A DNA stretch of 49,015 nt from Erysipelatoclostridium sp. An173 (GTDB taxonomy: Bacteria; Bacillota_I; Bacilli_A; Erysipelotrichales; Coprobacillaceae). This document shows positions 1 to 49,015 of this stretch, in pieces; position 1 is the stretch's first letter; each line of letters starts with the position of its first letter. The stretch lies in the NCBI RefSeq assembly GCF_002160495.1, contig NZ_NFKR01000020.1, positions 1 through 49,015 on the forward strand, read 5' to 3'. Made by a program: the position numbers and the translations under genes. The notes beneath the pieces are model-generated. The model was not told the DNA's origin and did not search any database. It worked only from the letters and a program-made list of their open reading frames with translations.

Positions 1-120
1 ATGAAGAGGAATCCTAATACTTAAAAATGCTCTTGATTATATTGAGAAGGAACACAATTGTACATCATAAATGATCATTTTTGTACAAAATTATATTGAC
101 ATTTATATAAGAACAAAGGA
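1..120. other. AT-rich sequence abutting the truncated ICE gene
   Basis: This stretch is clearly AT-richer than the ICE DNA that begins about base 118-124. Every frame has stops, and the reading frame of the downstream ATPase is blocked by TGA at 97-99. It contains the palindrome TTGTACAA (81-88), a partial copy TTGTACA (58-64) and ATGATCAT (71-78). No complete gene is visible. It could be host chromosome exposed by a deletion of the left part of the ICE, or the end of an element inserted into the ATPase gene. I recognise neither insertion-sequence ends nor a group II intron domain V here. Confidence 0.5.
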
Positions 121-981
121 CTTCTTGACCCGTATGTGATTATGAAGCGTACAAAGGACGCTGAAAGTCTGGCTATCGACATACTCACTTTTTTAACTGG
201 TATCAGCAGTCGTGACGGTGAGAAGTTCCCTGTCCTGCGTCGTGCAATCCGTTCCGTGACACAGAGTAAGCAGCGTGGACTATTCCGTGTCATTGATGAA
301 TTAAGAAAAGACGGTTCATCAGTGGCAGAGAATATTGCAGACCATATCGAAAGCATGACGGACTATGACTTTGCACATCTTCTGTTCTCGGACGGTGATG
401 TAAAGCAGTCCATCAGTTTAGACCGACAACTTAATATCATACAGGTGGCAGACCTTGTACTGCCAGACAAGGACACAAAGTTTGAAGAATACACCACAAT
501 GGAGCTACTTTCTGTGGCAATGCTTATCGTTATCAGTACCTTTGCCTTAGACTTTATCCATTCGGACAGAAGTATTTTCAAGATGGTGGACTTGGACGAA
601 GCGTGGACGTTTTTACAGGTGGCACAGGGAAAAGCACTCTCAAATAAATTGATTCGTGCTGGACGTTCCATGAACGCCGCTGTCTACTTTGTCACACAAA
701 ACTCTGGTGATGTAGACGACGAAAAGATGAAGAACAATATCGGTCTGAAATTTGCCTTTAGAAGCACAGATATAAAGGAAATCAAGAATACCCTTGAATT
801 TTTCGGTGTGGATAAGGAGGACGAGGGAAACCAGAAGCGACTTAGGGATTTGGAAAACGGGCAATGCCTGTTTCAAGATTTATACGGGCGTGTGGGTGTT
901 ATCCAGATACACCCTGTATTTTCAGACTTATTCCATGCCTTTGATACCAGACCGCCAGTGCAGACGGAAGAATCGAGGTGA
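121..981 (+). pseudogene. C-terminal part of a VirB4-type conjugation ATPase (Tn916 ORF16-like), 5' truncated
   Basis: The protein resembles the last third of the ATPase that powers Tn916-family conjugation; the family is about 800 residues and only about 287 remain. The frame reads LLDPYVIMKRTKDAESLA from base 121, with no proper ribosome-binding site, so the GTG at 136 is unlikely to be a true start. A Walker B stretch, FKMVDLDEAWTFL, is visible (around 573-615). The Walker A domain is missing. The gene ends in a GTGA overlap with the next gene, as in intact elements, and the remaining reading frame has no internal damage. The break is therefore at the left edge: a deletion, an insertion or a rearranged ICE. 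A conjugation defect is inferred unless an intact copy lies elsewhere. Confidence 0.85.
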
Positions 982-986
982 AGTCT

Positions 987-3095
987 ATGCGTAAACGAAA
1001 AATCCTAAGATTCTTCGGTATCGCTCTGCTGGTGGTTCTTGGTGTGCTGGTATTCCTGTCAATCACAGGTACGGTGGCTCATGCGGCTGGTCTGGTAGAC
1101 AATACGGTGAGTGACGCTAACGCCTATTCAAAATATCCGCTGGAAAACTACCAGTTGGACTTCTATGTGGATTCAAGCTGGGACTGGTTGCCCTGGAACT
1201 GGCTGGACGGTATCGGAAAAAGTATTCAGTACGGACTATATGCTATCACAAACTTTGTCTGGACGGTGAGCTTATACATTTCCAATGCGACGGGATATGT
1301 GGTACAGGAAGCCTACAAGCTGGACTTTATCTCGGATACCGCAAGCTCTATCGGAAAGAACATTCAGACGCTTGCAGGTGTCACTTCCAGCGGTTTTTCC
1401 AGTGAGGGGTTTTATGTGGGATTCCTGCTTATCCTTATTCTGGTAATGGGTATCTATGTCGCTTACACAGGACTTATCAAGAGGGAAACGACAAAAGCGG
1501 TTCATGCGGTAATCAATTTTCTTGTAGTCTTTATCCTGTCAGCGTCCTTTATTGCCTACGCTCCAAACTATATCAGTAAAATCAATGACTTTTCCGCTGA
1601 TATAAGCAGTTCGGCGTTATCGCTTGGCACAAAGATTGTGCTGCCCGATTCCAACAGCAAAGGAAAAGACAGCGTGGATTTGATAAGGGACAGCCTGTTT
1701 TCCATACAGGTGAAACAACCGTGGCTACTCTTGCAGTATGGGGAATCCGATATAGAAACACTGGGTTCTGACCGTGTGGAAAGCCTGTTATCGGCAAGTC
1801 CAGATACGGACGACAGAGAGGACGTTGTGGTTGAGGAAATCGAAGATAAGGACAATGACAACCTAAGTGTTACAAAGACCATGACCCGTTTAGGTATGGT
1901 GGTATTTTTGTTTATCTTTAATATCGGCATATCGGCTTTCGTGTTCCTGCTTACAGGTTTGATGATTTTCTCACAGGTGCTATTTATCATTTACGCCATG
2001 TTTTTACCGATTAGCTTTATCCTGTCTATGATACCGACTTATGAGGGCATGGCAAAAAAGGCACTTACGAAGCTGTTCAATACCATTATGATGAGGGCAG
2101 GAATCACGCTGATTATTACGACTGCTTTCAGCATATCCACTATGTTCTACTCGATTTCTTCTGGCTATCCGTTCTTTATGATTGCCTTTTTACAGATAGT
2201 CACTTTTGCAGGAATCTATTTTAAATTAGGTGATTTGATGGCAATGTTCAGTCTGCAATCTTCCGATACACAGCAGGTCAGCAGACGAATCATGCGACGA
2301 CCTTATATGTTCCTTAACCGCAGGGCAAGACGCTTGGAGCGTAAAATCGGAAGAACGGTTGCGGCTGGTGCTGCTGGCGGTGTCGCTTGTGCTGCGGCTG
2401 CTACTGCCACGAAAAAGACGGATAATACAAAATCAGCAGGCAGCGGTCATACCAGACCGAATAATACGCCATCTTCCCATAGTGGAGGTAATGGAAAGCC
2501 GCCTGCTTTACCAGTGAATCAAAAGCCGCCTGCTCTGCCCGATAAGCAGAACAGCGATTCTTCACAGACAGTACATAGCAGCTCTGCAAGCCAGACGCAG
2601 GAAACGAGTGCAACTTCTAAGCGTGGTATCGTGGATAAAAAAGCGGTATCGAAACAGCAGCCATCAGAGAAACAGAATAAACAAAGACCGCTGGTTGATA
2701 AGAAATCTGTGGAACAGGATAAGGAGCGACAGGACAATGGATCAGCGACAAAAGCTGGTACAGCGAAAGGAACTGCCCCATTGCATGAGCGACCAGTGAC
2801 AACGCCTGTATCTGCGAAAGCAGCTCCACAGGCGGCAGGTTCTAAACAGGAATCTGCTGCGAAAGACCGTCCTGCAACTGTGACAAAGGAACAATCACAA
2901 TCTTCCAGAGCAAAAGAACCAGTGACAAGACAACAGGAGAATGTAAGGGCACAGGCTGTCAGAGAATCTACATCAACAGCAAATAAACAATCTGCCCCTA
3001 CTACCCGTCAGACCGTACAGCGTCAGAAGCAGACAAAGACAGTAAGTAAAAAGACTACAAATAAAACGTCCAGTAGGAAAGGCGGCAAGAAATGA
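987..3095 (+). CDS. VirB6-like conjugative transfer membrane protein (Tn916 ORF15 / TcpH-like)
   Basis: This is a polytopic inner-membrane channel component of the mating machinery. The N-terminus has a signal-like hydrophobic segment ending near AHAAG. Further membrane segments follow in the middle (for example VGFLLILILVMGIYVAYTGL and a cluster around residues 300-410). The last ~240 residues are a hydrophilic Lys/Gln/Ser/Thr/Pro-rich tail, as in TcpH. I chose ATG 987 because GAGGTGA at 975-981 sits 5 nt upstream; a GTG at 978 in the same frame overlaps the upstream stop but would have no spacer. It overlaps the next gene by 4 nt (ATGA), so the two are translationally coupled. Confidence 0.9.
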   Translation: MRKRKILRFFGIALLVVLGVLVFLSITGTVAHAAGLVDNTVSDANAYSKYPLENYQLDFYVDSSWDWLPWNWLDGIGKSIQYGLYAITNFVWTVSLYISNATGYVVQEAYKLDFISDTASSIGKNIQTLAGVTSSGFSSEGFYVGFLLILILVMGIYVAYTGLIKRETTKAVHAVINFLVVFILSASFIAYAPNYISKINDFSADISSSALSLGTKIVLPDSNSKGKDSVDLIRDSLFSIQVKQPWLLLQYGESDIETLGSDRVESLLSASPDTDDREDVVVEEIEDKDNDNLSVTKTMTRLGMVVFLFIFNIGISAFVFLLTGLMIFSQVLFIIYAMFLPISFILSMIPTYEGMAKKALTKLFNTIMMRAGITLIITTAFSISTMFYSISSGYPFFMIAFLQIVTFAGIYFKLGDLMAMFSLQSSDTQQVSRRIMRRPYMFLNRRARRLERKIGRTVAAGAAGGVACAAAATATKKTDNTKSAGSGHTRPNNTPSSHSGGNGKPPALPVNQKPPALPDKQNSDSSQTVHSSSASQTQETSATSKRGIVDKKAVSKQQPSEKQNKQRPLVDKKSVEQDKERQDNGSATKAGTAKGTAPLHERPVTTPVSAKAAPQAAGSKQESAAKDRPATVTKEQSQSSRAKEPVTRQQENVRAQAVRESTSTANKQSAPTTRQTVQRQKQTKTVSKKTTNKTSSRKGGKK

Positions 3096-4096
3096 AGCTA
3101 AGACACTTCGCTGTGTTTGGTGGGATTTTCACGGTGATTATCGGTCTGCTTTTGTTTCTGTTTATCGTGACCGCAGATGATGAAGAAAGCAGCACTTCCC
3201 ACTATGATTTTTCTGGACTGAATCTGTCAGAGGAAGTGCTGAAACATCAGCCAACGGTAGAAAAATATGCGAAAGAATACGGGATTGAGGATTATGTGAA
3301 TTATCTGCTTGCTATCATGCAGGTGGAATCTGGCGGCACAGGTACGACAGACGTTATGCAGGCAAGTGAATCACTTGGTCTGCCGCTTAATTCCCTTTCC
3401 ATAGAGGAATCCATCAAACAGGGGTGTAAATACTTTTCGGAGCTTTTAAAATCCGCAGAAGCAAAAGGCTGTGACATCAATACAGTGGTACAAGCCTATA
3501 ACTATGGCGGTGGCTTTATTGATTATGTTTCCAGTCATGGGAAGAAATATACTTTTGAGCTGGCTGTCAGTTTCTCAAAGGATAAATCGGGCGGTGTCAA
3601 AGTTACCTATAAAAATGAGATTTCCATTAAGGAAAATGGCGGCTGGCGTTACAAGTACGGGAATATGTTCTACGTGCGGCTTGTGAATCAGTATTTAGCT
3701 GTTCCAAACTTTAGCGACGCTACGGTGCAGGCAATCTTCAATGAAGCATTGAAGTATCAAGGCTGGAAGTACGTCTATGGCGGCAGCAATCCAAACACCA
3801 GCTTTGATTGTTCTGGTCTTACCTCTTGGTGTTATGGAAAAGTTGGTATCAGTTTACCTCGTACCGCACAGGCACAGTATGACGCTACACAGCACATACC
3901 ATTATCACAGGCAAAGGCTGGTGACTTGGTATTCTTTCACTCAACTTATAATGCTGGAACGTATGTTACTCATGTGGGAATCTATGCAGGAAACAACAGA
4001 ATGTATCACGCTGGAAATCCTATCGGATATGCAGATTTAACAAGCTCGTACTGGCAGCAACATTTGATTGGTGCTGGACGGGTAAAAACGAAATAG
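3092..4096 (+). CDS. CwlT-like bifunctional peptidoglycan hydrolase (Tn916 ORF14-like)
   Basis: The enzyme locally opens the cell wall for the conjugation channel. An N-terminal membrane segment (about residues 8-27) is followed by a lysozyme-like domain with candidate catalytic Glu79 in MQVESGG, and then by an NlpC/P60 endopeptidase domain. The NlpC/P60 catalytic set is visible: Cys240 in FDCSG, His294 in THVGIY and His306 in YHAG. The length of 334 residues matches Tn916 ORF14. It sits between the VirB6-like and TcpC-like genes, overlapping the former by 4 nt and lying 15 nt from the latter, so it is in the transfer operon. Nothing indicates damage. Confidence 0.93.
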   Translation: MKLRHFAVFGGIFTVIIGLLLFLFIVTADDEESSTSHYDFSGLNLSEEVLKHQPTVEKYAKEYGIEDYVNYLLAIMQVESGGTGTTDVMQASESLGLPLNSLSIEESIKQGCKYFSELLKSAEAKGCDINTVVQAYNYGGGFIDYVSSHGKKYTFELAVSFSKDKSGGVKVTYKNEISIKENGGWRYKYGNMFYVRLVNQYLAVPNFSDATVQAIFNEALKYQGWKYVYGGSNPNTSFDCSGLTSWCYGKVGISLPRTAQAQYDATQHIPLSQAKAGDLVFFHSTYNAGTYVTHVGIYAGNNRMYHAGNPIGYADLTSSYWQQHLIGAGRVKTK

Positions 4097-4111
4097 AAAG
4101 GAAATGGTACT

Positions 4112-5017
4112 ATGATATTTAAGAAAAAGGACAAAGAATCGAAACCCAAAAAAGAAAGACACGTGCCTGTGATGAAAATAGGTACGCATAAGAAAACCGT
4201 GATTGCCTTATGGCTGGTGCTGATTGCAAGTGTCAGCTTTGGGGTGTATAAGAATTTCACCGCTATTGATATGCACACGGTACATGAGAAAGAAGTCATT
4301 GAACAGCGTATCGTTGATACCAACAAGATAGAGAACTTTGTAAAATCCTTTGCTTTAGTCTACTATTCTTGGAACAACACGCAGGAATCCATTGACGCAC
4401 GAACCGCAGCCATCAATAACTATCTGACAAAGAGCTTGCAGGATTTGAATGTTGATACGGTAAGACAGGATATACCTACAAGCTCTACGGTCACAGATGT
4501 GAAGATATGGGATATAGAAGATGCTGGAACAGACGACTTTACCGTTGTCTACTCGGTAGATCAGACGGTAACGGAGGGTGAACAGTCTATCGGTTATACT
4601 TCCGCTTATATGGTGGTGGTTCATGTAGATAGTGACGGAAACATGGTTATCACACAGAATCCGACCATCAGCAGCACACCAACAAAATCCAGCTATGAAC
4701 CAAAAACAAAGGAATCTGACGGAACGGTGGACGCTGCCACAACAGAGGAAGTGACAGAGTTCTTGGAAACTTTCTTCAAGCTCTATCCGACTGCAACCGA
4801 AAAGGAACTTGCCTACTATGTATCTGGGAATGTGCTTGAACCTGTAAACTGCGATTATGTGTTCTCGGAGCTGGTAAATCCTATCTTTATCAAAGATGGT
4901 GAACAGGTCAAAGTGTCGGTATCGGTGAAATATCTCGACCAGAGAACAAAGGCGACGCAGATTTCACAGTTTGACTTGACGCTGGAAAAAGATAGTAACT
5001 GGAAGATTGTAAAATAA
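4112..5017 (+). CDS. TcpC-like conjugative transfer protein (Tn916 ORF13-like)
   Basis: A bitopic membrane protein that in related systems is a structural part of the conjugation complex. It has a basic cytoplasmic start (residues 1-25), one membrane segment (about 28-45, VIALWLVLIASVSFGVY), then an extracellular region with the tandem NTF2-like fold known for TcpC, split by a Ser/Thr/Lys-rich linker around residues 185-210. The 301-residue length matches the family. GAAAGGAAATG upstream is an adequate ribosome-binding site. It is the last gene of the transfer block; in Tn916 the next genes are the tet(M) leader and tet(M), which are absent here. Confidence 0.9.
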   Translation: MIFKKKDKESKPKKERHVPVMKIGTHKKTVIALWLVLIASVSFGVYKNFTAIDMHTVHEKEVIEQRIVDTNKIENFVKSFALVYYSWNNTQESIDARTAAINNYLTKSLQDLNVDTVRQDIPTSSTVTDVKIWDIEDAGTDDFTVVYSVDQTVTEGEQSIGYTSAYMVVVHVDSDGNMVITQNPTISSTPTKSSYEPKTKESDGTVDAATTEEVTEFLETFFKLYPTATEKELAYYVSGNVLEPVNCDYVFSELVNPIFIKDGEQVKVSVSVKYLDQRTKATQISQFDLTLEKDSNWKIVK

Positions 5018-5025
5018 ATTGAAAA

Positions 5026-5062
5026 CAGACTTGCTAGATATTATATTTATATAGCAAGCCTT
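5026..5062 (+). terminator. possible terminator after the transfer genes
   Basis: CTTGCTA (5030-5036) pairs with TAGCAAG (5052-5058), and flanking CAGAC/GTCT can extend the stem with a bulge. There is no clean T-run, so efficiency is doubtful. Confidence 0.35.
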
Positions 5063-5141
5063 GTCTAACAATTTAAAACATATTTATCACTATACCGTTT
5101 TTCGGTAAGATGAAAATTGGGTGAAAGTTTCTGTAAGTCCA

Positions 5142-5201
5142 TTGACAGCTAATTCAAATTAGCCTATAATGTAACAGGCTAATTTGAATTAGCTCAGGAG
5201 G
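5142..5201 (+). promoter_or_regulatory. consensus promoter with two TetR operators
   Basis: TTGACA (5142-5147) and TATAAT (5165-5170) are separated by 17 bp. The palindrome GCTAATTCAAATTAGC (5148-5163) fills that spacer exactly. A second copy in reverse orientation, GCTAATTTGAATTAGC (5178-5193), lies between the -10 box and the ribosome-binding site AGGAGG (5196-5201). The centres are 30 bp apart, close to three helical turns. Repressor bound to either site would block polymerase. The likely ligand is the TetR protein encoded directly downstream, giving autorepression and control of the hydrolase gene. Confidence 0.88.
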
Positions 5202-5208
5202 TAGTGGA

Positions 5209-5850
5209 ATGACAACAAAACAGAAAATTTTGAATGAAGCGCTGACACTGTTTGCGGAAAAGGGATATAGTGCGGTTTATGTCGGTGAGATTGCCGATGC
5301 CGTAGGCATAAAAACACCATCACTATATAAACACTACAAGAGTAAGCAAGACATTTTTAATTCTTGTGTTGAAGTTTTTGCAGAACGAATGGAAAATATC
5401 AGAAATAATATGCAGCTACCGGGAAGTAAGACAGCTTCATTCTCTTATGAAACGATTGCTGAAGAACATCTTATCGAGGTTGCAAACGCTCTTTTTATGT
5501 TTTATTTGCAGGATAATGTGGCAGCAAAATTTCGTAAAATGCTGATGATAGAACGATACCATAACCCGGAAATTAACCGGCTGTTTGAAGATTTTTTTAT
5601 TATTAGAGCAATCGACCATGAAAAAGAAATATTTTCTAAACTTATAGACGCAAAAGTTATCAAAGGGGAAAATCCTCATATTATTGCTCTGCGTTTTTAC
5701 ACACCTATATTCTATCTGCTTCAAAAATATGATATGCGCCCTAATGAGATAGAGGAAGCCAAACATGAACTTACCTTAGTGGTGCAAGAATTTTGTAAAA
5801 CATATAAAGGAACAAGGAATGACAACGAAAAGGACAACAGGAAAGGCTAG
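5209..5850 (+). CDS. TetR/AcrR-family transcriptional repressor
   Basis: The first ~50 residues form a typical TetR DNA-binding domain, with the recognition region VGEIADAVGIKTPSLYKHY. The C-terminal ligand domain is unassigned. The start is fixed by AGGAGG at 5196-5201, 7 nt upstream. Two matching palindromes in its own promoter strongly suggest autorepression. The hydrolase gene begins inside its 3' end (32-nt overlap), so the two are co-transcribed and probably form one ligand-responsive unit. The pair occupies the cargo slot where tet(M) lies in Tn916. The inducer is unknown. Confidence 0.9.
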   Translation: MTTKQKILNEALTLFAEKGYSAVYVGEIADAVGIKTPSLYKHYKSKQDIFNSCVEVFAERMENIRNNMQLPGSKTASFSYETIAEEHLIEVANALFMFYLQDNVAAKFRKMLMIERYHNPEINRLFEDFFIIRAIDHEKEIFSKLIDAKVIKGENPHIIALRFYTPIFYLLQKYDMRPNEIEEAKHELTLVVQEFCKTYKGTRNDNEKDNRKG

Positions 5851-6751
5851 GAATAAGCACATGATAATATATGTTATAGGAGGTATTCTGCTTGTTCTTG
5901 CAGTCTATCTAATTGTTCAAGGAATACGGTGTAGTATAGCGGTAAAAGCAAGCAAAGAACGGCTTGCCGCTTATGAGGTTCAAACAGCTATATTGAGTTA
6001 TGGCAATATGAGTTACGTTGATACGGGAGAGGGCGAAACAATCCTATCTGTTCATGGAATTTTTGGTGGCTATGACCAATCCTATGATACATGTAAAGAT
6101 TTTAACTCTGATTATAGAATTATAGCTCCCTCACGATTTGGATATTTAGGTAGTGATATTTTGGGTGATGGGACACCTGCTGAACAGGCAAAGGCTTATG
6201 TTGAACTATTGGATAATTTAGGAATTGATAAAGTATATTTGTTGGCAACGTCGGCTGGCGGAAGCGTTGCTATTCGGTTCGCATTGGATTATCCTGAACG
6301 AATAAAAGGCTTAATTTTATATTGCTCCGCTATGCCATATATAGAAAAGCCGGAAAAGTATATGGAATATGCCGGACCGCCCGCTTTTTTATGTAATGAT
6401 TATGCTATGTTTTTAATTAGTCCATTATTCAATCTTGTTATGGGTATGGAGCCATCCACAATTTATAGTATGCTTCCTTGTGGTAGTAGAAAAAATGGCG
6501 TAATACTGGACGCTTCTGTTACTAATTCCGATATGGCAAGAAATTTTGATAGTTATCCTATTGAAGATTTACAAGCTCCAACACTGATTTTTCAAGCAAA
6601 AGACGATAAGCTAATAAACTATGCCGACACGGAAAATGTAGTAAAACGCTTCCCAAACTGCACATTTCTTTCTTTTGAAAACGGTGGACATTTAATGGTT
6701 GGACATGAGAAAGAAATCAAAGAAGCAGTTTTTAACTTTACAAAAAAGTAG
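5819..6751 (+). CDS. membrane-anchored alpha/beta hydrolase, ICE cargo
   Basis: After a short basic start, residues ~16-35 form a membrane anchor, so the catalytic domain is probably outside the cytoplasm. An oxyanion-hole loop (VHGIFGGYDQS), a nucleophile elbow (LLATSAGGSVA), an acid-containing loop (AKDDKLINYAD) and the catalytic His in NGGHLMVGH outline the fold. The elbow reads A-x-S-x-G rather than the common G-x-S-x-G. The start overlaps the TetR gene by 32 nt, with AAGGAACAAGG upstream. Co-expression with a repressor that has its own operators suggests response to a substrate or toxic ester, but the substrate cannot be told from sequence. Confidence 0.82.
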   Translation: MTTKRTTGKARNKHMIIYVIGGILLVLAVYLIVQGIRCSIAVKASKERLAAYEVQTAILSYGNMSYVDTGEGETILSVHGIFGGYDQSYDTCKDFNSDYRIIAPSRFGYLGSDILGDGTPAEQAKAYVELLDNLGIDKVYLLATSAGGSVAIRFALDYPERIKGLILYCSAMPYIEKPEKYMEYAGPPAFLCNDYAMFLISPLFNLVMGMEPSTIYSMLPCGSRKNGVILDASVTNSDMARNFDSYPIEDLQAPTLIFQAKDDKLINYADTENVVKRFPNCTFLSFENGGHLMVGHEKEIKEAVFNFTKK

Positions 6752-6794
6752 TAATTTGTACTAATTATATAATTACAGGAGGTTGACGGATAAT

Positions 6795-6986
6795 ATGGCA
6801 AAGATGGTATCTGAATGGGTACGTTGCCCTGTCTGTGGGAATAAAACAAGGTTGCAGATACGGAAAGATACGGAACTGAAAAACTTTCCCCTCTACTGCC
6901 CAAAGTGCAAACAGGAAAGTTTGATTGAAGCAAAGGATTTACAGGTAACAGTCGTTAAAAATCATAATGAAAAAATGCGGAGCTGA
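6795..6986 (+). CDS. cysteine-rich KTR-type conjugative-element protein
   Basis: A 63-residue protein with two CPxC-type knuckles, RCPVCGNKTRLQIR and LYCPKCKQESLI, that probably bind one zinc ion. Small proteins with this KTR signature are regular passengers of Tn916-like elements next to the cargo gene; their function is not known to me. AGGAGG at 6777-6782 lies 12 nt before ATG 6795; an in-frame TTG at 6783 directly abuts the site and is unlikely. The gene stands alone between the hydrolase and a terminator. Confidence 0.85.
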   Translation: MAKMVSEWVRCPVCGNKTRLQIRKDTELKNFPLYCPKCKQESLIEAKDLQVTVVKNHNEKMRS

Positions 6987-7065
6987 ACATAAAAACGTTT
7001 TTGGAAAAGAGCTTTTAATAGGTGCTTAATAATACAAATTATCAAAGAGCCAGACGCTAAGACGC

Positions 7066-7120
7066 AGAGCCGATAATACCGAGAATGAATGAAATTTCTT
7101 GGGTTATCGGCTTATTTTAT
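7066..7120 (+). terminator. terminator between KTR gene and reverse XRE gene
   Basis: AGCCGATAA at 7068-7076 pairs with TTATCGGCTT around 7104-7113, with extra CC/GG pairs, followed by ATTTTATTT. It sits between convergent genes and could serve the KTR gene. Confidence 0.7.
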
Positions 7121-7141
7121 TTAAGAGCCAAAAGTGGAGGA

Positions 7142-7498
7142 TTACTCGTCCTCCACTTTCTTAGATTTAATGATTCCATCAGCGACACTTTCCATGATAA
7201 TTAAATCCTTATCGGAAAGGCTGTCAAGTTGTTTTTCCAACTGTCGTCTTCTGGTGCTTTTATCCAGATCAGACGCAGGCAGGAAAAATTCATCAACGGA
7301 AACATTAAGTAATGATACAAGGTCATAGAACACCTGTAAACTTGGGTGCTGCCCTTTGTTTTCGATATTTGTTAAATAGCGTGGGTCAATCTCAATCATT
7401 GCTCCCACTTGCTCACGAGTTAATTTTTGCTTTTTACGAGCTTCTTTGATTGCAAGACCAAAAGCTCTAAAATCATATTTATCTTCTTTTTTACGCAT
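7142..7498 (-). CDS. XRE-family regulator (Tn916 ORF9-like)
   Basis: A helix-turn-helix domain spans residues ~12-66 ([29 protein letters not shown], interrupted here only by reading). A short C-terminal helical part rich in Lys/Asp follows. In Tn916 the equivalent ORF9 is proposed to repress transcription of the ORF7-ORF8 regulatory genes. Here it is likewise divergent from them, with a 574-bp intergenic region between. An AGGTGATTAC stretch precedes ATG on the reverse strand. It is probably the main brake on excision and transfer of the element, by homology only. Confidence 0.85.
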
Positions 7499-7684
7499 AT
7501 GTAATCACCTCACTATATTTTACTGTTCCTGTTGATTTTCTAACAGGTACAAAAAAACGTATAGTATGGTTTATCAGTTCCTATTATGCGTAAAAGCTTA
7601 AAAGGAGTGCTGCCTAGCGGTAAATAAAAAAAACCGTTATTAACAGTACCATTTTTGCGTGTCAAAAAATATCTTTACTTCAAT

Positions 7685-7707
7685 GGCGGTTTAAAAGCCG
7701 CCTTTTT
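7685..7707 (+). terminator. terminator in the regulatory intergenic region
   Basis: GGCGG (7685-7689) and CCGCC pair across TTTAAAAG and are followed by TTTTTCTTTTTT. It lies inside the 7499-8072 gap upstream of ORF7 and looks like an attenuator because no gene end is close by on this strand. Confidence 0.75.
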
Positions 7708-7768
7708 CTTTTTTCCATCAAAAAACAGCATATAGGTTTTGTTTTAGCGGCTCTGGGAGGTAGCCGCA

Positions 7769-7828
7769 TTGAAAGACCTGTATAGACAACATTTTTCGAC
7801 ATATCCGTTATTGTCAAAAAAAATCTAA
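7769..7828 (+). CDS. possible 19-residue leader peptide ahead of ORF7
   Basis: A TTG-started frame reads MKDLYRQHFSTYPLLSKKI and ends in TAA. GGGAGG (7755-7760) lies 8 nt upstream and is placed in the loop of a GCGGCT/AGCCGC hairpin (7747-7752 with 7762-7767). A strong terminator follows at 7894-7936. The arrangement resembles translation-coupled attenuation, as in the tet(M) leader of Tn916, but no such leader is known to me at this spot. Chance is possible for so short a frame. Confidence 0.35.
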   Translation: MKDLYRQHFSTYPLLSKKI

Positions 7829-7893
7829 CTTTCACAGCGGTACAAAATACCCTTGAATGTGGTTTTTCACATTACATAGCAGGAACAATCGTA

Positions 7894-7936
7894 AAAGCAC
7901 AAGAACAGCATTTCTTTTATGCTCTTGTGCTTTTTT
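7894..7936 (+). terminator. strong terminator upstream of the sigma-like gene
   Basis: GCACAAG (7897-7903) pairs with CTTGTGC (7924-7930), extended by AGCAT/ATGCT, and is followed by TTTTTT. It lies 136 bp before the ORF7-like start with no gene ending nearby, so it probably attenuates ORF7-ORF8 transcription. Confidence 0.82.
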
Positions 7937-8072
7937 GCTGCTTAAAAATTTTTTTCAAATTCTTTTCTGAAAACGCAACAAATAGCTGCTGCGTGGGTAG
8001 CTACTGTGCGGAAAGGGGGATAGAGGGAAAACAACCCTTATTCACTCTCACGCAGAAAGGAGGTGAAAAACT

Positions 8073-8489
8073 ATGAAGTCATCTTCTTTCGAGCAGGCTA
8101 TTCAAGCACAGTTTGATTGCCTTACAAAGAAAGTCATTAAAAGAGCAGCAATGAAGTATAACCGTGATATTTCAAGACGCTTGAAGCATGAAGTTCCATT
8201 TTCTGAAATATCGGATTTGGAATTGAATAAAGCTGGCGTTTATGACAAGTATTCCAGCGATTATACAGCGTTCAATGTTCTTGGCATGGAAGTACAAGTA
8301 TCTGACGACCAGTTGAGTAAAGCACTCAAATGTTTACCAGAGAGAAAACGAAATATTATTTTGTTGTCATACTTTATGGATATGTCTGACGCAGAAATTG
8401 GAGAGCTTATGAATGTGGTTCGTACCACTGTTTACCGTCACAGGACAAGCACTCTGGAAGATTTACGAAAAATGATGGAGGAGGAATAA
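8073..8489 (+). CDS. sigma-70-like regulatory protein (Tn916 ORF7-like)
   Basis: The C-terminal half has a sigma region-4 helix-turn-helix (CLPERKRNIILLSYFMDMSD, then EIGELMNVVRTTVYRHR). Region 2 is poorly conserved, as in Tn916 ORF7. In that element the homologue is needed for conjugation and acts as a positive regulator of the transfer genes. AAAGGAGGTG lies directly upstream. It is followed 2 nt later by ORF8, so the pair is one unit, preceded by terminators at 7685 and 7894 that could attenuate it. Confidence 0.87.
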   Translation: MKSSSFEQAIQAQFDCLTKKVIKRAAMKYNRDISRRLKHEVPFSEISDLELNKAGVYDKYSSDYTAFNVLGMEVQVSDDQLSKALKCLPERKRNIILLSYFMDMSDAEIGELMNVVRTTVYRHRTSTLEDLRKMMEEE

Positions 8490-8491
8490 AA

Positions 8492-8728
8492 GTGGATAAT
8501 AGCAAAAAACACATACCGTTTGCTGTGATTGTGGCGGCTACTAATGGTGATGAAGCTGCAATACAGGAAATCTTGGATTTTTATGACGGTTACATATCAA
8601 AGTTGAGTTTACGCAAATTGTATGATGAATACGGAAATGTCTACATGGTAGTGGATTCTGAATTGAAAGGCAGAATACAGGCTGCGGTGATGGATATGAT
8701 TGCAAACTTTGAGATTATCGTAATTTAA
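8492..8728 (+). CDS. helix-turn-helix protein (Tn916 ORF8-like)
   Basis: A 78-residue protein with the start VAATNGDEAAIQEILDFYDGYISKLS, the typical helix-turn-helix domain found directly after ORF7 in Tn916 relatives. GGAGGAA lies upstream of the GTG start. Its length matches ORF8. In Tn916 it is part of the regulatory read-through circuit active in the circular form; here it is followed by a hairpin and a long non-coding stretch before xis. Confidence 0.82.
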   Translation: MDNSKKHIPFAVIVAATNGDEAAIQEILDFYDGYISKLSLRKLYDEYGNVYMVVDSELKGRIQAAVMDMIANFEIIVI

Positions 8729-8740
8729 CCATTCCGACGG

Positions 8741-8772
8741 GCGGAGCTTTTCTCCCTTTCCTTATGCTCCGC
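8741..8772 (+). terminator. hairpin after ORF8
   Basis: GCGGAGC (8741-8747) pairs perfectly with GCTCCGC (8766-8772). The 3' side lacks a T-run, so it may be an RNA-end or processing structure instead of a full terminator. Confidence 0.5.
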
Positions 8773-8858
8773 TTGTCAATCTATGAAAGTCTATTATTTC
8801 AGATAATGGATTTTCACAGACTGACAAATACAGTCGGGTGTTCTTTGACAACTGAATA

Positions 8859-9084
8859 AAACAATCAGATACGTTTGATATGCAGCGAGCCAGCGGATAT
8901 TGTACGCCATGACCTTTCAAAACAAAGTGAGCGATTCATGCAATGATCTGTGAGCGACTTTTGGAATGGTCGTTTAGCCATGACCTGTATATCTGGATAA
9001 TGATACACCCGTATGACACGGTTCACCCATCAGAATGGGAAAGGTGAAAGTCCTGTGGAGCTTGCTAAAGCCATCTGATTGTTT
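8859..9084 (+). ncRNA. candidate structured RNA between ORF8 and xis
   Basis: This stretch has no good open frame but nests several helices. AAACAATCAGAT (8859-8870) and ATCTGATTGTTT (9073-9084) are perfectly complementary and close the whole domain. Inside, CCA..GATAT (near 8891-8901) pairs with ATATC.TGG (near 8989-8996); GACCTTTCAAAA (8911-8922) pairs with TTTTGGAATGGTC (8959-8971) with one bulge; CCGT/ACGG surrounds ATGAC near 9010-9022; and TTCACC pairs with GGTGAA near 9023-9049. GCCATGACCT occurs twice (8906-8915, 8977-8986), as does GTGAGCGA (8927-8934, 8950-8957). I do not recognise the class. Strand is inferred from the neighbours. Confidence 0.6.
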
Positions 9085-9137
9085 AGAAGAAAAGGTATTA
9101 TCAGCAGCAAAATATATGTTCTCATTTCATGGAGTTG

Positions 9138-9146
9138 TGATATAAT
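9138..9146 (+). promoter_or_regulatory. extended -10 promoter for xis-int
   Basis: TGATATAAT combines a TG extension with a perfect TATAAT at 9141-9146, about 55 bp before the xis start. No good -35 box is seen (TTCTCA at 9119-9124 is the best). Confidence 0.6.
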
Positions 9147-9200
9147 AACTTCATTAAACGAGTGTGTTTTGCTGCTGTCACTACGAAAGGAGTCTTATTA

Positions 9201-9401
9201 GTGATAAGTGATACACAAAATGCACAACCCTTAAAAAAGGAAAAAAAGACTTATACAGTAGAGGAAATTGCTGAACAACTAGGAGTTAGCAAAAAGGTAG
9301 CTTATTCATTGGTAAAAAGCGGTCAATTTAGTTATGTTCGTGTTGGTCGAGTTATACGAGTATCAAAAGTTTCTTTCGATAAATGGTTAAATCAAATTTA
9401 A
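9201..9401 (+). CDS. xis: excisionase (Xis)
   Basis: A 66-residue MerR-like winged-helix protein of the Tn916 Xis type: YTVEEIAEQLGVSKKVAYSLVKSG followed by a wing with RVGRVIRVSKVSFDKWL. It binds DNA near the element ends and directs integrase toward excision. The GTG at 9201 is preferred because AAAGGAG (9186-9192) is 8 nt upstream; a longer frame from 9162 has no ribosome-binding site. Tn916 Xis is 67 residues. The int gene follows after 19 nt, so both are co-transcribed. Confidence 0.92.
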   Translation: MISDTQNAQPLKKEKKTYTVEEIAEQLGVSKKVAYSLVKSGQFSYVRVGRVIRVSKVSFDKWLNQI

Positions 9402-9420
9402 CTGTTAAGGAGAGAAATAT

Positions 9421-10866
9421 ATGGCTACAATCAAACAAAGAAAATCAAGTTTTTCCGTTATTTACTGGTACTTAAATGATACTGGAGAAAGAAAGCAAAA
9501 ATGGGACACGCTGGAAACAAGAAAAGAAGCAAAACAGCGTAAAGCCTTTATAGAATACTATCAAGAAAAATATGGATATGTGTTAGTTCCTTTAGAGGAA
9601 CAATTTGCACATCAAATCGAGGATTCTAAAAAGGATTTGGAAGTTGCTGACAAGGATATTACATTGCGTGAGTTCCTAAAGATTTTTGTCAATCTCTATG
9701 GCACATCTAAATGGTCGCCTAGTACATTCAGTGGCAAGGTAGGTACTATTGAAAATTACATCAATCCGATTATCGGTGATTGGAAACTCAATGACATTAC
9801 AACTAAAAGCCTATCAAAATACTACAACGATTTATTAAGCGTTCCAGAAGTACCACGAGCAAACAGAAAAGCAACTGGTCGTTGCGTACAACCAGCTAAC
9901 ATCAAAAAAATACATGACATTATCCGTTGTGCCTTAAACCAAGCTATCCGTTGGGAGTACATTGACACAAACAAAAGAAATCCTGCGTCATTAGCTACTT
10001 TACCAAAAGTACCTAAAGTCAGACGAAAAGTATGGAGCATACAGACATTCCGTGAAGCGGTAAAAGCTGCGGAAGATGATTTACTTTCAATCTGTATGCA
10101 CTTAGCTTTTTCCTGTTCTATGCGTATTGGTGAGATTACAGGTCTTACATGGGAAGATGTGATTATTGACGAAGAATCCATTGCTACAAATAATGCAAAG
10201 GTAATCATCAATAAGGAACTTTCAAGAATAAATGCAGAAGCAATGCAGAAATTGAAAGAAAAAGATATTATCAAGATTTTTCCAACACAGAAACCACACT
10301 GTACTACAAGACTTGTCTTGAAAACACCAAAAACAGAAACAAGTAATAGAACTGTCTGGCTACCGAAAACTGTTGCTGAATTATTAGTACAGTATAAAAA
10401 AGACCAACAGGAATTAAAAGAATTTCTCGGAAGTGCATATAACGATTATAACCTTGTTATTGCATTAGAAAATGGAAACCCTGTGGAAAGCCGCATTGTC
10501 AGAGATAGATTCCAAAAGCTCTGCGAAGAAAACAACTATGAAACTGTTGTATTCCATAGCCTACGTCATTTGAGTACAGGGTACAAATTAAAAATGACGA
10601 ATGGTGACGTGAAATCCGTACAGGGTGATACAGGTCATGCAGAAGCAGAAATGGTTACAGATGTTTATTCTAAAATCATTGACGAGGACAGACGTTTCAA
10701 TGCACAGAAGATGGATAGAGAGTTTTATTCTACTCTCAATGACGATATGGACAACCAACAGCAACATACAGGTTTGACTGATAGTGATATGGCACTCTTG
10801 GAGTTGCTCAAATCCCTGTCGCCAGAGATGAAAGAACAGCTTTTAAAGCAAACACTTCAAAAGTAA
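9421..10866 (+). CDS. int: tyrosine-recombinase integrase of the ICE
   Basis: Residues ~1-60 form an arm-binding domain (KQRKSSFSVIYWYLNDTGERK), followed by a SAM-like core-binding domain and a C-terminal catalytic domain. The catalytic set is complete: Arg235 (SMRIGE), His379 and Arg382 (HSLRH), His406 (GHAEAE) and Tyr416 (VYSKI). At 481 residues it is longer than Tn916 Int (405), mainly in the middle and in a ~50-residue C-terminal tail. Tn916 Int is promiscuous, whereas the right-hand junction here lies in a tRNA-Arg(CCU) anticodon loop, so this enzyme is probably site-specific. GGAGAG upstream serves as ribosome-binding site. Confidence 0.94.
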   Translation: MATIKQRKSSFSVIYWYLNDTGERKQKWDTLETRKEAKQRKAFIEYYQEKYGYVLVPLEEQFAHQIEDSKKDLEVADKDITLREFLKIFVNLYGTSKWSPSTFSGKVGTIENYINPIIGDWKLNDITTKSLSKYYNDLLSVPEVPRANRKATGRCVQPANIKKIHDIIRCALNQAIRWEYIDTNKRNPASLATLPKVPKVRRKVWSIQTFREAVKAAEDDLLSICMHLAFSCSMRIGEITGLTWEDVIIDEESIATNNAKVIINKELSRINAEAMQKLKEKDIIKIFPTQKPHCTTRLVLKTPKTETSNRTVWLPKTVAELLVQYKKDQQELKEFLGSAYNDYNLVIALENGNPVESRIVRDRFQKLCEENNYETVVFHSLRHLSTGYKLKMTNGDVKSVQGDTGHAEAEMVTDVYSKIIDEDRRFNAQKMDREFYSTLNDDMDNQQQHTGLTDSDMALLELLKSLSPEMKEQLLKQTLQK

Positions 10867-10872
10867 TTTTTC

Positions 10873-10937
10873 AAAAGTGTTAGCAAATTTTCCAAAATCC
10901 AGTGATTTTTCACCAGAAATAGAAAAAGTGTTAGCAA
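10873..10937 (+). repeat. paired integrase arm-type direct repeats
   Basis: AAAAGTGTTAGCAA occurs at 10873-10886 and again at 10924-10937, 51 bp apart, immediately after int. Integrases with an N-terminal arm-binding domain bind such paired repeats near element ends; assignment is by position and pattern. Confidence 0.7.
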
Positions 10938-11036
10938 GCCTACTTCCTCAATAGTCTTAACAAATAATCGAATACAAAATATTGAAAATAAAAAAAGTCC
11001 TTTTTCAGCAGAGATAGAAAGCCATAAATAAAGAAA

Positions 11037-11068
11037 GCTGAAAACCTAGAAAAATCAAGGCTTTCAGC
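11037..11068 (-). terminator. terminator of the ICE-borne tRNA gene
   Basis: On the reverse strand GCTGAAAGCCT pairs with AGGTTTTCAGC (one mismatch) and is followed by TTTCTTTATTT. It lies 8 bp past the tRNA 3' end. Confidence 0.72.
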
Positions 11069-11076
11069 GTTGTTTG

Positions 11077-11153
11077 TGGCGTCCCCGACAGGAATCGAAC
11101 CTGCGACGTTCCGCTTAGGAGGCGGACCCTCTATCCTGCTGAGGTACGAGGAC
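11077..11153 (-). tRNA. tRNA-Arg(CCU), complete, probably carried by the ICE
   Basis: All arms fold: acceptor GTCCTCG/CGGGGAC (one G-T pair), D-stem CCTC/GAGG, anticodon stem TCCGC/GCGGA around CTCCTAA (anticodon CCT), T-stem GCAGG/CCTGT with loop TTCGATT, discriminator G and an encoded CCA. It decodes AGG. It lies between int and the broken host tRNA-Arg(CCU), so it is inside the element if that break is the integration site. It has its own promoter (11186) and terminator (11037). C10-G25 in the D-stem is less usual. The body sequence differs from the broken gene, so it is not a simple repair copy. Confidence 0.93.
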
Positions 11154-11185
11154 ATTATTAAAAATCTATTCAAATTTATCTAGTT

Positions 11186-11194
11186 ATCATATCA
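11186..11194 (-). promoter_or_regulatory. extended -10 promoter for the ICE tRNA
   Basis: On the reverse strand TGATATGAT gives TG-A plus TATGAT, a near-consensus -10 box, placing the transcript start ~25 nt before the tRNA. No good -35 is visible. Confidence 0.5.
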
Positions 11195-11208
11195 AAAGGC
11201 GTTTGTTC

Positions 11209-11256
11209 CAACTAGCCCTTAGGAGGGCACTGCTCTATCCACTGAGCTACGGGGGC
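11209..11256 (-). pseudogene. 5' part of the host tRNA-Arg(CCU), broken at the ICE junction
   Basis: Reading the reverse strand from 11256: acceptor 5' strand GCCCCCG, D-arm GCTC/GAGC, 5' anticodon strand GTGCC, loop CTCCTAA (anticodon CCT). Next comes GGGCT, which cannot pair with GTGCC (G-G and T-C clashes), then AGTTG like a variable loop, after which homology to any tRNA stops: no T-arm and no 3' acceptor strand. GGGCTAGTTG looks like the corresponding part of a different tRNA-Arg(CCU). The sequence thus looks like a chimera joined within the anticodon loop. It cannot give a functional tRNA. Confidence 0.85.
11218..11226. other. putative attachment-site core (right ICE-chromosome junction)
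   Basis: CTTAGGAGG is the complement of the anticodon loop and its closing pair. tRNA pairing is consistent on the chromosomal side and fails immediately on the ICE side, which places strand exchange here. The same 9 bp occur in the ICE tRNA at 11114-11122. The second junction lies outside the window. Confidence 0.6.
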
Positions 11257-11374
11257 ATATTTAATTTTTAAATGTCGATTATTACTATCTAAAATCAAGT
11301 ATAGTTAATATGTCCCTATGATTTTAACATTACTTGTTTCAAAAAGCAAATTATTATAATTGTTATTAAAAAAG

Positions 11375-11383
11375 TGCTATAAT
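11375..11383 (+). promoter_or_regulatory. extended -10 promoter for cutC
   Basis: TGCTATAAT contains a TG extension and consensus TATAAT (11378-11383), 25 bp before the start codon. It is the first chromosomal promoter right of the ICE. Confidence 0.6.
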
Positions 11384-11407
11384 AATAACAAGTTAGGAGT
11401 TGATACG

Positions 11408-12148
11408 ATGAGTAATATCTTAGAGGTATGTTGTGGTAGTTATTATGATGCTCTTCAAGCTCAAAAAGGTGGAGCAAGAAGAATTGAACTAAATAGTGCT
11501 TTACATTTGGGTGGTTTAACTCCATCGCTGGCAACTTTATTAAAAATTAAAGAAGATACTGATTTAGAAGTTATTTGCATGGTAAGACCACGAGGAGCAG
11601 GTTTTTGTTACAATGATGAAGATTTTGAAATTATGAAACTTGATGCTGAGATTTTATTAGATAACGGGGCTGATGGTATTGCTTTTGGTTGTTTGACTAA
11701 TGAAGGTGAAGTTAATATTAGACAAACAAGAGAAATGGTAGATATTATTAAGTCATATCATAAAACTGCAGTTTTTCATCGAGCTATTGATTGTGTTGTA
11801 GATATAGATGAGGCTATTAATATCTTAATAACTGTTGGTATTGATCGTATTTTAACTAGTGGTTTACAAAATCAGGCTTATCAAGGTAGACGAATGATAA
11901 AATATCTTCATGATGCTTATGGTAATAGCATTGAAATATTAGCTGGTAGTGGTATTAATGAAAAGAATGTTAAAGAATTGATTGAATTTACAGGTATTAA
12001 TCAAGTTCATAGTTCATGTAAAGATTGGATCAATGATCCAACTACACATATCAATAATGCTGATTTTGGTTATCATGATGGTGACTATGATGTCGTGGAT
12101 TTTAAAAAAGTAAAGACATTGGCAGATATAGTTGATTTAATTGAATAA
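11408..12148 (+). CDS. cutC: CutC-family protein (putative copper homeostasis TIM barrel)
   Basis: A 246-residue CutC protein: it starts ILEVCCGSYYDALQAQKGGA and contains the family blocks VICMVRPRGAGF, DGIAFGCL, VFHRAID and ILTSGL. The family is linked historically to copper tolerance, but its enzymatic role is unsettled. ATG 11408 is supported by AGGAG 7 nt upstream; a longer frame from 11360 has no ribosome-binding site. It is the first chromosomal gene after the ICE and is transcribed away from it. A terminator follows, so it is probably monocistronic. Confidence 0.9.
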   Translation: MSNILEVCCGSYYDALQAQKGGARRIELNSALHLGGLTPSLATLLKIKEDTDLEVICMVRPRGAGFCYNDEDFEIMKLDAEILLDNGADGIAFGCLTNEGEVNIRQTREMVDIIKSYHKTAVFHRAIDCVVDIDEAINILITVGIDRILTSGLQNQAYQGRRMIKYLHDAYGNSIEILAGSGINEKNVKELIEFTGINQVHSSCKDWINDPTTHINNADFGYHDGDYDVVDFKKVKTLADIVDLIE

Positions 12149-12159
12149 TAGTTTGTAAG

Positions 12160-12189
12160 ACCTCACTGCTTAAAGGCAATGGGGTTTTA
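12160..12189 (+). terminator. terminator after cutC
   Basis: ACCTCACTGC pairs with GCAATGGGGT (one mismatch, one G-T pair) across TTAAAG, followed by TTTAATTTT. Confidence 0.7.
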
Positions 12190-12234
12190 ATTTTAATTTG
12201 ATGTGGTATAATAGAAAAAAGGGAGTTGATTGGA

Positions 12235-13431
12235 TTGAAAATCTTCAATATAGATGAAGAATTGAAGCAAAAAGTTAAGCCGGGAATAATTATTTCAGGA
12301 TTCACGGTTTTTTTAATATATATTTTATTTAATATTGGTAATATTTTTCAGATGATTAGCCAGTTTGTTGGCTTGTTTGAATATTTACTATTTGGTATTG
12401 TAATAGCTTATGTTTTAAATCAGCCAATGAAAATAATTGAAGAATGCATTGTTAAAAAGTTTCAGCCTGAAAGTTTTATTTATCGTAAAAAACGAGGATT
12501 ATCAATCTTTATAACTTTGATCTTGCTTGTTTGTTTAATGATTACGCTAGCGAGCATAATTATTCCTAATATTATTGAAAGTTTAATAACTTTGATTAGT
12601 AATATATCAAATATAATAAGTTCTATTTTCAATAATATTGATAAGATTTTCATGTATTTTAATATTGATTTTAGAACTAATGATATTACTAGTATAAATG
12701 AGTTAATAAATATGCCTTGGCAAAATATAGTAAAAGGATTATTAGATTTTTTAACTAAAAATGCCGATGGCATAATGGCAAATGCAACCAATTTTTTATC
12801 TACTTTTGGTGTAGTTTTTACAAGTTTTATTTTCTCTTTATATTTACTTGGTAATAAAGAAAAATTTTTACGACAATTCCGTAAACTAATCGGTGCTATA
12901 TTTGGATATAAAATAACACGAGTAATTTTTCACTACGCTCATAAAACAAATATCGTTTTTTCTAGCTTTATTACTGGTCAATTAGTTGAAGCGGCAATTT
13001 TATGGATATTATACTACAGTACAATGTTGCTATTTGGATTTCCATATCCAGAACTTATTGCTACAGTAATTTCGATATTTTCATTTGTTCCATTTTTTGG
13101 TCCGATTGCGGCTATGTTTGTAGGAGCATTCTTGATTTTATCTGAAAATGTTTTTCAAGCTTTTTGGTTTATGGTTTATTTCCAAATATTATCACAAATC
13201 GAAGACAACTTTATTTATCCTCGGGTTGTTGGTGGAACTGTTGGTTTACCAGGAATTTGGGTTCTTCTTTCAATCTTTATTTTTGGTGATTTATTTGGAA
13301 TATTTGGAACAATTATTGCTGTTCCATCAGCAGCGTGTATCTATTCTTTAATTAGCGAACTGGTTAATTTAGTTTTAAGAAAGAGAAAACTTAAGATTAC
13401 TGAAACGACAATTAAACAGCTTTCAAAATAA
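12235..13431 (+). CDS. AI-2E family transporter-like membrane protein
   Basis: About 398 residues with seven to eight hydrophobic segments, a soluble insert after the second pair, and the family block SFVPFFGPIAAMFVGAFLIL followed by QIEDNFIYPRVVGGTVGLPGIWVLLSIF. Members export small molecules or sodium/protons; the TqsA-type autoinducer role is not general, so the substrate is unknown. TTG 12235 lies 9 nt after GGGAG; TTG 12226 directly abuts it and is unlikely. A terminator overlaps its stop codon. Confidence 0.88.
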   Translation: MKIFNIDEELKQKVKPGIIISGFTVFLIYILFNIGNIFQMISQFVGLFEYLLFGIVIAYVLNQPMKIIEECIVKKFQPESFIYRKKRGLSIFITLILLVCLMITLASIIIPNIIESLITLISNISNIISSIFNNIDKIFMYFNIDFRTNDITSINELINMPWQNIVKGLLDFLTKNADGIMANATNFLSTFGVVFTSFIFSLYLLGNKEKFLRQFRKLIGAIFGYKITRVIFHYAHKTNIVFSSFITGQLVEAAILWILYYSTMLLFGFPYPELIATVISIFSFVPFFGPIAAMFVGAFLILSENVFQAFWFMVYFQILSQIEDNFIYPRVVGGTVGLPGIWVLLSIFIFGDLFGIFGTIIAVPSAACIYSLISELVNLVLRKRKLKITETTIKQLSK

Positions 13432-13452
13432 CCTGTTTTAAACAGGTTTTTA
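13430..13452 (+). terminator. terminator overlapping the transporter stop
   Basis: AACCTGTTT and AAACAGGTT form a perfect stem followed by TTTTATTT. Confidence 0.85.
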
Positions 13453-13473
13453 TTTAAATTTAAGGGGGATACA

Positions 13474-14391
13474 ATGGAAAGTTTTACAATAAATTCAAAA
13501 ACTGATCAGTTACCACTTTCAGTAATTGTATCATGTAGTAAACAACCCAAAGCAATTGTTCAAATAGTTCATGGTATGTGTGAACATAAAGAACGTTATT
13601 TAGATTTTATCAAATATTTAAATGAAAATGGTTTTGGAGTTATTATTCATGATCAGCGTGGTCATGGTGCTAGTATTTTAAATAAAGATGATTTAGGCTA
13701 TTTTTATCAAAAGAATAGTCAGGTATTAATAGACGATGTTTATCAGTTAACATGTTATATCAAAAACAGATATCCAGATTTACCAATATTTTTATTTGGT
13801 CATTCAATGGGGTCTTTAGTAGTGAGAAATTATTTGCGATTTTATAGTCAGGCTATTGATGGACTAATTGTTTGTGGTAGTCCTAGTAAAAATAAATTAG
13901 CGATATTTGGTAAGATGATTTGTAGTATTATCGCTAAATTTAAAGGAGATCATTATCGTAGTAAATTAATGCATTATATGTCACTTGGAATGTTTAATCA
14001 TGGTTTTGACAAACCTAACGAATGGATATGTAGTGATAGTAATGTAGTTGATCAATATAATAGTAATCCGTTGTGTAATTTTAATTTTACAGTAAATGGT
14101 TATTATAATTTATTAGACTTAATGATTAATACATATAAAAATTTTGATTATCATATTAAAGCTGATTTACCAATTTTATTTATCTCAGGAAATGAAGATC
14201 CATGTTTAGTCAATCAAAAATCTTTTTATCAGGCAGTTAATCATTTAAAAAATCAGGGTTATTACAATGTTGAAGCTAAATTGTATGAAAAGATGCGTCA
14301 TGAAATCTTAAATGAGAAAAATAAAAAACTGGTATATCATGATATTGTAACTTATTTAAATCAACAATTAGAAAAACGGGGGAAATTATAA
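13474..14391 (+). CDS. alpha/beta hydrolase, monoacylglycerol lipase/lysophospholipase type
   Basis: The 305-residue protein has the Hydrolase_4 pattern: IVHGMCEHKERY as oxyanion region, IIHDQRGHGAS, nucleophile GHSMGS, acid in FISGNEDPCL and catalytic His in KMRHEILNE. It has no signal peptide, so it is likely a cytoplasmic lipase acting on monoglycerides or lysolipids. AAGGGGGA lies before ATG. The GNAT gene starts within its stop codon (TAATG), so the two are translationally coupled. Confidence 0.87.
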   Translation: MESFTINSKTDQLPLSVIVSCSKQPKAIVQIVHGMCEHKERYLDFIKYLNENGFGVIIHDQRGHGASILNKDDLGYFYQKNSQVLIDDVYQLTCYIKNRYPDLPIFLFGHSMGSLVVRNYLRFYSQAIDGLIVCGSPSKNKLAIFGKMICSIIAKFKGDHYRSKLMHYMSLGMFNHGFDKPNEWICSDSNVVDQYNSNPLCNFNFTVNGYYNLLDLMINTYKNFDYHIKADLPILFISGNEDPCLVNQKSFYQAVNHLKNQGYYNVEAKLYEKMRHEILNEKNKKLVYHDIVTYLNQQLEKRGKL

Positions 14392-14819
14392 TGGATGAAA
14401 TTACATATCAATTAAACCATGGCAAAGTTAATTTTGATGATTCAAAAATGATTCGACAAGCAGTTTTTGTAGAAGAACAAGGTTTTGAAAATGAATTTGA
14501 TGATATTGATAATAGTGCTTATCATTTAGTGTTATATTTAGATAGTCATCCTGTGGCAACAGCTAGAATGTATCAAAAAGATGAAGAAACAATGATTTTA
14601 GGGCGTATTGCAGTATTAAAACAATATCGTAAACATGGTTTAGGAGCAAAAGCTGTTCAAAGATTAGAAAAAGAGGCTCAAAAATTAGGGTTTAAAAAAA
14701 TAGAACTATCAGCTCAACAGCAAGCAATGAATTTTTATCAAAAACTAGGATATGAAAGTTTTGGTGATATTTATTATGATGAGTGGTGCCCTCATATTAC
14801 AATGGTAAAAAAGATATAA
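14391..14819 (+). CDS. GNAT-family N-acetyltransferase
   Basis: A 142-residue acetyltransferase. The acetyl-CoA binding motif is LGRIAVLKQYRKHGLGAKAVQRLE, preceded by ATARMY, with the C-terminal NFYQKLGYESFG block. The early stretch RQAVFVEEQGFENEFDDID is like ElaA/YjcF-type GNATs. The acceptor is not predictable. It overlaps the upstream lipase stop by one base. Confidence 0.87.
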   Translation: MDEITYQLNHGKVNFDDSKMIRQAVFVEEQGFENEFDDIDNSAYHLVLYLDSHPVATARMYQKDEETMILGRIAVLKQYRKHGLGAKAVQRLEKEAQKLGFKKIELSAQQQAMNFYQKLGYESFGDIYYDEWCPHITMVKKI

Positions 14820-14832
14820 AAGTTGGCAATTA

Positions 14833-14860
14833 TTGACATATTTAGTAAGAATACTATAAT
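14833..14860 (+). promoter_or_regulatory. promoter of the pgsA operon
   Basis: TTGACA (14833-14838) and TATAAT (14855-14860), both perfect, with a 16-bp spacer; 20 bp later the pgsA start follows. Confidence 0.85.
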
Positions 14861-14880
14861 TAATTAAAAGAGGAACTAAT

Positions 14881-15474
14881 ATGGAAAAAATGAAAGATAA
14901 AACAAATTTTTTTAATATACCAAACTGTTTGTGCTATTTTAGAATTTTATTAATACCTGTATTTTTACTTGTCTATTTTTATGCCAAGTGGGAGTATCAC
15001 TATGTTGCGGCAGCTTTTATTTTAGTTTTATCAGGTTTGAGTGATTTTTTAGATGGATTTATTGCTCGTAAGTTTAATATGATTACTGATTTTGGGAAAT
15101 TAATAGATCCTATTGCTGATAAAATAACCCAATTTACGATTGCAATTACTCTTTTATTTACCTATCCATTAGCTTGGATTTTGTTAGTGATAATTGTTTT
15201 AAAGGATGGAATGTTAGGTATTGTTGGTTTATACTTATATGATTATGGTGTTAAAGTTAAGGGTGCTTCATGGTGGGGCAAAATTGCAACAGCCTATTTT
15301 TATGTAGTAGTAATATTATTGATTGGTTTGCATATCCCAAATACTGTACCAAGTCAAATAATGATTTTTACTAGTAGTGCGTTGATGTTTTTGTCATTTA
15401 TATTATACGCAAAAGAATTAAGACAGATGATAAAAGATAAGGATAAGTTAAAAGATGAACAAAAGATTGATTAA
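14881..15474 (+). CDS. pgsA: CDP-diacylglycerol--glycerol-3-phosphate 3-phosphatidyltransferase
   Basis: The CDP-alcohol phosphotransferase signature is intact: SDFLDGFIARKF, then DFGKLIDPIADK, giving the metal- and substrate-binding D..DG..AR........G...D...D. About six membrane segments are present and the 197-residue length is normal for PgsA. It makes phosphatidylglycerophosphate, the committed step to phosphatidylglycerol and cardiolipin. The next gene starts 20 nt before its stop, so the two share an mRNA. Confidence 0.9.
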   Translation: MEKMKDKTNFFNIPNCLCYFRILLIPVFLLVYFYAKWEYHYVAAAFILVLSGLSDFLDGFIARKFNMITDFGKLIDPIADKITQFTIAITLLFTYPLAWILLVIIVLKDGMLGIVGLYLYDYGVKVKGASWWGKIATAYFYVVVILLIGLHIPNTVPSQIMIFTSSALMFLSFILYAKELRQMIKDKDKLKDEQKID

Positions 15475-15835
15475 AGAAGAATGCTATTTAGATATGCTTG
15501 AAGATGAAATAAATAGTGTTGATGCGGTATTGAATTATATTGATAAACTAAAAGAAAAAAAAGGTGTTTTTGATGATGAAGTTATTCAAAAAGATCTCAT
15601 TCATTCCTATTTTGATTTAGAATTGGCATTGGCAAGTTTATGTATTTTGCTTAGAAAAATGTCAGAGAATATGTTTATTCATATTGATGAAGAAATTCGT
15701 CGTGATATTAATAGTATTATTCATTCAAATAAATTTGAATATCATGATCATGAAAAAATCTATGTTTATTCAAAAAAAGGAAAGGAACCAATTGAATTAA
15801 GCAGATTAATGCAGTTTGCTCGTTCGATTCTTTAA
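15455..15835 (+). CDS. uncharacterised protein, pgsA operon
   Basis: A 126-residue soluble, mostly helical acidic protein that I do not recognise. It opens NKRLIKEECYLDMLEDEINSVDAVLNYIDKLKEKKGVFDD and ends in RLMQFARSIL. No membrane segment, Cys cluster or known motif is seen. It overlaps pgsA by 20 nt and its start lies in the tail of that gene, so expression is coupled to phospholipid synthesis. AAGGATAAG upstream of ATG is an acceptable ribosome-binding site. Confidence 0.7.
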   Translation: MNKRLIKEECYLDMLEDEINSVDAVLNYIDKLKEKKGVFDDEVIQKDLIHSYFDLELALASLCILLRKMSENMFIHIDEEIRRDINSIIHSNKFEYHDHEKIYVYSKKGKEPIELSRLMQFARSIL

Positions 15836-15884
15836 TCGACAAATTCATTTGATTGCTCTTGATATGATATAAAGGGTGATCAAA

Positions 15885-16067
15885 ATGGATTTTAGGAAAA
15901 ATGCGGGAATTGTTTTAATAATTTTAGGGATAATTTTGACAATGGACCGAACTCAGGATTTTCAAGGAATAGTAGCAACAATTGCATATTATGTTAAGGG
16001 TTATTGGCCATTAATACTTTGTTTTTTTGGAATGTACATTTTAAGTTCCCCTAAAAAGAAAAAGTAA
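15885..16067 (+). CDS. small two-pass membrane protein (LiaF/LiaI-like transmembrane region)
   Basis: A 60-residue protein with two hydrophobic helices (about residues 6-21 and 36-54), a WPLILCFFGMY stretch and a KKKK end. This matches the short transmembrane domain found at the start of LiaF and in LiaI-like proteins; stand-alone copies occur widely in Bacillota. AAGGGTGA (15870-15877) supports ATG 15885 over GTG 15876. A terminator follows. A link to envelope-stress sensing is only suggestive. Confidence 0.65.
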   Translation: MDFRKNAGIVLIILGIILTMDRTQDFQGIVATIAYYVKGYWPLILCFFGMYILSSPKKKK

Positions 16068-16070
16068 GTA

Positions 16071-16106
16071 GCAACTATTGATTTTAACTATCAATAGTTG
16101 TTTTAA
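16071..16106 (+). terminator. terminator before gpmI
   Basis: CAACTATTGAT and ATCAATAGTTG form a perfect 11-bp stem followed by TTTTAATTTA. Confidence 0.88.
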
Positions 16107-16110
16107 TTTA

Positions 16111-16139
16111 TTGATTATTATAAGTAAACAAGTTATAAT
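16111..16139 (+). promoter_or_regulatory. gpmI promoter
   Basis: TTGATT (16111-16116) and TATAAT (16134-16139) with a 17-bp spacer, 25 bp before the gpmI start. Confidence 0.8.
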
Positions 16140-16164
16140 TGTCATGAAAACGGAGGAATTATAA

Positions 16165-17682
16165 ATGAAAAAAAGACCTATTGTATTATGTATCATGGAT
16201 GGATACGGAATAAGTGAACGAATTGATGGGAATGCAGTTAAACTAGCAAATACCCCTAATCTAGATGATCTAATGGCTATTTATCCAACAACTACAATTA
16301 AGGCTTCAGGAATGCCAGTAGGATTACCTGATGGACAAATGGGTAATAGTGAAGTTGGTCATTTAAATATTGGTGCTGGTAGAACTGTTTATCAATCATT
16401 AACTTTAATCAATAAAGCAGTGGCTGATGGAAGTTTCTATCAAAATGAAGAATTTTTAAAAGCAATTAAAAATGCAAAAGATAATAATACAAAATTACAT
16501 ATTTGGGGATTATTATCTAATGGTGGGGTTCATTCTTCTAATGAACATATTTATGCTTTATTAAAACTAGCTAAACAAGAAGGTTTAGAAAAAGTATATG
16601 TACATGCTTTCTTAGATGGACGTGACGTTGCTCCTGATAGTGGTGTAGATTTCGTTCAAGAATTAGTTGATAAAATTGAAGAAATCGGTGTTGGTGAAAT
16701 TGCTACTATTTCTGGAAGATATTATGCAATGGACCGTGATAAGAGATTTGATCGCGTTGAATTAGCATTCAATGCAATTGTTAATCATGAAGGGGAAGTA
16801 TTTGAATCTCCAGTTCAATATGTTAAAGATTCATATGAAAAAGAAGTATATGATGAATTTGTTGTACCAGGTTATAACAAAAATGTTGATGGACAAGTTC
16901 AAGATGGTGATTCAATTATTTTTGCTAACTTTAGACCAGATAGAGCTATTCAATTATCAACTGTAATTACAAATGATGGTTTCTATGATTATGAATTTAA
17001 AAACGTTCCAAAAAATATTACATTTGTTTGTATGATGAAATATGCAGATAGTGTAAATGGTGGAATTGCTTTTGCTTTAGCTAAACTAACTAATACTTTA
17101 GGAGATTATTTATCAGCTAAAGGATTAAAACAATTACGTATTGCAGAAACTGAAAAATATGCTCATGTTACTTTCTTCTTTGACGGTGGTTTAGACAAAG
17201 AAATCGAAGGAGCTACAAGAGTTTTAGTAAATTCTCCAAAAGTTGCTACTTATGATTTACAACCAGAAATGTCTGCTTATGAAGTAAAAGATAAATTAAT
17301 CGCTGAATTAGATAAAGATATCTATGATGTTGTTATTGTAAACTTTGCAAACTGCGATATGGTTGGACATACTGGAGTTATTCCTGCAGCAATCAAAGCA
17401 GTAAGTGTTGTTGATGAATGTGTTGGTGCTGTTTATGACAAAGTATTCGAATTAGGTGGAACTATGTTAATCACAGCTGACCATGGTAACAGTGAAATGT
17501 TATTAGATGAAGAAGGTAATCCATTTACAGCACATACAACAAATGAAGTACCTTTAATTGTAACTAATTCTCATTTAGAATTAAAAGAAGGTGGAAAATT
17601 AGGTGATTTAGCACCAACTATCTTACAATTATTAGGATTGGAAATTCCTGAAGAAATGGATGGACAATCTTTACTTAAATAA
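16165..17682 (+). CDS. gpmI: 2,3-bisphosphoglycerate-independent phosphoglycerate mutase
   Basis: The 505-residue cofactor-independent enzyme interconverts 3- and 2-phosphoglycerate in lower glycolysis. Asp12 in CIMDGYG and the catalytic Ser62 in QMGNSEVGHLNIGAGR match canonical positions. The second metal site ADHGNSE and the substrate loop LDGRDVAPDSG are also intact. CGGAGG precedes the start. The stop overlaps the start of a lipoprotein gene by one base. Synonymous codon choice looks more uniform than in its neighbours, consistent with high expression. Confidence 0.97.
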   Translation: MKKRPIVLCIMDGYGISERIDGNAVKLANTPNLDDLMAIYPTTTIKASGMPVGLPDGQMGNSEVGHLNIGAGRTVYQSLTLINKAVADGSFYQNEEFLKAIKNAKDNNTKLHIWGLLSNGGVHSSNEHIYALLKLAKQEGLEKVYVHAFLDGRDVAPDSGVDFVQELVDKIEEIGVGEIATISGRYYAMDRDKRFDRVELAFNAIVNHEGEVFESPVQYVKDSYEKEVYDEFVVPGYNKNVDGQVQDGDSIIFANFRPDRAIQLSTVITNDGFYDYEFKNVPKNITFVCMMKYADSVNGGIAFALAKLTNTLGDYLSAKGLKQLRIAETEKYAHVTFFFDGGLDKEIEGATRVLVNSPKVATYDLQPEMSAYEVKDKLIAELDKDIYDVVIVNFANCDMVGHTGVIPAAIKAVSVVDECVGAVYDKVFELGGTMLITADHGNSEMLLDEEGNPFTAHTTNEVPLIVTNSHLELKEGGKLGDLAPTILQLLGLEIPEEMDGQSLLK

Positions 17683-18197
17683 TGAAAAAGTTAATTACTT
17701 TAATTATTTTAATTTTAACTATTAGTGGATGCCAAAAAGCATCCACTATGCATATTCAAAAAGATACCAGTTTATCAGGAATTCATGAGATTGATTATCA
17801 AAGCTTGCAGGAAAAACTAAATAGCAATGAACTATTTGTATTATATATTGGCCGTCCTGATTGCAAGGATTGTCAGGAATTCTACCCGATATTGACTTCC
17901 TATATAGAAGAAAATGAAGGGACATATCTTTATTATTTAAATATTCAGGCTTTTCGTGATGCGGCTTCTAAAGAAGGTGCTAGCAAGGAAGAAATTGATT
18001 TTTATGATAATATCAGGGAAGAACTTGATTTTGATTGGACACCTACGCTAAAATTAGTTAATAAAGGTGAAACAATTGATGAGTATACTTATTTAAGTCA
18101 AGAATACTATGAGATAAAAGACGAAGATAAACAAGCTCAAGAAAAGCAAAAATATATTGAAGAATTTAAGTCTTGGATGACAAATATTTATGAGTAG
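17682..18197 (+). CDS. lipoprotein with a thioredoxin-like fold
   Basis: A lipobox LTISGC predicts lipidation at Cys17 and attachment to the outer face of the membrane. The segment FVLYIGRPDCKDCQEFYPIL contains a CxxC pair, Cys61-Cys64, as in the bacteriocin-accessory (PedC-like) thioredoxin group. It probably acts in thiol redox or disulfide handling of exported proteins. Its start overlaps the gpmI stop by one base, so it is co-transcribed with glycolysis. The 171-residue length is normal. Confidence 0.78.
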   Translation: MKKLITLIILILTISGCQKASTMHIQKDTSLSGIHEIDYQSLQEKLNSNELFVLYIGRPDCKDCQEFYPILTSYIEENEGTYLYYLNIQAFRDAASKEGASKEEIDFYDNIREELDFDWTPTLKLVNKGETIDEYTYLSQEYYEIKDEDKQAQEKQKYIEEFKSWMTNIYE

Positions 18198-18205
18198 GTG
18201 ATTGA

Positions 18206-19081
18206 ATGAAAAAATGTCCATATTGTAAAAAGAATATTCCTGATAGCGCTAAAGTATGCCCCTATTGTGGTAATCGATTAGAAAAAGGCTATCAGCCAAT
18301 GAAAAGAACTAATTCTTTTCCTAACTATATTTATACAATTTTAGCTTTAATTTTAATTTTTTCACCAGTTTTAACAACTTTTATGTTTGGTAGTCTATTA
18401 GGTGAAGATATGGCAACTGCAAGTGGTAATGGTACGACACCAGAAAGTGCGATAACTGTTGGTCCATTAGGAGAAGTAGATGCTAGTAGTGAAATAATTG
18501 AATACTATTTTGGATCATTAAAAGATTTTAGTGATTTAGTTAAAAATAGTGATCCATATGTAGAGAAAATTGAAAATATAGAGGCTGATTTAAAAACAAT
18601 TGCTAGTAAATATGGTGATGTAGATTTTGATAAAGATTATAATTTTTATGTAACTGATCAAAATAATATTTATAGTGACATTAATTATGATTTATCAATT
18701 AATGAAAATGAAAGTATTAAGATAGCTTTATCTTATGATTTATCTGGTGAAACTAATAGTATTAATGTAGAATATAATGCTAGTGGATTTGAAAATTTCG
18801 AAGCAATGAAGATAAATGATCAAAGTTGTCAGTTTGCTAAAGAAATAGTAACTTTGTTCAATGGTGAACAGGAATTTAAGTGCTATAATCAAACTGCTGA
18901 AAAATTCAATGCGCTAGAAACAGATTTCAATAACCAAACTCTAACTCTAGGTAATTATGGTCTTGGTGTTAATGATAATCAGGATGAAACTGAAGTTGCT
19001 ATGAGAATATTAGGGGCTGAAAAAGATTATCGATTTAGATTAACATATCAAACAGAAATAGATTTAGAAAAATTGGTATAG
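18206..19081 (+). CDS. zinc-ribbon membrane protein, function unknown
   Basis: The N-terminal 24 residues form a zinc ribbon (KCPYCKKNIPDSAKVCPYCG). A membrane helix follows at about residues 38-60, then a ~225-residue acidic exported domain of repeated polar strands that I do not recognise. A cytoplasmic ribbon with an extracellular domain is a common layout in Bacillota membrane proteins of unknown role. It starts 8 nt after the thioredoxin-like lipoprotein gene, so the two surface proteins share the gpmI transcript. Confidence 0.75.
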   Translation: MKKCPYCKKNIPDSAKVCPYCGNRLEKGYQPMKRTNSFPNYIYTILALILIFSPVLTTFMFGSLLGEDMATASGNGTTPESAITVGPLGEVDASSEIIEYYFGSLKDFSDLVKNSDPYVEKIENIEADLKTIASKYGDVDFDKDYNFYVTDQNNIYSDINYDLSINENESIKIALSYDLSGETNSINVEYNASGFENFEAMKINDQSCQFAKEIVTLFNGEQEFKCYNQTAEKFNALETDFNNQTLTLGNYGLGVNDNQDETEVAMRILGAEKDYRFRLTYQTEIDLEKLV

Positions 19082-19107
19082 AACTGGAGTACTGCTCCAG
19101 TTTTTTT
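19082..19107 (+). terminator. terminator of the gpmI operon
   Basis: AACTGGAG and CTCCAGTT pair across TACTG, followed by a run of T. Confidence 0.9.
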
Positions 19108-19155
19108 GTTATAGATAAAAAACTGCATAAAATAACTTATAATGCAGTGTGTAAC

Positions 19156-19497
19156 TTAATCTTCTTTTTTATTAGCAATAAATTCAACAAAATCTTTAAC
19201 GATATTATATTTATATGCAGAAACTTGAATTGTAATTGGTAAATCAATATAGGTATTTTCTTGATCACGTATTTCATCTAAATTAATTGGTTTATTAGTA
19301 TAACCAAGAATATAATCTGATGTAACATTGAAGTACTCGACCATAGCTCTTAATACTTTAGTACTAGGATCGCGTGTTCCTTGCTCATAAGCAGCTAAAG
19401 TGCGGGGTTTAACGCCGATGATCTTGGCAAGTTCTTTACGTTCTAGATTATGTTCATCACGTAAATATGCAATTCTTTCTCCAGTTAATCTAGTCAT
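19156..19497 (-). CDS. XRE-family transcriptional regulator
   Basis: A 113-residue protein with a Cro/CI helix-turn-helix: RDEHNLERKELAKIIGVKPR, then TLAAYEQGTRDPSTKVLRAM. A ~40-residue tail follows, probably for dimer or ligand contact. AGGTGT precedes its start on the reverse strand. It is divergent from pfkA across a 265-bp region, so regulation of itself or pfkA is possible but no clear palindrome was found. Confidence 0.82.
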   Translation of the reverse strand: MTRLTGERIAYLRDEHNLERKELAKIIGVKPRTLAAYEQGTRDPSTKVLRAMVEYFNVTSDYILGYTNKPINLDEIRDQENTYIDLPITIQVSAYKYNIVKDFVEFIANKKED

Positions 19498-19673
19498 CTT
19501 TTACACCTCATACTGTATTATAGGTTAAGATTTGACGAAAAATAAAAATTTACACAAAATGGACAATAATTTTAGTAAATGCACACTATATGTGTTATTA
19601 CTGTGATATCTAGAAAAAATTTGACATAATATTTAAATATAAATCACATGAGATTTATTATCGGATAGAAACA

Positions 19674-19682
19674 TGTTATAAT
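19674..19682 (+). promoter_or_regulatory. extended -10 promoter for pfkA
   Basis: TGTTATAAT joins a TG extension to TATAAT (19677-19682), 80 bp before pfkA. A separate TTGACA at 19621-19626 has no -10 box at proper distance. Confidence 0.6.
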
Positions 19683-19762
19683 CATTATCATAAATCAAAA
19701 CGGTTTTGTAAAAATAACAATATAGGGGCAATATATTTTTATAAAAATAGGAGGGGTGTAAA

Positions 19763-20722
19763 ATGGAGAAAATTGCAATATTAACTTCTGGTGGTGATGC
19801 CCCAGGGATGAATGGAGCAATTAGAGCACTTGTTAGAGTGGGGATCCAGCATGGTTTTGAAATGTATGGTGTTTATGAAGGTTATTGTGGTTTAGTAGCT
19901 GGAAAAATAAAGAAATTGGGGTATAGTGACGTTTCAGAAATATTAGCACGAGGCGGAACTATTTTAGAATCTTCAAGGTTGCCAGAGTTTAAAGAAGAAA
20001 ATGTTCAAGACCAGGCTGTTAAAAACTTGAAAGATTTAAAAATTAATAATTTAGTAGTCATTGGAGGAGATGGCAGTTATCGTGGTGCCTTAGCTTTGTC
20101 AAAAAAAGGCATAAATTGTATTGCTATTCCTGGAACTATTGACAATGATATTAATGGTACTGATGAAACGATTGGTTTTCATACTGCTTTATATAATATA
20201 ATTGATGCAGTAAATAAATTGCGGGATACTTCTAGCTCTCATCATCGTTGTTTTGTTGTTGAAGTTATGGGTAATAATGCTGATAGTTTGGCTTTATATT
20301 CAGCGATAGCTTGTGGTAGTGAATTAGTTATTACAAATAAAACTGGCTATGATGAACAGCATATTATCGATGAATTAATAAAAAATGAAACTGTCTATAA
20401 TAAACGACATGCGATTGTCATTGCTAGTGAAAAAATATTTGATGTCGAAAAGTTAGCTAAGCGAATTAGCGATGAAACTGGATTTTCAGGGCGTTCGATA
20501 GTTTTAGGACATATTCAACGTGGGGGCTCACCAGTGCCCGAAGATCGAATTTTAGCTTCAAGAATGGCTAATAAAGCAATTGAATTGATTGAACATGGTG
20601 AAAATGGTAAATGTGTCTGTTTAGTTGATAGTCAAATAGTTGCTAAAAAAATTGATGAAGCATTAACAGAAGTAAATAAAAATAATCAAATGTTATATCA
20701 GCTTTTTGAAGATCTGGTATAG
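19763..20722 (+). CDS. pfkA: ATP-dependent 6-phosphofructokinase
   Basis: The 319-residue bacterial PfkA phosphorylates fructose 6-phosphate, the committing step of glycolysis. Seen are the ATP loop LTSGGDAPGMN, GGDGSYRGA, and TIDNDINGTDETIGF with catalytic Asp127. GHIQRGGSP lies in the C-terminal half. Gly104 in GGDGS marks the ATP-using, not pyrophosphate-using, type. GGAGGGG upstream is a strong ribosome-binding site. The HAD phosphatase gene begins 13 nt after the stop. Confidence 0.96.
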   Translation: MEKIAILTSGGDAPGMNGAIRALVRVGIQHGFEMYGVYEGYCGLVAGKIKKLGYSDVSEILARGGTILESSRLPEFKEENVQDQAVKNLKDLKINNLVVIGGDGSYRGALALSKKGINCIAIPGTIDNDINGTDETIGFHTALYNIIDAVNKLRDTSSSHHRCFVVEVMGNNADSLALYSAIACGSELVITNKTGYDEQHIIDELIKNETVYNKRHAIVIASEKIFDVEKLAKRISDETGFSGRSIVLGHIQRGGSPVPEDRILASRMANKAIELIEHGENGKCVCLVDSQIVAKKIDEALTEVNKNNQMLYQLFEDLV

Positions 20723-20735
20723 CCTGGAGGTAATA

Positions 20736-21524
20736 ATGAAAAAGATTTTATTTAGTGATATGGATGGAACAATTATGAATCAAGATGGCTTGCTTTATGA
20801 TAAGGATAAAGAAATGATTGAAAAATTAAGAGCAAGTGGTCATTTGTTTGCTTTTAATACGGGGCGTAATTATGAAGAAGCAATCAAGGCAATTAGACAA
20901 TTAGATTTAAAATATGATTATTTAGTTTTAAATAATGGAGCACAGATTATTGATGATCAAGGACAAGAATTGTTTAAAAAAGTGATTTCTAATCAAATTG
21001 GTTCTAAGATTATTGAACATTGCTTAAATTATCCTGATTTATGGTTGTATTTCTATGATGGTCAAAAAACCTTGGCGTATTTTCAAGGCGTTACTTATGA
21101 ATATGATCATAATGGTAAGATTATTGAAAGTAATGATTATAATTTTTTAAAAGAATATCCATTGGTAAAAGAATTTGATATCATTGCTTTACATCAGGAT
21201 GATCAAAATATTGATAACTTATTGAAAATTCAAAATTATATTAAAGAAAATTACGACTTTGAAGCCCATGGTACATTAAATACTATTTATTTAGATATTA
21301 CACCTAGTAATTGTACTAAAGGAACGGGGATTGAAACATTAGTCAACTTGCTTGATGACAAATTAATCAGTTATGCAATAGGGGATTCATATAATGATAT
21401 TAGTATGTTTGAAAGTGCAACTTGGGGTTATACTTTTAACCATGTTGAAGATGATATTTGTAAACATGCTGATAAACAAGTAGAACATGTAGCTGATTTA
21501 ATTGCAGAAATGATAAATATTTAA
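20736..21524 (+). CDS. HAD-superfamily (Cof-type) phosphatase
   Basis: Motif I is FSDMDGTI (nucleophile Asp and acid Asp), a cap domain occupies the middle, and motif IV is AIGDSYNDISMF near the end. Cof-type enzymes dephosphorylate sugar phosphates, flavin mononucleotide or pyridoxal phosphate; the substrate is not known here. ATG 20736 is placed 5 nt after GGAGG (20726-20730); a longer upstream frame overlaps pfkA and lacks a ribosome-binding site. It lies between pfkA and the aminotransferase on one transcript. Confidence 0.87.
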   Translation: MKKILFSDMDGTIMNQDGLLYDKDKEMIEKLRASGHLFAFNTGRNYEEAIKAIRQLDLKYDYLVLNNGAQIIDDQGQELFKKVISNQIGSKIIEHCLNYPDLWLYFYDGQKTLAYFQGVTYEYDHNGKIIESNDYNFLKEYPLVKEFDIIALHQDDQNIDNLLKIQNYIKENYDFEAHGTLNTIYLDITPSNCTKGTGIETLVNLLDDKLISYAIGDSYNDISMFESATWGYTFNHVEDDICKHADKQVEHVADLIAEMINI

Positions 21525-21536
21525 GGGGGAATAAAA

Positions 21537-22592
21537 ATGAGCTGGCAAGATAAACTACGATGCGTTGAACCATATGTTGCAGGGGAACAACCAAAAATTG
21601 TTGATATGATAAAATTGAATACTAACGAAAATCCATATGGCCCAAGTGATAAAGTAAAGGAAGTTTTAGCTAATATTGATATTGAAAAACTAAGACTATA
21701 TCCAAGCAGTGATGCTAATACGCTGCGGAAAGTTTTAGCTGATTATTATAATTTAGATGAAAAACAGGTTTTTTTAGGAAATGGATCTGATGAAGTTTTA
21801 GCATTAACATTTTTAACTTTTTTTAATGGGGAAGATCCGGTTTTATTTCCAGATATAACTTATTCTTTTTATCCGGTATACTGTAATTTGTATCAGATTA
21901 ATTATCAATTAGTAAGATTAAATGATGATTTTAGTATCAACGTTACTGATTTTAATCAGCCTAACAGCGGTATCATTTTTCCTAATCCTAATGCACCAAC
22001 TGGTTTGTTAGTTGATTTGGATTTTATTGAAACCGTGCTAAAAAATAATCCTGATAGTATCGTAGTTATTGATGAAGCTTACATAGATTTTGGTGGCAAA
22101 AGTTGTGTACCGTTAATTAATAAGTATGATAATTTAGTAGTAATTCAAACTTATTCAAAATCACGTTCATTAGCTGGAATTCGTCTAGGAGTAGCTTTAG
22201 GAAGTGAAGAGGCAATTAGTCATCTATATGATGTTAAAAACTCTTTTAACTCTTATCCAATTGACTATATAGCTCAACAAGTATGTTTAGCTAGCATTCT
22301 AGATGATCAAGATACTAAAAATAAATGTCAAAAAATAATTAATACTAGAGAAAAAGTAAAAAAAGAACTTAAAGATTTAGGTTTTATAGTTCCAGACAGT
22401 TATGCTAACTTTGTTTTTGTTAGACACCCTGATGTTGATGGTGAAGAGTTATTTTTAGCGTTACGAAAAGCGGGAATTATTGTTCGCCATTGGAATCAAG
22501 AACGAATTGATCAGTATTTACGGATCAGTATTGGCAGTGATGAACAAATGGAGCGCTTAATAGCCTTTTTAAAAGAATACTTAAACAAATAA
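21537..22592 (+). CDS. hisC: HisC-like aminotransferase (histidinol-phosphate/aromatic type)
   Basis: A class I/II PLP-dependent aminotransferase of 351 residues. The start KLNTNENPYGPSDKV, VIDEAYIDF and the PLP lysine Lys208 in TYSKSRSLAGIRLG are all present, and the C-terminus has LRISIG. HisC relatives also act on phenylalanine and tyrosine precursors. No other histidine gene is in the window, and it lies with pfkA and a HAD phosphatase, so an aromatic role is possible. AAGGGGGA precedes ATG. Confidence 0.82.
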   Translation: MSWQDKLRCVEPYVAGEQPKIVDMIKLNTNENPYGPSDKVKEVLANIDIEKLRLYPSSDANTLRKVLADYYNLDEKQVFLGNGSDEVLALTFLTFFNGEDPVLFPDITYSFYPVYCNLYQINYQLVRLNDDFSINVTDFNQPNSGIIFPNPNAPTGLLVDLDFIETVLKNNPDSIVVIDEAYIDFGGKSCVPLINKYDNLVVIQTYSKSRSLAGIRLGVALGSEEAISHLYDVKNSFNSYPIDYIAQQVCLASILDDQDTKNKCQKIINTREKVKKELKDLGFIVPDSYANFVFVRHPDVDGEELFLALRKAGIIVRHWNQERIDQYLRISIGSDEQMERLIAFLKEYLNK

Positions 22593-22620
22593 CCAGATTA
22601 GTTAATCTGGTTATAATTTT
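22591..22620. terminator. bidirectional terminator between hisC and yaaA
   Basis: AACCAGATT and AATCTGGTT form a perfect stem across AGTT, with a T-rich stretch on the plus side. It overlaps the end of yaaA on the other strand. Confidence 0.82.
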
Positions 22621-23339
22621 TTATATGTTTTTTTACCATTACGAAGATAGACAAAATTATTTTCAGTTGATAAAGACAGCTGATAAACATAATCATCAAA
22701 AGTTACTTCTTGGATAGCTTTTAAAGAGGTGATTTTATTTTTAACCATTATCTCTAACATTTTTCCTCTAGCTTGTTTAACGTACATTGAATTACGAGTT
22801 AATTTACCACCTCGATCTTCAACAAAATCTAGATTAATGATATTAGGATGATTGACCATTTTCACAAATTCGTTAGACGCTAAAGAAATAAGATAATCTT
22901 CATTTTTAAAATAATCATCAACTTCTTGTTGCCAATATTGATAAAGATCGATATTTAATTTCATCGTCATATCTAAGCGATAAGGAGTAATACCAGTATT
23001 GTATTTTAAAATACCGTAATATGCTGATAAAATAGTTAAATATTTATCTAAATAGTCAAAATCGGATTCATCGTAAGTTTTTAAATTGAGCTGTTTTAAC
23101 ACTGTTCCTTGATAACAAAAAAGAGCAGGTGTAGTTTTAATATCATCATTATGATAATAATCATAGACTGTTTGGGCCATCTTAAAAGAAATCTTCATCG
23201 TATCATGAAGATTTTCAACACTAAAATTTTGTAAGTATTGATGAAGATAGGCAGTTTTATTAGGGAATAATAAATCAGTCTGTTTAATATTTAATTGTTT
23301 GTTTTTCATTATTTTAGCTGGAGCTATAATTATTTTCAT
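22611..23339 (-). CDS. yaaA: YaaA-family protein (peroxide stress/UPF0246)
   Basis: The start MKIIIAPAKIM and the blocks LDLRYGILKYNTGITPYRLDM-like (here ILSAYYGILKYNTG) and NLASNEFVKM-like mark the YaaA/DUF328 family, linked in E. coli to limiting iron-dependent oxidative damage and able to bind DNA. The 243-residue length is normal. ATG 23339 is preferred to GTG 23348 because GGTGAT lies upstream. It is transcribed divergently from the nucleoid-associated protein gene. Confidence 0.85.
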   Translation of the reverse strand: MKIIIAPAKIMKNKQLNIKQTDLLFPNKTAYLHQYLQNFSVENLHDTMKISFKMAQTVYDYYHNDDIKTTPALFCYQGTVLKQLNLKTYDESDFDYLDKYLTILSAYYGILKYNTGITPYRLDMTMKLNIDLYQYWQQEVDDYFKNEDYLISLASNEFVKMVNHPNIINLDFVEDRGGKLTRNSMYVKQARGKMLEIMVKNKITSLKAIQEVTFDDYVYQLSLSTENNFVYLRNGKKTYKKL

Positions 23340-23406
23340 TTTTATCACCGAGTTTATTATATCGTATTTTTCTTAAATATGGTATACTTGTCATGGTGAT
23401 GAAAAG

Positions 23407-24414
23407 ATGAATAATACAATTATAATTGATAAAATATTGATTCATATGTTGGATTTAGAACATAGTAAAGTAATTTATTCGGATACTTTTATCAATTTAG
23501 TAGAAGGAACAACTGAATATTATGATAAAAAAATTGAAAAATGTTTAGAAAATACTGGTATTAAAGAATTAGTAGTTGGTAGTCAGCATCATTTACTACA
23601 AGCAGCTAGAAATATGTTAGAAAGTGATGAAACATTCAAAGAAGAATCTATTAAGATTACTCAAGATCTTTTTAATCTTTGTACTAAGATTGAAGAAATG
23701 CCTAATGCTAATTTAATGTTTGTTGAATTGAAAGTTGATGGTAAAAAATATATTTTAGTAATTAAATTAAACTATAAAACAATGCCAATGAGTTTAATTG
23801 AAGAAGTTGATGGAAAACAAAGTATACGCTTTGTTAATCAGCAGATTTTACCAAATAAAACTACAGCAGTTGAAGAAGCAATTATTATCAATGTTGAAGA
23901 TAGTATTTTATCAATCATTGAAAAAAGATTTATGATAGATGGTAAACCGGGATATTATTTAAATGAACAGTATATTAAAGGTGAACCAAAGCTTACTGAT
24001 AAACAAAAAATGAGTATTGTTAATAAGGTAGTTAAAAAAGTAGATAGTCAATATAATGTAATCGATGGAGATCCATTACCAGTTGTAAAAAAAGAATTAG
24101 TGGATTTAGTCATGGAACATCGACCAGTAAAACCATTAGAATTAGCTAAAAAAGTAATGGGTGATGATTATAATGCTAGTGAAGAAGTAGAAACAATCAT
24201 GAAAGATTTAGGAATAGAAGAAGATGATGAAATTGTTAATGTTCCAATTTCTTTAGATCGAATGTCACGTTGTAAGCTGGTTTTAGATGATGATCGAATT
24301 ATTGAATTAAATGTTGAAGATTATTTAGATGGTATTGATATTGAAAAAGAAATTGATGAAAATGGTAAAACAAAAATCATTTTAAAAAATATTCAAGATA
24401 TTGTAGTTAAGTAA
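23407..24414 (+). CDS. 37-kDa nucleoid-associated protein family
   Basis: The opening IIDKILIHMLDLEHSKVIYSD and later MFVELKVDGKKYILVIKLNYK match the NdpA/YejK nucleoid-associated family. The C-terminal ~100 residues carry an acidic extension (VMGDDYNASEEVETIM). Gram-positive members are uncharacterised. GTGATGAAAAG precedes ATG. The gene has its own promoter region shared with yaaA and ends in a strong terminator facing addA. Confidence 0.82.
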   Translation: MNNTIIIDKILIHMLDLEHSKVIYSDTFINLVEGTTEYYDKKIEKCLENTGIKELVVGSQHHLLQAARNMLESDETFKEESIKITQDLFNLCTKIEEMPNANLMFVELKVDGKKYILVIKLNYKTMPMSLIEEVDGKQSIRFVNQQILPNKTTAVEEAIIINVEDSILSIIEKRFMIDGKPGYYLNEQYIKGEPKLTDKQKMSIVNKVVKKVDSQYNVIDGDPLPVVKKELVDLVMEHRPVKPLELAKKVMGDDYNASEEVETIMKDLGIEEDDEIVNVPISLDRMSRCKLVLDDDRIIELNVEDYLDGIDIEKEIDENGKTKIILKNIQDIVVK

Positions 24415-24419
24415 AAAAT

Positions 24420-24442
24420 AAGGAATAGCGTTTGCTATTCCT
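24420..24442. terminator. bidirectional terminator between convergent genes
   Basis: AAGGAATAGC and GCTATTCCTT pair perfectly across GTTT, with A-rich and T-rich flanks. It serves the NdpA-like gene and addA. Confidence 0.87.
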
Positions 24443-24449
24443 TGATTCT

Positions 24450-27400
24450 TTAAAATGATACATAACGGTCAATATGTAAATAATAGACGATGGCTTTGAT
24501 CTTAGCTGATTTAAAAATACGAGCTAAGATTTTTTTGTAATACTCTAATTGAGGCTGATGTAAAGCAATTAATGTTTTATCATCAGTATTTTTATTTAAA
24601 TTATCGGTTTTATAATCAATTACAGTTATTTCATCATTATTGATACATACAACGTCAAAAATACCATGGATTATTTGTCCGTTTTCAAGCATTGAAAATT
24701 CTTTTTCCTGATATAAATGTTGACTATTTGTCATTAAACTAAAGACATCGCTAGCAACGAATTCTTGTAAATGAGGTAAATATCGCTCGATAACGGACCA
24801 TTCATCATCATTAAATAGATTAGATTCTTTTAAACGAATAACTTCTTGTTTAAAATCTAATTCTGGTATTATTTTTAAATGTTCTAAGAAACTATGAATA
24901 ATTGTTCCTCGCGTACTAGCATCGACATTAATATCATTACTATCATAACTAATATCACTGAAACTACGGTCACCATCTTCGATTTTTCTAGTTACAGCAA
25001 TAGCTTTATCAAGGTTGGTTGGATATGGATAGACAAAGTCGTTATAGTGTTGATAATTTTTTAAATCTAATTTTGATTCTTGTGAGTTATTGATAATAAT
25101 CTGTTGTTCAATATCATCATGACTAAAAATCTTAATTGAAAATTTACTATGTTTAGTATTATCTTGAATCAGATTTTTATTTTGATGAATCATAATAGTT
25201 TGGAAATTATGTTTAATTTGTTCGATTAATTCATCTTCATGATTAGAGTCTAATAAATTTTTATTGATTCCTTGTTCAATGATATTATCATGACTCATTA
25301 ATGAAACCATTAGCCAATCCATATAACTATTTTGCATTCTAGCGTTATGATATAAAATAACTTTATCTTGACACCGTGGATTTTTAATAAAATCTGTTCC
25401 ATTAGTTATTACGTATTCTTGATATTTAATGATATCTTGAGGTTCTTTAATTAATCCAGTTAAAATTAATTTTTGAGAAGCCCTTGTTAAAGCAACATAA
25501 AAAATACGCATTTCTTCATTGATAGCTTCATTGGTCTGGTAGCTGGCAATGACTTTACGATATTTATTTTCATATTCAACAACAACATCACGATATGGTG
25601 GTAAATCAACTTTAACCCGAGGCTTGATTGCAATTCCTAGTCGTTTATCACTGATGATCTGTTCTCTTGCATCTTGTAAATTAAATTTATTTTGTAAATT
25701 GGAAACAAAAACAATTGGGAATTCTAAACCTTTTGATTTATGAATTGTCATAAAAGAAACAACGTTATCATCATTACTAGAAACGGTTGCTGGAGAAACA
25801 CCAATGCCATTTTCCAACATGTTTGTAAATTTAGTGGTAATACTATTTAAAGAATCATCATTTATTTCTCCTAGTTTTTCAATAAATAATTCAATATTAG
25901 CTACTCTTTGACTACCGTTTATTAATGAGGCTAAAAATGTTAAATATTCACTATCATCAATAAATTTTTCTATTCCTTCTTTAACACTATGATAAATAAA
26001 ATAATCACGCATTTGATGATAATAATTAATAAATTTTTCCAATATTTCATAATTATCTTTTTGCTCATTAATATAATTGATTAAATTATCATACATACTA
26101 AGTGATTCATCAGTTTTAATTTTCGCAATTAAATTTTCATCAAAATTACTAATTAAATAATTACCAGTTAATAAACTTGTAAAAGCAATATCATCAAGAT
26201 GATTATTAAAAGCTTTTAAAACATGGATCATACTAATTATCTCAGGTTCTTGTAAAAAGCCTTGTGATAAAACAATATGACTAGGAATATGATAACGATT
26301 GAAAATCTTTTTAAAAGCAATAAAACTACGAGTATTACGCATTAATACAACAATATCGCGATAATTAGCAGGTCGTGTTGTTTTATCAAAATTATCAAGT
26401 TGTAAATTTCCAATCATATCCTGGATTTTTTTAGCTACCATTTTAGCTTCTAATTCAGCATCATTATTAGTAGTTCTGGTTTGATAAGATAGTAAAACTT
26501 CACTTGTAAAGCGAGTTTCATTATCATAACGCTTTGATGCCTTGGCAGTAACTTCTTCACGTTCATCGACTTCTTTAGCACCTTCTTTTCTTAAGAAATC
26601 ATAGTTAAGTTTAGCACTATCGTCTAAATAATAATCCAATCCACCAATATCCTGATCCATTATTTGATTAAAAATATAGTTTACACTATCAAGAACAATT
26701 TTATTTGAACGATAATTATATCTTAAATCAATTCTTTTGGTATTTGGTATTTGATTAAAAGTTAAATATTTTTGATTAAAGATTTCAGGGTCGGCTTCTC
26801 TAAAACGATAAATAGATTGTTTCATATCTCCAACCATAAAGCGATTGATCTTTGGTTCTTTATAATCAGCAATTTTATCAATTAATGTTTCCTGGATTTG
26901 ATTGGTATCTTGATATTCATCAATCATAATTTCTTTTAATTGATGATAAAGTAAATCAACAATACCATATTGTGGCGCCAGTATTTTTAAAGCGTTAGCT
27001 TCTAAGTCGTTAAAATCTAGTAAATTATTAGTTTGTTTATATTCTTGATAAGCTTTTTTAAATTCTTTTTGATAAAAAACAAGCTGTTCTAATGGTTTTA
27101 TAGAAGTAGTTAAAACTTTTTTAAATTCTTCAAAATCATCATAAACTAAATCATTAAATTTATCACGATAGAACTTAATAACATTTGTTTTTAAACTATT
27201 ATACTTAGCTTTATATTCTTCGTTATCTTCATTAAATAAACCACGACTATCATAGCTTTTAATTAGTTTTGCATTGCTTGCTCTAATTATTTCAGTAAGA
27301 TTATTACTTTCAATTGCTTTAATAACATCATAATAGTATTTTAAGTGAGCATCAAATGGTGTAGGCATACTTCCTTTTTTTGAATTACTATCAAAAGGGT

Positions 27401-28151
27401 TTTGGCAGTAAAAACCTAAATTATGACTATCAGCAAAATTTGCAAGTTCATAGACTTTATTTATTCCCATTATTGCCTGTTTTTTTAATAATGAAATGAT
27501 TGGTCTAGTAATTGGCCAAGTATTAATTGAATCTTCATTGTTATTAATTATATGATCATATATATTAGTTTTAATATCATCAATATATTGATCAAAATTA
27601 TAGATTGTATTGCTTAAATTTTCAAATTTAAAAATAGCGTTTTTAAATTTACCAAAATAATAATCAGGGAAATAAGTGTTTACAAAATCAATAAACTGGT
27701 CGTCATTAACCCATTTAGCGATACACTGATCTAGAATCTGGTGTTTGATTAATGTTGGATCACTAGTAATGTCAAAATTACTATTTAAGTCAATTAGATA
27801 ACCATATTGTTTTAATAAAGTGCTACAAAAACCATGGAAATTAGTTATGTATGCTTTTGGTAATAACTGTTTTTGTTTTAATAAATGTTGTTTTAAAGAA
27901 TCACTGATATTTTCTTGAAGACGCTGATCTAGGGAAACTTGTAAACGCTGTTTCATCTCCAATGCAGCAGCATTAGTAAAAGTAAGAACTAAAAGCTGAT
28001 CAACATTATAGCCATCTTCTTCGATTAATGCCATGATTCGATTAACTAAAATTTTTGTTTTACCAGAACCAGCTGGAGCAGAAACAAGAATTGAACAGCC
28101 CCGACTAGTTACGGCTTCTTCTTGACCGCTGTTTAATGGGTTAATTGGCAT
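24450..28151 (-). CDS. addA: ATP-dependent helicase/nuclease subunit A
   Basis: The 1233-residue UvrD/RecB-type protein is the motor subunit of the AddAB double-strand-break repair enzyme. Walker A is APAGSGKT (Lys31), motif II IDEYQDTN, motif III GDMKQSIYRFR and motif V includes TIHKSKGLEFPIVF. The C-terminal RecB-type nuclease has VIDYKTDN with the metal-binding Asp and Lys. ATG 28151 is chosen over GTG 28160 since AAGGTGA lies just upstream. It overlaps the addB end by 11 nt, so the subunits are coupled. Confidence 0.95.
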   Translation of the reverse strand: MPINPLNSGQEEAVTSRGCSILVSAPAGSGKTKILVNRIMALIEEDGYNVDQLLVLTFTNAAALEMKQRLQVSLDQRLQENISDSLKQHLLKQKQLLPKAYITNFHGFCSTLLKQYGYLIDLNSNFDITSDPTLIKHQILDQCIAKWVNDDQFIDFVNTYFPDYYFGKFKNAIFKFENLSNTIYNFDQYIDDIKTNIYDHIINNNEDSINTWPITRPIISLLKKQAIMGINKVYELANFADSHNLGFYCQNPFDSNSKKGSMPTPFDAHLKYYYDVIKAIESNNLTEIIRASNAKLIKSYDSRGLFNEDNEEYKAKYNSLKTNVIKFYRDKFNDLVYDDFEEFKKVLTTSIKPLEQLVFYQKEFKKAYQEYKQTNNLLDFNDLEANALKILAPQYGIVDLLYHQLKEIMIDEYQDTNQIQETLIDKIADYKEPKINRFMVGDMKQSIYRFREADPEIFNQKYLTFNQIPNTKRIDLRYNYRSNKIVLDSVNYIFNQIMDQDIGGLDYYLDDSAKLNYDFLRKEGAKEVDEREEVTAKASKRYDNETRFTSEVLLSYQTRTTNNDAELEAKMVAKKIQDMIGNLQLDNFDKTTRPANYRDIVVLMRNTRSFIAFKKIFNRYHIPSHIVLSQGFLQEPEIISMIHVLKAFNNHLDDIAFTSLLTGNYLISNFDENLIAKIKTDESLSMYDNLINYINEQKDNYEILEKFINYYHQMRDYFIYHSVKEGIEKFIDDSEYLTFLASLINGSQRVANIELFIEKLGEINDDSLNSITTKFTNMLENGIGVSPATVSSNDDNVVSFMTIHKSKGLEFPIVFVSNLQNKFNLQDAREQIISDKRLGIAIKPRVKVDLPPYRDVVVEYENKYRKVIASYQTNEAINEEMRIFYVALTRASQKLILTGLIKEPQDIIKYQEYVITNGTDFIKNPRCQDKVILYHNARMQNSYMDWLMVSLMSHDNIIEQGINKNLLDSNHEDELIEQIKHNFQTIMIHQNKNLIQDNTKHSKFSIKIFSHDDIEQQIIINNSQESKLDLKNYQHYNDFVYPYPTNLDKAIAVTRKIEDGDRSFSDISYDSNDINVDASTRGTIIHSFLEHLKIIPELDFKQEVIRLKESNLFNDDEWSVIERYLPHLQEFVASDVFSLMTNSQHLYQEKEFSMLENGQIIHGIFDVVCINNDEITVIDYKTDNLNKNTDDKTLIALHQPQLEYYKKILARIFKSAKIKAIVYYLHIDRYVSF

Positions 28152-31020
28152 TATCTTCACCTTCCTTTATTAAATATTCTAAATTTTCATTATTAACAAG
28201 AGTGTATTCGTTATAGAAAACATCGAAATTACAGATAGCACGATAATTACAGTAAGTACATGGATTAACTTTAGTGAAAATAGCCGGATCATCGCTGCCT
28301 TTAGGAGCAATTTGAATATTACCATGACTTAAACTATCATATAGTTTTTCAATATGACCAGTTACATAATCAATTAATCGTTTTAAAGCAAAACTGCTTA
28401 AAATATTCCCTTTATAACAATCATCTTTTTTTACATAGCGTGCTTTAATAATATTGGAATTACGCTCAAATTCATTATCGACTCTTGTAACCACTTCTTC
28501 ATTTACATAACCATTCATACGATATTGCTTAAAGAAATTTTCGCTTGATTCTTCTTCAGTTATTTTTAAACTGCTGGCTAGAATTCTTTTTTTAGTATTG
28601 AAATACAATAATCCTCCTAAATCTAATTGCTGTTTAGAAGCTAAAGTATCAAGATATAGCAGCATTTGAATATTAAAGCCTTGGATTGCCAGTGAAATAT
28701 TTAAATCTTTATTACTTGATTTATAATCGATAATTTTTAAATAATTATCACTTTGATCAACGCGATCAACAATACCAGTAAAGTTGAAATCTGGATATTT
28801 TCTTTTGATTTCAATTTCACTGCCAACAATTTCAAAATCAGAAGCTTGCAACTGCTGATTTAATACAATAATAGTATTTAATAAATCCTGTTTAACAGTT
28901 TTAATAATATAAATATTATTGTAATCATTCAAACGATCATTTAGTTCATTATTATCGATATATTCATTTACATATTTTTCAATTATATTTGGTAATGTGT
29001 CAACATCAATGACCAGCTGACTAAATAACTCTTTAGTTTTTTCTAGTACATAATGGACAATTGAACCAATTTCATTTGTTTGAAAAGATGGCTTTTTAAA
29101 AGGATATAATTTTAAGCCATATTGATTGTAATATTTATAAGGACAGCCATTATAAGTTTCTAATTTACTAGCAGAAAGGTAATTAGAAAATAGTGGTGTT
29201 GTTAGGCTACCAGGCTGATTACGACTTTGAATATATTTATCAATCATTGTATTTAAAGCTGTTTGCTTTGAATCTTGCTGACCTTTTAGATAAAGATTTT
29301 TCTTTAAGCTTTGATGTAAATAATCTTTACTAATATCAATATTTTTAATATCAAACATATTATTTAACTGATTATATAATGATGATTTTAATAAAGGCTG
29401 GCCATCTATTGAAGCATTAGCAAAACTGATAACTAAATAGTTATTATTGCTGTTTAATGCTTTTAAAATATTATTTTGATTAGAACCGATTTGATAACTT
29501 AAATCTGGTAATTTTAAGCTTTTTAGATCCTGGTCTAATAAAATACCGGTATCTTTAAATTGAAGTGGAACAACTGTTTCATTAACTCCAGTTAAATAGA
29601 CCTTTTTACAATCAAGAATACCACTATAACATTGATCATAATTTAATAAATAAAGATGATCGTTACATGGCTTTTTATCTTCTTTTAATTCGGGCTTAGT
29701 TTTTTTAATCAGAATATAAAAATCAGATAGAGAAAATTCTTGAGTACTTTGAAATTCCTTAAAATAATTGATTAGTGTAATGACATTTTCATTAGTAATC
29801 ATTTCTTGATCAATAAATTCAAGCATTATTTTGACATAATCATTTAAAGTAACACATTGATTAAAATCATAATTTGAAAATGGATCATCTAAGACATTAT
29901 TTTCTAAATAATTCTTTTTAATACGATCAAGATAATTTAAATCATTGAATTTCTTTAACATCCTGCTATCAAGAAGATCTAATAAATCATCTTTTTGCTT
30001 ATTTATTTTATATTTAAGAAATGAAAGACAAGCATTCATTTCTTTAAAAATTAGACTTTTACTAAGATTATGAGGAATATTAAATTGTTCTAAAGTGTTG
30101 ATTAGTAACATTTTATATTCATGATTAGGATAATAAATAGCATAATCATGATAGTAAGTCTGGTTATCAACAATATCTTGATAGATGTTTAAAATGACAC
30201 TTTCAATTTCGGCTTTGGGTGTTGTTTGAGCTATTTTATATAATGGACTTTGATCATTAAATTTTGGTGCCTGCAATGAAAATGTATAAGTATTTAAATG
30301 TTTTAAATAAAGATCATCATCTTTGATAATATCGTTATCTTTATCATAATAATTTATAAATGGTTTATTTAAATCACGATTATCATCACTGTTGTTCATT
30401 AAAATAGTTACGTCACTAATACTAGCAAGCTGATTAATTAATTTATAACGATGTTTGGTAAAGATTTTTTCAGTTATAAAACAATAATGATTATTTTTAA
30501 GTGAATCATTAAAGTGATTAAATAAAAGATCTTCATATTGAAAACATTTATCTTTAGGCGTTGCAAGTTTAAATTGTTTATAAATATCAATAATTGTTGT
30601 AATTTTTTGTTTAGATAAATCTGGTAGAGTTTCAATATCAGGATTGTCTAATTCTTCTAAATAAAAAAGCTCTAAGATATTGATGATTTCTGGGATTAAT
30701 TCCATTTTGTTATTAGTGTTAAAAATATAGTTGTTTGTTTCGATTATTTGTTTGATCATTAAGATAGTTTCTAATTTAGATAGTTTTTGTTGGTTATATA
30801 TTTGATAATGGTTTAATAAATTATTGATTAAAGTATTATATGTTATGATTCTGATATTAAAAAGAGTGTCAGTATATTTGAAAAATGCTTCTTCAAAGAA
30901 AAGAGGATCATCAACGATGAAATAATAATTTTCAAAAATGTTTTTTTGAGCTTCGTTGATAGTGTTTTTTATTAATTCTTTAATTTTTAGAGTATAATTT
31001 AAACCACTTATTGTTTTCAT
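28141..31020 (-). CDS. addB: ATP-dependent nuclease subunit B
   Basis: A 959-residue AddB/RexB subunit. The C-terminal half has the nuclease KIIDYKSSN and the iron-sulfur cysteines: one in YNGCPYKYYNQYG and three in NPCTYCNYRAICNFD. Together with AddA it processes DNA ends and presents them to RecA. The first residues, MKTISGLNYTLKIKEL, lack the GxxGxGKT Walker A loop that B. subtilis AddB has at this place, so ATP binding by this subunit is doubtful, as in some RexB proteins. CGGAGGT precedes ATG. Confidence 0.92.
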   Translation of the reverse strand: MKTISGLNYTLKIKELIKNTINEAQKNIFENYYFIVDDPLFFEEAFFKYTDTLFNIRIITYNTLINNLLNHYQIYNQQKLSKLETILMIKQIIETNNYIFNTNNKMELIPEIINILELFYLEELDNPDIETLPDLSKQKITTIIDIYKQFKLATPKDKCFQYEDLLFNHFNDSLKNNHYCFITEKIFTKHRYKLINQLASISDVTILMNNSDDNRDLNKPFINYYDKDNDIIKDDDLYLKHLNTYTFSLQAPKFNDQSPLYKIAQTTPKAEIESVILNIYQDIVDNQTYYHDYAIYYPNHEYKMLLINTLEQFNIPHNLSKSLIFKEMNACLSFLKYKINKQKDDLLDLLDSRMLKKFNDLNYLDRIKKNYLENNVLDDPFSNYDFNQCVTLNDYVKIMLEFIDQEMITNENVITLINYFKEFQSTQEFSLSDFYILIKKTKPELKEDKKPCNDHLYLLNYDQCYSGILDCKKVYLTGVNETVVPLQFKDTGILLDQDLKSLKLPDLSYQIGSNQNNILKALNSNNNYLVISFANASIDGQPLLKSSLYNQLNNMFDIKNIDISKDYLHQSLKKNLYLKGQQDSKQTALNTMIDKYIQSRNQPGSLTTPLFSNYLSASKLETYNGCPYKYYNQYGLKLYPFKKPSFQTNEIGSIVHYVLEKTKELFSQLVIDVDTLPNIIEKYVNEYIDNNELNDRLNDYNNIYIIKTVKQDLLNTIIVLNQQLQASDFEIVGSEIEIKRKYPDFNFTGIVDRVDQSDNYLKIIDYKSSNKDLNISLAIQGFNIQMLLYLDTLASKQQLDLGGLLYFNTKKRILASSLKITEEESSENFFKQYRMNGYVNEEVVTRVDNEFERNSNIIKARYVKKDDCYKGNILSSFALKRLIDYVTGHIEKLYDSLSHGNIQIAPKGSDDPAIFTKVNPCTYCNYRAICNFDVFYNEYTLVNNENLEYLIKEGEDNAN

Positions 31021-31072
31021 AAAAGTACCTCCGATATAGCTTTTATTTTATCATAGATTATTTCAAAATAAT

Positions 31073-31098
31073 AAAAGTGAAATTATTAATTTCACTTT
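31073..31098 (-). terminator. terminator of the MBL-fold gene
   Basis: AAAGTGAAATT and AATTTCACTTT pair perfectly and are followed on the reverse strand by TATTATTTT. The structure overlaps the gene's stop and separates it from addB. Confidence 0.8.
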
Positions 31099-31886
31099 AA
31101 ACTGTTTTCTTGAAAAATCATTTCTGCTTTTTGATAGCTGGCATAAAATGCCTGATGATTATCAAAAGTAGGAGCTTGATTTAATACACCGGTTATTTCA
31201 TGATTGATTAACTTAATACATAATTGATACATATCTTTCATTAAATCAAAATCCAGACGATTAAATGAGCTGACTTTTGACATTGATTCTTGCTGGTTAT
31301 GACCACCCCAGAATTTCCATGTTTGATCGACACCAGTTTTTTCTAAGTAATCAATAGCTTGTTTTAGATTTTTTTGGTACGTCTTTAAATTTAAACTATG
31401 AAATAATTGCATCCAGACACCACAGCCAGAACCAATGGCATCACCAGTATAGACAGCGTGATTTTTAGTATCTAAAAAAATCATTGATCCAGGAGTATGA
31501 CCAGCTAATGGGATTGCTTCGATTGTTATTTGGCCTAAGTCAAATTTTTGATATGGTTTTAAATCTTTGATGTTATTAAAATCAATCAATGGAAAATCTG
31601 GCTGTAATTTTTGATTATCAAAGTAAACGTCTTTATCTAAATGTGATAAGTAGACATTATCAAATTCATTGATTGTGCCAATATGGTCGACATGGCCGTG
31701 GCTACAAACAACAATAAGATCTTTATTTGTTAAAGCTTTGATAGTAGGTAATAAAGGCTTTTTAAATAAGCCTAAATCAATTAATAAAGTCTTATTTTCT
31801 CCAATAATTAAATAACAAGAATCCTGGTCTTCATCATTTATATAATAACTTTGTTCATTTATTTTGATTGCGTCATAAGTTTCCAT
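31092..31886 (-). CDS. metallo-beta-lactamase-fold hydrolase
   Basis: A 264-residue protein with the metal-binding set of the fold: His63, His65, Asp67 and His68 in CSHGHVDHIG, His130 in AGHTPGS and Asp149 in YTGDAIGSG. Glyoxalase II-like proteins of this kind hydrolyse thioesters or similar bonds; the substrate is not predictable. No signal peptide is seen. GAGGTTATT precedes ATG on the reverse strand. It lies upstream of addB but a terminator separates them. Confidence 0.86.
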   Translation of the reverse strand: METYDAIKINEQSYYINDEDQDSCYLIIGENKTLLIDLGLFKKPLLPTIKALTNKDLIVVCSHGHVDHIGTINEFDNVYLSHLDKDVYFDNQKLQPDFPLIDFNNIKDLKPYQKFDLGQITIEAIPLAGHTPGSMIFLDTKNHAVYTGDAIGSGCGVWMQLFHSLNLKTYQKNLKQAIDYLEKTGVDQTWKFWGGHNQQESMSKVSSFNRLDFDLMKDMYQLCIKLINHEITGVLNQAPTFDNHQAFYASYQKAEMIFQENSLK

Positions 31887-32026
31887 AATAACCTCATATA
31901 AATAATATTAGTATTTATAAAAAGTATATCGTAATCATCAAAAAAAGCAAGAATATCCTTTATTACAATAAACTATTATACAAATAATTTAATTATTTGT
32001 ATAATTAAATGAGGAGGAAAATAATA

Positions 32027-32803
32027 ATGAATAAAAAAATTTTTTTCTTTGATATTGACGGAACTCTTGCTGATAAAAATATTATCCCTGCTGATACAAT
32101 TACGGCTTTAAATAAGCTAAAACAATTAGGTCATTATATTTTTATTTGTTCAGGACGACCTTATATTTATGCTAAAGAGCATTATCAAAAATATGTAGAT
32201 GGTTTTATTTGTGGTAATGGAAGATATATCGTATATAAAGATCAAATCATTTTAGATGAACCATTAACTTTACAGGAAGTGGAATGTTTTGTGGATGGCT
32301 TTATGAAATTAAAATGCGGTTATAATTTTAATGGCAGTTATAATGGTTATGCTTTTAATATTGAAGCTAATAAATTATTGGATATGCAAAATGATTTTAA
32401 ACATCCTTATTATATTGAAGATTTTAAATTATCTGATATTAATGCACATATGTTTGATGTACATTTTAAAGATGAAAAACATTTTAACCAAATTGCAAAA
32501 TATTTTGATGATCGTATAATATTTAATGTTCATAGTGGACATAATTCAGCTGATGCCACAGTCATTGGTTATGATAAAGGGGTGGGGATAACAAAATTAT
32601 TGAAAATATTAAATATTTCAGTAGAAGATAGTTATGCCTTTGGTGATGGCCTTAATGATATACCAATGTTTAAAGCGGTGGGGCATTCAATAGCTATGTT
32701 AAATGGTGTTGATGAAGCTAAAAAAGCTTGTGAATATATCACTGGTGATATTAATGATGGCGGCATTTATAAAGCATTGGCACATTATAAAATAATTGAC
32801 TAA
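32027..32803 (+). CDS. HAD-superfamily (Cof-type) phosphatase
   Basis: Motif I is FFFDIDGTL, motif II is ICSGRP and motif IV is AFGDGLNDIPMF, with a C2-type cap between. Length is 258 residues. ATG 32027 is chosen because GAGGAGG (32011-32017) sits upstream; the six-codon longer frame from 32009 would start inside that site. This is the second Cof-type phosphatase in the window; the two share motifs but not close sequence. It ends in a bidirectional terminator facing csp. Confidence 0.88.
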   Translation: MNKKIFFFDIDGTLADKNIIPADTITALNKLKQLGHYIFICSGRPYIYAKEHYQKYVDGFICGNGRYIVYKDQIILDEPLTLQEVECFVDGFMKLKCGYNFNGSYNGYAFNIEANKLLDMQNDFKHPYYIEDFKLSDINAHMFDVHFKDEKHFNQIAKYFDDRIIFNVHSGHNSADATVIGYDKGVGITKLLKILNISVEDSYAFGDGLNDIPMFKAVGHSIAMLNGVDEAKKACEYITGDINDGGIYKALAHYKIID

Positions 32804-32808
32804 AAAAT

Positions 32809-32832
32809 AAAAACCCAGTTATGGGTTTTTAT
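32809..32832. terminator. bidirectional terminator between HAD gene and csp
   Basis: AAACCCA and TGGGTTT form a stem across GTTA, with A-rich and T-rich flanks. Confidence 0.85.
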
Positions 32833-32836
32833 AATG

Positions 32837-33040
32837 CTATTTAACTGTTACGTTTTGAGCTTGAGGACCACGATCAGATTGATTAATAGTAAATTCAACG
32901 ATTTGTCCTTCTTCTAATGTTCTAAATCCTTCAGCATTAATTGCTGTGTAATGAACAAAAACGTCTTTTCCGTCTTCGTCATCAGTAATGAATCCGTAAC
33001 CTTTTTCTTGGTTAAACCATTTAACTTTTCCTGTACTCAT
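32837..33040 (-). CDS. csp: cold-shock protein
   Basis: The 67-residue single OB-fold protein binds single-stranded RNA and acts as an RNA chaperone. RNP1 is KGYGFI and RNP2 is VFVHYTAI, and the start is [21 protein letters not shown] precedes ATG. A leader of ~150 nt lies upstream from a well-formed promoter, and a segment of it can pair with the ribosome-binding site, so temperature-dependent translation is likely. Confidence 0.95.
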
Positions 33041-33220
33041 TGTTGGTACCTCCTTGAAATATGTGCAAAAAGGAAATACTCTATGTAACTCGCGTAATCA
33101 CAAATATCGGATTGTGGGTGGTACATAAAGGTAATACAATCTTCTAATACTTGTGATACTATGAAAATTATATTGCTACTTTTGCACTTTTATTGTACCA
33201 TAATCAAATAAATAAAGCAA
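33041..33220 (-). promoter_or_regulatory. csp promoter and long leader with possible ribosome-site mask
   Basis: On the reverse strand TTGCTT (33215-33220) and TACAAT (33192-33197) are 17 bp apart with a TGG extension, placing the start near 33185. The leader is ~145 nt. GTACCACC (complement of 33117-33124) can pair with the ribosome-binding stretch GGAGGTAC (complement of 33046-33053) in 7 of 8 positions. Long regulatory leaders are typical of cspA-type genes. Confidence 0.65.
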
Positions 33221-33371
33221 TAGAGTGCTTTTTTGCTAGTTCGATAATATTGTTAATTTAAAATACACATTAATACTGTAGTATAAAATAATAACTTCAA
33301 CCATTATCTTATTAACATTAGAATAAAACAATGGTAGAATAATATAGTATAAGACAAAGGAGGTTTTTATT

Positions 33372-33713
33372 ATGCCATTTATTTCATTTACAACTAATCA
33401 TAAATTGACACTTCGTCAAGAAAATGAAATCGCTAAAAGAACTGGGGAATTGATTAGTATTTTGCCAGGTAAAAAAGAAGAAAATTTAATGTTACATCTA
33501 GAAGATAATCAAATCATGTATTTCCGTGGCGAAGATATTCCATGTATGATGATTGCTGTTAAATTATATAATAAAGTTGATTTAAATGCTAAAAAAGAAT
33601 TTACTGAAAAGTTAGTTGTGATGATCAAAGAAACGACAAATATTGATGTTGATGATATTTATGTATCTTTTGATGAATATCCAAACTGGGGTAAACAAGG
33701 TACATTGATTTAG
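33372..33713 (+). CDS. MIF-like tautomerase
   Basis: A 113-residue homologue of macrophage migration inhibitory factor. It starts MPFISFTTN, so Pro2 becomes the catalytic N-terminal proline after Met removal. The C-terminal VDVDDIYVSFDEYPNWG block is family-typical. The family tautomerises phenylpyruvate-like keto acids in vitro; bacterial roles are poorly known and some gut or pathogen homologues are discussed as host modulators. AAAGGAGG precedes ATG. It is monocistronic. Confidence 0.82.
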   Translation: MPFISFTTNHKLTLRQENEIAKRTGELISILPGKKEENLMLHLEDNQIMYFRGEDIPCMMIAVKLYNKVDLNAKKEFTEKLVVMIKETTNIDVDDIYVSFDEYPNWGKQGTLI

Positions 33714-33719
33714 GATGGT

Positions 33720-33748
33720 AAAATCCCGCTTATTTAGCGGGATTTTAT
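33720..33748 (+). terminator. terminator after the MIF-like gene
   Basis: AAATCCCGC and GCGGGATTT pair perfectly across TTATTTA, followed by TATTAAAT. Confidence 0.88.
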
Positions 33749-33872
33749 TAAATATTTGGTTTTTATAATAATATTAGAGAAAAACTTTTATAATTTTTTA
33801 TTTTTCTCTTTACTTTTTGTAAAATATTATATATAATCTTTCTTGCGTTAAGCGAAAAATCTATTTTAATGT

Positions 33873-33949
33873 GGCGGACGTGGTGAAGTGGTTAACACAC
33901 CAGATTGTGGCTCTGGCATGCGTGGGTTCGATCCCCATCGTCCGCCCCA
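33873..33949 (+). tRNA. tRNA-His(GUG)
   Basis: The anticodon loop TTGTGGC gives anticodon GTG. The acceptor stem GCGGACG/CGTCCGC is preceded by the extra G(-1) that pairs with discriminator C73, the hallmark of tRNA-His, and CCA is encoded. The T-loop TTCGATC is standard. Confidence 0.96.
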
Positions 33950-34304
33950 TTTATATAGGGCATATATGATTTTATAATAGAAGTAAGATTAACACACTAT
34001 ATAAAATTTAATACTCGCTTAAAATTAAATGTTATAGATAAAGTTTATTATTTATAATTTAAAGGCGAAATAAAAACTAGAAATTACTATGGTTTCTAGT
34101 TTTATTATTTTATAAACCAATATTTTATAAAATATACTATTGTAAGAAAATAACATAATTAAACCATATGTAAAAAGGGTAATTATGTTTTTTATACGGT
34201 AAAGTTATTGATAAATAAAAAATGGCTCTATAATTTAAACGAAGATTTATAAATACTCTGTTTAAATTATAGGACCAAAAATCATCGATTATTCAACGAT
34301 GATT
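33950..34304. repeat. gene-free stretch with four consecutive hairpins
   Basis: No credible gene is seen. Hairpins are AAAACTAGAAA/TTTCTAGTTTT (34073-34083, 34093-34103), ACATAATT/AATTATGT followed by TTTTTTAT (34153-34160, 34181-34188), a perfect 13-bp inverted repeat CTATAATTTAAAC/GTTTAAATTATAG (34228-34240, 34260-34272), and ATCATCG/CGATGAT (around 34280-34302). The first two resemble plus-strand terminators and the last would end the WYL gene on the minus strand. The 13-bp pair is unexplained. Confidence 0.6.
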
Positions 34305-35366
34305 TTATATTCGATAAATCGTATACATTCTTTGAATTTCATCTTTCAATTTATCTCTAAGTTCAATTGGTTTTAAAACCTCAACATGACTAGCTATTTG
34401 TAATAGATTTGTAAGTAGATCATTATCATTATTAACGTCATTAATTGAAACTTCAATAAATTGATGAAATTGTTCAATCTGGCTAATATTATTTTTAAAA
34501 TATAGTGCTAATTTTTCAAAAATATCAGTATTACCTAAATATACACGTAATTTTAGGTTGATTTTGTTTTTAGTATCAAGTTTTAATGGATCGTTTTTTT
34601 GCCATGTTTTTGTTTTAAAAGCTTCCATTTTATTTTGAATATTTTTTGGACAGTAACAAATTTTTAAATCAGTAATTCTATCTAAACAATAATATTTTAA
34701 TTCAAAATCGGCATCCTTTGTATATTGATAGCCAGAAACATAAACTAAATCATTTTTTAGTTCAATATTTGTCGGATATAACAATATTGATCGGGAATTA
34801 ACAGTATCAGTTAGTTTATTGTTAATGATATTATACTCTAAGCATTTAAAATCTAGACATGAATGACTATTAATGGCATTGATTATTAATTCTAGATTAC
34901 TGTAAATTGAATTATCATTAGTACTATTTATGTTATCTAATAGATGATAATGATTAATACGGTATATCGAACTATCAGATAAAACTTTTTCAATTAGTTT
35001 AGGTTCTTCTTGATTTTCTAAATATGATATTTTATTTAATAGGTTGGCTAATAAAATAAGTTGCGCATCACTATAAAATGGCTTTTCTACGTAAGAACCT
35101 TTTTTTTGTTTCGTTACATAGTTTATCTTACCACCACTATTACTTTCAAAAGGTTGAATTAGTATATCATTGTAAACATTAATTAGATTATCAAATGTTT
35201 TAATTGATTCAATATCTGATTTAATTGTATTTCCTGAAACAGAAGCACTAATAGAACTGATTCTTGAAATCAACTCATCTCGTGATAGAGCATGATTTTG
35301 ATCGGTTAATCTTTTTAATAGGTATTGAATTAATAAAATTCTAGTTCCGTTGCTAATTTCTCCCAT
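34305..35366 (-). CDS. WYL-domain transcriptional regulator
   Basis: The N-terminal ~60 residues form a winged helix (IQYLLKRLTDQNHALSRDELISRI). The middle segment, about residues 145-240, matches a WYL-like ligand domain, including YPTNIELKNDLVYVSGYQY, and a C-terminal WCX-like extension ends in SHVEVLKPIELRDKL. WYL regulators respond to nucleotides, DNA damage or unknown signals. GGAGGGAAGAAA precedes ATG. Its targets are unknown. It is 353 residues, normal for the family. Confidence 0.8.
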   Translation of the reverse strand: MGEISNGTRILLIQYLLKRLTDQNHALSRDELISRISSISASVSGNTIKSDIESIKTFDNLINVYNDILIQPFESNSGGKINYVTKQKKGSYVEKPFYSDAQLILLANLLNKISYLENQEEPKLIEKVLSDSSIYRINHYHLLDNINSTNDNSIYSNLELIINAINSHSCLDFKCLEYNIINNKLTDTVNSRSILLYPTNIELKNDLVYVSGYQYTKDADFELKYYCLDRITDLKICYCPKNIQNKMEAFKTKTWQKNDPLKLDTKNKINLKLRVYLGNTDIFEKLALYFKNNISQIEQFHQFIEVSINDVNNDNDLLTNLLQIASHVEVLKPIELRDKLKDEIQRMYTIYRI

Positions 35367-35564
35367 TTTCTTCCCTCCTTGATTTATTTTACTTTATCTT
35401 GCAAAATATGTAAAATCGCAAACTTAAAATAAGATTAATTATTTGTTATTAAAAATATATTATTTAAATAAATTTGTAATTTTTTGAAAACAAATGTAAA
35501 AAAATGTATTTTATGTGTGATTTTATAGGAAGAAGAACATATTTTAGGAGTTTAATCATAAATA

Positions 35565-35596
35565 AAAAGTATAAAGAAAACAATCTTTATACTTTT
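35565..35596 (-). terminator. terminator of the 114-residue protein gene
   Basis: AAAAGTATAAAG and CTTTATACTTTT pair perfectly across an 8-nt loop and are followed on the reverse strand by TATTTATG. It overlaps the stop codon. Confidence 0.82.
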
Positions 35597-35939
35597 AGCT
35601 AAGTAATTCAGAAACCTCAGTTTCAAAATTACTAGAATTATAAGTACTGTAATATGTCGTATAGATTTCCTGACAATCATCATTATCAATGATTGTCATA
35701 ACGAATTCATATTCATAACATAATTCCATAATATTTTGCATGCCTTGAAATGTGATATCGTAATGTTGATAGTTGTCATTTTCAATATTGATTTCTAACT
35801 TAGCACGATCTGGATAAATATCCCAATCAATTAAAGAACCATCGACGTTCCAGTCAATCAAAATAAAAGAAAGAGGGTCAATAATGGCATCATCTAACTG
35901 ATCTTTTGCCCTAATGGTAATATATAATTTACTAAACAT
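35595..35939 (-). CDS. uncharacterised acidic protein
   Basis: A 114-residue, strongly acidic protein that I do not recognise. It alternates beta-like stretches (SKLYITIRAKD, KLEINIENDNYQHYDITFQG, EFVMTIIDNDD) and has no signal peptide, membrane segment or Cys motif. CGGAGGAAA precedes ATG on the reverse strand. It has its own terminator and lies between the WYL regulator and the DUF218 gene, both on the same strand but well separated. The size and acidity resemble immunity proteins, but no toxin gene is near. Confidence 0.6.
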   Translation of the reverse strand: MFSKLYITIRAKDQLDDAIIDPLSFILIDWNVDGSLIDWDIYPDRAKLEINIENDNYQHYDITFQGMQNIMELCYEYEFVMTIIDNDDCQEIYTTYYSTYNSSNFETEVSELLS

Positions 35940-36006
35940 AGATTTTCCTCCGTAAAAATATTATATCAAAGTAAATTTTATATAAATATGGGAACATTTT
36001 GGAAAT

Positions 36007-36801
36007 TTAAGATAAAAGAATATCTTTTAAACAGCCGAAAAACTCTCTTAAATAATAGTGTGGTGCAGTATCATCTCTTTCTTTAGCAGCATATGTATGG
36101 GCTGTTAAATTATGTTTATTTGCAAGCAGTTTACTTCGAAAACAGTGGAAACCATTAGTAATAATTACAACATCATAATCTTTATTTGTTTTTTCTTCAA
36201 TAATTTCTTTACTATAAATAATATTTTCATTTGTATTAGTACTTTTATCTTCGGTAATAATAAGTGATTCATCAATACCTTTTTCTACTAAATAATCTTT
36301 CATTGCTTTGGCTTCGCTTATATTTTCGCCATCGCCTTGACCGCCACTAACAATAATTTTAGTGTTAGGAAATTTTTGATGATATTGTAAAGCTGCTTCT
36401 AATCGATAGCGAAGTAATGGTGAAGGTGATGAACCATTTAATCTAGCTCCTAGAACAATTACATAATCACATTCATGATTATATTTATTGTTAGATTCAT
36501 AAATAATTAAGCTTTCAATTACTACAAATATTGAAATTCCTAAAATTAAAATAGCTTTGATACTGTAATTTACCCCCTTGGGTAAATTAGATAAAATACT
36601 AACTTTATTTTTTAGTTCATAAAAACTATAAAAACCAGTAATTATTGAAAAAATAGGGTAAATAAAATAAGCAGTTATAAATCTAGAATTAATTACTAAG
36701 ATTATAAAATAAATGATTGAAATTATACTCAAAGTAATTAATAAATAATCAAATATTCGACAATTCTTTATCATATTGTTTAAAAAACTCCTTTTTATCA
36801 T
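36007..36801 (-). CDS. DUF218/YdcF-SanA-like membrane protein
   Basis: Four hydrophobic segments occupy about residues 15-110, followed by a DUF218 domain: CDYVIVLGARLNGSSPSPLLRYRL, then IIVSGGQGDGENISEA and ITEDKSTNTNENIIYSK. The family is tied to envelope processes and vancomycin sensitivity (SanA) in Enterobacteria; biochemistry is uncertain. The start is unsure: ATG 36801 has no ribosome-binding site, while AAAGGAG lies 13 nt before in-frame ATG 36774, which may be the true start. Confidence 0.82.
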   Translation of the reverse strand: MIKRSFLNNMIKNCRIFDYLLITLSIISIIYFIILVINSRFITAYFIYPIFSIITGFYSFYELKNKVSILSNLPKGVNYSIKAILILGISIFVVIESLIIYESNNKYNHECDYVIVLGARLNGSSPSPLLRYRLEAALQYHQKFPNTKIIVSGGQGDGENISEAKAMKDYLVEKGIDESLIITEDKSTNTNENIIYSKEIIEEKTNKDYDVVIITNGFHCFRSKLLANKHNLTAHTYAAKERDDTAPHYYLREFFGCLKDILLS

Positions 36802-36844
36802 TCTATCATAAATATTTAAAGAAATTTCTTAAAAATATTTAAAA

Positions 36845-36874
36845 TTGCACTAATTTATTACTTAGTAGTATAAT
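36845..36874 (+). promoter_or_regulatory. promoter of the aldo/keto reductase pair
   Basis: TTGCAC (36845-36850) and TATAAT (36869-36874) with an 18-bp spacer, 27 bp before the start codon. Confidence 0.75.
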
Positions 36875-36901
36875 AAAAGTATGTTGTAGGAGGAAATAAT
36901 A

Positions 36902-38026
36902 GTGAAAGTTAAAAGATTTGAAAAATTAGGAATTGAACCATCATTATTAGGATTTGGATGTATGCGTTTTCCATTAACTGAAGATGGTAAGATTAATGAA
37001 GCAGAAGCTGAAAAAATGATTGATAAAGCAATCGCTTCAGGGGTAACATATATTGATACTGCTTATCCATATCATAATGGCGATAGTGAACCTTTTGTTG
37101 GTAAAGTATTAAAAAAATATCGTCGTGATAGTTTCTTTTTGGCAACAAAATTACCAGTATGGAAGGTTAATAGTCAAGAAGAGGCTTTAAAGATTTTTGA
37201 AGATCAGTTAAAAAGATTAGATGTTGAATATGTTGACTTCTATTTATTACATGCTTTAGATAGTGAAAAATGGCAAAAAGTAATCGAATATGATTTGATT
37301 GGGATGTGTGAAAAATTAAGAGAAGCTGGAAAAATTCGTTATTTAGGATTTAGTTTTCATGATGAATATCCTGTATTTAAAGAAATTTTGGAATATCATA
37401 ATTGGGATTTTTGTCAGTTACAATTAAATTATATGGATATGGATATTCAAGCTGGTATGAAAGGATATCAGTTAGCTGAAAAAATGCAAATACCAATTGT
37501 AGTTATGGAACCGATTAAAGGTGGTTCTTTGGCTAATTTACCAAAAGATATTGCTCAAAAATTCTTAGATTATAATCCTGATGCTAGTATTTCATCATGG
37601 GCATTACGTTATGTAGCTAGTTTGTCAAATGTTAAAGTAGTTTTAAGTGGAATGTCAACTTACGATCAAGTACTTGATAATTTGAAGACATTTGAAAATT
37701 TTGAATATTTAAATCAAGATGAATTAATGTTGATTCAAGAAGTTCGTGATACTTTAAAAGCTCGTATGAAAAACGGATGTACTGGATGTAGTTACTGTAT
37801 GCCATGTCCTTTTGGTGTCGATATTCCTAGCAATTTTAAATACTGGAATAATGCATTTGTTTATGATAGCCATGAACAATTCAAGGATAAACTAGCAAGC
37901 ATGAAACCAGAAGCTAAAGCTGAAAACTGTCGTAAGTGTGGTAAGTGTGAAAAACTATGTCCACAACAACTTTCAATTCGTGATGATTTACAAAAAGTTT
38001 CTGAATATTTAAATTCTGATAATTAA
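36902..38026 (+). CDS. aldo/keto reductase with C-terminal 4Fe-4S domain
   Basis: The N-terminal ~280 residues form an aldo/keto reductase barrel, with the catalytic Asp-Tyr in YIDTAYPYHNG and Lys in ATKLPVW. The C-terminal ~90 residues carry two cysteine clusters, GCTGCSYCMPCPFGVDIP and CRKCGKCEKLCPQQ, for iron-sulfur binding. Such fused reductases are frequent in anaerobes and may take electrons from ferredoxin-like partners. The GTG start follows GGAGGAAATAATA. A second reductase gene follows after 23 nt. Confidence 0.9.
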   Translation: MKVKRFEKLGIEPSLLGFGCMRFPLTEDGKINEAEAEKMIDKAIASGVTYIDTAYPYHNGDSEPFVGKVLKKYRRDSFFLATKLPVWKVNSQEEALKIFEDQLKRLDVEYVDFYLLHALDSEKWQKVIEYDLIGMCEKLREAGKIRYLGFSFHDEYPVFKEILEYHNWDFCQLQLNYMDMDIQAGMKGYQLAEKMQIPIVVMEPIKGGSLANLPKDIAQKFLDYNPDASISSWALRYVASLSNVKVVLSGMSTYDQVLDNLKTFENFEYLNQDELMLIQEVRDTLKARMKNGCTGCSYCMPCPFGVDIPSNFKYWNNAFVYDSHEQFKDKLASMKPEAKAENCRKCGKCEKLCPQQLSIRDDLQKVSEYLNSDN

Positions 38027-38049
38027 AAATAATATAAAAGGAGTTTATT

Positions 38050-38970
38050 ATGGAATATTATCAATTACCAAAAACAGATTTAAAGGTCTCAAAGATTGCT
38101 TTAGGATGTATGCGAATTGCTGATAAAAGCGTTGAAGAAGTTGAAGAGCTAATTGCTACAGCTTTAGATTTAGGCATTAATTTCTTTGATCATGCTGATA
38201 TTTATGGTGGGGGAAAATCTGAAGAATTATTTGGAGCAGTTTTAAAAAAACATCCTGAATATCGTGAAAAGATGATTATTCAAACTAAATGTGCCATTGT
38301 TCCAGGTAAACGTTATGATTTTTCTAAAGAACATATCATTAATAGTGTTAATGAATCGTTAAAAAGATTGAATTGCGATTATGTTGATATTTTATTATTG
38401 CATCGACCTGATGCATTATGTGATCCTCAAGAAGTGGCTGAAGCTTTTGATGAATTGTATGAAAGTAAAAAAGTAAGATATTTTGGTGTTTCTAATCATA
38501 CGCCATATCAAATCAAATTATTACAAAAGTATTCAAAATATCCAATCATCATTAATCAATTACAACTTTCAATTGTTCATTCTGTTATGATTGATTCAGG
38601 ATTAAATATGAATATGAAAGAAGATTGGGCTCAAGATAAAGATGGTGGCGTTTTAGATTTTTGTCGTTTAAATGATATCACTATTCAACCATGGAGTGTT
38701 ATTCAGGCTTCTTGGGCTGAAGGAACATTTATTGATAATCCTGATTACGCTAAATTAAATCAGGAGTTAGAAAAATTAGCTAATGAATACCATGTTAGTA
38801 AAACGGCTATTGCTATTGCCTGGATATTACGTCATCCAGCTAATATGCAGCCTATTGTTGGAACAACTTCACCAGTTCATTTAAAAGAAAGTGTAGAGGC
38901 TATAAATGTTAAACTAACTAGACAACAATGGTATGATTTATATTTAGCTAGTGATAAACCATTACCATAG
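38050..38970 (+). CDS. aldo/keto reductase (YdhF-like)
   Basis: The 306-residue NADPH-type reductase lacks the iron-sulfur tail of its neighbour. The catalytic Asp-Tyr is in FFDHADIYGGGKSEE, the Lys in IIQTKCAI and the His in ILLLHRPDAL. The C-terminal cofactor block is IAIAWILRHPANMQPIVGTTSP. AAAGGAG lies before ATG. Co-transcription with a second, different reductase suggests sequential or alternative reduction of related aldehydes or ketones; the substrates are unknown. Confidence 0.9.
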   Translation: MEYYQLPKTDLKVSKIALGCMRIADKSVEEVEELIATALDLGINFFDHADIYGGGKSEELFGAVLKKHPEYREKMIIQTKCAIVPGKRYDFSKEHIINSVNESLKRLNCDYVDILLLHRPDALCDPQEVAEAFDELYESKKVRYFGVSNHTPYQIKLLQKYSKYPIIINQLQLSIVHSVMIDSGLNMNMKEDWAQDKDGGVLDFCRLNDITIQPWSVIQASWAEGTFIDNPDYAKLNQELEKLANEYHVSKTAIAIAWILRHPANMQPIVGTTSPVHLKESVEAINVKLTRQQWYDLYLASDKPLP

Positions 38971-39001
38971 ATTTTGGTTTTATGCTTTAACACACTAAAT
39001 A

Positions 39002-39028
39002 AAAAAGAAGCGATGCTTCTTTTTTTAT

Positions 39029-39030
<2 letters not shown>
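39002..39030. terminator. bidirectional terminator
   Basis: AAGAAGC and GCTTCTT pair across GAT with an A-run before and a T-run after, between the reductase pair and the convergent GH1 gene. Confidence 0.85.
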
Positions 39031-40574
<1,544 letters not shown>

Positions 40575-40600
40575 TTATATTTTATATCTAATTATTCTAT

Positions 40601-41482
40601 TTATCTATCATTGAAGTGTTGTTGCATCTTTGATAATAGCTTTTCAGCAATAGGTGTAAATACTTGATATTTTTTCCAGATAATATACATATTAGTTTTT
40701 AATTCTGGTTTTAGTACTCGAAAACAAAGCTCACTATTTTCACTAGTATCGACGATTTTATCAAAACTTAATGCGTAGCCAAATCCTTCTTTGACCATGA
40801 TAGAAGCGTTATAAATAAGGTCAAAAGTTGCTACAATGTGTAGTTGATCTAATTTTTCTTTAAATAACTTTGGATAATCTTCAGTGATTCCTTGTCTTGA
40901 TACAATTAAAGGTAGATCAATTAAATCTTCGATAGTGATATATTCTTTTTTTGCTAGTGGGCTATCTTTACGCATAATAACTCCCCAAGTATCACTGGTA
41001 GGTATTTTAATATAGTTATACTTAGATAAATCTACTTCTTGAACAATTATGGCAAAATCTAATAAACCTCGATCTAGTCTTTCAGCGATAACTTCAGTAT
41101 TACCACTGTATAAATGAAATTTTACATTTGGGTATTGAAGCTGTAAATCTTTAGCAGCTGTTGCAAAATAGCTAAATGATTCAGATTCAGCAGCACCAAT
41201 ATAGATATCGCCACCAGTAATATCATCTAATGCCTGGAATTCTTCCATCGTTTTATCAACCATGCTTAAAATATCTTCAGCTCTTTTTCTTAAAAGAAGA
41301 CCTTCGTCAGTTAATTTAATACTATAATTACTGCGGATAAATAACTTTTTACCAATTTCTTCTTCTAATTGCTTTATTTGTTTAGATAAGGTAGGTTGGG
41401 TTACATGAAGATATTTTGCAGCTCTAGTCATATTTTCTTCTCTTGCGATTGCTAGAAAATAACGTAAAACTCTTATTTCCAT
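40601..41482 (-). CDS. LysR-family transcriptional regulator
   Basis: The N-terminal winged helix is intact (MEIRVLRYFLAIAREENMTRAAKYLHVTQPTLSKQIKQLE, read from the gene in two pieces: residues 1-20 and 21-40), followed by a periplasmic-binding-protein-like effector domain starting ITGGDIYIGAAESE. ATG 41482 follows AGAGGTGA. The gene precedes the GH1 gene by 95 bp and is divergent from the 41615 gene and flavoprotein, so both are possible targets. Length, 293 residues, is normal. Confidence 0.9.
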   Translation of the reverse strand: MEIRVLRYFLAIAREENMTRAAKYLHVTQPTLSKQIKQLEEEIGKKLFIRSNYSIKLTDEGLLLRKRAEDILSMVDKTMEEFQALDDITGGDIYIGAAESESFSYFATAAKDLQLQYPNVKFHLYSGNTEVIAERLDRGLLDFAIIVQEVDLSKYNYIKIPTSDTWGVIMRKDSPLAKKEYITIEDLIDLPLIVSRQGITEDYPKLFKEKLDQLHIVATFDLIYNASIMVKEGFGYALSFDKIVDTSENSELCFRVLKPELKTNMYIIWKKYQVFTPIAEKLLSKMQQHFNDR

Positions 41483-41614
41483 TTTAATCACCTCTATGTT
41501 TATTATACAGAAGATAATTATTCTTAAAAAGAATAACTTGATATAAATTATAAATATTAGACATTTTAATGACTGAAAATTAGAATGTTATTTAATTAAT
41601 AGGGGGTGATATTA

Positions 41615-41848
41615 TTGCCAGATTATTATGATCAAAATAGTTGTTTTATAGAAAATTTATTGGATGCTGGATGTGATCATGAAATGATTGAAAAATGTAA
41701 ATTATTGAAAAAAGCACAACAAATTGATTCGTTGATTTATGTTTTATCGAAACATCGAAATAAGCTTTTAGATAAATTGCATCAATATCATCGTCAAATT
41801 GATAGTTTGGATTATTTATTATGTAAATTAAAAAAAGATATTGAATAA
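41615..41848 (+). CDS. small helical protein, function unknown
   Basis: A 77-residue protein rich in Leu, Lys and His, probably two or three helices, with three Cys at scattered positions (CFIENLLDAGCDHEMIEKCK). I do not recognise a family. GGGGGTG (41602-41608) lies 6-8 nt before the TTG at 41615, which I prefer to an in-frame GTG at 41606 inside that site. It lies 58 bp upstream of the flavoprotein gene and is divergent from the LysR gene, so it may belong to that unit. Confidence 0.6.
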   Translation: MPDYYDQNSCFIENLLDAGCDHEMIEKCKLLKKAQQIDSLIYVLSKHRNKLLDKLHQYHRQIDSLDYLLCKLKKDIE

Positions 41849-41906
41849 AATAACTGTTCTATATCAATTAAATATAGTATTAATGAAAATAAATTGAGGA
41901 GCAAAG

Positions 41907-42504
41907 ATGAAGGTAATAGGAATAAACGGTAGTTCTAGAAAAGATAGTAATACTACAATACTTATTAAATATATTTTTAAAGAGTTAAATAAGGAAGGAA
42001 TAGAAACAGAATTAGTAACTCTCTATGACAAAAAAATCAATCCTTGTCGTGCCTGCTTTGCTTGTAATAGTAGAAAAAAATTGTGTTTATAAAGACGATT
42101 TTAATGATGTTTTTAACAAAATGATGACTGCTGATGGAATCATATTAGGCTCACCAGTATATATGGCTAATATATCTTCATCTATGCAGGCTTTATTAGA
42201 AAGAGCTGCAGTTGTATTGGATATGAATAAAGAAACCCTTTCAATTAAATATAAAGCAGGAGCATCCATCGTATCACTTCGACGTGGTGGTTTAAATGCA
42301 GTGGATGCAATGAATCATTTTTTCTTGAATCAGCAAATGATTATTGTTGGTTCAACATATTGGAATATGGTTTATGGTCAATTACCAGGTGATGTTGAAA
42401 CTGATTTAGAAGGAATCGAAAACATGAAAAATATTGGTCAGAATATGGCATATGTTTTAAAAAGGTTAAAAAAAAGTGATGGAAATGATTCAAAAAGAAT
42501 TTAA
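41907..42504 (+). pseudogene. NADPH-dependent FMN reductase / iron-sulfur flavoprotein, one frameshift
   Basis: The start MKVIGINGSSRKDSNTTIL is the flavodoxin-like FMN site, and CRACFACNSRK begins a Cys motif of the iron-sulfur flavoprotein type. The frame breaks at a run of seven A (42074-42080). With six A it would read NSRKNCVYKDDFNDVF, adding the last Cys, and run to 42504 (198 residues), including LGSPVYMANISSSMQALLERA. GAGGAGC precedes ATG. It may be a real mutation or an error in the A-run. LysR and the small gene upstream may control it. Confidence 0.88.
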
Positions 42505-42621
42505 AGGCTTAAAATTTTTTTGCTATAGATAAAAACTATAGTAAACCGATAAATTTTTATATTTTTCAAATAGTAATTAGCTTGTTAAAATATCCGGTAG
42601 ATATTATAGGAGGATGAATTA

Positions 42622-43740
42622 ATGAGTAACTTACAAATACCTTTTAAATATGATTTTGTCGGTAGTTTTTTACGACCAGAGAAATTAAAAAACGCTCGAA
42701 AAGAATTTGAGGCTGGTTCAATATCTTACGGTGAATTAAAAAATGTCGAAGATGAATGTATTATTGATTTGGTAACTAAAATAAAAAAACTAGGATATCA
42801 TGTTATTACTGATGGTGAATTTAGACGTGCTACTTGGCATTTAGATTTTATGTGGGATTTTGAAGGAGTAGGGCACTCTAAGACAAACACTGGTTTACCA
42901 TTTCATGATGAGGCAGCAATGATAGATGATACTTATTTAACTGGTAAAGTTAAATTAACACATGAACATTCATTTGTTGATCATTTTAGATTTATTAAAG
43001 CATTAGAAGATGAAAATACAGTAGCTAAGCAAACAATTCCTGCACCAGCTCAATTTTTAGCACAATTTATAATGCCTTTTAATAGAGAAAATACTGAAAA
43101 GTATTATTCAAGTGATGAAGAATTAATTAATGATATTGTTGCTGGTTATAAAAAGGTAATTGATGATTTGTATAATGCAGGATGTCGAAATTTACAATTT
43201 GATGATTGTACTTGGGGAATGATGGCTGATAAAACTGGTCATCTTGCATATGGAACTACTCCAGAAGGACTAAAAGAAATCCAAAAGATTCATAAAGATA
43301 TTAATAATAAGGTTATTGCTAATGCGCCAAAAGATATGGTCATTAGTATGCATGTTTGTAGAGGAAATTTCCATTCTACATATGCCAATAGTGGTGCCTA
43401 TGATCCAGTAGCCGATGTTTTATTTGGCAATCAAAATGTTGATGCATTTTATTTAGAATTTGATGATGAAAGATCTGGTGGATTTGCACCACTTGCAAAA
43501 GTATCTGGAGATAAAAAAGTTGTTTTAGGTTTAATTACAACAAAATCACCAGTTTTAGAAAATAAGGAAGAGATTATCGCTAGAATCAATGAGGCTAAAA
43601 AATATATTCCATTAGATAGACTATGCTTAAGTCCCCAATGTGGCTTTGCTTCTTGTGAAATTGGAAATAAACTAACTGAAAAACAGCAATGGGCAAAATT
43701 AGAGTTAGTTAAAGAAATAGCAGATGAAATTTGGAAATAA
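42622..43740 (+). CDS. cobalamin-independent methionine synthase-like protein (MetE C-terminal/YxjG type)
   Basis: The 372-residue single-barrel protein starts PFKYDFVGSFLRPEKLKNAR and has TDGEFRRATWHLDF. The zinc ligands are suggested by SMHVCRGNFHSTY, a Glu in FYLEFDDERSGG and LCLSPQCGFAS. YxjG-type proteins transfer methyl groups to homocysteine or related thiols from donors that are not fully settled. GGAGGATG precedes ATG. It is monocistronic with a terminator after it; no SAM riboswitch was recognised upstream. Confidence 0.87.
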   Translation: MSNLQIPFKYDFVGSFLRPEKLKNARKEFEAGSISYGELKNVEDECIIDLVTKIKKLGYHVITDGEFRRATWHLDFMWDFEGVGHSKTNTGLPFHDEAAMIDDTYLTGKVKLTHEHSFVDHFRFIKALEDENTVAKQTIPAPAQFLAQFIMPFNRENTEKYYSSDEELINDIVAGYKKVIDDLYNAGCRNLQFDDCTWGMMADKTGHLAYGTTPEGLKEIQKIHKDINNKVIANAPKDMVISMHVCRGNFHSTYANSGAYDPVADVLFGNQNVDAFYLEFDDERSGGFAPLAKVSGDKKVVLGLITTKSPVLENKEEIIARINEAKKYIPLDRLCLSPQCGFASCEIGNKLTEKQQWAKLELVKEIADEIWK

Positions 43741-43751
43741 TCTTAAAATAG

Positions 43752-43781
43752 GCAAAAGAAGGTCAAAGAGATCTTCTTTTT
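43752..43781 (+). terminator. terminator after the MetE-like gene
   Basis: AAGAAGGTC pairs with GATCTTCTT (one mismatch), followed by TTTTGTTT. Confidence 0.8.
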
Positions 43782-43883
43782 TGTTTATTAAAATTATACT
43801 AAAAGTAATTGAAGAGATTTAAAATAATATTATTGTTTGATAAAATAATTACATTAAAATATTACTATTATAAGGAAGATAAA

Positions 43884-44324
43884 ATGGAATTAAAATTTAT
43901 TACATCAAATGACAAAGAATGGCAAAAAGCAATAGAATATATCCAAAATTGTCCGTGGAAAGCTGGAAAATCATTAGCTAGTAAAATGATTAATAACTAT
44001 TTTAATGATTGGCAGCGTGTTTTGATTGTTTTAAAAGATAATAATATTATTGCTTTTTGTACATTTACTAAAGAAGATTGCATTAAAAATGTAAATTATA
44101 GACCATTTATTGGCTATATTTATGTTGATGAAAAATATCGAGGTTACCGATTAAGTAAAAAAATGATAGATAAGGCTATTGATTATGCAAGCAGTTTAGG
44201 ATTTATAGCAGTATATATAGTATCAGATCATGTAAATTTATATGAAAAATATGGCTTTAAAATATGTGATTATAAAGAAAATCGGCATGGAAAGATTGAA
44301 AAAATATATCAGAAAAAAATATAG
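43884..44324 (+). CDS. GNAT-family N-acetyltransferase
   Basis: A 146-residue protein with the acetyl-CoA loop GYIYVDEKYRGYRLSKKMIDKA and the late VNLYEKYGFKICDY block. ATG 43884 follows AAGGAAG; a longer frame from 43809 is hydrophobic noise with no ribosome-binding site. The substrate is not predictable. It lies in the accessory stretch with several damaged genes but is itself intact. Confidence 0.85.
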   Translation: MELKFITSNDKEWQKAIEYIQNCPWKAGKSLASKMINNYFNDWQRVLIVLKDNNIIAFCTFTKEDCIKNVNYRPFIGYIYVDEKYRGYRLSKKMIDKAIDYASSLGFIAVYIVSDHVNLYEKYGFKICDYKENRHGKIEKIYQKKI

Positions 44325-44393
44325 GAAGTTATTAATAAATGAATTAAAATAAATGATTTTTTAAAGAATATATTATCGTTTAAAGAGAAAAGT

Positions 44394-44891
44394 ATGGATT
44401 TTAAAATTGTTGAAAAAGAAGCATTTAATTTTGTTGGAGTTAGTAAACGCGTAGCCTTGCAATTTGAAGGTGTAAATAACGAAATAGTAAAATTGACACA
44501 AGGAATAACAGAAAATCAATGGAAGGAGTTACGTGAATTACAAAATATTGAACCATTTGAAGTAGTAAATGTATCTTATGATTCTGATAGCGATTTTCTT
44601 GAAGAAAAAGGCCATTTAACACATTTAGTTGGGGTTTTAACTACACGAGAGGATTTTAGTAATCAATTTGATAAGTGTTCAATGCCAGCTTGTACATGGG
44701 CAGTTTTTCCAAATAAAGGGCCATTCCCTTTTACACTACAAAATACGATGGCCAAAATATATTCAAAATGGCTGCCTGCTTCTAATTATGAATTAGCATT
44801 TTCTTTTTCCTTTTCTTTTACTAAAATGAATGAATATAAAGAAGATTATGCATATAGTGAAATCTGGATTCCTGTTAAGCTAAAAAAATAA
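44394..44891 (+). CDS. GyrI-like small-molecule-binding domain protein
   Basis: A 165-residue effector-binding domain: DFKIVEKEAFNFVGVSKRV, ACTWAVFPNKGPFPFTLQN, IYSKWLPASNYEL and SEIWIPVKLK. This domain is usually the C-terminal half of AraC-type regulators of ~290 residues; here no AraC DNA-binding part precedes it. The ribosome-binding site (AGAGAAAAG) is weak. It may be a genuine stand-alone ligand binder or the remnant of a regulator that lost its N-terminus. Confidence 0.75.
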   Translation: MDFKIVEKEAFNFVGVSKRVALQFEGVNNEIVKLTQGITENQWKELRELQNIEPFEVVNVSYDSDSDFLEEKGHLTHLVGVLTTREDFSNQFDKCSMPACTWAVFPNKGPFPFTLQNTMAKIYSKWLPASNYELAFSFSFSFTKMNEYKEDYAYSEIWIPVKLKK

Positions 44892-44977
44892 TTTATTGAT
44901 ATAGGATGATGTATACTTTTGATATGGGTATAAATAATTTGGATTAAAATAATAAAAGATATTAATAGAAATTTCAG

Positions 44978-45008
44978 TTGACAGTGACGTTACGTTCCAA
45001 ATTATAAT
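44978..45008 (+). promoter_or_regulatory. MerR-type promoter with 19-bp spacer
   Basis: TTGACA (44978-44983) and TATAAT (45003-45008) are both perfect but 19 bp apart, the stretched spacing activated by MerR-family proteins. The spacer contains the partial dyad GTGACGTTACGTTC. The MerR-domain gene begins 21 bp downstream, implying autoregulation. Confidence 0.85.
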
Positions 45009-45028
45009 CTAATCAAGAGGTGAAGGTA

Positions 45029-46201
45029 ATGGAAAAATATAGTTATAGAGAATTTTCAAATATTACTCATACAACACTTAGAACTTTAAGAATATTATGA
45101 AAGCATAAATTTGATTATACCAGTTATTGAAAATGGTAGAAAATATATTGAAGAAGATTATTTTATACAATTACAGACAATACAACTTTTAAAGAAAGCA
45201 GGCTATACTCTAGAAGAAATCAAATACATTATTAAGGATAAAAACATTGAAGAACAAATAGTCATGCAAAAAGATTTATTAAATATACAGTTAACTAATA
45301 CTAAAATAATGTTATCTCTTATTGATGAAATACAAAATGAAAATAACATGAATATTTCAAAAATATATACAAAATTTTTACAAATTCAAAATAGACAAAA
45401 TTTACAACTTCAATTTGAAACACCAGATGGATTAAAAACAAGGGTTTTATTTCATCATAGACATACCCATTTTGATCAAAACTTTCATGAATGGATGTTT
45501 GATCATTATCAATTTAACGATAGTGACAAGATTTTAGAAATAGGTTGTGGAGATGGTACATTATGGCAATGTAATAAAGATAGGATTCCTAAAAATATTG
45601 AAATAATTTTAAGTGATATTTCTCAAAAGATGATAGATGAAAGTTATTTGAAACTTTATGGCATCTCACAAATAAAATCTTTTGATTTGGCTGATTGTTT
45701 TCATTTGCCATATGATGATGAAAGTTTTGAAATTATAATCATTAATCATGTTTTAATGTATTTTGAAAATTTAGATCAGGCTTTAAAAGAAATATATAGG
45801 GTACTAAAAAAAGGAGGTACTATATATTGTTCGACAATAGCTAAGGATATGATGGTAGAAAGAGATGAGATGTTAAAAAAATTTGATTCTAAAATATCAT
45901 TTGATCAAGAGATATTATATAACCGATTTGGATATGAAAATGGTAAAGAAAAATTAATCAAATATTTTTGCAATGTTGAATCATTTGATCGTAAAGAAAC
46001 TTATGAAATTACAGATATGGATTTATTTTATCAATTTATATTAAGCGGAAAAGGACTGAGTCCTAATTTAGAACCGTTATATAGAAAAAAGTGCAATTTT
46101 ACCAATATTTAAAACATTATTTTGACAAAAATAAGATTTTTTATTTAACAACACATGCGGGAATGTTTAAAGCAAGAAAAGTTCAAGAATATGAGTTTTG
46201 A
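45029..46201 (+). pseudogene. MerR-type regulator fused to a SAM methyltransferase, two frameshifts
   Basis: From ATG 45029 (AGGTGAAGG upstream) the frame gives the MerR start YSYREFSNITHTTLRTLR, then stops at 45098. Removing one A at 45091-45092 restores YYESINLIIPVIENGRKYIEE. A class I methyltransferase domain follows (KILEIGCGDGTLWQC, motif I, and YRVLKKGGTIYCST). Near the end, adding one A to the run 46085-46090 replaces the early stop at 46112 by FYQYLKHYFDKNKIFYLTTHAGMFKAR, a natural end. The corrected protein is 390 residues. The promoter is intact, so the damage is recent or a sequencing error. Confidence 0.82.
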
Positions 46202-46937
46202 TGTAGTTATCGATGTTGTTGCATATAATGAAAATGATATTAATGATTTATTAGATGGTTTAGGTAATTTTAAACAATATATCATGATAAGTTCTAGTGC
46301 GGTTTATCCTGAATATGGCAGTCAGCCTTTTAAAGAGAATAGTGTTTTAGCAAAAAATAAGTTTTGGGGAAAATATGGGACTGATAAAATCGCTGCTGAA
46401 AAAACACTTATGCAAAGAGTGAGTGATGCTTATATTCTTAGACCACCATATTTATATGGACCGATGAATAATGTATATCGAGAAGCTTTTGTTTTTGATT
46501 GTGCAATTGATGATAGACCATTTTATTTGCCTAAAGATGGTTCAATGAAATTACAATTTTTCCATGTTAAAGACTTATGTCGGGTTATAGACTTTCTTAT
46601 AGAAAATAAACCGGCACAACACATTTTTAATGTAGGAAATAAAGAAGCAATTACTATCAAAGAATGGGTAGAAGCTTGTTATGGTGTGTTGAATAAAAAG
46701 CCTAAGTTTATAAATGTTTATGATAATATAAATCAAAGAAAATATTTTAGTTTTTATGATTACGAATATTATTTGGATGTTACAAATCAGGATACTTTAA
46801 TATCATCAACACTATCATTAGAAGATGGTTTAAAAGAGTCATATGAGTGGTATATAAAAAACATGGATGAGGTAAACAAAAAGCCATTCATTGAATTTAT
46901 TGATAATAATATATTTAATAAAACAAACGAATTATAA
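46191..46937 (+). pseudogene. NAD-dependent epimerase/dehydratase, N-terminal Rossmann part missing
   Basis: The frame has the SDR family blocks FDVVIDVVAYNENDI, MISSSAVYP, YGTDKIAAEK (catalytic Tyr-Lys) and LRPPYLYGP. The ~60 residues with the GxxGxxG NAD-binding loop are missing: the text 5' of SFDVVID belongs to the end of the methyltransferase gene. ATG 46191 is the first plausible start but has no ribosome-binding site; the frame can be read from 46155 only by overlapping the methyltransferase end. A deletion fusing the two genes is the simplest explanation. Confidence 0.8.
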
Positions 46938-46960
46938 GATGTTGTTTTAGTGTTATTATA

Positions 46961-47005
46961 AGATACTTGAGAGTTTAATTACTATTCTATTGAGTATCTT
47001 TTATT
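46961..47005 (+). terminator. terminator after the epimerase remnant
   Basis: AGATACT (46961-46967) pairs with AGTATCT (46993-46999), extended by T-rich sequence TTTATTTTG. Confidence 0.75.
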
Positions 47006-47116
47006 TTGTTTTATACTATAAATCAAGTATAATTATGATAAATAAGTTTTATTGCAAATAAAAATAAATATAATTTAAAATTAAATATTTAATATAGAAT
47101 AAAGGAGATGGTTTTA

Positions 47117-47668
47117 ATGAAAATTTTAGCTTTTACAGGTGCAGGAATATCAAAGCAATCTAATATTCCTACTTTTATGGAACAGCCTGAAGTTAGAGAA
47201 AAGTTGTTTAGAGATTATGCTAATACTCATCATGAAGAATATAACGAAGTTATTAGACAATTAAAAGCTAATATGAATGGGGCAAAACCAAATGATGCCC
47301 ACATTGCTTTAGCTGAATATAAAATTCCAGTTATTACAATGAATATTGACGGATTACATAAGTTGGCTGGAAGTGATGCATTAGAAATGCATGGTGGTTT
47401 ACCTGAAGATGATGAAATGGATCAAGCCTGGTCATTATATAATAAGCCGGTTTTATATGGTGACCCTGCGCCTAATTATCAAAAAGCATATGAAATGGTT
47501 TATGGTCTAGGACCTGGTGATGTATTTTTAGTGATTGGATGTTCTTATCATACCGCAATAGCTGTTGATTTAAGAGAGGTTGCTAAGTCAAGGGGAGCAA
47601 GAATTATTGAAATTCAAGATGATGCTGCTCATAATGTTAGGAAAGTATTGGATAAATTGATTAAGTAA
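47117..47668 (+). CDS. short Sir2-family NAD-dependent protein (sirtuin without zinc ribbon)
   Basis: The NAD-binding loop FTGAGISKQSNIPTF, the TMNIDGLH block and the catalytic-type His in LEMHGG are present. After HGG the usual four-Cys zinc ribbon is missing: the protein goes directly to NKPVLYGDPAPNYQKAYEMV and the GxS-like VIGCSYHTAIAVD. At 183 residues it is shorter than canonical sirtuins (~240). ATG 47117 is preferred since AAAGGAG (47101-47107) abuts the earlier ATG 47108. Deacylase or ADP-ribosyltransferase activity is uncertain. Confidence 0.82.
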   Translation: MKILAFTGAGISKQSNIPTFMEQPEVREKLFRDYANTHHEEYNEVIRQLKANMNGAKPNDAHIALAEYKIPVITMNIDGLHKLAGSDALEMHGGLPEDDEMDQAWSLYNKPVLYGDPAPNYQKAYEMVYGLGPGDVFLVIGCSYHTAIAVDLREVAKSRGARIIEIQDDAAHNVRKVLDKLIK

Positions 47669-47790
47669 ATATGATTTTAAAAAAAGGAGTATCAGTATAA
47701 AACTTTTGGATCAGTACAGTAAGAAAATAGGATGCTTTTAATATATTATTATATGTTTTATACAAATTTTATTTATGGAGGTAACTGAAT

Positions 47791-48126
47791 TTGGATAATA
47801 AAAAATATGTTGGAAGGATTCTTGAGGTTAAAATAGACAGAGAATTTGGAAGTAAACATCCTGACTATGGTTTTATTTATCCAATTAATTATGGGTATGT
47901 TCCAAATACCATTAGTGGGGATAGTGAAGAATTAGATTGTTATATATTAGGAGTATTTGAACCAATAAAATATTTTACTGGAAAATGTATCGCATTGATT
48001 CATAGAATCGATGATAATGATGATAAATTAGTAATAGTTCCAACGAATAAAAACTATAGTAATGAGCAACTTGAAGCTTTAGTAGAATTTCAAGAACGTT
48101 TTTTTAAACATATAATTATAAGATGA
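47791..48126 (+). CDS. small inorganic pyrophosphatase-family protein
   Basis: A 111-residue protein with the family I pattern SKHPDYGFIYPINYGYVPNT followed by DSEELDCYILGVFEP, the acidic metal-binding stretch. Compact members of about 110 residues are known in Bacillota, so it is not necessarily truncated, although full family I enzymes have ~165-175 residues and three more metal-binding Asp. GGAGG (47778-47782) lies 8 nt before the TTG start. Enzyme activity on pyrophosphate is plausible, not certain. Confidence 0.8.
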   Translation: MDNKKYVGRILEVKIDREFGSKHPDYGFIYPINYGYVPNTISGDSEELDCYILGVFEPIKYFTGKCIALIHRIDDNDDKLVIVPTNKNYSNEQLEALVEFQERFFKHIIIR

Positions 48127-48287
48127 ACCCTAGCATTATAAATGTATGTATATCTATATTTACGAAATAATCAAAAGATGATTAAATGAATAAAGTTTAG
48201 ACATTATATAATAAGTTATTTTTGTATGGTAATCCTATTACTAATTAGAATGGCGTTAGAAGAGATAAAAAAATAAATATTTATTAA

Positions 48288-48316
48288 TTGACAAAAAAAT
48301 TATTTACTAGTATTAT
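48288..48316 (+). promoter_or_regulatory. promoter of the T-box/DAHP synthase unit
   Basis: TTGACA (48288-48293) and TATTAT (48311-48316), 17-bp spacer. Transcription would begin just before the T-box. Confidence 0.82.
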
Positions 48317-48329
48317 GTTAATAACATAA

Positions 48330-48597
48330 TAAATTAAATACGAAGAATTGAACTAGTAGGCTAGGCGTTTAGGCAAAGAGAGTATCGGTGTGGTGTGACG
48401 ATATCCAAACAAATAGTTGAATACATCAAGGAGTAGAATGTTGAAAATAGTAGGCATCTCCGGGAACACCCGTTATCGTGTTAGAGTATGAACCATAATT
48501 AATATGGCGTACTTGATGAGGCTGATAGGGTGACCTATTAGTGAATAAAGGTGGTACCACGAAGTTATCTCGTCCTTTGCTAGGACGAGTTTTTTTG
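48330..48597 (+). promoter_or_regulatory. tyrosine T-box riboswitch
   Basis: The antiterminator core AAAGGTGGTACCACG (48547-48561) is followed by the terminator CTCGTCCT/AGGACGAG plus a T-run (48569-48597). In stem I the loop E motif has AGTA (48355-48358) opposite GAA (48419-48421), followed by the specifier TAC (48422-48424) and A. Helices GGCTA/TAGTT above and TTGA/TCAA below support the register, and the apical hairpin near 48381-48405 is typical. UAC means the leader senses uncharged tRNA-Tyr; read-through on tyrosine shortage would turn on the DAHP synthase gene. Confidence 0.93.
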
Positions 48598-48618
48598 TTA
48601 TATAAGGAGGAAAATCAA

Positions 48619-49015
48619 ATGATTATTGTTTTAAAACCGCATACTAATGATGAAAATATTAAAAAAATTGAAGAAATAATTCGTGATAATGGTGCTGAAC
48701 CGCATGTATCAAAAGGAGAAATTCAAACAATTATTGGAATGGTAGGAGATACTACCAGAATCGATCCTAAAGTAATTGAAGTAGAAGAATGTGTTGAAAA
48801 AGTAATGAAGGTTTCTGAACCATATAAATTAGCTAATCGTGCTTTTCATCCTGAAGATACGATTGTCGATGTAGCTGGGGTTAAAGTCGGTGGTGATAAT
48901 CTGGCTTTGATTGCTGGACCATGTTCTGTTGAAAGTGAAGAACAGGTAATTGAAATAGCTAAATCAATCAAAGCTTCAGGGGCTAATATTTTAAGAGGTG
49001 GTGCTTTCAAACCAA
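48619..49015 (+). CDS. aroF: 3-deoxy-7-phosphoheptulonate (DAHP) synthase, 5' part
   Basis: Only the first 132 codons are in the window. They form the N-terminal ferredoxin-like regulatory domain (MIIVLKPHTNDENIKKIEE, then IIGMVGDTTRIDP) and the start of the barrel, with LIAGPCSVESEEQ and ILRGGAFKP, as in the AroA-beta/gamma (ACT-less) DAHP synthases. The enzyme makes the first intermediate of aromatic amino acid synthesis from erythrose 4-phosphate and phosphoenolpyruvate. AAGGAGG precedes ATG 48619. The tyrosine T-box upstream gives a regulatory match to the pathway. Confidence 0.93.
   Translation, partial: MIIVLKPHTNDENIKKIEEIIRDNGAEPHVSKGEIQTIIGMVGDTTRIDPKVIEVEECVEKVMKVSEPYKLANRAFHPEDTIVDVAGVKVGGDNLALIAGPCSVESEEQVIEIAKSIKASGANILRGGAFKP

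Follow-up and report, generated by a model that had tools for sequence, protein, structure and literature searches.

A Tn916-type ICE at a disrupted tRNA-Arg(CCU) gene that very probably brings its own replacement tRNA

tRNA genes are usually viewed as stable, vertically inherited markers and as passive landing sites that repair themselves. The window studied here, a stretch of 49,015 nucleotides that makes up the entire contig C36 in the 122-contig draft genome (G000) of the gut bacterium Erysipelatoclostridium sp. An173, raises the question of what follows when such a gene is broken and not repaired. On its minus strand the 5' half of a tRNA-Arg(CCU) gene runs into the right part of a Tn916-type ICE, the two ends of which lie on separate contigs, C36 and C63. 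The locus is very probably the right attachment junction of this ICE, with the host gene destroyed, a replacement tRNA supplied by the ICE, and serial replacement taking place behind a fixed promoter. The features that bear on this reading are listed in Table 1.

Table 1. Features at the right end of the ICE (window coordinates)
Feature	Position	Strand	Basis
Right part of Tn916-type ICE	1..11217	+	Pfam + NCBIfam
Tyrosine integrase, 481 aa	9421..10866	+	Pfam Phage_integrase PF00589 + Phage_int_SAM_3; relatives adjoin element tRNA
Arm-type integrase site candidate TTGCTAACAC, copy 2	10873..10886	-	Exact 14-bp direct repeat
Arm-type integrase site candidate TTGCTAACAC, copy 1	10924..10937	-	Exact 14-bp direct repeat
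Hairpin and T-rich stretch after element tRNA, likely terminator	11030..11075	-	Inverted repeat 21 nt, 81% complementary
Complete element-borne tRNA-Arg(CCU) with encoded CCA, probable replacement tRNA	11077..11153	-	ARAGORN; Rfam RF00005 60.2 bits; covariation
ICE right-end linker (GGGCTAGTTGGAACAAACGCC...), core to element tRNA	11154..11217	-	Conserved at right ends of related elements
Shared core CTCCTAAG, anticodon loop + one base, strand-exchange site	11218..11225	-	Common to attR, attL and element tRNAs of compared loci
Host tRNA-Arg(CCU) 5' half, disrupted	11226..11256	-	Sequence; partner 3' half G000:C63:6129(-); rejoined cloverleaf
Host promoter-like TTGCTT-17-TAAAAT upstream of disrupted tRNA	11321..11349	-	Motif and position kept, with small changes, in compared Thomasclavelia loci

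The two junctions and the split host gene

Read on the minus strand, positions 11256-11226 give GCCCCCGTAGCTCAGTGGATAGAGCAGTGCC, which comprises the acceptor strand GCCCCCG, a D-arm and GTGCC, the 5' strand of the anticodon stem. The anticodon loop CTCCTAA follows at 11225-11219 and is succeeded by GGGCTAGTTGGAACAAACGCC. Past CTCCTAA the sequence is not that of a tRNA, and the half at 11219-11256(-) has no matching 3' half there. An earlier note on this DNA had described such a broken 5' half without a 3' half, and had predicted a partner at the left end of the ICE, with the core followed by a strand that starts GGCAC or similar and then by CGGGGGC.

A strict search for this left end (GCCCCCG N20-45 TTAGGAGG) gave no match in the genome, its gap being too short for the window tRNA, which has a 7-nt variable loop and additional bases separating the motifs. 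The end was located on C63 with a looser T-loop pattern for 3' tRNA halves, and the predicted partner (CTCCTAA, GGCAT... and CGGGGGC) is indeed present there. At G000:C63:6129(-) the sequence runs through GTACCAGTTACCACAGTTCACAGAGAA, CTCCTAA and GGCATGTTTTGCGTAGGTTCGACTCCTATCGGGGGCGCCA, and the host 3' half with its CGGGGGC strand is fused to a Tn916-type left end. Similar left ends (AGGATAATCGAA...CTACCAC...GAA directly followed by CTCCTAA) occur in bin G008, in Lachnoclostridium An169 (G057) and in C. porci (G056). Both ends of the ICE in Lachnoclostridium An169 are found on a single contig, 25.6 kb apart.

When the host flanks of C36 and C63 are rejoined over CTCCTAA, they form a tRNA-Arg(CCU) with 7/7 acceptor and 5/5 anticodon-stem pairs. 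Rejoined halves give a canonical tRNA in all six genomes for which this was done (the window genome and five others). Both stems are fully paired in 6/6 matched half pairs versus 1/30 mixed pairs; the sole mixed combination that pairs fully, the G057 5' half with the G063 3' half, is helped by G-U pairs. Both junctions and the rejoined tRNA thus agree with the proposal of the earlier note that the ICE integrated in the anticodon loop of tRNA-Arg(CCU), with strand exchange inside CTCCTAA.

The core shared by the compared loci is 8 bp long, and 9 bp in the window host, where one extra G is shared. The same note had suggested that the adjoining GGGCTAGTTG was captured from another tRNA-Arg(CCU). 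This is possible, as 9/10 bases equal GGACTAGTTG of G006, yet the case for capture is weak because related elements vary at this place (GGGCGAAGTG, GGGCGTGTTG, GGGTCAGGTG).

The broken half might instead be an old pseudogene, with the tRNA at 11077-11153 as the resident host gene and the ends of the ICE elsewhere. Decayed halves do lie between cutC and an intact tRNA in G006, with no related integrase found nearby. However, the matching 3' half is present at the left end of the ICE in the same genome, and the intact tRNA and linker are common to ICEs of other bacterial classes, whereas the broken halves differ by host. Same-genus relatives, to which the earlier note had looked for a refutation, speak the same way: in G004 and on contig C142 of G008 a single, uninterrupted tRNA-Arg(CCU) lies upstream of cutC, unaccompanied by a broken half. 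We therefore regard this alternative as highly improbable, and an old pseudogene combined with integration elsewhere is ruled out by the left-end junction and the rejoined cloverleaf. Contig C39 of the same bin, G008, carries an ICE left end joined to the 3' half, and its flanks and those of C142 are 83-89% alike; the two form a natural pair of empty and filled sites, probably from two strains. Synteny between the host flank on C63 and ICE-free relatives was not demonstrable.

Elements in tRNA genes as a rule rebuild their target (Islander, PMC4383910), and at this site in Sporofaciens a 2.6-kb insert (L062/L133) leaves a whole host tRNA. Conventional integration, in which a 3' half in attP rebuilds the host tRNA, would nonetheless be next to impossible to reconcile with the window. 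After CTCCTAAG the ICE reads GGGCTAGTTGGAACAAACGCC, without a T-arm or acceptor strand, and the shared core of about 8 bp resembles that of published non-rebuilding phages. The sequence at 11154-11225 contains no fragment that restores the target, and a functional tRNA is rebuilt at neither attL nor attR, as the earlier note had held. Conventional rebuilding by the window ICE is thus ruled out by the two junction sequences. What is found is a tyrosine integrase, an attB within a host tRNA gene, and a short common core with no functional tRNA at either junction, as in integration of the tRNA-dependent lysogeny type.

The tRNA carried by the element

The earlier note had spoken of a chimeric, broken host tRNA. 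The gene is indeed split; what was overlooked is a whole tRNA-Arg(CCU) that the ICE carries 64 bp from its right end, with the integrase gene on one side of it and the broken half on the other. The element thus encodes a complete tRNA of the isotype of its target, as in the tRNA-dependent lysogeny type. This is the only Arg-CCU tRNA that we found in the genome, in which Arg-ACG, CCG and UCU tRNAs are present; the tRNA list misses some expected genes (no Met was seen), so either the draft or the search is incomplete. The hairpin that follows folds into an 11-pair stem with a 2-pair tip, and received no flag in a strict terminator scan.

Among 11 distinct element tRNAs, pairing is kept in 231/231 cells and 11 of the 21 pairs are changed on both sides in some sequence, a level of covariation reached by 0/500 shuffles; element tRNAs therefore evolve as working tRNAs. 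The 77-nt tRNA is identical in six loci (L052, L053, L055, L058, L059 and L065), and identical element tRNAs are thus found in unrelated hosts. The broken host halves of these loci, where present, are not alike, their mean identity being 0.54 across ungapped stretches of 32 nt.

Two exact 14-bp repeats (AAAAGTGTTAGCAA) lie between the hairpin and the integrase gene, and similar arm-type motifs (TTGCTAACAG and CTGCTAACAC) lie close to the left end, at a distance of some 150 nt from the core. With candidate arm sites both beyond the tRNA and near the left end, the tRNA is part of the presumed attP, placed between core and arm sites, and presumably travels together with the recombination site. 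No circular form of the ICE was seen; its attP is expected to have the left end GAGAA joined to CTCCTAAGGGCTAGTTGG. The start of the linker (window 11197-11217, GGGC..GTTGGARCAA..GCC) is kept and partly palindromic in related elements, with the variants GTTGCAAC in L064 and GTTATAAC in G007; its function may be that of a core-type integrase site, or it may form an RNA hairpin.

We propose that the integrase recombines attP with the anticodon loop (CTCCTAAG) of the host tRNA-Arg(CCU). The host gene is split, with its 5' half beside cutC and its 3' half at the left end of the ICE. Transcription of the ICE tRNA would then start at the old host promoter and read on through the broken half, and the transcript would be processed into a working tRNA that compensates for the host loss. 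Excision would restore the host gene while both host halves stay undamaged. As an outcome, the promoter would stay in place while the one chromosomal tRNA gene behind it is exchanged again and again.

To judge from its sequence and position, the captured host promoter probably drives the element tRNA now. The motif TTTGCTT-17-TAAAAT is kept in the genus, with the variants TTTGCAT (G005), TTTGATT (G001) and TACAAT (G002), while the stretch behind it varies widely in length because of relic halves; a strict promoter scan made no call at this motif. Transcription from a promoter inside the ICE is possible but doubtful. The linker of the window ICE holds a weak sigma-70-like match (TAGATA-17-AATAAT at 11182-11154), of a kind not commoner than in shuffled sequences. 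Against such a promoter stand the conservation of the host motif in the genus and the linkers of relatives, which range from 33 bp upwards and, at just 33-44 bp in L060, L061 and L064, leave little space. In silico, partial misfolding of the tRNA is preferred in the full precursor, where the cloverleaf pairs have a mean probability of 0.45, because GCCCC of the broken half pairs with the element's acceptor strand; co-transcriptional folding may offer an escape from this predicted misfold.

It could also be that the element tRNA serves the translation of the ICE itself or counters tRNA-cutting defences, with its proximity to attP a by-product and the host in no need of it. AGG, the codon read by this tRNA, accounts for 13/117 Arg codons in ICE genes (136-10866) and for 4/185 in nearby host genes (11360-41491), and the host tRNA-Arg(UCU) could read it. 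With that tRNA present and AGG rare in the sampled host genes (0.6 per 1000 codons), loss of Arg-CCU is not necessarily lethal, and the element may need the tRNA more than the host, whose own need may be modest. However, the needs of the element's own translation predict neither the anticodon of the broken gene nor a position in the attachment region in 17/18 loci, and we consider this explanation unlikely. Replacement of the destroyed host gene remains the preferred reading.

Related loci and serial replacement beside cutC

By scanning named genomes with the integrase we obtained 18 loci, in Absicoccus, Blautia, Clostridium, Lachnoclostridium, Anaerotignum, Sporofaciens, Thomasclavelia and other hosts. 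The arrangement thus recurs in related elements across Erysipelotrichia and Clostridia. A complete tRNA-Arg(CCU) lies just inside the right end in 17 loci and is split by a further insertion in L062. A broken host half lies directly outside in 15 of the 18; the exceptions are L052, which ends at the core, L067, in which the half is lost, and L062, in which it is displaced. A circular record from Subdoligranulum has the same anatomy and an integrase 44.5% identical. Among phage and plasmid records, relatives of the integrase do not exceed 45% identity, and viral contigs contained none. In a phylum-wide draw of 392 genomes, which leaned to small-genome lineages and says little about frequency in gut Clostridia, the right-end pattern was found in the window genome only.

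Several loci hold further copies or fragments of the gene. In Sporofaciens musculi (L133, G060:C2:332081-334685), the 2.6-kb insert is flanked by a whole host tRNA-Arg(CCU) on one side and by the 3' half of the ICE tRNA on the other, as if the stretch between two CTCCTAA cores had been replaced. Locus L147 (G014:C8:23469-27981) has four tRNA-Arg(CCU) 3' halves that all point the same way at spacings of about 1-2.4 kb, each preceded by similar element-end sequence. In Blautia Marseille-P3087 (L136, G062:C2:2120416), the tRNA that survives as a broken 5' half at the right end of the ICE also exists as a whole copy 24.6 kb away; the bases upstream of both copies are nearly identical, and the two perhaps reflect tandem elements or recombination. 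At L077 (G032:C46, 1242-1318), a tRNA-Arg(CCU) has the 5' half of the tRNA of the second element in G007 (described below) and the 3' half of a Sporofaciens-type host gene. Its acceptor strands mismatch, and it looks like a hybrid from exchange in the anticodon loop.

A tRNA-Arg(CCU) adjoins cutC in 8/8 same-genus genomes searched. Clear relic halves are absent in G004, G005, G001 and G008:C142. Elsewhere broken halves are stacked: C. porci (L055) has three one after another ahead of the ICE tRNA, an intact tRNA in G006 is preceded by two decayed halves, and stacks also occur in L057 and L066. In G006 the 100 kb that were read contained no related integrase, which suggests that a mobile tRNA can outlast its element. 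In G007, a tRNA identical to that of the window ICE is split between C157:7903 (5' half, with an ICE-like linker) and C161:1873 (3' half). The second element, which splits it, has its own tRNA-Arg(CCU), a 44%-identical integrase and, apparently, ParA/ParB-like genes. An element-borne tRNA has therefore itself served as a target.

On balance we favour a model in which a family of conjugative elements keeps one chromosomal tRNA socket. Each newcomer would split the resident tRNA-Arg(CCU), place its own behind the same host promoter and become the next target; the native gene would be lost, and the cell would come to depend on a mobile tRNA that can outlast the element. A translation gene repeatedly exchanged by conjugative elements across bacterial classes would be one way for a cell to become dependent on a mobile element, and such exchange may account for the strong divergence of tRNA-Arg(CCU) among close species.

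Comparison with known systems

The principle of tRNA-dependent lysogeny has been established with genetic proof for the actinobacteriophages Fionnbharth, LeBron and Gaia (Guerrero-Bustamante and Hatfull 2024, PMC10865867). These phages share with the window ICE a short core, no rebuilt tRNA, and a cognate tRNA in the element (PMC10865867). They are, however, phages of Actinobacteria that use tRNA-Lys, Ile2 or Leu (PMC10865867), whereas the present case is a conjugative element of Bacillota at tRNA-Arg(CCU), known from sequence; here the tRNA lies between the core and the arm-site candidates, and element tRNAs are reused as targets. By analogy the window ICE would work like tRNA-dependent lysogeny, yet it is not a member of that class, which is defined by temperate phages. 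What looks new relative to the phages is the ICE version, the tRNA between the attP core and the arm sites, the old host promoter that probably drives each newcomer, the use of element tRNAs as the next target, and stacks of up to three halves. The principle shown for phages in 2024 would thus extend to ICEs, with the addition that a tRNA brought by one element can serve the next as its integration site. Our literature search found no ICE of this type, which does not prove that none has been described.

A survey of Sinorhizobium meliloti (2024) found an inactivated tRNA replaced by prophage sequences (PMC11476347), and so likewise describes a host tRNA gene replaced by one arriving with an integrated element. 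There the elements are prophages and islands, and the authors saw no evidence that brought-in tRNA genes act as new integration sites (PMC11476347); here such reuse is shown by the stacks and by G007. Prophage Lj965 of Lactobacillus johnsonii, as far as it is described where it is cited in PMC10865867, does not rebuild the tRNA at its junction and encodes the cognate tRNA. It is likewise found in Bacillota, although it is a phage. Islander class A islands share the anticodon-loop crossover and the tyrosine integrase, but carry a gene-restoring part (PMC4383910) that the window ICE lacks.

The gene content of the element is that of Tn916-type ICEs, with two DUF961 genes, FtsK, a Rep_trans relaxase, TcpF, CD3337/EF1877, NlpC/P60, TcpC, regulators, and int at the right end. 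Tn916 itself integrates at AT-rich sites, whereas the window ICE is site-specific for the tRNA-Arg(CCU) anticodon loop and has a 481-aa integrase and a tRNA in attP. Its right part on C36 encodes TcpF/VirB4, CD3337/EF1877, NlpC/P60, TcpC, cargo, regulators and int. The left part, inside the junction on C63, has an adhesin-like gene, the two DUF961 genes, an FtsK-type gene and the Rep_trans relaxase, and so complements the Tn916-type half in the window. Relaxase, FtsK-type coupling protein, VirB4 (TcpF) and TcpC follow the Tn916 order, with a middle stretch missing between C63 and C36. With a conjugation module and a relaxase, and no phage structural genes among those scanned, the element is not a temperate phage.

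The TcpF/VirB4 gene (136-981) lacks the N-terminal two thirds at the contig start (profile positions 535-812 of 813), and its reading frame has stops within the first ~120 bases. A TetR-type regulator and an alpha/beta hydrolase (5209-6751), between the TcpC gene and the regulators, are apparently cargo. Two Rfam matches also fall within the ICE, an SQ2397 cis-regulator at 7486-7723 (170.5 bits) and a pemK RNA at 8997-9058 (50.1 bits).
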